Part shown: positions 1 through 64,000 of the stretch, piece by piece
Layout of the letters: each line of letters begins with the position of its first letter
Position numbering within the stretch: position 1 is the first letter of the stretch
NCBI GenBank assembly: GCA_012932295.1
Contig: JAAONU010000016.1
Coordinates: forward strand, 36,301,241-36,365,240
Direction: 5' to 3'
DNA length: 64,000 nt
Source: Cyclina sinensis
Lineage: Eukaryota; Mollusca; Bivalvia; Venerida; Veneridae
The notes under the pieces: model-generated
What the model was told of the DNA's origin: nothing
Databases searched by the model: none
Seen by the model: the letters and a program-made list of their open reading frames with translations, nothing else
Program-made: the position numbers and the translations under genes

Positions 1-1359
1 TATTAACTAATTATTATACAATAACATTCCATATATATTTAAACTGTGTAGATATGAGCTTTGTGTGAAATGTTTGTCTAATTTAACTATGCAGGAGTTC
101 ATTTTTCAGTCATCAACAGGTTCGTCCATCTGAAAAAAGTGGCCGAGATTATCAGGGCTTTACTTGCAAACATGAAAACGCCATTTTGAGAATACTACCT
201 TAAGAGTCTGTAACAGAACATAAAATGGCACATTATTTATTCCCACACTGTTGTCTGTCATGTTGATAATTATTTGCAATTTCTTCAAGCTCAAATATTA
301 TCATTGTCAGGCGATTAATTCTACATGTTCTTGGTTAGTTTTTTATACATCAAAACGAAAATAACAGCTTCGATTTCTATTTTGCAAGTTGTTTGTTTAA
401 ACAACTGCTTAAAAGGCCGACAGAAGACTCGTTCTATGCTGGTTTTTCTAATTTGCATAATAAATTACCTATATCTGCTGTAATCTTGCAGTCCACCATA
501 TTTCAAACTCTTTAACAGTGCATAGTTGAGAACTCTTAGAATGTTGCCTGAAATAACAGAAAAGGATTGAGTGATAAGCTGTCATATCTAACGCTAACAA
601 ATCTACAGAAATGTCTCAGATATTTTTCTATTGTAGAAGGGAAGTTGATAAGAGATATTATATTATAGGGCAATAACACTGACTAGTAATAACGAGAGTG
701 ATAAATGTTTATTTACCTCAAAAGCTGTGAGATATTATAATAATATAAGGCAATAATAGGACTGATGTAAATCTTCATTTACGTCGATAAGAGTTTTTAA
801 GCACTCGAACAAACGCATTTAGTAATCAGACAGTTATACACTTGCCTTTTCGTATCCGCTCCATATTTTTAGTTCTCTTAAAATGCACACCGTTAATGCA
901 CTTCATGTGCTTCATAGTGGAAAGTTTTACAATAAAAATGAGTCTAATGCGCAATATATTAGCTATGTTTATTTATTCCTACCTAACCATAGAAACACTT
1001 CCGTATTCAAATTTTGATTAACAATTTAGTGTATTTACAAAATAATTATTAAAAGATCAAACTAAAACGCATATACAATGTACATATCTGCTTTTAAATT
1101 CATCGTGATTCATTTACTTAAGATGTTCATTGAAGTGTAAATTACAAGAGTAAACACACATTGTGAATCTGTTTTACGTAAACGCTTTAAACATTTTTTT
1201 CAGAAAAAAGATGCTAACAGATCAATGTTCTATAAATACGTCTGTTTTGACAGCGAAAGTAACTTTCCAAAGTAATGAGGAAAATTTTGGGCATTTCCCT
1301 AGTAAAAAAATTACTTAAAGAACAAAATCAAAGAAAAATTATCTGATGTAAATGTATTA
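1..1359. other. AT-rich non-coding sequence, nothing recognised
   Basis: No ORF, repeat or RNA signal that I can support. The sequence is AT-rich and non-repetitive to the eye. Confidence 0.5.
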
Positions 1360-2335
1360 TGGGAACGTTCATGGCGGGCGGTGGGCGTCCAGTTTTGTCC
1401 TGAGCATATCTTCAGCATGCATGGATGTATTTTAATCATACTTGGTACCAATGCTCACCATTATCGGGGGTAGTGCCGGGCGCATGAAGTAGGTCTCTTT
1501 TTTAAAGGTCAAAGTCAGACTTAGAAGTCAGAGAAAAACGCTCTCTCGGAGAAAAACATCTACATGCATTGAGGGATTTTAATATAACTTGGCATAAATG
1601 TTCAGCATTGTAAGCCGGAGTGGTGCTTTCAAAATTTAGGTCTTATGGCTAAGATCAAGGTCATACCTAGAGGTCACAGGTAAGATAAAAATACGAAAAT
1701 GTAAGTATGGACCATTTAGTCATCATGCATTTGGGGATTCCATCAAAAATGTTTGCCATCATGAGACTGAGCATTTCACGTATAAGTCCATATTTGCAAG
1801 GTCAAGGTCACTAGAGATGATGAAATGTCCAGATTTCTTCTGGAGTATATCTTCTACATGCATGGAGATATTCTAGAATTACTTGACAAAAACGTTCAAC
1901 ATCATGACATGTAGTGTTGCATGTATGAAGCTGTCTCTAGGTCAAGGTCACACCTAGAGGACAGTGGGAAACGCTTGTCTGGAGCAAAACTTCTACATGC
2001 ATTGAGAGATTTCAGTATAACTTGGCACAAATGATACCATTGTAAGGCAAAGTGTTGCAAGCAAAATTAATGTCCCTGTGGCTAAGGTAAGGGTCACACA
2101 TAAAGGTTAAAGGTCAGATAAAAATTAATGAAAATGTGGGTATGGACCATTTAGTCATCATGAATTGAGGTATTCTTTTAAAAATGTTCACCATCATGAG
2201 ACTGAGCATTACAAGCATAATCCTGGTCCATATTTGCAAGGTCAAGATCACTAGAGATGATGAAATACCCAGATTTTGTCCGGAGCATATCTTCTACATG
2301 CATGGAGGGACTTTAGTATTACTTGATACAAAAGT
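1360..2335. repeat. Dispersed repeat with degenerate internal units
   Basis: Degenerate units of a few hundred bases recur, marked by CTACATGCAT, GAGCATATCTTC and AAGGTCA (around 1400, 1560, 1850, 1995, 2290). This resembles the inner parts of the hairpin-started repeat families found later in the window. No clear termini are visible. Confidence 0.6.
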
Positions 2336-2905
2336 TTGTTAAACAAAACCGTTCAACTGTGTTTTGAAACAGTATATAGATTACAATGTGCATTTCAGTG
2401 ATTAAGTTATATCTCAATTTGCTTTCGCATTTCTTGTGCAAAATAAACAGTCCCAAATAAAAAGATCAGGGTATTTAAAAGTGTCAAAAAATATTTTTAA
2501 GGAAATAATGAAAGTATCTGTATGATATTTCTGCTCTGTATGTTTAGGTTGTTACCTTTATATTTTGAGATATTCAGCAATGTTCCAACGGGACCCTGTC
2601 ACAATATATAGAAATCTGTTTGGAACAACGCAAAGTAAAAAGTAGTAAACCTGTTTGCCTTTGAACGAAGTACCTTGCGTAAATTGTAAGTGAAAATGCG
2701 AACCTTTTAGGTGCATCAGTACCCTCTATCAGTTCTTAGTAAAGCTATAGGTTATTCTTGTTGTGCTAATAAATATTCCTTTGTTTTTCAAATTCCACCT
2801 CTGAAGTAATAAAGTTGGAACTCTAAAGACCCGTGCCTATTTCTCCATACTGCGGTAGTAACCAGCGAAAATAAAAACTATAAGTTAATTATCTCGAGGG
2901 GCCTA
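2336..2905. other. Non-coding sequence, nothing recognised
   Basis: AT-rich unique-looking sequence without gene or repeat signals. Confidence 0.45.
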
Positions 2906-3670
2906 TAATTAATCCAGTGTCGCCCGGGGAGGGGCCAATAATCAATCCAGTGTCGCCCGGGAGGGGCCAATAATCAACCAAGTGTCGCCCGGGGAAGGGC
3001 CAATAATCAACCCAGTGTCGCCCGGGGAAGGGCCAATAATCAACCCAGTGTCGCCCGGGGAGGGGCCAATAATCAACCCAGTGTCGCCCGGGGAGGGGCC
3101 AATAATCAACCCAGTGTCGCCCGGGGAAGGGCCAATAATCAACCCAGTGTCGCCCGGGGAGGGGCCAATAATCAACCCAGTGTCGCCCGGGGAGGGGCCA
3201 ATAATCAACCCAGTGTCGCCCGGGGAAGGGCCAATAATCAACCCAGTGTTGCCCGGGGAGGGGCCAATAATCAACCCAGTGTCGCCCGGGGAGGGGCCAA
3301 TAATCAACCCAGTGTCGCCCGGGGAAGGGCCAATAATCAACCCAGTGTCGCCCGGGGAGGGGCCAATAATCAACCCAGTGTCGCCCGGGGAGGGGCCAAT
3401 AATCAACCCAGTGTCGCCCGGGGAGGGGCCAATAATCAACCCAGTGTCGCCCGGGGAGGGGCCAATAATCAACCCAGTGTCGCCCGGGGAGGGGCCAATA
3501 ATCAACCCAGTGTCGCCCGGGGAAGGGCCAATAATCAACCCAGTGTCGCCCGGGGAGGGGCCAATAATCAACCCAGTGTCGCCCGGGGAGGGGCCAATAA
3601 TCAACCCAGTGTCGCCCGGGGAGGGGCCAATAATCAACCCAGTGTCGCCCGGGGAAGGGCCAATAATAAA
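2906..3670. repeat. 33-bp GC-rich minisatellite, about 23 units
   Basis: Units of 33 bp built on CCCGGGGAGGGGCCAATAAT followed by CAACCCAGTGTCG repeat from 2906 to about 3670 with almost no divergence. A single G/A change (GGGGAGGGG or GGGGAAGGG) distinguishes two unit types; one unit has a deletion and one a GTGTTG variant. Because 33 is a multiple of three, several frames are open on both strands. These are not genes. Confidence 0.97.
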
Positions 3671-5057
3671 AAAGGGCATTGTGAATTATCAGAGACATTC
3701 GCAAAATAGTGAATGAAAAACTCAACCCAGAGCACATGGATTATTCTAGTTCGAAATGCATCAGTATTCATTTATTTGAGAAGTCATTCATTGAGGTATG
3801 TAATAACCTTCTGTGTGTGAATCACGGAAGTAAACACTCGGTGTGAATGTGTTTAACGCAAATGCATTTATCATTTATCAGAAAAATCAAAGAAAGAGGG
3901 TGTTGTCAGTAAGTCTATTTTTACCACCGAAATAATTATTCAGAGTTACAGTGAAAATTTGGGGATTTCCCTAGCAGACAAGTTATTTACAATATACTCA
4001 TAAAGTTGAAACTATTTCATGCACATGGAAGGCCGTAATTTCATGTGTAAACACAGTCTCAGAGAAAAGGGATATATTTATTTAGAACATTTTAAAAACC
4101 ATTTTGTTTCTAAAAATTCCTTACTGTTTTGAAAATGTAAAAAAAAATCCATGAATATACGATGTTCCGTAACCTAAACATTACATTCTGTTGCAGGTAA
4201 AATACATGATGAACGGTCATAACTAACAACCTACTATATTCCTTTAGAATTTTCGAGGTAAAACTAACATCTCGTTTCTATCACAAACACCAATCAAGGT
4301 ATTAATAGACAAGAACAGAACAGAACGGAAATTGTATGCAGACTTGTACATTGTACATCGTCTTAACACATAATAAGTCACATAAATTATGTCATGCTAA
4401 ATCATATTTACCAACAAATACATATAGTGTTGAAATGTCTAAACAGAAGTTGTTAAGACACAACACACAAGAAATACATATTCAGAGGTAGTGATTTATA
4501 TTTACGGTGAAGTAAGGGTGAAGTATTAAGAAATGTATTACGTTTTAAAAGAGCATCTTTTGCGTAGTTCCAAAGAATCAAAAGATCTATCTTTTCAGTG
4601 GAACTCAGTAGTTTGTGAAACTTTCTTATCGACGTATTTTTCTCTTAAATTGGCGAAGCAATTACATTTACAAATAAAAATTAAAACAAACTCGTCTTCT
4701 ATTCATGCTATTGCAGAGTAAACATTCTCGTTAAAGGCGAGGCTAATTGGTACGACCATATCGCCGGGTTTGATTTCTTAATGGGAGTACAGATAATCTA
4801 AGCCTGACAAAACAAAATCTAAAACAATTTGGAGGTAAATCTACATTTGAAATCATTAATAAAAGTTTTTACATTAATACTACTAGGATTTGAAAAAAAA
4901 CATAAGTCAATCCAAAATTATTCAATAACGTCTTAACATTTTTTACTCATTCTTTATTACAATCTTCGAATGATTGCTTATACACAGATTTCAATATTAT
5001 GTTATCGCTATTTATAATCTTAAACTAATATTTTATAATTCTAATATACAATACCTT
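3671..5057. other. Non-coding sequence, nothing recognised
   Basis: AT-rich sequence. A 62-codon frame at 4533-4721 has no recognisable features. Confidence 0.45.
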
Positions 5058-5316
5058 CTTCGTGGCCTACTGATTAAGGCGTCCGCTTACGGAGCGGGAG
5101 GTCGAAGGTTTGAGTCCCGTTAGGGGCTTGTCCTGATGCGGTCGGTTGGTGAGCCGCCAGCTAGTTAAAGAATGGCTACTGATTGCCTGTCCGCCTGGTG
5201 CCTGGCACATTAGGAATCGGGGAGTAAATGTGTATACTAATAGAGGTGTCTCAAACGCCCAGGAGACTGGCCCTTTCAGTAGGGGTGACACTATAGTAAA
5301 CAAGCACTTTTATATC
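5058..5316 (+). mobile_element. tRNA-derived SINE
   Basis: The tRNA-like head has a box A-like GTGGCCTACTGATTAAGGCG and a box B-like GGTTTGAGTCC (about 5070-5124), followed by a GC-richer body unlike the flanks and ending near 5316. It is inserted beside the minus-strand LINE remnant. A functional tRNA is unlikely because the cloverleaf stems do not pair well. Confidence 0.7.
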
Positions 5317-5339
5317 TATTAACAAAGAGCGGATATCGT

Positions 5340-7190
5340 CCAAGTTCTTCATATATCGTTCTTTTACATGTATTTAATTTTACCTGTTTGCAAAATTCAA
5401 ATGTATACGCTCAATCTCTTTGGATTTTGTGAAGCCCCAAATTTCGGAGGCATAGTTCAAAACTGAACCAACAAAAGCATAAAAAAGTTGACAGAATAAT
5501 CTTGGTTTTAAATCAAATTTACTACATTTATATGACTAAGTATTGTTTGCTTTAACAGCCTTACCTACTAGATGTTCTTGGTTTAAAACAAATGTTCCCA
5601 TATGATTTAATACAACACCAAGATAACTGAAATCATTTACTACTTCAATGTTTTGGCAGTTCAGTGTTCACTTTTAATTTTAATTTTGATAAAGCACCTC
5701 CCACCACCACCACCACTTCCTCTTTTACGAAATCCCACTTTTTTTTAATAATGGTTATCTAAATAATGTTGAATCTCCTCGGGGGATTTGCCAATAATGG
5801 CCATATCATTGGTAAATAACAACAGAATTCAGCTATGACGTCAATATTCAGACCTGAATTAACACTTCTTGTAAATAAAGTTCTAGGTCTTCTACAATCA
5901 AGGTAAAGAGAATCCGGGATATATTACCTCCCTATGACGTAAACCGACTGAATAACTAAAGTAGTCTGAGTAGGAAATGCAAGATTAAAACATGACTTAA
6001 CATACATCTCAATATTCGTTATATTTTACCTAGGATACCAGAATTATACTAATTCTATCTATCAATCTATCTTTTGAGCTTATTTATCGTCGGTACTGGC
6101 TCCCCGTATGACCGACGCCCCCTGAAGAGATTAGTTTTTATGTTGTAGGGGTAGTGTAAGGTACAGAAAGCATCCCATTCCAGAGACACCCCTTGTGTGT
6201 TTTGCATGCTCAGTGTATAGCACTGATACATGGGACTTTGATTTAACGTCTCATCCGAAAGACTTGTTAGTAATGTTAGTGGAGGAGCGGAGGGTCAAAC
6301 TCGGGACCCCTGGTTTACTAGTCCAGCACGTTACCACTGGACCACATCCGCTCCCTATACGATTTCAACAAAGGTCCATTTCTAGATAAACTGTCGAAAC
6401 AATCAAGAATATCGACATATACATTTCTATATCGTTTAGTCGTTTATTTTCGTTTATACAATTCTGCACAATAGACATTAAAATATTAATAGCATCAATA
6501 GTTGAACGATCCTTTCTAAACCCGAATTGTACATCCGAAATAATTGAATTTGTATCACAAAATATTTCGATGCGTTTGTTTAAAATTGTTGTGAAAAATT
6601 TCGAAAAACTGTTAACAATGTAATCCCTCTGTAATTATTTATGTACTTCATTTTCAGGGCTTTTCGTATATACAGGGACAGTAATGCCCTCCATCCACTT
6701 TTCATCAAAGAAGCCTGACGATAGAATACTGTTAAATAAGTCACATAGGTGAAAGAATATATATCAATTCAATAAAATATTCATTTAGAATACAATCACT
6801 GCCCGAGGATTTACAACATTTCAGTTGCTTGATAGCCATATGTATTTCATCTATTGTAATAGGATAATCTAATTCTGGACACGTGTTATCAATTTCTTTA
6901 AAATCATGATTGGAACAAAACATGACTCTCTACCACTATTGGTCTAGTTTTTACTCTTGTATTTCATTTATTTTTGTAATTCTAATGGCAGTTTTAAAGT
7001 AATTTCAGCATATTTTCGAAAAACCTGTGTACACTGTAACATGTCAATTCTATGATGAATGCAGCCTGCCTACGAAGTCGAATTATTGATACTACACTGA
7101 AACAAACTACGTTTTTTATCATCTTTTTCAATGCTGTTTACGTCATGTCACTATTTTAACTTGGGAAAATGCTATTTTTATTCATGTTTT
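5340..7190 (-). pseudogene. Degenerate non-LTR retrotransposon (LINE) reverse transcriptase, split by a SINE
   Basis: Reading the minus strand gives fragments of a LINE polymerase in broken frames: ITIDEIHMAIKQLKCCKSSG (near 6850), WMEGITVPVYTKSPENEVHK (near 6670), FGFRKDRSTIDAINILM (near 6500), then after the SINE DMAIIGKSPEEIQHYLDN (around 5780) and FVGSVLNYASEIWGFTKSKE (near 5450). The catalytic YADD box is degraded to FTND. Stops and frameshifts make it dead. The order fits a Jockey/CR1-like non-LTR element; the clade is not certain. A same-strand SINE occupies 6076-6354. Confidence 0.85.
6076..6354 (-). mobile_element. tRNA-derived SINE (family S1) inserted in LINE
   Basis: On the minus strand it starts with a tRNA-like head GGAGCGG ... 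CCGCTCC (perfect 7-bp acceptor-type pairing), box A TGGTCCAGTGGTAA and box B GAGTTTGACCC. The body contains TTTCGGATGAGACG and CAGGGGGCGTCGGTCAT, and the 3' end is AT-rich. The same family recurs at 14372-14658 and 15041-15308. Confidence 0.85.
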
Positions 7191-7225
7191 AAGCTTACAC
7201 TTTACTACTTCATTTTCTATTTGCT

Positions 7226-7875
7226 GATCGTTATCTCCTACTTTAAACATAGAAATGATCTTTATCTCCTGCTTTAAACATAGAAATGATCTTTATCTCC
7301 TGCTTTAAACATAGAAATGATCTTTATCTCCTACTTTAAACATAGAAATGATCTTTATCTCCTACTTTAAACATAGAAATGATCTTTATCTCCTACTTTA
7401 AACATAGAAATGATCTTTATCTCCTGCTTTAAACATAGAAATGATCTTTATCTCCTACTTTAAACATAGAAATGATCTTTATCTCCTGCTTTAAACATAG
7501 AAATGATCTTTATCTCCTGCTTTAAACATAGAAATGATCTTTATCTCCTGCTTTAAACATAGAAATGATCTTTATCTCCTGCTTTAAACATAGAAATGAT
7601 CTTTATCTCCTACTTTAAACATAGAAATGATCTTTATCTCCTACTTTAAACATAGAAATGATCTTTATCTCCTACTTTAAACATAGAAATGATCTTTATC
7701 TCCTACTTTAAACATAGAAATGATCTTTATCTCCTACTTTAAACATAGAAATGATCTTTATCTCCTACTTTAAACATAGAAATGATCTTTATCTCCTGCT
7801 TTAAACATAGAAATGATCTTTATCTCCTACTTTAAACATAGAAATGATCTTTATCTCCTACTATAAACATAGAAA
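7226..7875. repeat. 31-bp minisatellite, 21 units
   Basis: Units GATCTTTATCTCCTACTTTA followed by AACATAGAAAT repeat 21 times. They differ almost only at CTAC/CTGC. The first unit has GATCG and the last CTATAAAC. It lies just upstream, in LINE orientation, of the degraded retrotransposon. Confidence 0.97.
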
Positions 7876-8706
7876 ACAAATACACGTATTTGATCTTTTC
7901 TGAATTATTTTGAGCATTATGTCTGAAATCAATGTTGCTTTTCCGCAACGTTAAAATATTTATTTAACCTTTTAACAATCAGTAATTTTAAGTATTTAGA
8001 TAAAAATTGAATGACTTATGAAACTTCATTTTTTAAGGTAATCATTTTAAATCATTTTTTAAAATTTTGTTAGAATCTCTGTTTTACTTGATTAAAGCTA
8101 TTCGCTGTTATTAATGCACCATTTATAGAAATATTGTACATACCTCTTAAGCAGAACAATTCCTGCTACTTATGCATATTACATTGTTTTGAAAACACTT
8201 GTATTTATCTTACGCACGTAATATGAAAAACATTCAAGTTTAAGCAAGTTTTGGGTTTTCCAAAGTAAACATGTGATTGCAAGGTATATACATCCAATTT
8301 ATTTTATGCCTACCAATGAAATATAGGGAAATATCAGTGAGATAAAAGTGATAATACACTGTTTTGAATCAGTTAATTACCATTTTGATAATACATGTTT
8401 GTGCCCGAACTGTTGAATATTGAGTATTAATCCGCTTTTATAATTAAAGTATGTATGGCAAAATTCAATAAATATTGATAAACTGTGTAGACAAAAATAA
8501 ATATTATTTGATGAAAGTGTATTCAGTTTATTTCAGCAGAAGTAAAGTTATCATATGTATTGGAGATTGTCTGCACTTTTTTTGTGCGGAGTAACCAAAG
8601 TACGCATTAACTGATTTGGGGCTCACCATGGGGAATTTATTGAAGGCCCTGATTAAAAATGTCATAAAAACCCATTTTTGAAGTGTTGACATAAAATAAA
8701 AAGAAA
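7876..8706. other. Non-coding sequence, nothing recognised
   Basis: AT-rich sequence without recognised elements. Confidence 0.45.
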
Positions 8707-8862
8707 ATGTGTTTGTTTTTTAGTGGAAGATGGGAATTTATTTCATCTCGTGAACACCATATGTTGATATTTTCACTCGTGGCTGCGCCACTCGTGAAAA
8801 TATCACATATGGTGTTCACTCGATGAAATAAATTCTCATCTTCCACAAAAACAAACAAATAT
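8707..8862. repeat. Large palindrome / MITE-like hairpin
   Basis: Arms of about 75 bp (left from 8707, right to 8862) are nearly perfect reverse complements around the centre at about 8784 (GTGGCTGCGCCAC). The arms share GTGGAAGATG, ATTTATTTCAT and AACACCATATG. Interior imperfections are few. It is probably a fold-back MITE. Confidence 0.9.
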
Positions 8863-9449
8863 CCTCTATATCTTACGCCTTTTTCTTTTTATAGCTATCT
8901 AACTACCGAAATTTTGCTTACATCTATCCATTTAAAGACCAGGAAGATATTAAAATACAGTAAAACTGGGAAAAGTCGAGGATTGATTTTCCAGATACCT
9001 GGTGCAGTCTGTCCCAGCGTAATAACTATTTCTTTACTTATATTTTCGAACCTCGATAATCCGATATTCGAGAATGTGTGTCGGTTCCTTTATTCATATT
9101 CTTTCACTTAACTGAGAACAGTATTTTAACATCCCACATTAAGATTTAACGAACGTTAACACCATGTGAAAAATTACAATACAGATCTGAGTTTGAAATA
9201 CAGACTATGTTTCATCATAAACACAGAACCACATATTATTTTAAGACTGCAAATGTATAATGAATAATTATTAATTAATTGTTATGAATTCTTATTAATT
9301 TTTTTCATAAGTAATAATAAATAATAATTTGTTTTCCATTGATGATATCTGAAACTGCTCAAGGTAAAATTTTTGTAATTTGTAAGGAGCGAAGACCTTG
9401 ATGCAATGTAAGCTTTACAGGCAGTCCCGTGCCAAACATGGCCTCCAGA
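8863..9449. other. AT-rich non-coding sequence, nothing recognised
   Basis: No supported feature. A run of ATTAATT-rich sequence lies at 9270-9330. Confidence 0.4.
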
Positions 9450-10545
9450 GCGAATTGAATTTCTGGCGGGAAATTATTATTTCCAAAAACTTACAAGAAT
9501 TACAGGCATGAAATTTGACAAATAGGTAGTTCTTGGTCGAAATATCTAAATAAATATAAAAGTGAGGTCAAACAGTATGGCCGCAAGTGACGTCACAAAT
9601 TTTTGGAAATATGTTTTTTTCTCCCAAACAACAAAAGATATAGGTATGAAATTTGATATACAGGTAGTCTTTGGTGCCGATGGGTTCAAACTACAAAGAT
9701 TTGGTCTTAACTTCAAATAAGATGGCCGCCAGTGACCTCAAAACTTTTTGCCAAAATGTTTCTGTCATACTTTTCTTATCTATCTTTCAAGAGGAGAATT
9801 TTGAAACTTATACAGCTTATTCAGCTAAACATTTCATAATATGGGTTTGCATTTCAACTTCCTCAGTCTAACCGTTGTGACGTCACAGACAGAAAACCAT
9901 CCATACCAATTTTCAGTTGAAGGTCAAATTAAGTCAAACTTTGCTCAAGTGTAAATCATATTCCAAGTATATGCAAGCAATCTGCTCTGGTTTGATACTG
10001 GCTTTGTCGATGACGTCACTCTGATCTCATATTCAAGCATATAAGATATTGTAACTTGGTAGGAAGGTTGGTCTTGGTCCAGTGAAAGCTTTTTAAACAT
10101 ACATACAAGAGCAATTTAATGTTGGCGGGATATTATTTCTCTGAGACTGCCAGAGGTACAAGCATGAAATTTGACAAACAGGAAGTCCATGACCGTAATG
10201 GCTAAATATTTTTCGTGATGTCATGGCGTCAAACAACATATCATCAAGTGACGTCACAAATCTTTGTAGAGAAATTATTTTCTCCAAAACTAAAATACCT
10301 ACATGCATGAAATTTGACATAAATGTAGTGCTTGGTCGTTTTTGGTCACTGATGCCAATTTTCATATGTTGGTCAAGCTAGGTCAAACTTTGTACATTGT
10401 TAGATCTAAATGAAGAGATTTGCAATGATTTGCCCCTCGTTTCATTTATGACGTCACTGTGGTGTCATATCTGAAATAAGCAAACTGCTTTATATGAAAA
10501 GTAAACGCTTGTTACTTGGTAAGGTAGATAGATCTTGATGATTTT
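9450..10545. repeat. Tandemly duplicated repeat block with TGACGTCA sites
   Basis: Two related units (about 9450-10085 and 10110-10545) share GGCGGGA, GCATGAAATTTGACA, AGTGACGTCACAAAT and a closing GTAACTTGGTAGG/GTTACTTGGTAAGG. The ATGGCCGCCAGTGAC theme also recurs within unit 1. The block carries five exact TGACGTCA palindromes. No coding capacity. Confidence 0.75.
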
Positions 10546-12954
10546 CCTCATTTGAAGCTTTTCGTATGCTCACGTGACCAAACACTGCCAAAAATGAGGT
10601 ATTTTGTCTTTGTTTTCATGGTGTATAATCTTGACAATTGCCTTATTCTTTCTAGGACGAGCTCGCAGCAAAACGAGTTACGCATTGCATGCCGTCAGAA
10701 AATACTGCGCCGTCAGAAAGTACCCCTACTACATGTATGTGGTCACGTTACCAAATAGAAAATCTAGTTTTTAAATGTGTGTTGAAGTCAATAACTAGAC
10801 CGTTATGCACTGGATAAATTTAGATGGGTGAATCTGGCAATGAAAGTTCATCCCTATTGATAGAAAATGAAACATTTAAAAAAAATCTTTTTAATATATT
10901 TTACTTCATACTCATTTCCCTTAAAAGCTAACAGCAAAAAAAGAATAGAAATTAAAAAAATCCTTATCAGTTTTCGTTTGCAAAAGTAATCAATGTTTAT
11001 ATATTACACTGCATTACTTGCTGTATAAATGAAAAGGTACAATTATATTTCTCTTCTTCAGTTCGCTTTTGTTACTTTTGTCATCATTCCATCTTCCACC
11101 ACAGAAACTCATTAATATAATTCACTTACATATTTCATTATAAAGGTGTCATTCGTTATTCCAGGTGGCAAACCACTGGGCAATTTCGTTCAAAAATTCG
11201 AAAAAATATATGCTATATGAGTCATATTTAGCTAAAGTGTTTATCAAATTTAAAGCGAATTCAAGTATTGTGTCATCACAGAAAGAGAAAGTGATATATG
11301 ATGTGTACGGTTTAATTCATGTCCATTTAATTGATAATTACTAAGTCAGTCTATGAACTAATGGCGGTTGCAAACGAAATATATAGAAATAATCATTTAC
11401 GTACCTCCTCACCACAAAATAAAACTAAATAAAATATATTTAGAATCTATTTCGTTATTAACATCTTTTTCATTCCTCATGAATACATGTAGTCTTTTCT
11501 TGACTAATTATCCGTGTAGTCATTATCAGATGTAGAGCTCTGCATTGAAAACAATCTTGGTTTCAAAACATATATCGATTTTACGGATTTAATCTTTCAC
11601 GATTTTTCTAAAAGATATGTACCACTCCCTTTACTTTGAGATAATGTTTAAACTTATGTACGTTTTAAACTTTTAATGATAAATGTCACTAAACTAGGAA
11701 GAAATATTCAGTGGATGCGACATTACATTATTATTACGACAAGAAATCATAGGGAACGGTGGGTGCTCCCCGAAACCTATGCTAGTCTATGAATATCCCT
11801 AGCAGATAATCAAGAACAGGAGGATCGTGTACGCTGTATACTAGTAAAGCTTCTCCAAATTGTCATCGAATCTGCAAACCTAGTTCATGAAAATCCCCTA
11901 GTGGCATGACCTTGACCTCAAATCATCCGTCTTTTAATGGAACTGGAGCTTCTAGAAAAATCTGACATAATTCCTGTTACTGGTTGCTGCGAAATAACCA
12001 AGACACGAATAGTACTGTAATACTATATGTATTAAAATCAAAGAGATCATAACTCTAAAATAATCAAAACAGATCATACTGGTAAATTGCATATCTGCTC
12101 TTAGTGCTGACTCTTCCAATAAATTTCCTCTAATTCTACCCTGTGGTTGCTAAGAAATACTCGTAGCTTTGACACTTATATCATTGTAGAATACCGTATG
12201 TACCAAATCAATGGGTAAATAACTAGGTACAAATTAATTAGTTAAGATTTTGCTTGTAATAGGCCATCTCATCTTGGTAATGAGCATTCATATAAAGTTT
12301 CATTTTATTCTGACAAGTATCACACTACAAAATGAGTGATGAAGGAACGGAAGGATGACAAATGGCCTCCCGAGTTTGAGATCAGGGATCACAAAAATGT
12401 CATTTTAGAAAACGCTTTAACAGATTTCATCCCTATTTTGCGTGTTTATGTATCCCATGAAGCTTTGGAAATTGGGCATGATACCTCCAATTTTATGATA
12501 ATTATGACCCTTTTTCAACGTTATTTCTGATTTTAAAAAATCTACACATTTAAATGACTATGTTTTGCAATGATCTGTTCTTTAAATACCTACAATAGTT
12601 ATACTACTTTCGACATTTCACCTGCCGTTTCTTCACTTTTAACCATCTACTTGATCTTATGTTCTAATTTAGACTTACTCTGTTATTGTACGTTTGCTGT
12701 ACGTTTATGGCGAATATAGCCCAAGCCAAGCCAATAGTGAACCATAAACGACGAAATCAGTTCTCAATATACTTACTATATATTCTGCACTTTATGATTC
12801 AATATAATTAGAAATATCTATGTTATTATTGAACATAATTTTATTTCAGCCTTCAACAGCTTCTTTATAATGAGAATTTACAGTAGTGGGACAAGTTACA
12901 TAACTCTGTCGTTGTCTTTCTTTCTGGAATTATTCACCTTTTTAACTTTGAATG
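10546..12954. other. Non-coding sequence, nothing recognised
   Basis: Short open frames only. No repeat or gene signal I can support. Confidence 0.45.
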
Positions 12955-13775
12955 TTAATTAAAACATGTTATTTACCTTCTTAACTTACTACAGGTCACA
13001 TTTAACATCCAATCATTATAAAAAATGGTCGAGTATCTCTAGTTTAAGTTTAAAACTGGGTCTTGTGGGGTCAAAATCTAGGTCACCAGGCCAAATCAAA
13101 GCAAGCCTTGTTTACTCTCTACTGGCCACATTAATATATAGTCATCATAAAAATTAATCAGAATTTAAAAACTAGTTATATGTTGTCAAAATCTAGGTCA
13201 GCAATAATAAAATACTTTGTACATTGTAGAAGTCATGTTTTCTTCCCTATCATCTTGAAAATTTGTCAGAATATTAGTCTTGATGATGTCTCGGTTAAAT
13301 ATAGGAGTGGGTCAGTTGCGGGTCAAAAAGCAGGTCTCCAGGAGAAAGCATACGAAAACATTTTAGTTGGCACTCAAAGGTCAATTCATGGATCCACAGC
13401 ATGACTCTTAAGTTTTTAACAATAGGTTTTACCCACAAACATTACCATGTGCTCTTTTGTTATATAACTGTACTTCTTTGTTAAATCATGCAAATGTAAT
13501 GGGTGAGGGATCCATTATAACTTTCTAAACAATCATTCCGAAAAATATCAGAATGTTTGTCTTTATAGAACTAGGTCATGTTCAAAAGTAGGTCATCTGA
13601 GGTATCAAAGTAGGTCTCCATGCTAGAGGCCATATTTTCTATACAAAGATGATGGAAATTTGTCAGATATGTATAATCGCAGGATGTATAATCGCTGCTG
13701 TACCTACATTATTTCTTTCATTTGAACACCTAAAACTAGTGTAAGCGGCATGAAACCACTATGGCTGTCTTGTTA
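12955..13775 (-). mobile_element. Diverged hairpin-type repeat (AGCTCACC family)
   Basis: Internal units (GGTCACATTTAACATCCAAT, AAATCTAGGTCACCAGG, TTTGTCAGAATGTT-like) match the better copy at 59923-60962. The right end, CCACTATGGCTGTCTTGTT, matches the AACAAGACAGCC terminus of that family on the minus strand. The left hairpin end is lost. Confidence 0.6.
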
Positions 13776-14371
13776 AATATTTTATTTAATATAAGTTTTG
13801 TATGAAAGTAAATGTGCATTTAAATAAACTTAGTCTTCCAAACGTGTATTGATTTTATGAGTTTTATTTTCTCTTTTGAAAGATATATTTCTCCTTCACC
13901 TGCGTTGAGAACTATGAGATAATGTTTTAAAAAACACACTTTTTAATGACAAGAGGTTATATTTCAATGGTTGTGAAATATCCATATTATTACTTAATGG
14001 GGAAATCCCACTGTTGTAATACGACACAAGAATACCATCTATGAAACTTGTTACTGGCCCAGGTAATAGAATAGAATGAACGGCGTTCCATGGTGTCTCA
14101 GTAATACATCAGAGGCGATTACATATTGGAACGGGTAGATCATTTATGAAAATATCTACCTGTGAATAATAATAAAATTATGATACACTTTCGATTGATT
14201 TATGGTTAAGAAACACGCTATCTTGTATATTATTATATTTTATCATATTTTTAGAGTCAGATTTCGCATTTCTAAAGAGAGCTTGAACCACTGTGTCTAT
14301 AAACATCGAAGAGGAGCAGGGCTTGAGGGGTTAGAGCGCCGGACTCCCGATCAGGGCTGAGAGTCTCCAGT
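13776..14371. other. Non-coding sequence with a possible second tRNA-like fragment
   Basis: Mostly featureless. 14312-14348 reads GGGGTTAGAGCGCCGGACTC, which resembles a tRNA D-arm and anticodon stem and may be a truncated SINE head next to the S1 SINE. Confidence 0.4.
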
Positions 14372-14658
14372 GGAACGGATCAATGGCTCAGTGGGTATGC
14401 ACTGGACTGGTGATCCAGGGGTCATGAGTTCGATCTTCCTCTCCTCTACTACAATTACTAATTGTCTTTCGGATGAGGCATAAAACCGAGGTTCCATGTA
14501 TCAGTGCTATACACTGAGCATGGAAAAGAACCGGGGGTGTCTCTGGAATGGGATGCTTTCTGTATATCTTGCACTATCCCCAATAGTCTAAGATAACTAA
14601 CCTCTGCAGGGGGCCTTGGTCATATGGGCAACCGGTACAGACGACAAATAAACTCAAA
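14372..14658 (+). mobile_element. tRNA-derived SINE, family S1, plus orientation
   Basis: The head GGAACGGATCAATGGCTCAG ... GAGTTCGATC is followed by the S1 body (TCTTTCGGATGAGGC, TGTCTCTGGAATGGGATGC, CTGCAGGGGGCC) and the end ACAAATAAACTC. It is homologous to the minus-strand copies at 6076-6354 and 15041-15308. Confidence 0.85.
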
Positions 14659-15040
14659 TAGAGAAGCGAGTCATAAATATAAATTGCAAACAATAACTTA
14701 CTTCGATGTAAAATGAATACGTTTAAACTAAACTATAACCATCTTGAAAACGTCTTCAAAGTCAGCCATATTTATTCTAAGACTTAATAAATCTGCTACG
14801 TACTTTATGATAATAGCTACTACAAACATGAGTAAAAAAAACCAACAACAACTTTATTTATCTGTATTGTCTGGAGTTTGTGAAACAAACACTACAAATT
14901 GAGTTCAGATGGACTTTACTGTTTAAATCAAGCGCTGTGTTGATATTTATAAATACATTGCAATAGCAGAATTAAATTTGATAATTATGTTGGGGATATT
15001 TCTTTACATTACTTTCGCAACAGTGCAAAGTGAACTATCT

Positions 15041-15308
15041 GAGCTTATTTATCGGTAGTACCGCTTGCCCATGTGACCAACGCCCCCTGCAGCGATTAGT
15101 TATTTTATGTTGTGGGGGATAGTGCAAGATACAGAAAACCTCCCATTCCAGAGACACCCTTGGTTCTTTAACATGCTCAGTGTACAGCACTGATAAATGG
15201 GACCACGGTTTAACGTCTCATCCGAAAGACACTTAGTAATGGTAGAGGAGGAGCGGGGGTCGATCTCGGCCAGTCCTGCGCGTTACCACAGGACCACCTA
15301 TCCGCTCC
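15041..15308 (-). mobile_element. tRNA-derived SINE, family S1, minus orientation
   Basis: Reverse complement of the S1 SINE with head ending GGAGCGG at 15308. It forms an inverted pair with the plus-strand copy 380 bp to the left. Part of the head around the anticodon arm is deleted. Confidence 0.85.
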
Positions 15309-17515
15309 GTGCAAGGTGATACACTATAAGCAGATTTTATTATGTCATGTCAAACGTACATGTCTTACGTCATTAAGTAATTAAACGGCGGACAAGTGTA
15401 AATGATATTGCAAACTTTGCTCATGGATCTGGGCATGATTAGGTGCTAATATGCTGTGTAGCATGACTTTTCCTGGTATGTCTGTACTGGTTTACCTTTA
15501 CATACTAATACAAAACAACAACATACTATTACATATTATCATAGCGTCTCCAATGTGGATTACGACATTGAGATAGTTTCGAACATTTGTCTTGACGCCA
15601 CAAACAAACATGAAATTCATCATTGAAAGATTGTGTAAGTTCAGGCGTCCATTACTTTTTGTCGCAAAACCAATCTTTTTTTCTGTTCTTTTGCGCTGTC
15701 TAACGTTTCTAATCATAACATTGAAAGGCGACGGAACATATTTACCTTATGTGGAGAGATTGTAGAATTTGATTTGCCTAAGCTTGTCAGCAGAGAAGTT
15801 TTTTCCGCATTTGACTACACACTCTTTCAAGTGTCCGTTTATACATTTTAACATATCTTACTATCAAATTATTGTTAAGTAATACTTTTTGAAAACAGAG
15901 CATGATTACTGAATGTGTTATACCTTGTGACCGTTCCCGTTTTAAAATCTGTTATGTAATTAAATTAACTGGGAACATGTTTTAAACGTGTATGTAAATA
16001 GGTCACTGCAAGTATAAACGGTTAATGTTTTTTAGAAGCGAAAGCTTCTAAAGCTACACACCAGATTTTCTAGTTACAATCACACGACCGCCTCTTATCC
16101 ATACACTCGCGTTGAAAAATAGAACCACAGGTTGTATAAGTTTTCATTGCAATTTCGATAAAAGTTCTTTGATATGTTGATTTTGAAAGCCTGAGGTATA
16201 ATTTCAATTTTTGGCAAATCAAACTGTAAAAATAACAAGTTAGTAATTGAATATTCGTCAGCAAAAAAATTAATTCATAAAATTTACTACGCATTGAAAC
16301 AATCTTTGCTAATCGGCGATATATTCCGAATGGTGTAATGAGATAATGTAAACACGAAAACGTACACGAACAACCAACAAATCACGCTTTTGACTCTGTT
16401 GATAATACTTTTCTTGTTGTTTTGTTCACAAATCAATCAGAATAACTCAAATATTTTCCTCTAATAAAATATAATGTGCTTAGAATATTTTTAACATCCT
16501 TGCTTTTAGTTTGCATTTTGATAAATTATCAATGTCAATATATTTTTACTGTTTTTCCGAATCTTGAACGAAAAAACAAACAACCCTTGCTTCATAGTCC
16601 GTATTTATGGTGATAATTCGCGTTTTAAAGAACAGAATATATTGTGTTTATGTCAATCACAAAAAGTATTTGAGGCTTCCATTAAACAAGCCATTTCTTG
16701 ATTATATACAGCAGTTTCCCAAAACACATTAGTCTGAACGAAAACATTTAAACAGTGCCTATATTCGGATATCGAAATTCAGGTAACTGATGAAACGTCC
16801 GAAAATCGAAAAATCGAATTTTTCCAATATGGAAAACCAAATATTAGAATATTGATTTCAGTATTCGTTCCAATCCCTACTTTTTGATAACCTTTTACTT
16901 GTAACTAATGTATATAATAATGTATATATTTTATGATTTTCTTGAAACACCTTCAATTAAGCAGAGATCTCCAAATATCTTTGTCATAAAGAATGTAAGG
17001 ATTAAAACATTTCAATGAAAACATTTGGGGTTTCATCATGACCATGTTTTCCCTTAAATTAATCTCATGCCACAATGCCTATATATAAAAGATAAGATCC
17101 AGTCTGAAATTATTAATAAAAATGTTTTTAAAGTATCTGATAAAATAAGACTCTCTATGCAAGTTTACTTCATGTAAGGTAGGATGTATGTGTCACATTA
17201 TAAACTTGTCACAAGAGGTTATTCTGCGTAGTCATTATGTAGGTCTAGGACAAATCTGAGTAGATTGATATCCAAAATACATCTAGTAAAACAGCACTGA
17301 ATGTTTTGAACATGGTCATGGAGTCAAGAAATTAGGTTTTGTTAACTTCTGTGTTGTCAGTATAATTACATTTAAGGCGGCAATATATATTTGCAGTATT
17401 TTATTTATGAACAGTTTACTTACACAAAAATATATTTGATTTCTGTGTTTCTCTTGTATTATAAGCTGTTGTCAAGTATTTCAGTTTAAAAGAGATCACC
17501 ATGGTATTTCCCCTA
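15309..17515. other. Non-coding sequence, nothing recognised
   Basis: AT-rich with short frames only. No repeat structure I can support. Confidence 0.45.
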
Positions 17516-18205
17516 TTTTTAGCTCATCTGTTTCAAAGAAAAACTCAAGCTATTACGATCGCTAAGTCGTCTTCGTTGACGTGCAAAAACTTTGATGTAG
17601 CTCGTTACTGAAACACTTTTAAAAAGGTATCACCACAAAACTTGGAATACTTGCTTATAATGTAAAGGTGCAGTTGTAAGACAAAGGGCATTATTCTGAA
17701 TATATATTTTTGAAGTTAAGCACCTTTTTAACTAAAGATTTTTGCCAAAATTGGTTATTAAGTGGAATGATTTCAAATCTATCAAAGCTAGGTATCAATA
17801 TGAAACTTAAAATATTTGCTTATTATAACAGGGCACAGTTGTAATACAAGAGGCATTACTCTGAAAGCTGTTTTTAGAGTTCTGCCCCATTTCAACTTGA
17901 AATTTTTGTTGAAATTGGTTATTGATATAGAAAATTTTGAAAACTATCAAAAATATTGTACTTATTCTCGGCATACTTACTACAGGGGACAAGGCCCATC
18001 TTTACCACAAGGAACATCAGTGTTTCTAGAGTTATGTCCCTTTTTCACACGGAAAATAATTAAACTTTTGTACAAATACTTGAAAATACTTGAGGGATTG
18101 AATTTATACTTTATACAATGGTCACACTTATGTGACATGGAAGTCCGAACAAAGACTCTATCTTGGCTCATTTTTAGATTATCTCCATTACTTTTATGTT
18201 GAAAT
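17516..18205 (-). mobile_element. Diverged hairpin-type repeat with about 160-bp internal units
   Basis: It begins TTTTTAGCTCATCTG, the worn hairpin end of the AGCTCACC family. Three internal units of about 155-170 bp follow, marked by CTTATTATAACAGGGCACAG, AGGCATTACTCTG and ATTGGTTATTGA-like blocks. The distal terminus is not clear. A 128-codon frame here is incidental. Confidence 0.6.
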
Positions 18206-18882
18206 TTTGCTTTTGTAGAGCATATCTAAAAAAACGATTGAAGACATTGATATGATTCTTATCACATGGGTGCAGTGACAAAGAACAGTCTTCACACATT
18301 TTAACTTTCGCTTCTGACAGTACTCTCTGTGCTTTGATTATCAAACACGTTCAATAGATGCGTTAACGAGAAGACTTGAAGAAAAATAAAGGTCGTCAGT
18401 TGGACTAGTTGTTCCCGAGTTACTAAGCACCTCAGTTTTGTTAAAGCGAAATAGGCAGATGATAATGAAAATACTCTGAATTGTTTTCACTCTGTAACAA
18501 TGACAGTCTGATGATGCGCTAAATATATCAAAAGTGAAAAAATTATGACGTCCTAAAAATATATATATTTGATAATGCCTATCACATTAGGGACAATGGC
18601 CTTGGCACTTTAGTTTTCGGTTATCAACTGATAATTAGGGTCACATGCGATATGGATGTATTGTTTATTTCACACAGTGTAATAAATCCGGTTGAGACCA
18701 GGTAGGACTTGACTTTACGGATGCTGTACCACAAGATGTTTCCATTTAATATTTACCTCCCTTGAAGTTTGACTCTCTTAAAAGGAGGAAGACGAGCACT
18801 TGCTGGTCAAAACAAAACAAATGTCAAAGTTGCATTAAAATGTATTTACCTGCGAAGTTTTAAGTTTTAGAATTACATAAAA
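18206..18882. other. Region upstream of the DCAF10 start codon
   Basis: It should contain the DCAF10 promoter and 5' UTR. I see no TATA box or strong motif; GGAGGAAGACG near 18785 is a weak ETS-like match. An in-frame TAG lies at 18868-18870. Confidence 0.4.
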
Positions 18883-19079
18883 ATGTCTAATTATAAAGGA
18901 AATACCTTCATAACAAGAAGGAATCGGGAACTAGGGTGCAAACCAAATTTAGGCGACGCAGCGAGGAGTCACTTGAACTTGTCTACAAACATAAAATCTC
19001 ACCACACCTGGGACCCAAGGAAGACGGTTAGCGATTCTGATCATGGTGGAATATTCAACTTTGATTTCTCAAAAGACGG
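18883..19079 (+). CDS. DCAF10: DCAF10 coding exon 1
   Basis: The exon encodes residues 1-65 plus two bases of codon 66, ending HGGIFNFDFSKDG, the start of the first WD40 repeat. The donor is GT at 19080-19081 (GACGG/GTAAAA). The frame continues exactly into exon 2 at 31653. The length and frame fit the conserved N-terminal part of DCAF10. Confidence 0.9.
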
Positions 19080-22000
19080 GTAAAATTATTGTGGTTAACA
19101 TTTTCATGTATTATTCTTTATCTGTAATTCTGACATTGATATACTGTTGAATTGATTTGTGTGACTGTGAGTGACAAACGATAGTCCAACTAATAAATTT
19201 GTAAGGGGTTACACTGAATACCGGAATAGACATTTTTACCGAAATATACCGGAATAGACTTTCGATTACCGGAATAGACCTATTACATCTAAAAGAAGTC
19301 AATAAATGTATAAAAAACGGTGTTTTGTGAAAGATACCGACTTTAAGAGTGTATATTGAATTTTATTAATCAAAATATTACTTAATTAATACACAGTTTG
19401 TGATAATATTAATTAATTGAAAACGGTGTCGTAAGAATTTCAATGCGTAGCATTTACTCAATATATGAAAATGAGCAATAAAACGAGTATCGTATATCTG
19501 TTTTAGACTGATGATTAAATGACCAGCTTTTGACAACATTATGTCTCACAGATTGTTTGACAGACACTGAATGGTAACTGTTGAATGCTAACTGTTGAAT
19601 GCTAACTGTTGACCAATAAAAGAAATCGTATGAACTGAATTACTCAAATTAATAGCCCAAGCCGCGAAATGAATCAGCAAAGTATAAATTACCACGTTTC
19701 ACAGGCTGAGCAGATACATGTACTTATGTATTACACCATAGAGAAAGAAAATATGAAGGTTGCATTATACGGTGATAGTTACATTAAGAGACTTCGTCTG
19801 TTTAGTCAAAATGAAATGAAGGTAATTTTATAAACGTAAAATAATTTGGTACGGCATATACACATCTACCGTTTTTTCAAAGGGAAGGGAAAAAAGCAAA
19901 CATATATCAGTCATAAAATTTAAAAATAAAAATATTAAATTTGAAAAGAAAATATACATATTTATCAATACACTTTATTCAGGCCATCCATTAATAACTG
20001 TTTGCCTTTTTTCCAATCACCTACAAATATTTAAAAGAAAATAGTTGAAGTAAGTGGAGGATTTGTTCAACGTAATTCACACAGATACACTGTTCTTACG
20101 CGCCAACGCGCACCGCCTTGGTAATTCTCAATTAAGTGGCTGAAATGAACAAAAATATGTATTTTTCAAAGTTCATTTTTTTGTACATCCCTTAATAAAC
20201 ATCTTTATTGAAATATGGTCGAAGATTTTATGCATTTGTAATTATAATATAGCTGTAATAGGTCTATTCCGGTAATCGAAAGTCTATTCCGGTATATTTC
20301 GGTAAAAATGTCTATTCCGGTATTCAGTGTAACCGTTTGTAAGTGTGTTGAGATATTGTGTAATTTTTTTCTATGGGTTAATAATATCTCTCCTCCGCTC
20401 ATAGTGAGATTCTGACCTAAAACTAATATATCTCAGAATATGCTCAAGACGTCACTTGAAGAATTTTGACTAAGTCAGTGTAATGTAATCCAAAGGAGAA
20501 AAGAGCAAACCAAATAGGACTTGAACCTGAAACCCTAAGACTCTAGTGTGTAGCTCTATCAACTGAGCTAGCAGGGTACTTGAACTTGACGTACACTAGG
20601 TATCAAGGTTTATTTGAGTATTGCATGCTGTTGGTTGTATATCAATTATCAAGGGAGAAAAGTGCACTGACATGAAACCGATGACTGCAGGGACAGTTGG
20701 ACAGTAGTCTGTACCTCTACTAACTTAGCTAGCTTTCTGTGTTTTAACTGTGATGAAAGTGCTCATTGACCAAATGGGGAGTTGTGCTTTGGTTATTTTC
20801 TGGAACACCTCAATAAAGTGTTTTGGATATTTTGAAAAACAGTTTACTTCTACCTCTGTCCGGTGCATAGATAAACTATTTCTGCTCAGTAACTGGAGTA
20901 GGGTGATTATATTAGAGGAACGCTATTGTTTTTTGGGGTCCGTAGCTCAAACGTCAAGTTCACAGCGACCTGTAGAGTAAAACTATTTCTGCTAAAAAAT
21001 TTGGGTACCATTACACCCAGAGTCTTCAAACTTACTGAATCTTATTCAAATTTGTGAACAACGAACACCCATAACAACCAATAACGATACGTGTAACATG
21101 AGCAATGAGACTCAGGTGAGTTATTTAGGGCCATCATGGCCCTCTTGTTGAATTCCCTTGACAGTTTGAAAGCTGCTATTGTGTATTTTATGCTCCCCGA
21201 AGGGAGAACACATAGTTGCTGCCTTGTACGTCCTACGTCCATTACACTCTTCTCCAGAGAATAACTTGAAAAGTATTGAAGGAATTTGATAGAAACTTAA
21301 CACATTGATAGAGACCAGTGAGAGAAAGTGCAGTGTCAAAGAACCATTATTCTACCTTGCATAGTTTTTTAATTATCTCCCTCAAGTTAATAATGCTTGT
21401 CCAAATGGGGAGTTGTGCTATGGTTATTTTCTGGAACACCTGAATAATGTCTTTTGGATATTTTGTAAAAATTGGCCTGTAGTGACTAGTGCATAGTTAA
21501 ACTCATAATTTCTCAGGGCTCTACAAATTCTATAGTCCGACGTCCGGGACAGCTCTAAACTTGCTCTTGGACACCTCACTATGTACAAAAGTTTTATCCC
21601 GGACAACTCAAATTGTAACAGTCGTAAATCTCGGATAACTGCTCAAATAAACAACCCACTAAATAAACAACATGATGCAAACGATTTCTTACCGATTGGC
21701 ATTTGATAAGCTCCGCCCTAAAAGAGAAGTGACAGCATTGACCTGGAAAGGTCAACCGATCACAAATCACTACAATTTGCTATGGATATTGATTATATTT
21801 TGTAAATCTGTGTTGGTATCGCGTGACTTTAAAATAATTCAAGCAAGTAAATGTCTTAACAAATTCACTGAATGCTTAATTCCAAAGGCAAAAGGTGAAA
21901 CATCAAAGCTTTGCCAATGTTATTCTAAGCTCAGGGCTCTCGCGAGTGGGCGATTCGGGCGAAGTCGTCGCTTCGCTGTCTCAAATTTCGCCTTACGTGA

Positions 22001-25000
22001 AGATCAAAGCGAAAATCAAGTCGCCTTATCAAAATTTAGTTGCCCTTGGCAAACATGGATAAGAGTCAATCGTGTCATAAATGTGGCATTTTTTTACGAT
22101 ACACAGTTTTTTTTACAATACACATAAACAATCGCTTGCCAGCCACTCATTAGGGAATCCCCATAAAACTCCGCCTCTCGCTATTTCTTGCGTTATAGCC
22201 ATGTGTGACGTACAGAGCGAAGACTCCGCCCATGTTATTTATATCTTTTCAACCAGAACATTCGATACCGACACTTAGGCGAAATAAACCAATCAGCATT
22301 TAGTTTTTAAAAAAGCACTATTGAGTAATGAATAATAATGAGTTTCCTGTCGGATATTTTTAGCTGATTTCAGTGTTTATAGAGTACCACTAATTGATCA
22401 CTATTTGATTGCGATGTTTCGGCAATTATGGGCTTAATTAAGATCAGGTACCTGAGCAGTGACGGCGATTAAACTGTGTAGGTATGTACATTGTATCACA
22501 AGACAAAAAAGGTGCAATCTATCAGGTTTTCTGTGAAAAACAAGTCAGCAATGAAAGGTTGATCGTCACATTTTAATCGTCGATCATTGTTTTCCAAAAG
22601 GTCTGGGTATCAATAGTTGATATTAGTTTCATTATGTTTCTGATACTGGTTGATAAAAGGGATCATTTATTAAAGGGAAATTTATTATGACATAAGCATA
22701 CGTTGTTCCCGAAACAAAGAGTAACGAAACAATATCCACTTCGCTCTGAAGTCTGTCCACTTCTCCCTAACCTTCAACCCAGGGCGAAGTGACTTCTCCC
22801 AAAATTCTGAGTCTAGCGAGAGCCCTGTAATAGCTTTTAGACAACATACCACAAAAAGAACAAAAATTCTTTATGGCATTTTTGTTTTAATTATCGGATT
22901 TATCTATAAGAAAAAGTAAAGTAGATTTATAACAAGCTTAACAAAATGAATGCAACCAATTCTAGCAAATATTTAGTTCATTAAACATGAAGCAGCAAGT
23001 GAAAATCAAGGATAAATTCCGTATGCCATATATATTTCCGTGACCCCATCGTATTTTGTCATTTATAGAAAACATTGTCTTGGAGACTTTTTACAAGGCA
23101 AACTTACAACATTCAATTGACTGATTAAAATAAGTGGTCATGAATTTATTATAAGTACCAGTTTTTTCTTTTTCAATGAAAAATGTTCCTTTTCTCTAAG
23201 ACTTGAATATTTCTGATGGCTTTACTTTACAATTAGAATGAATCAACATACTTCACATCTTAAACATTTTGTAATTTGTTCACATAAAATTCTGGTGAAA
23301 CTGGAAACACATCGTCGGTTGAAAACCAGAGTATAGTATATACCAAATTTTTCAAAAATGGGGTTTTTACATTTTTTATATTATATATTTGAGACACACA
23401 ATGTCTCAAAATTTCAGCTCTATATCTTATCTAGTTTTGAAGATATTGATCAGAGATCGAATGTCGTATCTCATATTAAGCAGTGTATCTTCAACCAAAA
23501 TGTTGCAAAGGCAGATGATATAAAATTTTACCGCCAGAGCAACAAAACGGCATGCCAAATTGTTGCACTTTTAAATGCAAGATTTTGGTTTTAACAACAT
23601 GGAAAAAATAAATGTATAAGTTTTTGCCAGAATATAGTATATGGCGATAATAATGTGTGGCTTTCATTAGTAAGTGTAATATTCAGTTTACTGATATGCC
23701 ATACACTATCATCTGTAAATGCTAAACTTGAGAAAGTTAATTTTTACCATAACTTATCATCCAAACTATGGTGTTTAAAGACACTAGTTTTTGGTTATTT
23801 CTTATAAAGTGATAATGTCCTCGTCTGCCTAATGCCAAACTGTATCATTTGAAAATGATATATTATATCAGCTGTAATCTGGTCCAGGATGGTGCTAATT
23901 GGTGTTGATAACCTGGTATCTCCAATTTCAAACTTAATGTTTGTTGTTGTGGAATGTATTAATTTACAGTGTATATGAAGATACAGGACAGAAAATGATT
24001 AGTGATTAAATCAGAAAAATTTAAGGTATGTTTTCTTTATTTAAAATTATAATTAATACAATAAATACCTATGAAACAGTTTTCAGTAATAAAATATTAC
24101 CCTTCAAATAATAAAAATGATTTGATTTTTTTGTTCTGTTGTATTGCTCTGCTACACAAATGCATCATATTAATTTTAATGAACGATGAACGACTGTAAT
24201 AGTTACTTTGCTCTGCACACCTTTTTTTGGGTGTGTCACAAATAGATAATAGATATTCAATGCTGTCTTAATGATCTCCCTGCAGGTATCTGTAAACAAT
24301 AATGATCTTCTACCTGTCTAATAATAAAGTTTACTTTGAAAATAAGTTAACTGAGATGTGAGGACATCTGTTCACAGGAAGATATGGTATAGTTTGCATC
24401 AACTTTGTAAGCCTTTAAATGTAAGCCAAATCGGAAGTATAACAGGTATTTTTATATGCAAGAATATCATTAGTCGAAACATATTTAATTTTTCAGATAG
24501 GGTCCGACGATAACTCTGATGATCAAGAATGTATTCGTTTAACAACACAACAATTTATTGACAAAGGATATAAACACAGACTACACTGAAACTGTTAAAT
24601 ACAAATAAGGAAGAATTAATTAGACATCTGGGTGTGTATGCACTGCAGAAACAAATAGAACAAGTACAGCAGAGAAGTCTGACTACATGTATATAAGTAA
24701 TCGTGCAAGAAAGAACATGAAAACATACAATAACAATGATGGAAAAAACTTGTCAAGAAGCAGCAAGATATGAGATGCTATACTTTCAATGTCAACAAAG
24801 AACAAGTTCGGCTCTGTAAAAAGTTCTTTTTAAAACCAATAAGTGTCAGCGAAGTGACAGTAACACAGGCTCTGTCAAAAAGGTGTTGGGCCACTTCCAT
24901 GGGTGCGATGAACATGGCAGGCATGTGGCACTAAATAAAACAAACGAAAAGGAACGTACTGAAATAATGAACCATATAGAATTGTTTTAACATTGGAATC

Positions 25001-28000
25001 ACATTGGAATCACAGTATGTCGTCTCTTGCCCCAAACTTGAATGGTAAACGGATGTACGAAGAATATACAGTATATATCAAACTGTAAAGAAAAAGGAAC
25101 CAAACTTGTGGATAAACCAATATACAAGTTTCTAATGAGAAATATATCATTTCCAAAAAAGAAAGAGTTCAATGCACCTCTTGTAATAAGTATGTAAATG
25201 CAAAAGCAGATGGGACACCAGAGGGAAAGTTACAGGAAGATTATAAGCTACATCAAGGAAGAAAGCAACTTGCAAGAGAACAAAAACACAAGGATTGTAA
25301 CATTGCAAAAACAAAACAACAAAGTGAAAACATGTACATTTGATTAGCTATCCATCTTGTATACCCCTTGTTCACTGGTTAGCCTGATGTACTCTATGAG
25401 AAAACTCTCCTGTTACAATCTTTCAATCTGTAGTGCAGATGACAAAAAAGCAACAAGTTATATCTGGTCGGAAACAGACGGCAAGTGTGGGTCAAATGAG
25501 ATCACAACATGTCTGAATATGTACCTGTCAAGTTTCAAGGCATCAGCAGAACATGTTATTCTTTACTCTGATTCATGTACAGGGCAAAATAAAAATCAGA
25601 TTGTTGCATTTTGCCTCCTACATTCAGTTACTATTATACCATACCTGGACCTAAAATAATTGACCATAAGCCACACCCACATGGAGTGTGGCTTGATGCA
25701 TTCTGCAACTAAGCATGCAAAATCAAAAACAAAAAATATTCATGCCAACCCAATAGTAAACAGTAATAACAATGGCTCAAAGAGGAAATCAGAATCATGT
25801 TGTGACTCTGAAATACTATGATTTCAAATACTTCAAGTCGGTGAAATCAAAAACACAAAGAGCATCTAAGACAGAGGGTGGAAAGAAGCCCGGATGGAAG
25901 CAGATGAAGTGGATACGCTTTCAAAAAACTGACCCAGAGATATGCCACCTCAAGTTCAATCTTGAAGAAGCAGACGAATTCTAGAGAGTAAAAGTTTCAG
26001 GAGTTAAGCATTCAAATGAGCAAATGCAGACTGTATACAAAGGAAAGTTGGCAATATCCAGTGCAAAGAAAAAGTATTGAATTTCCTTAGGCAAGCAACG
26101 AGTTATACCTGCTGAATTTCACGAACATTATAAGGGGTTAGCTAGTTAAGTTAGACTTAATGTCTGCCAGAACCGGACATGTAAGAGTGATGATGATACT
26201 GACATGGATTTACACTTTTAGAATGAAGGATTATAAGTATGACTATTGGTGGGTAGAAGTGTTATATCAATTAAATTTATGTATGACTTCAAATTCCTTG
26301 GAGTAAAAATTAACTTAAAAATCTGTGTTTGAGTACTGACTGCAGGAAGTATTTAAACCATGAAACTCGTGTATGACTGCTCATTGCTATAAGTAAGATG
26401 ACTATGGAATTCATGTATGACTACAGATTGCTGGAAGTAAAGTAACCATAAGTTCATGTCTGACCACAGTATGACTACAGATTGAATTTGTTATTTCACT
26501 ATGAAATTCATGTATGACTTCTTTTTACTAGAAGTAAGATAACCATGAAATTCCTGTATGACTACTTTTTACTAGAAGTAAGATAACCATGAAATTCATG
26601 TATGACTACTGATTGCCTGAGTATGATAACCATGAATATCTATCTACTTTTGCAAGACCAGGATATTCATAGAACAACTAGTACCGATAACAATGATGTG
26701 AAATTCAATGAATACCGATTAACAGTGATTAAACCTATTGAGACAGTGAAATCAGATGAAATGTTCGGGCCTAAAGGGTTTGTACAATACATTTTAGACG
26801 AATCTGGTAAAATGAAGTGAAACAATATCAGTGTTGTTTACTTGTTTATACACATCTTTCTCATGCCAATAGTTCCACAAAATATCCACCATGTAAGCCT
26901 TTCAATAATTACATTCATTTGATAATGGTGTTTTAAAAAATTACAAGAGTACAATTTTTTCACATCTTAAAATACCATGTTTAAGTTCTGATTCTTTAGT
27001 TTAAGAAATATTTTGTTGAAACCAAAGTGCTTCATTTCAGTTTACTTTGTTTTTGACACAGATTTGGGGAATGGGTGTCTACATATTGTACTGCCATATA
27101 AATGCATGTGCAATTACCATGATAAAGCGCAACTGGAACGGCAGTCAATTTTTATTTTTATAAATGCCAAACTATCGCTTTCATATATACAATATTCTGA
27201 CTCACTATTTACAAGCAGTGGATACATAAGGTCCACAAAACTATACCATGGTACAGTTATATACTATGTTCTGGCATTTAATTCCCTTTGATATACTCAC
27301 TTATCATAAAAGCTAAAGACACTCATCCATAGATGTAACAGTTTGGTCGTCTTAGGTGCAGATCAAAATGAAATTTGCCAAAAAGCCAAAACCTTTTATC
27401 CAAGGATGAGATGTTATACCTATGTACAAATAGTGAAATTTGGGCAAATTTAACATGCCAGAACAAAAACATTGAATTTTGTACATAATGTAAGAGCTAA
27501 TGTTTTGAAACATTTACAAATCGCTTAAGTGCGCATTTGGCCATCATTGTGCTGGATATGTCTTAAATATTTTAGTTTTTGTATATTTGACAAAGTTTTT
27601 TCAACTTCCTGAACATTTTCGAAAAAGGCAGATACTAGGGTCTGGTTTTCAACCGACGACATCCATTAGGTTACCAGACATTCCACCAAAAAGTCACTGA
27701 ATTTTGATGCCAGAAGTACACTAGTTTAAAAGAATAAGTTGAATAGCAACCAATCCACATATTTGCTGTCTGTCATAGTCTTTTAAAGTGAACTCAATTT
27801 CTGTTTAGAAGTTTGGGGAATTTTTTAAAGATCTATGAAAGAATCTTTCATTTTAAAAGTGTTTCTAATTCTTTTTTAAATTGATTTTGTAAAATAAAAA
27901 AAAAACAATTAACTAATAATGCTTATCGAAAACGTTATACTTGTCACTTGGACATCTGACTTTATTTTTGGGACAACTCTATTTTGCCCTAGTCAGTTGT

Positions 28001-31000
28001 CCTGGACAACTCAATTTCAAATAAATTTGTAGAGCCCTGTTTCTGCTCAGTAACTGGAGTACCATTACACCCAAACCTTCAAACTTCATAGGGTAATTAT
28101 ATTAGAAGAACACTATTGTTTTGGGGGTCCATAGCTCAAATGTCAAGTTCACAGGGACCTGTAGAGTAAAACTACTTCTGCTAAAAAATTTGAGTACCAT
28201 TACACCCAAAGTCTTCAAACTCACTGAAACTTATTCAAATTTGCGAACAAGGAACACCCATAACAACCAATAACAATACTTGTAACTTGTGCAATGAGAC
28301 TCAGGTGAGTGATTTAGGGCCATCATGGCCCTCTTGTTGAATTCCCTCGACAGTTTGAAAGCTGCTATTATGTATTTTATGCTCCCTGAAGGGAGAACAC
28401 ATAGTTGCCGCCTTGTACGTCCATCCGTCCATTACACTCTTCTCCAGAGAATAACTTGAAAAGTATTGAAGGAATTTGAGCGGTTTAGGACCATCATGGC
28501 TGTCTTGTTATCTCGTATTTGTCTCATCATAGAATTAGAAAAGCACCTTACTTATAAAGTCATACACAAAACTTAATTTATTTTTTTGACGTACTACAGT
28601 GTGACTGGTTGCTTCATTTTTAATCACTTAAACTCAGTCCAGCAGTTAGTTCCCTTGCAGTACATGGTTTGAAAAGTGCTTAATTTCAGACCAGTGAAAT
28701 CTGTTTTGGACGTGCTTTTTATCATCTGCTTGCCCGACAAGAGAAGTGGTTAAAACAATCTGATTTTCAGACTGCATTTCATGTCAGATTTGAATCCTAG
28801 TAAGAGCATTTGTCTCAATCCAGCTGCAATACTAGAAATGAAGATAATTGGCTTCTTTGTTAACATTATCATTAAAAGTGTCCCCAGAGTAAATTATCTA
28901 TGAAAGAATATTTTATTATATTTATTATTGAATTGATGCAGTTCTTTATTTTCCGTACAAATACACTTAAACTTCATAGAGGTGAACGTAAACTTGTTAG
29001 TTTATCAGTCATAGAAAGATTTTAGTAAGATTTAAAAAGATCTTAAAGTGACTTTGTACAGATATGTTGTTCAGCTTAAGGTTATCATGGTGGCTCATGG
29101 CTTATTATTATCTGACCGGCTTGTGTTCAAGGTTAATGTTACATAATTAATATTTATGTTTGATTAATAAGGTTAGTATGTCAGTGGTCAGAATTTCATT
29201 GTGTTATTTGAATTTGCATGGTCACTTTATCACATGAAACATGGAACACTCTTCTGAATGGTGTCAGTAGATATCAGCTCTTTTAGTGCCAAAATTTGAA
29301 AATACTTCGACCCTAGTGCTGTTCAAATGTATCTCAGGTTTGCAAGTAACCTGCTAACTTAACAGTCACATAGTCCATTGAATTTGGTTGTCTTACCTTT
29401 AAGGGATATACAGGCAAAAGTTTTACATGTGTATGCTTTCTTTCACATTTCTTCAATCAATATACTATAAATATGCAAAAAAAAAATACAATGATCAGTC
29501 CCAGTAACAAAGATTTCCTCTATTTAAAATGAAAAACCGGGTGATTTCCTTACTTGACCCACGTGAGTCTAAATAGAAAATTTAGATTTCGCGCTAAATT
29601 TTGCAGTGAATGATTGGACGGTTGAAGTACCTGTCACGTGATCTACAGCAAAATGCAACCCAAGAGAAACGACAATTGGCTGTTTTTGTCATGTGACCTA
29701 TTTAAAATAACCATCCCCATTTTACTTTTAGTTAAAGAATGTTCAAATATTTACATTCAAGTCTGCATTTCACTTTATTTATATATGGACAAACATACTG
29801 TGAATTTAAAGTTCTTCATATTGAACGTGACTTGAGCAAATAATATCAGTTTTGATTTTTTGGACATTCATTTGCCTGTGTATCCCTTTAAAGGTCACAT
29901 GATCCATTGAATTTGGTTGTCTGACTTTAAAAGTCACATGGAAGGTTGACTGTGGTTGTCTGAATTTAAAAATCACTTGGTCCATTGAAAATGGTTGTCT
30001 GACATTAAAAGTCACATGGTCAAATGAATTTGGTTGTCTGACATTAAAAGTCACATGGTCCTTTGAATTTGGTTGTCTGACCTTAAAAGGCACTTGGTTC
30101 ATTGAATTTGGTTGTCTGACCTTAAAAGGCACATGATCCATTGAATTTGCTTGTCTGACCTTTAAAGTCACATGGTACATTGCATTTTGTTGTCTGACAT
30201 TAAAAGTCACATGGTCCTTTGAATTTGGTTGTCTGACCTTAAAAGGCACTTGGTTCATTGAATTTGGTTGTCTGACATTAAAAGTCACATGGTTCATTGA
30301 ATTTGGTTGTCTGACCTTAAAAGGCACATGATCCATTGAATTTGCTTGTCTGACCTTTAGAGTCACATGGTACATTGCATTTTGTTGTCTGACCTTAAAA
30401 GTCACATGGTTCATTGAATTTTGTTGTCTGACCTTCAAAGTCACTTGGTTCATTGACTATGGTTATCTAACCTTAAGAGACACTTGGTAGGTTGACTTTG
30501 GTTGTCTGACCTTAAGAGTCACTTGTAGGTTGATTGTGGTTGTTAAATCACAGGAGTCTCATGGTAGGTTGATTGTGGTTGTCGAAGTCACATACCTACA
30601 TGTAGTTCATTGAATTTGATTGTATGACCTTAAAACTGACATTTTTCATTGAATTTAGTTTTCTGACCTTAAAAGTCACTTGGTTCATTGACTTCGGTTG
30701 TCTTACCTAGGTTGACTTTGTTTGTCTGACCCTAAAGTAACATGGTAGATTGACTTTGGTTGTCTTACCTCAAGAGTCACATGGTAGGTTGACTATGGTT
30801 GTCTTACCTAAAGAATCACATGGTAGGTTGATTTATGTTGTCTAACCTTAAGAGTCACAGAGTATGTAGACTGTTGTTGTCAAACCTCAAGAGTCACTTT
30901 GTAGGTTGACTCTAGTTGTCAAACCTCAATAGTGGCATGTTAAGTTGACTGGTTGTCATACCTCAAGAGTCACTCTGTAAGTTGACTTCGGTTATAGACC

Positions 31001-34000
31001 TCAAGGGTCACTAAAATAGTAGGTTGACTTTGGTTGAGTAACCACAAAAGTCCCATGGTAGTTTGACTTCTATTATCTAACCTCAAAAGTCACTTATTGG
31101 GTTGACTTTGGTTGTCAAACCTCAAGAGTCACATGGTAGGTTGACATTGGTTCTCTAACCTCAAGAGTCACGTGGTAGGTTGACTTTGGTTGTCTAACCT
31201 CAAGAGTCACATGGTAGGTTGAATTTGGTTGTCTAACCTCAAGAGTCACATGGTGGGATGACTTTGGTTGTCTTACCTCAAGAGTCACATGGTGGGTTGA
31301 CTTTGGTTGTCTTACCCCAAGAGTCACATGGTATGTTGAATTTGGTTGTCTATCCCCAAGAGTCACATGGTATGTTGAATTTGGTTGTCTATCCCCAAGA
31401 GTCACATGGTATGTTGAATGTGGTTGTCTATCCTCAAGAGTCACATTGTATGTTGAATTTGGTTGTGTAACCTGAAGAGTGACGTTGCTTGTCTGCTGTT
31501 TCAGTCTTAATACTTTTATTTTTACCTTGCATTAAGTAGTTCATTAACATAACAGTACACAGTGTTTACCTTGAGTGGCATTATGTTCATAAACAATTGG
31601 TAAGTACAAAAGGTTTGATTTAGATTAACATTGCTTTTATTTTTTATTACAGGTCACTGCTTGGGGCAGCATGTGAAAGGAAGAGTGTGTTGTTGTTTGA
31701 TCCATTTAATGGTAAAATGGTAGCCAGCAAAACAAATGCACATACTGACTGTGTTAACTGTGTCAAGTAAGTTAAATATACTCTTGTATACTGCCTTGCA
31801 TAGATATTTCAGGTGCAAGTTTAAGGTAATCAATGGAAATATAGGATATTGCCTTCAGTGTTGATGTCTGTTGATGCATGGTATATGAAATTGGTTTGTG
31901 TCAATGAAAACAGCCTGGAAAACTCTCATTTTGGCATACATGTAACTTGCATATCTGAACTATGTTAACTTGAAAAAAAAAATGTTTGTTTCCTTGGTAA
32001 CGTAAATGTTGTCACAGTATCTGAAAGTTAAATTTAAAAAAGTAGAACATACATAAATTGTATTAGAAAATTTGTCACTTGTAATTTTACTTGTGTTGTG
32101 AATATAGTCATAACATGATCAATGGAATCATAATAGGACAAAATTACAATGTACTAAGAAAAGAATACGTGATCTCTTCAGTTTGCGCAGTGCTAATGTG
32201 AGCTTTTAGGATCAATGACTGTTTGTCCATTGGCCATTGTCCAAAATTGTTTTAAAGACCATCTCCTCTGAAATCACTTGGCCAAATTTGAACTTGAACT
32301 AGTTACTTACTTTCTTGTTTTTGCAGCTACATTGTGTACAGTATGGAAATTTGAACAATACTTTCGACCTTAGCAAACATTATACTACTGACATTCTTAC
32401 TGTTTTTGAAATTATGTCTATGATATATGGACCGGGTGTACAGTTTTGCATGTAAATTTTAATTAGGTGGATATACCTTGATTGCTTTATTGGCCTTGCT
32501 GTTTTAGCTGGTGGTACTTTGAGCAATATAGTAATAGGACCATCTTGTCTGCTTAGAACCAATGAAGTGACAAAGCAAAAAATGGTCAAGTCTATTGCCA
32601 ATTCAGGTAACTTTGTTTTCATTGCAGATTCCTGGATGATCGTCTGTTTGCAACTTGTTCAGATGACACAACAGTGGCATTGTGGGATACTCGATACTTG
32701 AAACACAATGTGCAGACATTCCGTGGTCATTCCAACTGGGTGAAGAACATAGAATATGATTCCAAACAGGGTATTTTACTGACCTCAGGATTTGATGGCT
32801 GCATATACACTTGGAATATAAATAAGTATGTAGACATGTTTCCTGTCAGTGATTCATTAAAAGGACATATCCTTAACCCTTTACCTGCTAGAGGCAATAG
32901 AGATTATTGACTTTGCCTTTGCAACCAGTGCACATCTGTGCAGTCTGACCATGGTCTGTACTATTTGCCATTCAGTCAGAAAATTTTCAAGAAGCACCCC
33001 CATAAACAGTTAATGGATCTGTCCAAATTGAAAGATGGACAAGTCCATTGTAGATATTTAGCATGGTAAGGATTAGATTTACTGATAATATACTTCATAT
33101 GATTGTATATTATTTGTTGATTCTCTACCAATTGAAAAAAATAATTGATACTTTTAAAGAGGAGCATATCTTTTCTGAGAAGAAGAACATAATTATAGAC
33201 ACAAAGAAAGTGTTCAAGAACACAACAGCTCACTAAAGATATTGGGGCCATCCTTAGTACTTAGTCTTGTGGCAAGTATGTCTGACTACTAATCAGGAGA
33301 TTGCTGATCCCTGGTCAGATCTGCCTCGATATGACCTTAGTTAATGAAAGGAAGATTAAACCAGAGTTTACTGACCAAAGATGTTGGACAGTGATTCCTT
33401 CATAAACATTAACAATTACATGATTTTGAAAGAGCCCAAATGCTTTATGATTCCTTCATAAACATTAACAATTACATGATTTTGAAAGAGCCCAAATGCT
33501 CTAGATTTAGGATCATCCCTTGTTATTTGTATTTTCAAAATTTGATGTACATGTGATTTCATGCAAAAATAGAGGTCTATACTGTTGAAATTGCAGTTAA
33601 TGTCTCATAAGTTCTCCAAACCATATTGTCATACACAATGTATATCAGGCTGAGGTAATAGGATTTATTTGTTCAAAAAAATTAAGTGGAAACCATTTTG
33701 TTCTTCGCTATAAATTTCAAGGTGTTTGTTCTTTGGTAAGAGTGATATAAACATCCAACTTTTTAACTGTAAATATTTTCATTTCAGATACAGTAATGAG
33801 GAGTCGTCAAATAGAGTGTTTTACACCAGTGGGTTAATGAGATCAAAACTTTCACCAGATTTCTCCAAACTTGTCATATCAACACATGAGGGCTATATCA
33901 TTGTCATACATAATCTAGACCTCTCCACTCTAGGTAGGATTAATGGACCTGTTTACTGATAAGAGTAAATCCTAGGATAATTGTAGGGAATTATTTAAAC

Positions 34001-37000
34001 TAATTTTATTGTAAATTGTTGGGGAAAGTTGAAAAAAGGTTGTCTTGTAAATTGGTTAAACTAACCAGAATTGACTTGTAAAATAGTTGGGTTGAATTAG
34101 CAGCATAGCTTTGTACAGTGGTTAGGTTAGGTTAAGTTAGTTTAGGTTAGGTTAGCAGCCTACAACAAAAAGGTTGTCTTATAAATTGGTTAAACTAACC
34201 AGAATTGCCTTGTAAACTAGTTAGGTTAGATTAACAGAATTGTTTTGTTAACTGGTAGGTAAGATTAGCAGAACTGTCTTGTAAACTGGTTGCAGTAGAT
34301 TTGCTGACAGAATTATCTTGTAAACTGGTTAAGAATGTTAACACCCTGACAATTAATGGACAGTTAAATTTAATGAAATATATTATTGTGGACCGCCAAA
34401 TACTTTAAACAGTTTGAAGTAATGTTGATAAAACAAGAATAAAGTGTTTTATTTTCAATTCAGGGGAGGATCTCAAGGGTTTCAAACCTAACATGTATAG
34501 GTTGATGCAGCGAAGCCAAACTCCACTACGAATTGGTCTTATGTACAACCATGTGTTTGAACAGGAGAGGAATAAAGTACAGTTTGTAGCTGACTGGCCG
34601 ACAGGGAATGATGCTTCCATCATATCATCTCTTCAGGTTTGTAATAACAGCTGTTTTTGTGAAATTCCTATGCAAAAGTGCTACATAGCTAGATATCTGA
34701 GGTATAACAGATGAGTTTTATGCAGTTCTATTCATATACATGTACATGAGAAAGGGAGACAACTTGTAAGCAGCTGGGTAGCTGTGCAGGTAGAGCACTG
34801 TACTTGAAACAAAAAGTCTGAAACTGGAAATTTATATTGATATTTCAGATCCATCCCCAGGGTTGGTGCATCCTCTCAAGAAACACAGATTCCAGTGAAA
34901 ATACAGAGGTAAGTGTAAACTTTCACTCTAAAAATGCAGAAGAGAAAATTGATCTGTTACATAAAGTGTAAAAAATAGCCTATTTTTTTCCAGTTTGATA
35001 ATAACTTATACCATCTTTTTTCGTTTGCAAATATTGGTTGAGTGGCTTAACATTTGAATTAAAACATTGGAGACAAATATTCATATTTTATTATGAAACA
35101 ACATTTTTTTTAAAATAGCAGTTTTAAATGCCTTGGTTTACTGACACACACAGTCACTTCAGTTGAATTTTCATAACTGGCCTGTATGTTACCACCTGTC
35201 AAACTGTGATAAGAAATTAATTATCAAATTACTTAAAAAAACTGACATCTGCATCAGCAAGATAAAGCAATAAAGTGACATACTTTAATTATTACTTGAA
35301 CATAAGTGCTCAGAGTAAAGTTATATGGCAGTTACCCAAGGTAAAACAGACTTTTTACCAGTTATATCTTAATTATGGAGAAACTTGAAATTTGTTTGAA
35401 ATCAAGGTTCATGGGAGTCTGTAAATGTTTCAGTGGACATGTGTGCATGAGCTGCAGGATGAGCCTCCAGAGAAAAAGGTCACAAGACGACCATGGGAAA
35501 TGGAAAGAGTTACTCCCCATACATCATCAGCTTACTGCACTTCTACAAACACCCCAGCTTACTCCTCATTGGCTCCTTCAAATCAGACACGCCCACGCAA
35601 TCCATCATCTAGTGAGAATCAGTCAGAAAATACCACCAGCCAATCAGCTTCTAGAAACTCAAGAATTTCAACCAATGAGGGCACATCTCACAATTCAAAC
35701 AGCCGATCAAGAGATACTGGTAATAGTTCCCAAACAAGTACTTTCGTAAGTAACCAGTTGTCTGCTGATTCTGGAAGCTCTGAACCTGGGGTTTCCAGAA
35801 GGGACCCAAGTTCACCAGACACAAATTCCTTGGATGAAACATTTAGACCTTCCCCTGTTGAAATCTCAGGTGGCTCTGAAGCTGGTCTAAGTACTTCTCA
35901 GCCAGAGAGACGAGCACCAGTTTCTCCTCAAGGTACAGGACCAATCCACAATTCCTTGATACAGATCAGACGTGGGGCTCGACAGGAAGATGGGAGCTTT
36001 TCCTTTTCAATATCTGTACATACTTCTAGTGGCAGGACCATAGAATTTAACCAAGATGATCTTGCATCAGATGATGAAGATAATGGTATAAGAATTGAAA
36101 GGATTATTCCTCATGGTAGGTTAGATCATAGCCCAGGGAATCTCAGCTCAGGTAGTTCCAGAACAGTCTCAGAAGTAAACAGATCCACACAACAGAGTGA
36201 GTCAAGTGGTGTTTCAGCAAGGGTACCGGTCTCAAGAGAGACCAGTTCATCTATAGGCCAAAGTAGGGAACAAGCATCAGAAGATAATGATGTCAATGAA
36301 GGAGCAAGTTCAAGTGGTTTGTTCGAGAATAGTGGACATAATAGTGACAGTGATGGGGAATATGATAACAGTTTACCTCTCCCTCTAACTGATGTTAGAA
36401 ATGAAAGCTCTGATTTTGAAAATGAAAGTGAACATGATTTGATAGAGGAAGACAGGTTTGAATTTGGCAGTGATTCGGGAGATGAGGGTGCTGTGGGTGC
36501 TGTGGGGTCAAGTTTTGACATCGCTTATAGAAATGAGGAGACAGGAGGTGAAGTGAATGTGACTATTCAGGATAATGGTAGTTCAACAGCCAATGTTGAT
36601 TCAGACAGCTTGTTTAGGAATTCTGCACTTCCAAGAATTCGACGTGTTTCAAATACAAGAAATTCTCGAGGTAATGCTAGCAGTGAATCTCGTAGTTCTG
36701 CTATTAGTTCTTCAACTTATCCAGTTTCAGTGAACACAAATGCACAAAACTCTAGTCCGCAGATTGGAAACTCACTTGACTCTCGCCCTCGAAATAACTC
36801 TTTCATGTTTGTGCTTGAATCTAACACAGGAAATCGCAGGAGAAGAATTTTAAATCTGAGTTACCTTGACAGTTATTCAGAAGTTGAAAATAATCAGCTA
36901 CAAAAGAAAATACACTGGAATAAAAACAAACTGCTGGGTTATGTTGAAGAGTGCAATGTTGGTCGAGGCTTTATCAAAGAAGTAGCCTTCAGTCATGATG

Positions 37001-37230
37001 GAAGATTGATAAGTTCCCCATTTGGGTTTGGACTTAGGATATTTGGGTTTGACTCACATTGTAATGAGCTGTGCGACTGTGTGCCAACCAGTCCAGTCAA
37101 ACTGTATGAAGTAACCTGTTCACTAGCACATGTTAACTGTGTAGTTGCTACTAAGTTTTCACCAGTACATAATATGATTGTGTCAGGCTGTCTAGATGGT
37201 AAAATTGCCTTTCATCAGCCTGTTTTATAG
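18883..37230 (+). CDS. DCAF10: DDB1- and CUL4-associated factor 10 (WD40 protein), 7 coding exons
   Basis: Coding exons are 18883-19079, 31653-31766, 32628-32825, 33788-33933, 34464-34636, 34849-34908 and 35434-37230. All introns are GT-AG and the joined frame is open for 894 aa. DCAF10 (WDR32) is a substrate receptor of CUL4-DDB1 ubiquitin ligases. Family-typical stretches are GGIFNFDF (near residue 55), CSDDTTVALWDTR (114-126, with a WDxR DDB1-contact motif), GHSNWVKNIEYD, and a C-terminal block from about 807 (RGFIKEVAFSHDGR ... TKFSPVHNMIVSGCLDG). The start ATG is the first Met after an in-frame TAG at 18868-18870. About 470 residues (roughly 310-780) are Ser/Asn/Glu-rich and probably disordered, which makes the protein much longer than the 559-aa human one as I recall it. 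Intron 1 is 12.6 kb and full of mobile elements. 5' UTR exons and the transcription start are not identified. Family assignment is firm; the exact N-terminus is less so. Confidence 0.95.
19206..20335. mobile_element. 1.13-kb TIR transposon with 8-bp target duplication
   Basis: Inverted repeats of 82 bp (19206-19287 and 20254-20335) differ only at the outermost base (GGGTTACACT versus CGGTTACACT). Each arm contains three copies of ACCGGAATAGAC. Both sides are flanked by TTTGTAAG (19198-19205, 20336-20343). The interior is non-coding apart from a 27-codon frame at 19754. The 8-bp duplication suggests a hAT-, P- or Merlin-type mobiliser; no transposase is present. Confidence 0.95.
20505..20740 (-). 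repeat. tRNA-like SINE head fragments
   Basis: On the minus strand, 20505-20585 reads CTAGCTCAGTTGATAGAGCT (box A) and GGTTCAAGTCC (box B), but an anticodon stem cannot be formed. A related fragment is at about 20680-20740 (AGCTAGCTAAGTTAGTAGAG). These are probably SINE remnants rather than tRNA genes. Confidence 0.55.
20771..21399. repeat. First unit of a 630-bp tandem duplication
   Basis: The block starts CCAAATGGGGAGTTGTGCTT. A second copy starts at 21401 (CCAAATGGGGAGTTGTGCTA) and continues beyond a 6.5-kb insertion at 28040-28480. The unit contains a hairpin-repeat terminus (GGGCCATCATGGCCCTCTTG, 21128) and the start of another family (GCTCCCCGAAGGGAG, 21191). Confidence 0.85.
21932..22827. 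mobile_element. 896-bp hAT-like MITE nested in the 6.5-kb element
   Basis: The termini are CAGGGCTCTCGC and GCGAGAGCCCTG. Flanks TCTAAGCT and TAATAGCT agree at 5 of 8 positions, so the target duplication is unclear. There is no coding potential; a 151-codon frame crossing its left end is incidental. The subterminal sequence is rich in GCGAAGT motifs. Confidence 0.8.
22850..23225. repeat. Repeat copy shared with LMAN2 intron 1
   Basis: This block is clearly similar to 43485-43760: shared strings include TTTTGTTTTAATT, AACAAGCTTAACAAA, TTTATAGAAAACA and TTCCTTTTCTCT. There it lies inside the 42895-44012 element. It is part of the 6.5-kb element or of a further older insertion in it. Confidence 0.75.
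24496..25985 (+). pseudogene. Degenerate transposase-like gene with a DUF7869-type domain
   Basis: Several frames must be followed, in order: YTFNVNKEQVRLCKKFFLKP (from about 24780), VQCTSCNKYVNAKADGTPEG (from about 25167, with a CxxC), YIWSETDGKCGSNEITTCLN (from about 25459), HVILYSDSCTGQNKNQIVAF (near 25550), HTHMECGLMHSATKHAKSK (from about 25674) and LKYYDFKYFKSV (near 25810). The SDSCxGQNKN and HTHMEC motifs are, as I recall, typical of a large family of animal transposon proteins annotated DUF7869. Frameshifts and stops between blocks show it is inactive. An exon-like start with acceptor TTTTTCAG is at about 24496. Possible further coding remnants lie at 26630-26820. Confidence 0.8.
26270..26640. 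repeat. Degenerate tandem repeat, about 44-bp units
   Basis: Units like ATGAAATTCATGTATGACTA then TTTTTACTAGAAGTAAGATAACC recur about eight times with drift. They are part of the DUF7869 transposon. Confidence 0.7.
28040..28500. repeat. Remainder of second tandem unit, displaced by the 6.5-kb insertion
   Basis: It is similar at about 90% by eye to 20884-21290. It carries the same hairpin-family terminus (GGGCCATCATGGCCCTCTTG, 28316) and GCTCCCTGAAGGGAG (28381), then a second terminus CCATCATGGCTGTCTTGTTA at 28492. Confidence 0.85.
28501..29881. other. DCAF10 intron 1, nothing recognised
   Basis: AT-rich intronic sequence without repeats or frames I can support. Confidence 0.45.
29882..31486. 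repeat. 39-bp minisatellite in DCAF10 intron 1
   Basis: About forty units of roughly 39 bp, e.g. AAAAGTCACATGGTTCATTG plus AATTTGGTTGTCTGACCTT. The best-preserved sections are 29882-30470 and 31080-31480; the middle is more diverged. The period divisible by three gives long minus-strand frames (29806-30453, 31115-31444) that are not genes. The array ends about 165 bp before exon 2. Confidence 0.95.
31653..31766 (+). CDS. DCAF10: DCAF10 coding exon 2
   Basis: The acceptor is TTTTTATTACAG. The exon reads SLLGAACERKSVLLFDPFNG, then HTDCVNCV: the end of WD repeat 1 and start of repeat 2. The donor is AA/GTAAGT at 31767. It lies about 165 bp after the end of a 1.6-kb intronic minisatellite. Confidence 0.95.
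32628..32825 (+). CDS. DCAF10: DCAF10 coding exon 3
   Basis: The acceptor is TTTTCATTGCAG. The exon carries FLDDRLFATCSDDTTVALWD and TRYLKHN, then the GHSNWVKNIEYD and SGFDGCIYTWN strands, i.e. WD repeats 2 and 3 with the WDTR motif. The donor is AA/GTATGT. It is among the most conserved parts of the family. Confidence 0.96.
32877..33072. mobile_element. TTAA-flanked MITE, piggyBac-like
   Basis: The left end is TTAA followed by CCCTTTACCTGCTAG. The interior has CAGTGCACATCTGTGCAGTC and GACCATGGTCTGTACT dyads. The right end AGCATGGTAAGGATTAG is a worn copy of the terminus. It sits 50 bp downstream of the exon 3 donor and is related in design to the element at 40811-41044. Confidence 0.6.
33250..33360 (+). 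repeat. SINE-like fragment
   Basis: TGGCAAGTATGTCTGACTAC then TAATCAGGAGATTGCTGATC resembles the tRNA-like part of bivalve SINEs, but box A is poor. It lies within DCAF10 intron 3. Confidence 0.35.
33392..33503. repeat. Two-copy 56-bp tandem duplication
   Basis: GATTCCTTCATAAACATTAA and the following bases are repeated exactly at 56-bp distance (33392 and 33448). Intronic. Confidence 0.9.
33788..33933 (+). CDS. DCAF10: DCAF10 coding exon 4
   Basis: The acceptor is TTTCATTTCAG. The exon encodes VFYTSGLMRSKLSPDFSK, then LVISTHEGYIIVIHNLDL, matching the LMR..LTPD.SK.LISTS.GYL..LHDLDL region of DCAF10. The donor is CTAG/GTAGGA. Confidence 0.94.
34020..34330. repeat. Degenerate GTTAGGTTAG / TTGTAAACTGGTT repeats in DCAF10 intron 4
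   Basis: Blocks such as GGTTGTCTTGTAAATTGGTT then AAACTAACCAGAATTG recur at 34047 and 34170. Looser units follow, and a short TTAGGTTAGG run is at 34120-34156. Confidence 0.75.
34464..34636 (+). CDS. DCAF10: DCAF10 coding exon 5
   Basis: The acceptor is TTCAATTCAG. The exon reads GEDLKGFKPNMYRLMQRS, and later RNKVQFVADWPTGNDASI. The donor is CTTCAG/GTTTGT, and phase is restored to zero here. The composition is well conserved and non-repetitive, unlike exon 7. Confidence 0.92.
34778..34835 (+). repeat. tRNA-like SINE head fragment in DCAF10 intron 5
   Basis: CTGGGTAGCTGTGCAGGTAG followed by AGCACTG resembles a tRNA box A. No box B or body is recognisable before exon 6 at 34849. Confidence 0.4.
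34849..34908 (+). CDS. DCAF10: DCAF10 coding exon 6
   Basis: This 60-bp phase-0 exon encodes IHPQGWCILSRNTDSSENTE. The acceptor is ATATTTCAG and the donor is GAG/GTAAGT. It completes a WD repeat with the first residues of exon 7. Confidence 0.9.
35434..37230 (+). CDS. DCAF10: DCAF10 terminal coding exon 7 with long disordered insert
   Basis: The acceptor is AATGTTTCAG; the exon starts WTCVHELQDEP and runs 598 codons to TAG at 37228-37230. The first dozen residues finish a WD strand. About 470 residues then are rich in Ser, Asn, Glu, Asp and Arg without recognisable domains. The last 110 (RGFIKEVAFSHDGR ... SGCLDGKIAFHQP) are the conserved C-terminal WD repeats. One large exon carries both the variable linker and the conserved tail. 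Confidence 0.94.
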   Translation, partial: WTCVHELQDEPPEKKVTRRPWEMERVTPHTSSAYCTSTNTPAYSSLAPSNQTRPRNPSSSENQSENTTSQSASRNSRISTNEGTSHNSNSRSRDTGNSSQTSTFVSNQLSADSGSSEPGVSRRDPSSPDTNSLDETFRPSPVEISGGSEAGLSTSQPERRAPVSPQGTGPIHNSLIQIRRGARQEDGSFSFSISVHTSSGRTIEFNQDDLASDDEDNGIRIERIIPHGRLDHSPGNLSSGSSRTVSEVNRSTQQSESSGVSARVPVSRETSSSIGQSREQASEDNDVNEGASSSGLFENSGHNSDSDGEYDNSLPLPLTDVRNESSDFENESEHDLIEEDRFEFGSDSGDEGAVGAVGSSFDIAYRNEETGGEVNVTIQDNGSSTANVDSDSLFRNSALPRIRRVSNTRNSRGNASSESRSSAISSSTYPVSVNTNAQNSSPQIGNSLDSRPRNNSFMFVLESNTGNRRRRILNLSYLDSYSEVENNQLQKKIHWNKNKLLGYVEECNVGRGFIKEVAFSHDGRLISSPFGFGLRIFGFDSHCNELCDCVPTSPVKLYEVTCSLAHVNCVVATKFSPVHNMIVSGCLDGKIAFHQPVL

Positions 37231-37810
37231 TTTTTATTAAACAAATTTCTGCATTAGAAAGATTTTCATATATCATTGTTCACAACTAAACCTAACATTG
37301 TCCTGGTGAAAATTAAACATTATGATCACTAGGTCAAGTTTGCTGCAATGTTCAGTGTCTTTCATATTGCTTAAGCTACAAGCAGCACATATTAATTTCA
37401 CTGATGAAGTCACATTTTTCAAGACAGCCTCAGTTTAATAATGTTGAGTAAGTTTTGAAAAGGAGAAGTTTTTAAATTTAGATATTTTCTTAAGAATATC
37501 TTAAGCTTTCAGTTTCATTTTTCTCATTAATTCTTTATTTGTTTATTGTAAATGGAATTTACTATGTATGTCTGTTAAATGTTATTTGGATGCATATATA
37601 TGATGTATGAAAGAATATTTTTTTCAAAACAAGACCATTTTTTTGCAATTTCATTGCACTGAGGGGTGGAAAATATATGTTGATAGACATACACAATAAT
37701 GCATGAAATGTATCATTTGAGAAAGTGATAAAAATGTGCTTTTAACAATAGAATTAATAGTCAAAGACACAGAAAGTCAACAGTCTTATCTCTGTGGAGC
37801 TATTAAGCCA
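37231..37810 (+). other. DCAF10 3' UTR region
   Basis: Downstream of the stop codon; AT-rich and probably transcribed. No clear AATAAA in this part. Confidence 0.45.
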
Positions 37811-38545
37811 TTTTTATATCCCCAAAACAAAGTTTGGGGGGTATATAGGAGTCACTCGGTAGTTGGTAGGTCAGGCGGTCGGTCGGGCTGTACTTTGTCC
37901 GCAGCCTAACTTGAAAACTACTGGTTGGAATTCAGCGCAACTTCATACAGTGATCAAGCACAATGAGAGGAAGTGCAGTGTCCAAGAATCACAACTCCAT
38001 CTTCAGTATTTGCAGAGTTATTGCCCTTTATTGGTTTTCCTTGTCCAGAGCATAACTTGAAAACTACTGGTTGGAATTCAGTGCAACTTCATACAATGGT
38101 CAAGCACAATGAGAGAAAGTGCATTGTCCAAGACACTATTTGCAGAGTTATTGCCCTTTATTGGTTTTCCTTGTCCAGAGCATAACTTGAAAACTACTGG
38201 TTGGAATTCAGTGCAACTTCACTAGTGATCAAGCACAATGTGAGGAAGTGCATTGTACAAGAGTTATAACTCCATCTTCAGTATTTGCAGAGTTATTGCC
38301 CTTTGTTGGTTTTCCTTGTCCAGTGCATAACTTGAAAACTACTGGTTCGAATTCAGTGCAACTTCATACAATGGTCAAGCACAATGACAGGAAATGCAAT
38401 GTACAAGAACCACAACTATCTTTAATTGCCCACAACCATAACTCTTTTTCAATTTTTGTATAAAGTATACTGTTACTAATAACTTCCTCAGTTCTCCAAG
38501 CGGTCTTGTGGGGGTATTAATCACATTTAGTGATAGCTCTAGTTT
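37811..38545 (-). mobile_element. Hairpin-type repeat (TATATCCCC family) with about 125-150-bp internal units
   Basis: It starts with a hairpin TATATCCCC ... GGGGGGTATATA (37815-37848). Repeated units marked CATAACTTGAAAACTACTGG, TTGCAGAGTTATTGCCCTTT and GGTTTTCCTTGTCCAG start at about 37910, 38052, 38173 and 38327. It ends TTAGTGATAGCTCTAGTTTT, i.e. AACTAGAGCTATC on the minus strand. The same family is at 56320-58210. Confidence 0.85.
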
Positions 38546-40806
38546 TTTCAGAAATTACCAGTTTTGCCAAATGCTTTTTTGTTTCACATTTGTTAAGGAT
38601 ATGTTTAATTGGATCACTTGTTCCACTAGGCCTGTCATTTTACTGTTTTGTAATTTGAACTCCTTATAGTAAACAGACTTATCATTTATTGTACCCCCAT
38701 CACCTAGGCATGTGAGGAGACACAGAGATTCACATTCCTCCACCCTTAAAAAAGATTTTAAGGTTTAAGTCAATGGTCATGCTCCCATTTATACAGTTTG
38801 CGGCAAATAAGGTTTGCTTTTGTCTGTTTGCCTGTGACTCTGTCTTGGCTGTACGTCCATCCAGCAAGTTTGTGTTATGTGTACCCTCTGCAGTATTACT
38901 GTTAACTTCAAGTTTTTGACTCTCAAGACATTAAATCTTACAAAAATGTTAATAAATATGTGAACTTTTATACCTGATGTGTACATTAATTTGTAATACT
39001 GTCTCTTTTAGTAGTTTTATACTTTAAAGATGCCTAACATTGCACTGTGTATGTAGCATGATCTGTCACAACTTTGCAGGAATCGAGCAAGAAATACTGG
39101 TTTTATTCTCCTTGAAATACCTTACACAGCTGTTTGTAGCAATATGAAAATTTGTAAGGTGTTGCAGATAATTGCCATTTCTTGCTGAAAAGGCACAAGG
39201 TGGGGGCACCTCTGTCCTGTGGACATTTTTCTAGTTATGTCTATGTTAAAAAACATTTTAAAAGTTTCTTGACAGTGAAGAAAGTTGTTAGAGTGTGGTT
39301 ATCATCCTATGGATGAATGAGTTTGTTCATATGACAAAATTGCCTTGTGTTTTGCGTATACATTTAATTATTCAGATTTTGCCTTCAACATGTGTTCAAG
39401 TTGATTTTAAAAAATCAGTTTCTGAGATACCCATTTCTGACAAAGAAAAGTGTGATTCAGTGTTTCTGTGGAAACATACTTCATCAGTTTTTATCAATAT
39501 GGATTTTGTGCATTACTAAAATCCTGCCTGTAAGAAACCTGCAGTCTAGGGTCTCATATAATTCCACCCCAACCCAAACACACCATTGAACAATTTAGGA
39601 TGAATTGTTTTTTTTCTTCTGCCACTCTTTCAAGACAATATTGTTCTTGGACGTTGTAGAAATGTTTGTTCAGTGACAAGGTCTCAGTATTGGCCACAGT
39701 TTTCAGGTACAGAAAAAACAATTGTACTATTTACGACCAGAGTCCCAGACACAAAAGTGGGGTAGAGTTCTGTATACATTTCCTGTTATTTTTTCTTGTG
39801 AATGTACCAGTTTTCTGAAGCCTGTATATTACAAAGTAAAACAACTTGTGCCCAAAGGTCAAGGTCATATCACAAGCAGAATGGTAAAATATTTTGTCTG
39901 TTTCAATTTTTATATACATTATGCAGGTACAGTAGAGTAGTAACACTTTATCACTTGTTTTATGGAACTGACGTGTATTATTTTTTTATGTATTATGGCG
40001 ATGGTATTGTTGACCGATAATCTAATCTGTGTTTTATGGGAGTTAATTAGTTGTAATAAAAACATTTCATTATACATTTTCGTATAAATTTTCTTTTTAT
40101 TGTACATGCATGTAAATATATTTTAATGATACCATATGTAAAGATATTATCTGCTGAAATTAGCAATATAGGGCATCACTGTGTTGTTTATTATGGTATT
40201 AAACATTCCTATCAGTTTATGTTAAATTTATAAAGACTTGCTTTTTTTAAGCAGAAGTTAAAGAATCTATTAAGAACATTATATTATCAACTCTTTTTGT
40301 TCTGCTAATGTTTGCATGGCAAGAAGTACTTACAAATTGAAGTTTAAACTGAACAGATTAAATATAATCTACTTCACCATACAGATTAAATATAATCTAC
40401 TTCACCATGCTGTTTGCTTTCATTCAAAAACTTGGAAAAACAGAAACAAAACAAAGACTCTAATGGATGGACTAGTAAATTTCAGACATTTAAGTGATGT
40501 AATAGACACTGAAGTGTAATTTTAGTTGGAATTAATAGATGTGAAGTCATTGTTACATACTTCCAAACAGCATAATTATTATGATTACATTGTATTTTTA
40601 AGTGGTTGTCATTATCATGCAAACTTGTGTGATATATTTTACCTTAATTGCTTTCAGTTTTGTATCTGTAAAACAGTATTTTATGTCTTTGTTAATAAAA
40701 TAGAAACAAGAAATTCTTCAGGTTATCTTATTTCATATTTGATTATATTATAACATCTTTTTTCAGATACAGCAACTGAAAGCTCATAAGCACTGACAGG
40801 AAGACC
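38546..40806. other. Intergenic or long 3' UTR sequence
   Basis: No gene is recognised. It contains candidate polyadenylation signals at 38951 and 40055 and an exact 28-bp tandem duplication (40353-40380, 40381-40408). Confidence 0.45.
38951..38956 (+). promoter_or_regulatory. Candidate polyadenylation signal of DCAF10
   Basis: This is the first AATAAA I find downstream of the DCAF10 stop (1.7 kb away). Another lies at 40055-40060. Variant signals closer to the stop (ATTAAA near 37236) are possible. A hairpin-type repeat (37811-38545) would fall inside a long 3' UTR if these sites are used. Confidence 0.25.
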
Positions 40807-40810
40807 TTAA

Positions 40811-41044
40811 CCCTGTCCTCCATATATACACCTTTATGGCTTGGGCGAACAGTGTAGATCCAGATCAGCCGGCACATCCGTGCCGTCTGATCAGGATCTA
40901 CACTGTTTGCCTTTTGATACATTAGGTTATTTCTGACCAAAAAGCGGCCAGTGAAGATCCTGATCAGACGGCACGGATGTGCCGGCTGATCTGGATTTAC
41001 ACTGGTCGCATCTGCGTAAAAATGCGTATATATGGAGTAAAGGG
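40811..41044. mobile_element. piggyBac-like MITE containing two 56-bp palindromes
   Basis: The 234-bp element is flanked by TTAA (40807-40810, 41045-41048), with inverted ends CCCTGTCCTCCATATATACA / CCCTTTACTCCATATATACG. Two 56-bp near-perfect palindromes (40850-40905 and 40949-41004) are also each other's inverted copies. A TTAA duplication with CCC ends is the piggyBac hallmark. Confidence 0.88.
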
Positions 41045-41046
41045 TT

Positions 41047-41480
41047 AATTATGTCCTCAAAGGAGGACATAATAATCACAGCCATCGTTATTTTATAAGA
41101 TTTTGTTATACTGCCATGTTTGTTTAACACACTGAGAAAATGTATCATGAGCAAGACCCTGTTTCTAAGTTCAAGGTCAGAAAACATAGTCCAAATTATT
41201 CTGACTACTAATAGTTTTTATGGTTGTGCTCTGGTACAACAAAAGATTTTAATATTACTTGGAACATCTGTTCACCAGATGGCAACATGTTGCAACCAAT
41301 CCGTTTGTCTGTCAGAACCCCTAAGTAACAATTATAATGCCTGGGAACATTTTATGTGTTCTAATGGTATGTAAATCTGATTTTGATCTTACTTGCTACA
41401 CATGTTCATCACACTGAGATGTACCAAAGAAGACACAAGTTTCCAAGGTCAAGGTCATTAATCATTGTCCAAATTATGTC
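41047..41480 (-). mobile_element. Hairpin-started repeat (TTATGTCCTC family), partial
   Basis: It starts with the perfect hairpin ATTATGTCCTC AAAG GAGGACATAAT (41048-41073). Degenerate sequence with AAGTTCAAGGTCAG and CCAAGGTCAAGGTCATTAAT follows. The distal end is not recognised. It abuts the right TTAA of the MITE. Confidence 0.55.
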
Positions 41481-42480
41481 GAATACAGCCAGCCTTTGTG
41501 TTTGTATCTCCATAAAACTCCATTCATTCATTAATTCCTGTTTGTATCTGCTCTGAATCTATGTGCCTTATCAAAGCATTTTGAAATGATTTGTCACAAA
41601 TGTTCAACAGATATAAAAAAAAAATGTATTGCAATGTGTCTCAAACCATCTTTCTGTCTATTCAACCACAGGTGCTGCCAATTATCATGTTCCAAATTTA
41701 AAATGAAGCCTTAAAAATTAGACAAAGAGGCTTGGTAGTGAAAAGAAACAACAATTTTGAGAAAGGAGTTAAAGTGTTCATGTGGTTTCTGTTCTCTGTA
41801 TGAAGCAGGGCCTGTTAGAGATCTAAGGTGATATTGAATGTAATACAGAAAATGAAATTTTAAAGGGAGACAACTCATATTTTAAAAGTGAAATCAAATG
41901 TGTTCTAGAATTTAAGATTCTTTTCTGATTATCATGAAGACTTACATACTAAATCAAAATGGACGTTTGACACAATAATTTAATATAAATTTACCACTGC
42001 TCTCTTTATTTATTATAGATCTGACATATTCAACATTTAAGTCTCAGAAGGTGAACAAGCACAGGATTAGCAGCCTGTTAAATCAGTTCACATTTGGAGG
42101 TGAAATAATGAGGCTACTGTATCTGATACTATCATCTAGTTTCAATAATTCAGCAGCAAAGTCAGACGTGTTCAAAGGATTAACATTCAATTAGCATAAC
42201 ATTCAACTTATTCTAGTACAGTTATTTTGACTATTAATATCACTAATATTCTTGAAAAATGTCTTTGAATGACTTTAAACCTGTGCAGTAAGACAGGTGG
42301 TAGCTGGCAGAAAAACTCTGCATCTGTATACTTTTGTAAGGTCCAATGTCACTTTAAAGTAAGAATTCAAGTGACGGAAAGGGTCTAGTTCTTTTCTTTT
42401 GTTTATCCTCTTGCACTACTAATGACTATTCTTGACTACACGTCATTGGGCGAGAGGTAGGCTGTATGTATGCTGATGTA
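41481..42480. other. Intergenic sequence upstream of LMAN2
   Basis: Nothing recognised; the LMAN2 promoter is probably at its right edge. Confidence 0.45.
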
Positions 42481-42542
42481 TGCACAACTTGTAACGCGGA
42501 TGTTCTCCGTGTTACCCGGAAGTGAGCTGTACACGTGAAAAA
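42481..42542 (+). promoter_or_regulatory. LMAN2: Putative LMAN2 core promoter / 5' UTR with ETS-type site, E-box and dyad
   Basis: The 60 bp upstream of the ATG contain CCGGAAGT (42516-42523), a perfect ETS/GABPA-like site common in TATA-less housekeeping promoters, and CACGTG (42532-42537). An inverted repeat, GTAACGCGGA (42491-42500) and TCCGTGTTAC (42506-42515), matches at 9 of 10 bases. No TATA box is visible. The transcription start cannot be seen, so some of this may be transcribed leader. Confidence 0.4.
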
Positions 42543-42669
42543 ATGGCGTCGTGCACCGGTTTCATTTTGCGAAGTTTATTTGTTTTGTTAAGTACATGTT
42601 ACACCCAGGGGAAATGGAATACTCAAGACTATTTAAAGAGAGAACATACACTCACAAAACCGTACACAG
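42543..42669 (+). CDS. LMAN2: LMAN2-type lectin coding exon 1 (signal peptide)
   Basis: The ATG sits in AAAAATGGCG. The exon encodes a signal peptide, with the cleavage region around CYTQG/KWN, followed by DYLKREHTLTKPYT. The donor is ACAG/GTAAAT. The first residues after cleavage resemble the start of the VIP36 lectin domain. Confidence 0.9.
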
Positions 42670-45600
42670 GTAAATGATAATATCCATCATGTCATTTCTT
42701 TGGAATTTTGTCCTGAATTTAAGCCCTTGTATTGAAGTTTAGTGGGAGGGGTAACAGTATTTTTTTTTAGTGTTGATAATTTTACGTTTCAGACAAAGAT
42801 TAAGAACTGCTGTCATAAGCCCTTGACCCTTAATTTGTTTTGTTGAGTGTAATAAATATCCATAGTTAATTGTAACTAGAGTCGTGATTGGTTGCAGGGT
42901 TTCCCCCAGGCCGTTATCGCCAGTCGCATGCGACAAGCCATAATTTCAGGACCATATTTGCGACATGCTATTATTTGCCCGACATGCCTTATCTCCCGCA
43001 GCTACTTGTGTACCTAATGACATTGTATGAAAACAAGAGACAGCTTATCGCTCAGGTATTTGACAGCGTCAACAGCTTTGCAAGTTAACCAATCGGTAAC
43101 AAGAACTGATGCCTAACGTGCATCGGCTCCGCCTACATGTTGGCGACTTTTAATAATGACCACGTGTGAAATTTTGATACGTGAAACCAAAAGGTATTAT
43201 TTAGATAGGGAGCGACAAATGACTGATTAAAGATGCCGAGATCAAAATCGGATCAGCGTTTAATTTATTGTAATTGAATGATGGTTCGTCATATGTGAAG
43301 ATGCTTGCAAGAAACGTTCAATTGATGCAGATATTTCTATTTTCCCCACATAAAAAACGTGCAATTCGTGCAAAGTTTCTTTATTTACCACTGACGAAGG
43401 AAGTATTCACAAGCTCCACGAAAAAAGCGTGCAGTTCGAGCAATGTTTTGTAATCAAGTTATAGAAGTGCAACTGCATATTTTACAAAAAATGGCTGAAA
43501 TACTTTTTGGTACTTTTGTTTTAATTCTAGGATTTATTTATAAGAAAAGGTCAAGTAGATTTAAGACAAGCTTAACAAATTGAAGGAAATCAATTTCAGC
43601 AAATATTTGCTTCATTTAACGTGAAGCAGTGAGTGAAAATATCGGATAAAATTCGATTGTCATATATTTCCGCGACCCCGTTGTGTTTTGATATTTATAG
43701 AAAACAATGAAAAAGTTTCCTTTTCTCTCAGACTTGAATATTTTTGCTGTCTTGGTAGACATCCCATGTACACCCCTGAGACTATACTCCTGTTCATTAC
43801 CAAGGTTTTAAAAGAAGAAAGACATTAAAGCAATTACATTTGTTGATTTATTTATTTAAGTGAGAATCAAAATTGATATATGTATGTAATTTACAGATAT
43901 ACACCATTTTAAATTGCATGTATATATCAGTGCATTGCAGGGGGGCGTGACAAAAAAGATAAAATCAGTCTTTCCTGCAACGACCCTTCCTGAAATCCAG
44001 GGGGAAACCCTGGGTTGACCTTTTCAGCTCAATGCTATAATACTCAAGTATTAGGGCAGAGCTTATCGAATCCCAATCAGAAATCGATTGCATCATGTTG
44101 TTTATTCAAGTAGGTTGTTTATTAGAGCAGTTATCAGAGACTTATTAGATTCAAAATTTGAGTTGTCCGGGACAAAACTTATGTACACAGTCAGGTGTCC
44201 GAGAGCAAGTTTAGAAGTTTTCCGGACGTAGAATTTGTAGAGCCCTCCAATTTTATCAATACATTTTCTAAATGTTTAAACATTAAACTATAGTTAAAAA
44301 TAAAAATGCTTTCATATTTTAAACAATAATCAGATATATAACATTCTTAATGTAAAACATGCCCGTTTTACTTTAGGACGGAGTAAAATCTGTTTTTAAC
44401 TTGATGTTAGTCGGATTATTCTAGCTCGTTTTTGGTAACAACAGAACGAAAATAGCAGTATTTTTATTACTGCAGCTGTAAAGGACATTTAAGACTTTCG
44501 ATTTAAAAATGTAAAGATAATGTAAAGATAATGAATTTGGAATAAATAGATTTTAAGTTTTATCTGGTACAAAATAAGCCATTTTGGATAATTTCTAATA
44601 ACATGTGTGATAAATTACATAGATAATAGGTTACATCTAGGGAGCTGCTTATCTCTGTTATCTATGTCTCTGTCAGTAGTAATTCTTTTTTCTATTATTA
44701 ATCAGTTGTGAAGCAATGGTAATGTAGACAACAACAAAAAAATCCAGTCAAGAAAGTCCTCCGTTATTTTGGTCTTTTGAATGATTGAGTGTAGATCTTG
44801 TCATACACAAAATAATGACTTTTGACTTGTTGTTAAAGAAAATTTATTTGAAATAAATTGATCAATAGTTATTTCAACTTTTCAGGGTCTGGTATGAACA
44901 TCCCATTGTGGGACTTTGTTGGAACAACTATGGTTACCAGTAATTATATACGTCTAACGCCAGACAGGCAAAGCTCTCAGGGTGCTATATGGAACAGTGT
45001 GGTAATTTCATTATTCAATTTATACATTGGTTAATGTTGTAACAATTATTTTTTATGTCCCTAATAGGTGGCTTAGGAGTCACACTGACCATTCCTTATT
45101 CCGTCAGTCCATTCATCCCATTATCTGTGTACAACTCCTTCTACAATACTCATTTGATTTTCACCAAAGTGCTGTAGTGCATATTCTCTTGCTTTCAAGT
45201 ATTTTTAGCTCACCTGAGCAAAGGTTAGTGTGAGCTATTGTGATCACCCTGTGTCCGGCGTCAGTCGTCCGTCATCAACATTTTACTTTAAATGACATCT
45301 CCTCCTAAACCACAAAGCTATTTTTAACAAAACTTTACAGAAATGTTCCTTATATTGCCCTTTCCTAAAATTGCTCAAACTGTTCCACTCATTTGCACAT
45401 AAGGGCTGCAAAAGCTAAAAAAAGAAAAAAAATTAAATAACATCTCCTCCTAAACGGCTGGGTGATTTTCCACCAAATTTTACAGAAATGTTCCATACAT
45501 AGCCCTCTATTAAAATTGCTAAATCTGTTCCGCTCCATTGAACAAAACGGCTGCCAGAGCTAAAAATAGATTTTCATCAATATTTGGCTTCAAATGACAT

Positions 45601-48600
45601 CTCCTTCAAAACCACTTGGACATTTTAAACCAAATTTGACAGAAATGTTCCTTATATTGCTCTTTCTAAAATTGCTCAAACCGTTCCGCTCCATTGCACA
45701 TAAGGGCTGCAAAAGCTAAAAATAGAAAAAAAAACAGCATCTCCTCCTAAACGGTCGGGAGATTTTCCTGAATAATTTCACAGAAATGTTCCTTACATAG
45801 CCCTCTATTAAAATTGCTAAAAAAGTTCTGCTCCATTGAACAAAATGGCCACCAGAGCTGAAAATAGATTTTCATCAATATTTTGCTTCAAATGACATCT
45901 CCAAAACCACTTGGCCATTTTAAACCAAATTTGACAGAAATGTTCTTTATAATGCCCTTTTCTAAAATTGCTCAAACAATTCTGCTTCATTGTACATAAG
46001 GCCTGCAAAAGCTAAAAGTAGAAAAGAAATCAAACAGCATCTCCTCCTCAATGGCAAATTAATTTTCCATCAAATTTCATGGAAATGTTCCTTACATACC
46101 CCTGCTTTAAAATTGCTTAAACGGTTCTGCTCCATTGAACAAAATGGCCACTGGAGCTAAAAAATAGGTTTTCTTCAATATATGGCTTCTAATGACATCT
46201 CCTCACAAGCTGTTATCACGAAACTGCCTCTGCCCCATGGATTGTTTTGGTATAAAATATGAGATCTTTGAATTCATATCTTCAGTTAGAAAATGTAATG
46301 TTGCATCTGATGTTTGCTTAACGGTAGATCCTCAGGCAAAGTACTCAGGTGAGTGATCCAGAGCCATCATGGCCCTCTTGTTGGTGGAGTTAATGCCTAT
46401 TATTTAATTCTACATAGTATATCTTCGGTTTGCAGCTCCTGCTACATTTTTCATTCAATTTTCACCAAACATTCACAGAATGATCAATATCAAGTGCCTC
46501 AGCGCATAACAGTACATGCCAGGAGGAACTCTTGTTTTCCTTGAGGTCGATGTGGACTTCCCATTACATAAAATGCGAAAAAGTCCACCAAATATCGAGG
46601 AACTCCTGCATGGACATGGTCACCAAATACAATGTAACCTAGTAGCCATACAACACATGGTTGCCAGATTTTTTCATCAGTAAGCAATAACGAGGCTAAG
46701 AGAGTTCCAGATAACATGGATTTTGGCGAATGTTATGCTTTAAAATTAACAAAAACATTTTGGGATAGCTATCATACTGATACGTATATTTACGAACGCT
46801 CCAATTTAATTATGAAAGGCATGAAAAAATTGACAAGGCAGTGGCATCTGGAAACAGCTGATTATAACTTCCGAGAAAGAATTGATTGGGTATCTGTATC
46901 ATTTTCTGATCAGCATCTGCTAATACTCCTTTCCTATTTTAAGAAACTGTTAACTCTTCTCCAACATTTGTATCATCTAGGCGTTTGGTAAAAATTATTG
47001 ATTGATTTTGCTATGTAATAATATCAAGCACTCTGAAAGATTCAAGAACGAAAATACACAATAAACTTACACTCGATTTGCTGCAAATGAATTTGGAATT
47101 TCGTTCTAATTTTCACCAAAAGTCATAAATTTGGTTGCTTCAAATGATGTACTGTTTCATTAAGCTTGTTTCATTGTTCAGGAAATCCAGGTGAGTTATG
47201 ACCCTAATTACTGTATATACTCAGCCAAAGGTCGACTCGTCCATTAGTCGAGAAGGGGTTTTTGTGGTTAAAATGGATGTTTATTTACTTAGACCCTTTC
47301 ATACGTCGAGTTGGATTTTTAAGATTTTATGCAATCGTACAAATTGCGTATCTACAGTAAAGGGAAGCAACTATGTCGATAGAGTGGTGTGCAGTAGTTT
47401 CATTATACCGAAGATGTACAGACAGTATGTTTTTAGATATTTTGGAAGGGATAATTTGAAAGTGACACAGTCGTTTGCTGTCAATATTATTCATTTAATT
47501 AATAATTTATTTAACTTGCAAGTCTTTCAGAATGCACCAAAAACAAACACAGAAATATAATACCAAAGCACATGAATAATTTCAAACAGGAATTATCACA
47601 CTGAAATTATACGGGTTATTATGAAAAAAATTAATGCCAGTTATTGTTCACACCTTTGATTTCTGAATAAAGCATAATGCTGTTTGTTATGTTTACAAAA
47701 CAATAAGGACCTGTATGATATACGATTATACATCAGGAAAAGCCCTGACATTGGACAGACTTTATCACTAAACAACGGAAGTCACTCTATAAAAACCTCG
47801 ACATGGTCGTGTGTTTATTACATGTCAGTCAGATGTGTGAAAATATCTTTGTCATACTGCCAAGCAGACTAATAAAACAAAGGTAGTCTCTTTTATAATT
47901 TCTTTATTGATTACAGGAGCCTGCTGAATAATAATGATGTAATTACGCTACGGGGTTACCTCCGTGTAGTGTAAAAAATATGACTGTCATACAGACAAGT
48001 AATAATACGTTTGATAAATTTTTCATTTTCCTTACCTGACGCGCCCATACATCGAGTAATGACTTCAAGGCCATTTTCTGGGGATTAAAAACTCGACTTT
48101 TGGCTGAGTATATACAGTATTTAATTCCAAATCATGAGTTATTGTCGAGATATTTTGCAATTTCGTGATATTGAGGAAACTGTCGTTTTCTTCGCTGCTG
48201 CGGATATTTTTTTTCTCATCAAACGCAGAAAATGCGAGTTCCTCCAAGCATGTACTGTATACGGGGCTATTGTGATTTGATTATTTTTTGCATAGTTATT
48301 GCCCTTCATTTAATTTACTCTATATTGCTCATATGATGTTCATCAAACTTTCATATAATGATTATTATCAAGTGCCACAGTGTACATTTTGCGATTTATT
48401 TTTGGCATAGTTATTGACCTTTGTTGAATTTTACTTAATACACCTTCTGTGCACAATTCTTCCTACATTTCTCTTGCAATTTTCACCAGTCTTTCTCAGA
48501 ATGATCATGTCAAAGGTCAAGGTCACACTGACCTTGTAAAGCAAAATGGTTGCTGATCAATTACTATAGAATGCTTGGGTCCAGCTCCTCAAATCTTCAT

Positions 48601-51600
48601 AGGCAGATTGGTCATGACAGATGACCCCTGTAGTTTTAAGGGTTACAAGGTCAAAGGTCATGGTCACAATAACCTTGAAAATATCTAGGGAATCCTTGGG
48701 CCCAGGTTCTTCAGACAGTATGTAGGTTTGTCATGATAGTAGATGACAACTATAGTTTTTCAGGTCATTGGGTCAAGGGTCACAGTAACCTTGAAAAGCG
48801 AAATGGTTTCCGATGAATAACTGTAGAATGCTTGGGCCCATGTTCCTCAAACTTGGTTTATAGGTTGTTCATGACTTGTAGATGAGCATTTTAGTTTATC
48901 AGGTCACTGGGTGAAAGACCAAGGTTTTTGAATAGCAAAATGGTTTCCGATCAATAACTATAGAATGCTTGGTCCAAGCTCGTCAAAACTTCTTGGCTGT
49001 CTCTAGGGATAAGGCATTAGGGGAAGTGGGGGGAAGGGGGGGGGGGGGGGGTGCGGGGTGACAATATGATGTACAAACATCTCGTTTTAAAGGAAATACA
49101 ATGCTCTGAATTGTTAGATATATATGCCTCTATCAAGAGTATTAAATTCTTGAGAAAATGCGTAACATTCTTGGTTGGCACAATGATATTGTAACATTAT
49201 TATTTGTCGAGTTTCCATTTTATGAAAATAAAATGTCATTTCAAATACTGGTACTAGTAATTTTACCACAAATTGTACTGATAGGTGTAATTTTCAAAAA
49301 AAAGATTGTAAATCTTGGTAGCCAGTGTCTTTTTGAGCTTCTAGTAATATGACATGGTACATCTGGCACAAGCAGTTTACCCAGGACTTTATCAGGTCTT
49401 GCATCTCTGTCACTCTGGAATGATAGAGGAGTGAAATGTGACAATATTTAATCATGTATTGTAAAGATTACCAGTCACACTACAAATTTTTCTTAAAGAC
49501 AAAGCAAGCTTGAATCTTTGTTCTTTCAGCCTTGTAGAGTAAGAAACTGGGAGTTACATGTACATTTCAAAGTCCATGGTCAAGGAAAAAGTCTTTTTGG
49601 AGATGGTTTTGCTGTCTGGTATGCAAAAGAGAGAAACCAACTTGGTATGTATTAAATCAGGTTATGTGTGTAACTATATAAAACAGGTTACGTGTGTATA
49701 CAAAACCATCTTTCAGTGTATTAAGTAATAATTTTCCAATGTAATTGGAGTAAGACTTGTTTTGTAGTTTGAAAACTACATCTAGGCAGACAGCCAGAAA
49801 TACCAAGATATTGATGGATCCCAGACCCATCACATTTGCATGATTTAACAAAGAAGTACAGTAATATTTTCACCATGAACAAGTATATTTATAACAAAAG
49901 AACATATGGTAATGTTTGTGCGTGTGGATCCATGAATTATAAATGCTATTCAGATAGTATTGATGGATCCCTGTCCTGCAAATTTACATGATTTAACAAA
50001 GAAGTACAGTTATATTTTTACCACAAACAAGTATAAAATTTAAAAATTAGCATCAAAATTTATTTTCCAGGTCCTGTGTTTGGAAGTAAAGATTACTTCA
50101 CTGGTTTAGCAATTTTTGCAGACACATACAGCAACCACAATGGACCACATAATGTAAGTTTTTAGCTCACCTGAGCACAAAGTGCTCAGGGTGAGCTTTC
50201 CTGATCAGTCTTTGTCTGTCGGTCCGTCCGTCTTCAACTTTTCATTCAATCGACATCTCCTCTGAAACCAATGGGCCAAATTTAATGAAACTTGCTTGGG
50301 ATGTTCCTTGCTTGAAGCTCTACCAAGATATTTCAAATGGTTCTGGTCCATTGCATTTCTGGTTCACAGGAGCTAAAAATAGATTTTAAAAGTTGGATCT
50401 TTAAAAATCTTCTCCGAAACCTCGAGGCCTAGAGTTTAGATATTTGGTATGAATCATCATCTAGTGGACCTGTACCAAGTTTGTTCAAATTATGACCCTG
50501 GGGGTCAAAACTGACCCTACCCCAGGGGTCAGTTGATTTTACATAGATTTATTTAGGGAAAACTTAAAAATCTTCTTGTCAGAAACCACAAGGTCTAGAG
50601 TTAAGATATTTGGTGTGTAGTATTGTCTAGTGGACCTCTACTAAGTTTGTTCAATCATAGCCACTGGGTCAAAATTGGCCCTGTCCTGGAGGTGACATAG
50701 AGTTATATAGGAAAAACTTTAAAAAAATCTTCACATCAGAAACCAAAAGGCATAGAACTTAGATATTTTGTATGTAGCATTGTCTAGAGGACCTCTACCA
50801 AGTTTGTTCAAATCATAGCCCCTGGGTCAAAAAAGGCCCCGCCCAAGGGGTCACATGCTTTACATAGAGTTATATAGGAAAAGCTTTAAAAATCTTCTTT
50901 TCAGATACCACAAGAATTAGAGGTTAGATATTTGGTGTGCAGCATTGTCCAGTGGACCTCTACCAAGTTTGTTCAAATCGTGGTCCCTGGGTCAAAAGTG
51001 GCCCCACCCCAAGAGTCACATGTTTTACATAGAGTTACATGTGTATACAGGAAAAACTTTAAAAAATCTTCTTGTCAGAAACCTCAAGGCCTACAGTTTA
51101 GATATTTGGTGTGTAGCATTGTCTAGTGGACCTCTACTAAGTTTTTTCAAATCATAGCCCTGGGGCAAAAAAGGCCCTGCCGAGGGGGTCACATGTTTTA
51201 AATAGAGTTATATAGGAAAAACTTAAAAAATCTTCTTGCCAGAAACTACGAGGCGTAGAGTTTAGATATTTGGTGTGCAGCATTGTCTAGTAGACCTTTA
51301 CCAAGTTTGTTCAAATCAGGACCCTGGGGTCAGAACTAGTCCCAGCGGGGGTGGGGGTGTGGGGGGAGTAATTTGATTTTACACAAGGACTTATATAGGG
51401 AAAACTTAAAAAATCTTCTGCTCTGAAACACCAAGGGCTAGACCTTCAATTGTTCATTGTTATGTCTCCCGCCAACCCCGCTCTTCTGATAGAGAGGTAT
51501 TGTTTTTGCCCTGTTCATGGGTGTCTGTTTGTCTGTCTGTCTGTCACATTTCATTTCATATGTCAGTCTGTAGACAAAATAGTTTCTGCATTATTACTCG

Positions 51601-54600
51601 AGAATGCTTGAGGGGAGAGGCTTATACATGGTAAACAGGTTGTCCATATTTAGTAAATGAACTGGGTCAAATGTCAAGCTCTTTGGGGGCCTTCACTTTG
51701 ATAACAGTTACTGATCAGTAACTCTAGGACAATTGAATCCAAGCATCATATTTTGCAGGATGTTTAGGCTTGGTAAATCGATGAACCCTGTTAACTTTCT
51801 GGCCCACTGGATCAAAGGTCAAGTTCACAGGGACCAGCCTTTTGAAATTGCCTTCCAATCTATAAGGTAAAACTTAGAGGGGCCTGCACTAGGGAAGTAC
51901 TGGTATGTCAAGAACAACTCAGGGGTGAGAATCTTCAGCTTTTTAGCTGACTTCAGATATTTTTCTTTGCACTTAAGATTATAGAATGTAGTAAGGAGAT
52001 TATAAAATGTAGCAAGGGGGTGCAAGGGTTTTCAGCTTTTTTAGTGAACATCATTCTCATCCCTGACAACTAAGGTAAAAACATTCAAATTTTGTGGGAT
52101 TTTTTAGTGTTGTGAATAGGTGAATAATTTTGGGTCCACTTAATCAAAGGTCATGCTCACGGGCCTTTAGAGGTAGAATTCAGAGAGAGATGAAGGGGTG
52201 GCGGGGCATACCAGTTTTACAAACATCTTTTGTGTTTGCCACATGGTTAGTCTAGTTATGTAACATTTAACTATCATCTTGTACCAGATATATGGTCTGT
52301 ACATGATTTGTATAACTTCAAGGATTGCTGAAGCTGATGTTAAATATTTTTCTTGATTCTCAAAACATTTTTTTTTTCAAAATATTAATTATGATGGAAC
52401 CAGTTAATCACAAAGAAACTAAGAAGCCAGTTAATTTCAGTATTGGTTAACATTTGATGCTGGATCAACTTAGGCAACTTTGGTGTGCAGTCTGTTTTGT
52501 GACTCTAAGTAGAAGTTGAATACTTACTGGTCAGTTCCCTCATCATTTATTAGGATACATCATGTCATTCAGTTTGTACATGAAAAGATTTCCCAGCCAA
52601 CAAGCTCCAAGCAATAGTGATTTTCCCCCTTGAAAGAATGAAGAAAATAACTGGAATACAGTATAATTTGAAGTTTTGGGTTTATTGATTCCTTATTTTC
52701 TCTTCTAGCACCAACATCCATATGTCTCTGCAATGGTAAACAATGGTACCATGCATTATGACCATGATTCAGATGGTACCCATACTGAGCTAGCAGGATG
52801 TACATCATTGTTTAGGAACCAGGAGCATGAAACATATTTGGCTATAAGATACGAAGGACAAACATTAAAGGTATAAACAGTTACATAGATTTTCTTCATC
52901 CTTTACTTAGAGGCAGAGACTTGATTTACTTTGTCAGAAATCAGCAATAAAAAGAAAATACTCCCATGTCATCCATAAAAAATGTTTACTGGAACTGATG
53001 TACAAATATAACAGTAACCAGTAGGGTACAGAACATAGTAAGTTGTAACTGCCTCATAGCTGATTGCAAAAATCTAATACCAAAGAATAAGCCAGTAAAG
53101 GGCTGAAATAGAGTAAAAATGAAATATTTGTCAATTATCAAATTTTTGTTGTTCATTTTCAGGTGTCCATGGATGTAGATGGAAAGGATGGCTGGACAGA
53201 ATGTTTTAAAGTGGATGGTGTGAGGTTACCTCTGGGATATTACTTTGGTGCCTCAGCCGCTACTGGTGAATTAGCAGGTAAATGAAATAATTTCCACAAA
53301 GGTTTTATGTTACCTTTGTAATACACATAATCTGTCTTCTAAGTCTGTGTTTGTACCTGTGTGGCTGTTCATGTCTTTACGGTGAAGCTGATATTCAACT
53401 GCACTAATTTTGTGGGTTAGTGCTCTGTAAGAATATTTAGTGGTAACTTTTATGATATTTTTCTACACAAAGACTGCTTAAATCAATACTTTTTGTAATT
53501 ATGAAACTTCTCAACACCTGAGATCAAAGGTTAAATCAACTGTTTTACTGTTATTGTTTTGTAATTATGATTGAAACATTAGAATACATGCATAACAAAC
53601 ATACTGATACATCGAAGCAATGTTTTTTGTAACGTGTTAGCCTTTGAGGGTTTATTCTTAGGCTTGGCAAAATATATAATCTCACCATGACTTGAGCAGA
53701 TGATACGTCACCGCTAAATCAGGTCGATTTTTGACATTTTTATCAGTAAGTCATCAAAGTTGCCATCGTTGGAAAAACTTAAGATAATTTTAAGCAAACT
53801 TAATTTCAGCAAGTTTGAAATATCAATAAATGACTGATTTCTTAGCCTTTAGAAGTCATGACTGGTTTTTGAAGGAAAATTAAGGTTAAAATACACAATT
53901 CTTTTGGCAAGTCATCTGGTGTCTCATTTGTAGGGGTTAATTATATAGAGAAACATCTGGACCAGTTACTAAAGTGGGGGGCGGGGCAGTTTAGAGGGGT
54001 TCTACTGTATAAAAGTAATTTTAGTGGTCAGATTGACCCTAAATATTTTTTTTAAAAATCATTGTGCTTTGATATGTGTGCTTAGAAAAACAAATATTAC
54101 CAATATTTGTTGTTAGCTATATTCTTTGAGAAGAAATTTTTTTGGCAGTTCTGTAAGTTGAATTTATTAAAAATCTTTACTGACTGATCAAGTCATCAAT
54201 AAAATTTACAACTATACTGGAAGGTACATTTTCTTCTCATTTAAATCTCATAAAGTTGATAAAAAGTCAGCTTCAAAACGCTTTGATTTGATCATTTCTT
54301 GTGACTGTCATGCATCTTGATCATTCTGAACTTTAATATAACTTAAAGTAAATGTATACATAATTCAAAATGTCATTGTGCTTATAAAATATAGTTAAAT
54401 TTGGATGATCTTTTGAAAGTGCAAGGCATGTTATTTGAATACTGTTGAAATATGTCTAATAGAACAGATTCAACCAGACTGTCTTAATTACCAGTTATAA
54501 CTTGTGAATGGATTTAAGAATCTGTTACAGTGAATTAGCAAGCGTTTAACTACAGGTCTGCACTCGGGAAGTGTAGATAAGTACATTTGCAGATTTTTCC

Positions 54601-57600
54601 TTCAATAAAACTGTAAGTGAATACACAGAAGACAAATATAGAAAATTCTTTTTAAGTTAATAGTTATTTCATAATTAATGGAGTTATTGATTGTTCTTTT
54701 TTCAGATAACCATGATATTATTTCAATGAAACTTTACGAGTTAGATGTACCAGATGTTGTGAGTATAATTATGGACATTGTGAAATTTGTAATTCCTATT
54801 CAAAGAAAATAAAGGTTTGAAGTGCAGATTGTGATTAAAAAACATTGAAGGTATAAACCGGTTTCAGAACAAATGTTTAAACCAGTTTGCAGTACGATAG
54901 CAGGACATGTTCTGTTATAGCATTTGGCAAATCATTTGGTGTCAGAAAAAGACCTTGTGTCACATGGGCTAATTTAATGGTTAGTACATTGGTTAAACTC
55001 CACCTGGCAAAAGTTGGTGGTTTCTGTCATATAGAGGTTTTTTCTGGTCTTATCAAAAGATGATGTAAAGGTAAAGTAGCCTGTCTGCCGTAACTGTTAT
55101 AAACTTGCATTTATCTAATTAAATGTACATTGATGAAGTTGACACAACAAGATCTTGAAAAGAATACCAATGAATTTTACTGTTAGCTACAGTTTTTTTC
55201 TCTCTGTGTTACATAAATATCTATTATCTTTTGTCAGAATGCAGATTGCCTACAGGTGGTAAATTCATTAGTTTCACTTTGTTGATATTTTTCTTCAGGG
55301 TACAAAAGATGAATACAATGGATTACCAGAGGCAGATGTTTTTGCTGCACCAAGAGGTAAAAATTCCCAATGAGTTTTGGAGAAATTTTTAATGTTATGC
55401 CCTTTTTAGCTCACCTGAACGTACGCTCAACTCGAGCTTTTGTGATCTGTTGTGTGTCAGCTTTTTTATTTAAACATTCCCACAACCACAAGGTGAAAGT
55501 TCATAAAACTTAGCAGGAATGTTCCATGCATGAAGCTTCACCAAAATTGTTCAAAGAGTTCCATTCAATGCAGAACTCTAGTTGCTATGGCAACAGAAAT
55601 CTTGTCTGTAACTTCTGAGTCCAGAGTTCTTAAATTTGGTGTGTAGCATTGTCCAGTGGACCTCTACCAACTATGTTCAAATTATGTTCCTGAGTCACTA
55701 AAGCCCTGCTGGAATGATAACATACATAGAAATATAATGGAAAATCTTTAAAAGTCTTCTCATCTAAAACATCAAGGCTTGAAGTTCCGAAATTTGACAT
55801 TTAGCATTGTCTAGTGGACCCAAACCAAAACTGTTAAAACTTAGCCTCTAGGGTTATTATCTAGTGGACCACTACCAAGTTTGTTTAATCTATTATGTCC
55901 CTTTGGTCAATGCCATGCCAAAGGGGTCACATGTTTTATCCAGTGGACCACTACCAAGTTTGTTTAAACTATTATGTCCCTTTGGTCACTGCCCTGCCAA
56001 AGGGGTCACATGTTTTACATAGAAATATAGGGGAAGATATTTAAAATTTTCTTGTATGGAACCACAAGTCATCGAGTTCTCAAATTTTGCACAAAGCATT
56101 GTCAATTCTGCCTCTACTAAGATTGTTCAATTTTTGGTCATTTGTGGCCCTGACTCAGGAGTCAGATTTTTACTCAGACTTATACATGGCAAACTCTTAA
56201 AAAAATCTCCTTGTCAGAAATTGCAAAGCTCCTGAGATCTGGTGTGTAGTGGTTCTTTATCAAGTTTGTTCAAAATATCTCACTTGAGTGAAAATTGATC
56301 TTGTGGCCACTAGGTTTTGTTATACTCCCTGAACAAAGTTTTGAGAGGTATATAGGAGTTACCCGGTGGTTGGGCGGTCTGTTGCAGTTTCGTTGTCTGG
56401 AATATAACTTGAAAACTTACTAATGCTTGGAATTCAAGTGCAGTGTACAAGAGGTATAACTCTATCTTCATTATTTGCACAGTTATTATGCCCCCAATCG
56501 AAGATGAGGGGGCATATATTTTTGCAAATGTCGGTCGGTCGGTCCGTCGGTAGACACTCCATTTCCGATCAATAACTAGAGAACCCTTTGACCTAGGTTC
56601 ACCAAACATGGTATGCTGGTTGGTCATCACCAGTAGATGACCCCTATTGATTTTGAGGTCATTAGGTCAAAGGTCAAGCTCAGAGACCTTCATCCTAAAA
56701 ACGGTTTCCAATCAATAACTAGAGGACGCTTTGACCTAGGTTCACCAAACTTGGTATGCTGGTTGGTCATCACCTGTAGATGACCCCTATTGACTTTGAG
56801 GTCATTAGGTCAAAGGTCAAGATCACAGAGGCTTTTATCCTAAAAACGGTTTCTGATCAACAACTAGAGAACGATTTGACCAAGGTTCACCAAACTTGGT
56901 ATGCTGGTTGGTCATCACCAGTAGATGACCCCTATTGACTTTGTGGTCATTAGGTCAAAGGTCAAGATCACAGAGACTTTCATACAAAAAACGGTTTCCA
57001 ATCAATAACTAGAGAACGCTTTGACCAAGGTTCACCAAACTTGGTATGCTGGTTGGTCATCACCAGTAGATGACCCCTATTGACTTTGTGGTCATTAGGT
57101 CAAAGGTCAAGATCACAGAGACTTTCATACAAAAAACGGTTTCCAATCAATAACTAGAGAACGCTTTGACCTAGGTTCACCAACCTTGGTATGCTGGTTG
57201 GTCATCACCAGTATTTGACCCATATAGATTTTGAGGTCATTAGGTCAAAGGTCAAGTTCACAGGGATCTTTATCTAAAAAAATGGTATCAAATCAATAAC
57301 AAGAGAACGCTTTGACCTAGGTTCACAAACCTTGGTATGCTGGTTTGTCATCACCAGTAGATGACCCCTATTGACTTTGAGGTCATTAGGTCAAAGGTCA
57401 AGATCACAGAGACTTTCATCTAAAAAAACGGTTTCTGATCAGTAACCACAAAACGCTTTGACGTAGGTTCAGCAAACTTGGTTTGCTGGTTGGTCATCAC
57501 CAGAAGATGAACCCTATTGATTTTGAGGTCATTAGGTCAAAGGTCAAGCTCACAGGAACCTTCATCCTAAAAAACGGTTGTGATCAATAACTAGAGAACA

Positions 57601-59054
57601 CTTTGACCTAGGTTCACCAAACTTGGTATGCTGGTTGGTCATCACCAGTAGATGACCCCTATTGACTTTGAGGTCATTAGGTCAAAGGTCAAGATCACAG
57701 AGACTTTCATCCTAAAACCGGTTTCCGATCAATAACTAGAGAACGCTTTGGCCCGACCACAAGCAATTAGGTGCTGCTGGGGGGGGCATGTATGTTTTAC
57801 AAACATTTCTTGTTGCCCTTTGTTTTTTTTTCCTTGTCCCGGGCATAACTTGAAAACTGATGTTTGGAATTCAATGCAACTTCATACAAAGATCAAGTAC
57901 AACGACAGGAAGTGCAGTGTACAAGAGCCATAACTCCATCTTCAGTATTTGCAGAGTTATTGCCCTTTGTAGGTTTTTCTTGTCTGAAGCATAACTTGAA
58001 AACTAATGGTTGGAATTCAATACAACTTAATACAATGGTCAACCACAGTGAAAGGAAATGCAGTGTCAAAGAACCATTACTGTCTTTAATTGCCTACAAC
58101 AGTAACTCTATTTCAATGTTTTTACAAAGTAATCTGTTACTAATAACTTCCTCAGCTCCGGAGCAGTCTTGCTGGCGTATTAATCACAGTTAGTGATAGC
58201 TCTAGTTTTACTTAGAAATAAACACAAAAAATCTTTAGAATAAGGCTGAGACTTCTCAAATTTAATTAAAAGCATTGCCTAGTTGACCTCTACTAAAATT
58301 GTTCAAATAATGCCCTTTGTTTAGTTCTTTCTTTTTTATTTTGATGATACATTACATGTCTTTTTCAGCAGTTGTACTCAGCTGAGTACTTAGCCCTAGT
58401 GAAATTACTTACAATACTTACTTGGCCTTTCAGTAGAGTCATTGCTATTGCTGTTTCTTCATGTGATACCGATCTCTCTAGAGCTTGAAGTTGCTGCTGC
58501 TGCTGTTGTAGAAATTCTGAAGTGTTAAAGTTCCATCACACTTAAAGTTACCGTTATGCTTTTAAGTCTGTTTCCATAGACATGTGATTCAGGTCACAAA
58601 CTTTTAAGTTACTGAACTGTGCCTAGTCTATAGTGTGATGAATTGTATAAACCTTAACAAGCACTGCATGATTGTTAAACCGAAGTTAAATCTATTTGAT
58701 CAGATTTCCTCAAAATTCCTAGTAAATTTTCAGTTGTTTTTTTTGTTTTGTTTTTTTGATAATAGTTTTGACTATATATTAGTGATTGGAAAAATGTCTT
58801 TGAGAAGGAATTCATTTTTCTTTTCACCAAAAGTGTGAATGAGATGCTTTAAGTTATATTTTTAGAATTATATATCTGTCATTTCAGATCACGTAGATGA
58901 CCATCGAGGGGGTTTTACGTCAGGAGGAAGTTGGTCAGGGTGGAAAATATTTTTTGTAATTGTACTCATTCTCATTGGTTTAATAGTTTGTGGCGCTGTA
59001 GCGTTTGTGATATTTAACAAAGACGATCCAACAAAACGAAAAAGATTTTATTGA
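42543..59054 (+). CDS. LMAN2: L-type lectin, VIP36/VIPL family cargo receptor, 9 coding exons
   Basis: Coding exons are 42543-42669, 44886-45001, 49530-49644, 50071-50153, 52709-52870, 53163-53277, 54706-54758, 55299-55356 and 58888-59054. They join in frame into 331 aa. L-type lectins of this family bind high-mannose N-glycans and cycle between ER and Golgi. Visible are a hydrophobic signal peptide (about 1-23), the lectin fold with WELHVHFKVHGQGK, GDGFAVWY, the calcium/sugar loop DTYSN (137-141) and YDHDSDG, a glycosylation site at N159-G-T, a probable disulfide C178-C215, DNHDIISMKLYEL, a membrane span (about 297-319) and the cytosolic tail ending KRKRFY. Human VIP36 is slightly longer (356 aa, from memory). 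The RKR within the tail resembles the retention signal reported for VIPL, so LMAN2 and LMAN2L cannot be told apart here. The introns are crowded with transposons. Confidence 0.95.
42895..44012. mobile_element. 1.12-kb hAT-like element with 5-bp target duplication, LMAN2 intron 1
   Basis: Inverted ends CAGGGTTTCCCCCAGG and CCAGGGGGAAACCCTG (2 mismatches across 16) are flanked by GGTTG (42890-42894 and 44013-44017). The surrounding DNA is an inverted copy of the left part of the 6.5-kb element. That copy near 21750 reads AAGGTCAACCGATCAC without the insertion and shows a single CAACC. The interior is non-coding and shares a block with 22850-23225. Confidence 0.92.
44018..44245 (-). mobile_element. 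Inverted left end of a CAGGGCTCTACAAATT element
   Basis: The reverse complement matches 21514-21760: terminus AGGGCTCTACAAATTCTA (44245 leftwards), GCAAGTTTAGA, AGTTGTCCGGGACA, and ACAACATGATGCAA further in. It continues left of the nested 42895-44012 insertion to about 42840. The far end is missing, so it is truncated. Confidence 0.85.
44886..45001 (+). CDS. LMAN2: LMAN2-type lectin coding exon 2
   Basis: The acceptor is CAACTTTTCAG. The exon reads GMNIPLWDFVGTTMVTSNYI, then RLTPDRQSSQGAIWNSV, the classic first strands of the L-type lectin fold. The donor is GTG/GTAATT. Confidence 0.95.
45202..46382 (-). mobile_element. Hairpin-type repeat (AGCTCACC family), complete, LMAN2 intron 2
   Basis: It starts TTTTTAGCTCACCTGAGC with a short hairpin, then GTCCGGCGTCAGTCGTCCGT. 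Four or more internal units of about 140-150 bp (AAATGACATCTCCTCCTAAA, ACAGAAATGTTCCTTA) follow. It ends CAGGTGAGTGATCCAGAGCC and GGCCCTCTTGTT, so on the minus strand it begins AACAAGAGGGCC and ends in a hairpin before AAAAA. Confidence 0.85.
46509..48258. mobile_element. TIR element (ACAGTACATGC), hosting a Tigger-like insertion
   Basis: Left ACAGTACATGCCAGGAGGAA (46509) and right end CATGTACTGT (48258) form inverted repeats of about 22 bp with 2 mismatches and weaker extension to 44 bp. Flanks are ATA on both sides (46506-46508, 48259-48261). Without the nested 47211-48117 element it is about 0.84 kb. A 91-codon frame at 46716-46991 has no recognised domain. Confidence 0.75.
47211..48117. 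mobile_element. 907-bp Tc1/mariner-type (Tigger-like) MITE with TA duplication
   Basis: Inverted ends CTGTATATACTCAGCCAAA plus [G/A]GTCGA, both preceded by TA (47209-47210, 48118-48119). Further GTCGA-type motifs lie inside each end. No transposase frame; the 120-codon frame at 47198 is incidental. Assignment to the pogo/Tigger group rests on the TA target and the terminus style. Confidence 0.85.
49530..49644 (+). CDS. LMAN2: LMAN2-type lectin coding exon 3
   Basis: The acceptor is TTCTTTCAG. The exon encodes PCRVRNWELHVHFKVHGQGK, then SLFGDGFAVWYAKER. It is near-identical in pattern to the same region of vertebrate VIP36. The donor is CTTG/GTATGT. Confidence 0.96.
50071..50153 (+). CDS. LMAN2: LMAN2-type lectin coding exon 4 (metal/sugar loop)
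   Basis: The acceptor is ATTTTCCAG. The exon reads PVFGSKDYFTGLAIFADTYS, then NHNGPHN. DTYxN holds conserved calcium and sugar ligands of the family. The donor is AAT/GTAAGT. Confidence 0.95.
50160..51455 (-). mobile_element. Hairpin-type repeat (AGCTCACC family), LMAN2 intron 4, distal end missing
   Basis: It begins TTTTTAGCTCACCTGAGCAC AAAGTGCTCAGGGTGAGC, a long hairpin, right after the exon 4 donor (50154). Seven or so units of about 140-150 bp follow (GATATTTGGTGTGTAGCATT, GTCTAGTGGACCTCTACCAA, GGGTCACATG). It is cut at about 51455 by the next element. Confidence 0.85.
51456..52240 (-). mobile_element. Hairpin-type repeat (ATGTCTCCC family)
   Basis: It starts TTATGTCTCCCGCCAACCCC, has AAAGGTCAAGTTCACAGGGA inside, and ends GGCATACCAGTTTTACAAAC ATCTTTTGT. 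On the minus strand the terminus is ACAAAAGATGTTTGTAAAAC, like those at 57814 and 49086. Confidence 0.65.
52241..52708. other. LMAN2 intron 4 remainder
   Basis: Nothing recognised before exon 5. Confidence 0.4.
52709..52870 (+). CDS. LMAN2: LMAN2-type lectin coding exon 5
   Basis: The acceptor is TCTCTTCTAG. The exon encodes HPYVSAMVNNGTMHYDHDSD, then GTHTELAGC and a strand ending RYEGQTLK. It carries the NGT glycosylation sequon, the YDHDSDG loop and the first cysteine of the conserved pair. Confidence 0.95.
53163..53277 (+). CDS. LMAN2: LMAN2-type lectin coding exon 6
   Basis: The acceptor is TCATTTTCAG. The exon reads VSMDVDGKDGWTECFKVDGV, then RLPLGYYFGASAATGELA, with the second conserved cysteine (TEC) and the GYYFG strand. 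The donor is GCAG/GTAAAT. Confidence 0.95.
53278..54705. other. LMAN2 intron 6
   Basis: AT-rich intron without recognised repeats. Confidence 0.45.
54706..54758 (+). CDS. LMAN2: LMAN2-type lectin coding exon 7
   Basis: This 53-bp exon encodes DNHDIISMKLYELDVPDV, the last strand of the lectin domain. The acceptor is CTTTTTTCAG and the donor is GTT/GTGAGT. Confidence 0.93.
54759..55298. other. LMAN2 intron 7
   Basis: No recognised features. Confidence 0.45.
55299..55356 (+). CDS. LMAN2: LMAN2-type lectin coding exon 8 (stalk)
   Basis: The acceptor is TTTTCTTCAG and the donor is AGAG/GTAAAA. The exon encodes GTKDEYNGLPEADVFAAPR, a short luminal stalk shorter than the vertebrate one. Assignment rests on phase, splice sites and position. 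Confidence 0.85.
56320..58210 (-). mobile_element. Hairpin-type repeat (TATATCCCC family) interrupted by a third family
   Basis: It starts TATACTCCCTGAACAAAGTT TTGAGAGGTATATAGGAGT, shares CATAACTTGAAAACT and AGAGTTATTGCCCTTTG units with 37811-38545, and ends TTAGTGATAGCTCTAGTTTT. It is split between AGTTATT (56487) and GCCCTTTG (57815) by the nested element. Confidence 0.85.
56487..57814 (-). mobile_element. Innermost hairpin-type repeat (ATGCCCCC family) with nine about 145-bp units
   Basis: It starts ATGCCCCCAATCGAAGATGA GGGGGCATAT, a strong hairpin. About nine units of 140-150 bp follow, each with AATCAATAACTAGAGAACGC, TTTGACCTAGGTTCACCAAA, TGGTTGGTCATCACCAGTAG and AGGTCAAAGGTCAAGATCAC. 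It ends GGGGGGGCATGTATGTTTTA CAAACATTTCTTGTT. The units are very similar, indicating recent amplification. Confidence 0.92.
58888..59054 (+). CDS. LMAN2: LMAN2-type lectin coding exon 9 (membrane anchor and tail)
   Basis: The acceptor is TGTCATTTCAG. The exon encodes a Gly/Ser-rich juxtamembrane stretch, a 23-residue hydrophobic span (about residues 297-319) and the cytosolic tail NKDDPTKRKRFY, ending at TGA 59052-59054. The basic KRFY-type C-terminus is diagnostic for VIP36/VIPL proteins. Confidence 0.95.
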
Positions 59055-59922
59055 AAACTGCCTTTATGTAATGTATATTTATTTAGATTGTTGACATGAA
59101 AAAAAACACCAAAATGTTAATAGAAGAGGCTAGTAGACATTCACAAGGCATGTATGACTTGACATTGTTGGGACTTAACAGTTTGATACACAAATAAATT
59201 GCCTAAAACACTGGAGTTATTGCTCTTTACTTGCCAAAATTTGAATAAACTAATATCGTTTGTTCTTCATGGGCATAATATCTGTAGCAGTTTTGTTACC
59301 TCTTCCAAAATGCTGATTATTTGTCAAAAAAAACAAAACGTAGTTTTTGTCAGTCTATCAAAGCCTGTGTGGAGAGTCTTGTTAAGGATTTTAATGGCAA
59401 GCCCAGGTTTGAATAATGATAAAGCTGCATTTTTTCAGCACAATATCTTTACTTTCTACAGCGCTGGGTCACAAAATAATATACAATGCAAAATATTTTT
59501 ATTAATTTTTTTTTTGTTGATATTTATTCTTAAGAAGTATGGATTTTTGGGGTGAAAGAAGAATTTTATTGGAACTGACTAGGTAGTTGAAAGGTGCAGG
59601 TTCTGTAATGGTGCTCTTCTCCTTCTTCCTCTCTCAGCTTAAATATTTGCCTTTTTTATTCTTTTATAAATTTGAAAAGTGATTTTTTTTTTTTACATAA
59701 CTGGATTGGATCAAATGCATTAGATGTAATTATATGTATATGTACAGTATTGACACAATCATGTTCTGAAATTCCATTACCATTTAGTTATTCATGAGTG
59801 CAATTGTCCTGATTAGTGTTCTTGTGTTAAGTCATAAATATCAAAGCTTTATAAGTGGTTTCCTGTGATTTCTTTTAATGAATTTTAAGGTTTAAATAAA
59901 AGAGAACTTGATTTCAGTATGA
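59055..59922 (+). other. LMAN2 3' UTR region
   Basis: Downstream of the stop codon, AT-rich, with three AATAAA signals. A 118-codon frame at 59199 has no recognisable features. Confidence 0.5.
59193..59198 (+). promoter_or_regulatory. Candidate polyadenylation signal of LMAN2
   Basis: AATAAA lies 139 bp after the LMAN2 stop codon. Further AATAAA copies are at 59244-59249 and 59895-59900. Which is used cannot be judged from sequence alone. Confidence 0.4.
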
Positions 59923-60962
59923 TTTTTAGCTCACCTGAGCACTTTAGTGCTGAAGGATGCGCTATTGTTATCACCTGTGTCTGGTGTCTGTCCACATTTA
60001 ACTCTAGAGGTTACATTTCCCATCCAATGGTCATGGAACTTTGTCAGAATGTTTAGCTTGATGACTTCTAGGCTCCTTTTACATATGGTTTAAGTTTGGT
60101 CAAATCTTAGAAAAACCTTGTGAACACTCAGGAGGCCACATTTTTCATCCAGACATCATGAAACTTTGTCAGAATGTTCAGCTTAATGGTTTTCTAATCT
60201 AGGCTCCTTTCAAATATGTTTAATCAAAAACTAGGTCACCAGGTCAGATCCTAGGGAAACCTTCTGAACACTTCCAGGCCATATTTTTTAACCAAACGTC
60301 ATGAAACTTTGTCAGAATGTTTGGCTTTATAACTTCTAGGCTCTTTTCAAAAATGGATCATTTTGGGTAAAATACTAGGTCACCAGGTCATATCCTAAAA
60401 AACCTTGTGAACACTCTAGAAGCCCCTTTTTTCATCCGGTCATCATGAAACCTTGTCTGAATATTTGTTTTGATGACTTGTAGTTTATTTTTTTATATGG
60501 ACCATGTTGGGTCTAAAGCCAGGTCACTATGTCATATTTTAGAGAAGAAAAAAAATTTAATTGTCTTGAGGCTGGCTCAGCTAGCTCAATAGGTAGAGCA
60601 TGGAATTATCAATCTTGACGATCCTGGTCTGATCCCCATCAGGGCCGGCAAAACTTCTCCATGATAATTGATCTCAGACAATGCATGTGTAGGTCATTAG
60701 TCCTTCACCTCTGAAGCTAGTGAGGAAGTAGTCAGTCACGTGGGGAGAAATTGGTTAATAAACTGGTTGGATACCCAGGAACACTGGTTAGGTGGATTGA
60801 CAGCCGGGGTATGACCTTAGCTGTTAAAACTGGTATTAAACCCCAATAAAACAAAACTAACAATCTAGAGGCCACATTTTCTACCCAGTCTTCATGAAAC
60901 TGTCAGAATGTTTCACTTGATGGTCAAGTGAGCGATATAGGACCATTTTGGCCCTCTTACTT
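59923..60962 (-). mobile_element. Hairpin-type repeat (AGCTCACC family), complete, hosting a SINE
   Basis: It starts TTTTTAGCTCACCTGAGCAC TTTAGTGCT, has units with CATGAAACTTTGTCAGAATG, and ends AGTGAGCGATATAGGACCAT TTTGGCCCTCTTACTT. Internal units are about 130-170 bp. A tRNA-derived SINE sits at 60566-60858. Confidence 0.85.
60566..60858 (+). mobile_element. tRNA-derived SINE nested in a hairpin-type repeat
   Basis: The head GGCTGGCTCAGCTAGCTCAA TAGGTAGAGC has box A. A weak box B-like GGTCTGATCCC is at 60627-60637. A GC-richer body follows, and it ends ATTAAACCCCAATAAAACAA. The host repeat continues on both sides. Confidence 0.8.
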
Positions 60963-61382
60963 AATATTCTGCATCCTGCTGTAATTTTTCTAAAATGTTG
61001 TAATTGTCCCAACAAAGACAGACTATGTATTGTGTAAATGTAACAGTTTCTAAGGTACTTCATTTGAAAAGAGGGAACTGTAATAATTTTATTCTTTGTT
61101 CACTTATTATATATCTCTGAATTCCAGTATTCAGGCTGTTGCAAACATAAAGGTGAAGATTCTAAAAGATGTCAGATTATGTTATAGCATATATCTTGGG
61201 TTCCATTCATTTTACATGTTTAACCTTGTTTAACCTATAAATTGTACAAAAAAAGCTTGACACAATCTAGAACTGTTGGTATGATAAACAAAAACTTCTG
61301 CTTCATATTTGAAATTTTGTGCTCAGTTTTTCACAAGGTTCAATGTATATTTTTGTAGATTAAGGGAATAGCTGTGTTTATA

Positions 61383-63320
61383 TGTAGGAATCAGCCTTTA
61401 CAAGATACCTTCAATGTTGGAAGGGATAGCCTTAAGTAGTTACCTTATATGTAGGTATACTCTCCTGCGCATCGGTCGAATGTTTCACTTTCTCACCTCT
61501 GCTAAAATTTAATTTTCAGAACAATATTTTTATTTTTAGACAGGGAAAACCACAGTTACTTTTCAGCCAATCGGTGACTAGCCAATAGTGAAACGTCCAT
61601 ACATACGTTTGACAACCCAAAATGTAAACAAACAATGCATGTTTGCATGTTACTTTTTATATTTCACATTTCAAAGTGTTTTTTAATATGTATACATAAA
61701 TAAACCAGTAAAAATGTCAAAAAGGTTAAAATCACATTGGTATGGTTGTTTTTAGACGTTTAATTGTTGTATGAAATTTTAACGTAAACACGTAGTTGAA
61801 ATGTGTTTTTACAAAATTGTCACAAAACACCTATTAATAATTTTTGCAATCACGTGATAGTTTTGACCTATGAAAAATTGTTTCAAGATTTTTCAGTCGT
61901 GGGGATATTGGTGCACTTTCATTGGTTGTTTAAAAGTTCATTGTAAAGGTCAATATCATAAATCTACTCTTAGTAAAGCAGCAGTGTGAGGAAACGGTAG
62001 TATATGTAGATTCATTATAAGTAGTTAGGGACAGCCTTTACTAGATACATTATATGAAGGAAGGGATCAGCCTTTACTAGATACATTATGTGTTGGTAGG
62101 GATCAGCCTTTACTAGGTACCTTTTATGTAGGTAGGGATCAGCCTTTACTAGATACATTATATGTAGTTAGGGATCAGCCTTTACTAGATACTTTATATG
62201 AAGGAAGGGATCAGCCTTTACTAGATACATTATGTGTTGGTAGGGATCAGCCTTTACTAGGTACCTTTTATGTAGGTAAGGATCAGCCTTAACAGTTACA
62301 TTATATGTAGTTAGGGATCAGCCTTTACTAGATACTTTATATGTAGGTAAGGGTCAGCCTTTACTAGATACATTATGTGTTGGTAGGGATCAGCCTTTAC
62401 TAGGTACCTTTTATGTAGGTAGGGATCAGCCTTTACTAGATACATTATATGTAGTTAGGGATCAGCCTTTACTAGGTACATTATATGTAGGTAGGGATTA
62501 GCCTTTACTATATACCGTTGATTTAGTTAAGGATCAGCCTTTACTAGATACATTATATGTAGTTAGGGATCAGCCTTTACTAGATACATTATAATTATGT
62601 AGGTAAGGATCAGCCTTTACTAGATACCATACATTTAGGTATGGATCAGCCTTTACTAGATACATTATATGTAGTTAGGGGTCAGCCTTTACTAGATAAT
62701 TAATATGTAGGTAGGGATCAGCCTTCATAGATTCATTATAAGTAGTTTGGGATCAGCCTTTACTAGATACATTATATGTAGTTAGGGATCAGCCTTTACT
62801 AGATACATTATAATTATGTAGGTAAGGATCAGCCTTTACTAGATACATTATATGTAGTTAGGGATCAGCCTTTACTAGATACCATATATGTAGGTAAGGA
62901 TCAGCCTTTGCTAGATACATTATATGTAGGTAGGGATCAGCCTTTACTAGATACTTAATATGTAGGTAAGGATCAGCCTTTACTAGATACATTATATGTA
63001 GGTAGGGATCAGCCTTTACTAGATACTTTTTATGTAGGTAGGGGCAGCCTTTACTAGATATATGTAGGTAGGCATCAGCCTTTACTAGATATATGTAGGT
63101 AGGGGTCAGCCTTTACTAGATATATGTAGGTAGGGATCAGCCTTCATAGATTCATTATAAGTAGTTAGGGATCAGCCTTTATAGATACATTTATGTAGGT
63201 AGGGGTTAGCTTTTACTAGATACATAAAATGCAGGAAGGGATCAGCCTTTACCTGATAAGTTTAAGTAGGGGTCAGCCTTTACATTATAGATGATGGATA
63301 GGTAAATATCAGTCTTTACT
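61383..63320. repeat. 36-bp minisatellite, interrupted once
   Basis: Units AGGGATCAGCCTTTACTAGA plus TACATTATATGTAGTT (36 bp, variants 24-40 bp) run from about 62019 to 63320. Two or three older units lie at 61383-61456. The gap 61457-62010 is a separate insertion. Unit variants alternate GTAGTT/GTAGGT/GTTGGT. Confidence 0.93.
61457..62010. mobile_element. Probable insertion within the 36-bp minisatellite
   Basis: Unrelated 550-bp sequence splits the array. Its ends (TACTCTCCTGCGCATCGGTC ... GTGAGGAAACGGTAGTA) show a loose inverted similarity (GTTTC..CTCAC..GCT). The target duplication could be TA. Non-coding. Type unknown. Confidence 0.5.
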
Positions 63321-64000
63321 AGATGCATTATGTTAGACACTGAGCTTGTCATTTGTTTGAATTAAAGGTTCGCCAAGTAGTTTCATCGCAGTTTGATATA
63401 CAATATGAGTTTGGGTACTTTAGTTAGAATAATGAGGGTCAGTATTTCAGTTGATTAACAGAGGGTTTCAGATAGATTACACAATACCTTTATGTTTGCC
63501 ATAGCTTGTTTATCCATCTATATTGTCTTTGTTTCAAGGATAAACTTCATCATTTGTCTTTGCATGTTTTGCATGGAGTTGATATTAAACTCAGCAGTTC
63601 AGTTAGAAGAAATTTTTATTTCAAATAGTTTGACAAAATGGGGGAAGACTCCCAATTGTCTTCATACTTCAATGTTTTTTTTAATAATGTATTTTATTTG
63701 CATATGAAATGTGTGAAAATATTTTTGCTCAATATTATCCAAGAGTGTAAATGCATTAAATGCAGTGTAAAACACATCAATAGGTATACTAATTCACGAT
63801 TACATAATGTATGAAAATATATTTTGCATTTATTAACTGTTCATTTTTTTTCCAGAATTGGGAATAGCAATAGGTGAAGTTCAAATGATATGGTACAATT
63901 ATTTTGGTAGATAAATATTACATTTATTCTTCATTATTTACTTCTCCAGTCTTAGTGTTGAATTTAACTAGGTCCAAATAAGTTTATCTCTATTTCACCA
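63321..64000. other. Non-coding sequence, nothing recognised
   Basis: AT-rich; a 71-codon frame at 63492 shows no domain. Confidence 0.4.

What the first reader, a model, noticed from the sequence alone, without database searches (positions are those of the whole stretch)
23313..27658. DUF7869-type transposon with defined ends: 18-bp perfect TIRs and ACAT duplication
The protein motifs SDSCxGQNKN and HTHMEC belong to a family commonly annotated only as uncharacterised DUF7869 in animal genomes. Here a dead copy lies inside an interval with matching inverted termini (18 bp perfect, about 48 bp imperfect) and a 4-bp ACAT repeat on both sides. This gives a full element boundary and target-site size for this transposase type. 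A 4-bp duplication is unusual among animal DNA transposon superfamilies.
Basis: partly seen in the sequence, partly recalled or inferred. Interest (0 to 1): 0.75.

Follow-up and report, generated by a model that had tools for sequence, protein, structure and literature searches.

The report
Dead but mobile Sola-like DNA transposon
A 4.3-kb jumping-gene family with exact, repeated ends and a 4-letter target duplication carries a ruined DUF7869 gene; unbroken relatives in the same genome indicate that DUF7869 is a cut-and-paste transposase of a known general type, and the ruined copies were probably moved by another element's enzyme.

The parts
23309..23312 (.). left target-site duplication ACAT
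23313..27658 (+). whole element, 4346 bp; about 20 copies in the genome
23313..23330 (+). left TIR, 18 bp perfect (CGTCGGTTGAAAACCAGA), weaker similarity further in
23333..23452 (+). left subterminal stretch similar to that of the relative L057 (z 5.3, 0 of 500 shuffles reach the score); the right one is not (z 0.0)
24761..26140 (+). broken transposase coding region, homologous to residues 515-985 of the L057 protein, in two frames with stops
25342..25344 (+). codon of the first predicted catalytic Asp; the next codon (25345-25347) is a TAG stop, present in 14 of 17 aligned copies
25348..25656 (+). longest remnant of the DUF7869 region (103 codons)
25570..25572 (+). codon of the second predicted catalytic Asp (SDSCxGQNKN)
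25690..25692 (+). position of the third predicted catalytic Asp (HTHMEC-D); Gly here and in 14 others, 15 of 17 aligned copies
26501..26636 (+). internal tandem repeat, 44-bp unit, 3.1 copies
27641..27658 (-). right TIR, 18 bp perfect
27659..27662 (.). right target-site duplication ACAT

Best explanation
The interval is one copy of a cut-and-paste DNA transposon family, most likely of the Sola2 type. The ancestral gene encoded a DUF7869 transposase: an RNase H-like enzyme, probably DDD, preceded by Cys/His motifs that may bind zinc, which cuts at CGTCGG-ended TIRs and joins the ends across a 4-bp stagger in an AT-rich, roughly palindromic target (tendency AAAC-ATAT-GTTT), giving the 4-bp TSD on repair. 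Shown here: ends, TSD, empty sites, homology of the gene, predicted fold of a relative, recent copies at new sites. Inferred: catalysis by the three Asp, zinc, and cut-and-paste as opposed to another DDE route. The window's family lost its gene before or early in its spread and was then moved in trans by a transposase from a related element; the OTU-DUF7869 element type at L057 is the best candidate seen, as its protein is nearest among the unbroken ones fetched and its left subterminal DNA is similar.
Against: No Sola reference sequence was available, so Sola2 rests on TSD size and composition, TIR length, protein and element size, and a DDD-like triad. Foldseek alone found no PDB match at E <= 0.001 among 642 at E <= 10, its first hit being NurA nuclease at 0.011; the model has pTM 0.52 with 242 of 812 residues under pLDDT 50, and some VIA-align rows align with rmsd above 10. 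The window ORF is below Pfam's cut-off. L016 has Asp at the third position and L012 has Lys in place of the D1 stop, so a working copy could have existed later in one lineage. E671 is also invariant, so the third acid could be Glu. The left subterminal similarity to L057 is not mirrored on the right (z 0.0). More distant units of the L018 repeat elsewhere (72-76%) align with gaps at the junction and say nothing. The TIR pattern search for an autonomous partner did not complete (15 tries, listed under Tried and rejected).
Confidence: 0.8

Rival explanations
1. DUF7869 elements form a superfamily of their own, DDD with 4-bp AT-rich TSDs and CGTCGG ends, separate from Sola.
For: Three families here share CGTCRG ends although the L057 protein and P0001, a 76%-identical relative of the 913-codon one, are only 31% identical. 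None of the source names printed, some cut short, for the 240 listed of 849 and 504 homologues says Sola, and no held paper contains DUF7869.
Against: TSD size, AT-rich TSD, short TIR, a transposase of about 900 residues and element size all match what the passages say of Sola and Sola2; bivalve genomes are reported to hold Sola2.
Confidence: 0.15
2. The family was autonomous until recently: each burst came from intact master copies now lost or unassembled, and the shared lesions arose more than once or by gene conversion.
For: L016 keeps Asp at D3 and L012 lacks the D1 stop; the genome searches give lower bounds.
Against: Stop and Gly lie on both sides of the midpoint root, codon positions vary evenly, and both near-identical pairs are dead.
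Confidence: 0.15
3. The element is a Ginger transposon, which also makes 4-bp TSDs and can carry OTU domains.
For: 4-bp TSD; OTU fusion in the relative L057; integrase folds rank high in VIA-align.
Against: Ginger1 TSDs are CCGG or CCGT/ACGG and its ends TGTNR (passages); here TSDs are AT-rich and ends CGTCGG, and at E <= 0.01 Pfam gives the two unbroken proteins DUF7869, OTU (L057) and a sub-cut-off DUF7808, but no integrase model.
Confidence: 0.02
4. The copies are segmental or tandem duplications, not transpositions.
For: L010's flanks show a local duplication; some flanks lie in other repeats.
Against: The 18 bounded copies have different immediate flanks, each with its own 4-bp TSD, and similarity stops at the ends.
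Confidence: 0.01

Closest known systems
Sola2 group of the Sola superfamily (Repbase)
   Same: 4-bp AT-rich TSD (AWWT; ATAT, AAAT, ATTT reported), TIRs of 12-21 bp, an 888-aa transposase, all reported for amoebozoan Sola2 (passages); Sola as a whole: DDD transposase, mostly 2-9 kb (passage)
Ginger1/Ginger2
   Same: 4-bp TSD in Ginger1 and metazoan Ginger2; OTU domain in some Ginger1 proteins (passages)
   Different: CCGG or CCGT targets and TGTNR ends in Ginger1; Gypsy-type integrase; OTU at the C-terminus, whereas in L057 it is N-terminal (residues 231-362)
Tc1/mariner (Mos1, SETMAR)
   Same: predicted RNase H-like catalytic core, best structural matches
   Different: TA 2-bp TSD in Tc1/mariner (passages); 9-10% identity in the top mariner rows; much larger protein
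L057 element of the same genome
   Same: CGTCRG ends, 4-bp TSD, unbroken protein frame near to the window's, similar left subterminal DNA
   Different: 1011-codon frame with N-terminal OTU; 51-53% identity in the catalytic part

Membership tests
DUF7869 (PF25273) | match over the curated cut-off (26 bits) | tested here: inconclusive
   window ORF 13.9 bits; relatives L057 29.5 bits and 913-codon protein 26.9 bits
DDE/D cut-and-paste transposon | TIRs with fixed ends at many sites and a TSD of constant size | tested here: met
   18 of 18 bounded copies, empty sites at two insertions
DDE/D cut-and-paste transposon | RNase H-like core with three acidic residues | tested here: met
   by prediction, in relative P0001 (Foldseek alone not significant); in the window two Asp remain and the third is Gly
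Sola / Sola2 | 4-bp TSD, AT-rich | tested here: met
   4 bp in 18 of 18, AWWT in 11 of 18 against passages
Sola / Sola2 | DDD transposase | tested here: inconclusive
   D546, D623, D664 invariant, but E671 also invariant
Sola / Sola2 | sequence homology to Sola transposases | not testable with these tools
   no Sola reference sequence was found in the libraries used
Ginger1 | CCGG/CCGT TSD and TGTNR ends | tested here: not met
   AT-rich TSDs, CGTCGG ends
piggyBac / Kolobok (TTAA) | TTAA target | tested here: not met
   0 of 18 TSDs are TTAA; TTAA is printed for piggyBac (passage) and recalled for Kolobok

The most novel reading that the evidence does not exclude
DUF7869 defines a widespread animal transposase lineage with its own hallmark ends (CGTCGG) and 4-bp palindromic AT target, in which long dead copies, not short MITEs, are the cargo that keeps moving, driven by a transposase fused to an OTU deubiquitinase-like protease.
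Probability: 0.2. Interest if true: 0.65.

Novelty: new member of a known kind. Interest (0 to 1): 0.42.

Why it matters
It gives boundaries, target site and a predicted catalytic core to a protein domain that Pfam lists as of unknown function. The two relatives searched have 849 and 504 homologues at E <= 0.001 (overlap not measured; 120 listed each), the named ones including molluscs, insects, echinoderms and a fish. Genes annotated 'DUF7869' of this lineage could be masked as transposons, and unbroken copies in this genome make a transposition assay straightforward.

Tried and rejected
Rejected: chance TIR, Ginger, segmental duplication (see rivals). Weak sub-cut-off Pfam hits of window ORFs to SCRL, zf-C3HC and Ribosomal_L31e were set aside as noise. 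In viral contigs 12 stretches matched a pattern and none encoded a relative. NCBIfam gave no family at E <= 1 for the two unbroken proteins; a sequence search of the PDB gave one hit, E 0.041, to an unrelated-looking chain. Foldseek alone was not significant. The 5-kb stretch around a 795-codon DUF7869-like frame (L062) held no CGTCGG-like end and no 12-bp inverted match between its outer 1.5-kb parts. A shared subterminal signature with the 913-codon family was not clear (z -0.1 left, 1.8 right). A paper search for Sola with OTU, DNA transposon and transposase found 0 papers. Papers: passages only of PMC4455052, PMC10294476, PMC10741241, PMC3627910, PMC5199201, PMC2836005; all others only as search listings.

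Full report
What is there. The window is bases 36301241-36365240 of contig C8 in an unnamed 903-Mb genome. The nearest homologues that carry a name are molluscs, which suggests a mollusc host (inference). The element runs from 23313 to 27658, with ACAT at 23309-23312 and 27659-27662. The first 18 bases and the reverse complement of the last 18 are identical.

Copies. A search with 105 bases of the left end gave 19 places, window included, and one with 122 bases at the right end gave 20. I fetched the 18 left-end places besides the window. Seventeen match the window's element from its first to its last base, some with insertions or deletions inside; the 18th, L026, matched only in part, and its likely right end lies outside the fetched stretch. 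In all 18 bounded copies (window plus 17) the 4 bases before and after the element are identical: ATAT 9, ACAT 2, and ATGT, ACTT, ATTT, TGAT, AAAT, AAGT, ATAA once each. The first base is A in 17 and the fourth T in 17; around them the target tends to AAAC-ATAT-GTTT. Pairwise identity over ungapped columns among the 17 aligned copies (L023 left out) is 94-100%.

Empty sites. L010's flanks, joined with one TSD, match a neighbouring sequence over 116 of 116 bases with a single ATGT. L018 lies in a tandem array; six other units within the fetched locus match the joined flanks (87-91%) with one ATAT. More distant units elsewhere (72-76%) align with gaps at the junction. This is what insertion with a 4-bp stagger predicts.

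The gene. No bounded copy has a long frame: the longest stop-to-stop frame in the 18 is 163 codons, and the window has none of 110 or more. By tblastn the remnants match parts of residues 474-988 of a relative at L057 whose stop-to-stop frame is 1011 codons, with stops and changes of frame. That protein has an OTU domain (E 1.8e-9) and DUF7869 above cut-off. Its element is 4435 bp, begins CGTCAGTTAAA, ends as the inverted CGTCGGTTAAA, and is flanked by ATAT. A second family with a 913-codon DUF7869 frame has three fetched copies of 5179-5183 bp with ends CGTCGGTGAAATTC and TSDs ATAT, ATCT and TTAT. The genome has 133 DUF7869 matches at E <= 0.001 with 150 of 234 candidates scored; these are pieces, several to a gene in places. 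So 4-bp TSDs and CGTCRG ends hold in three families; the L057 protein and P0001, a relative of the 913-codon one, are 31% identical.

Dead but mobile. Among 17 aligned copies, the codon after the first Asp is a TAG stop in 14, removed with the Asp by a deletion in 2, and Lys in 1; the third Asp is Gly in 15, Asp in 1, deleted in 1. Both lesions occur on both sides of the midpoint root of a FastTree tree. In the best-kept 103 codons, variable sites fall 15, 10 and 12 at positions 1, 2 and 3. L019/L020 and L014/L018 are almost identical but lie at different sites with different TSDs. The simplest reading is that the family spread as non-autonomous full-length copies. The provider is unknown; the L057 type is the best candidate seen, since its left subterminal 120 bases resemble the window's (z 5.3, 0 of 500 shuffles) though the right ones do not (z 0.0). 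The search that would have listed every element with these TIRs did not complete.

Known or new. Passages seen give Sola 4-bp TSDs, DDD transposases and sizes mostly of 2-9 kb (PMC10741241), and amoebozoan Sola2 AT-rich TSDs with 12- to 21-bp TIRs and an 888-aa transposase (PMC3627910). Bivalve Sola2 elements have been counted (PMC10294476, passages). The original Sola description was recalled, not seen. Ginger1 is excluded by target and ends (PMC2836005, passages). A search for DUF7869 in the held library found 0 papers, so I found no printed link between this Pfam name and a transposon, within that library only. I file it as a new family of a known kind, probably Sola2, with membership by sequence untested.

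Noticed in passing
L057:1306-4338 and the homologues: OTU domain fused N-terminal to a DUF7869 transposase; 39 of the 120 listed homologues (of 504) carry a precomputed OTU domain (PF02338), named molluscs such as Mytilus and Littorina among them.
   Followed up: partly
proteins P0012, P0136, P0147, P0234: Metagenome-assembled genomes named Sedimenticola and Thiodiazotropha (recalled as bivalve gill symbionts) list relatives of these transposon proteins, probably host contamination.
   Followed up: no
L062, reverse complement 718-1473 and 1427-3811: A 795-codon DUF7869-like frame follows a 252-codon frame that looks F-box-like by eye; no TIR pair found in the 5 kb held.
   Followed up: partly
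G000 C13:25727665-25729404, C6:35391935-35393667 and others: Several high-scoring DUF7869 matches lie as neighbouring pieces that match successive parts of the profile, as exons would; one such high scorer, L042, reads HTHEDLDAGF, a motif unlike the window's.
   Followed up: no
window 50408-51343: Repeat units at offsets of roughly 165 bp by BLAST, 73-77% like the repeat that hosts the L018 insertion.
   Followed up: no
window 26501-26636: 44-bp tandem repeat inside the element; many overlapping BLAST hits in other copies suggest that its number varies.
   Followed up: partly
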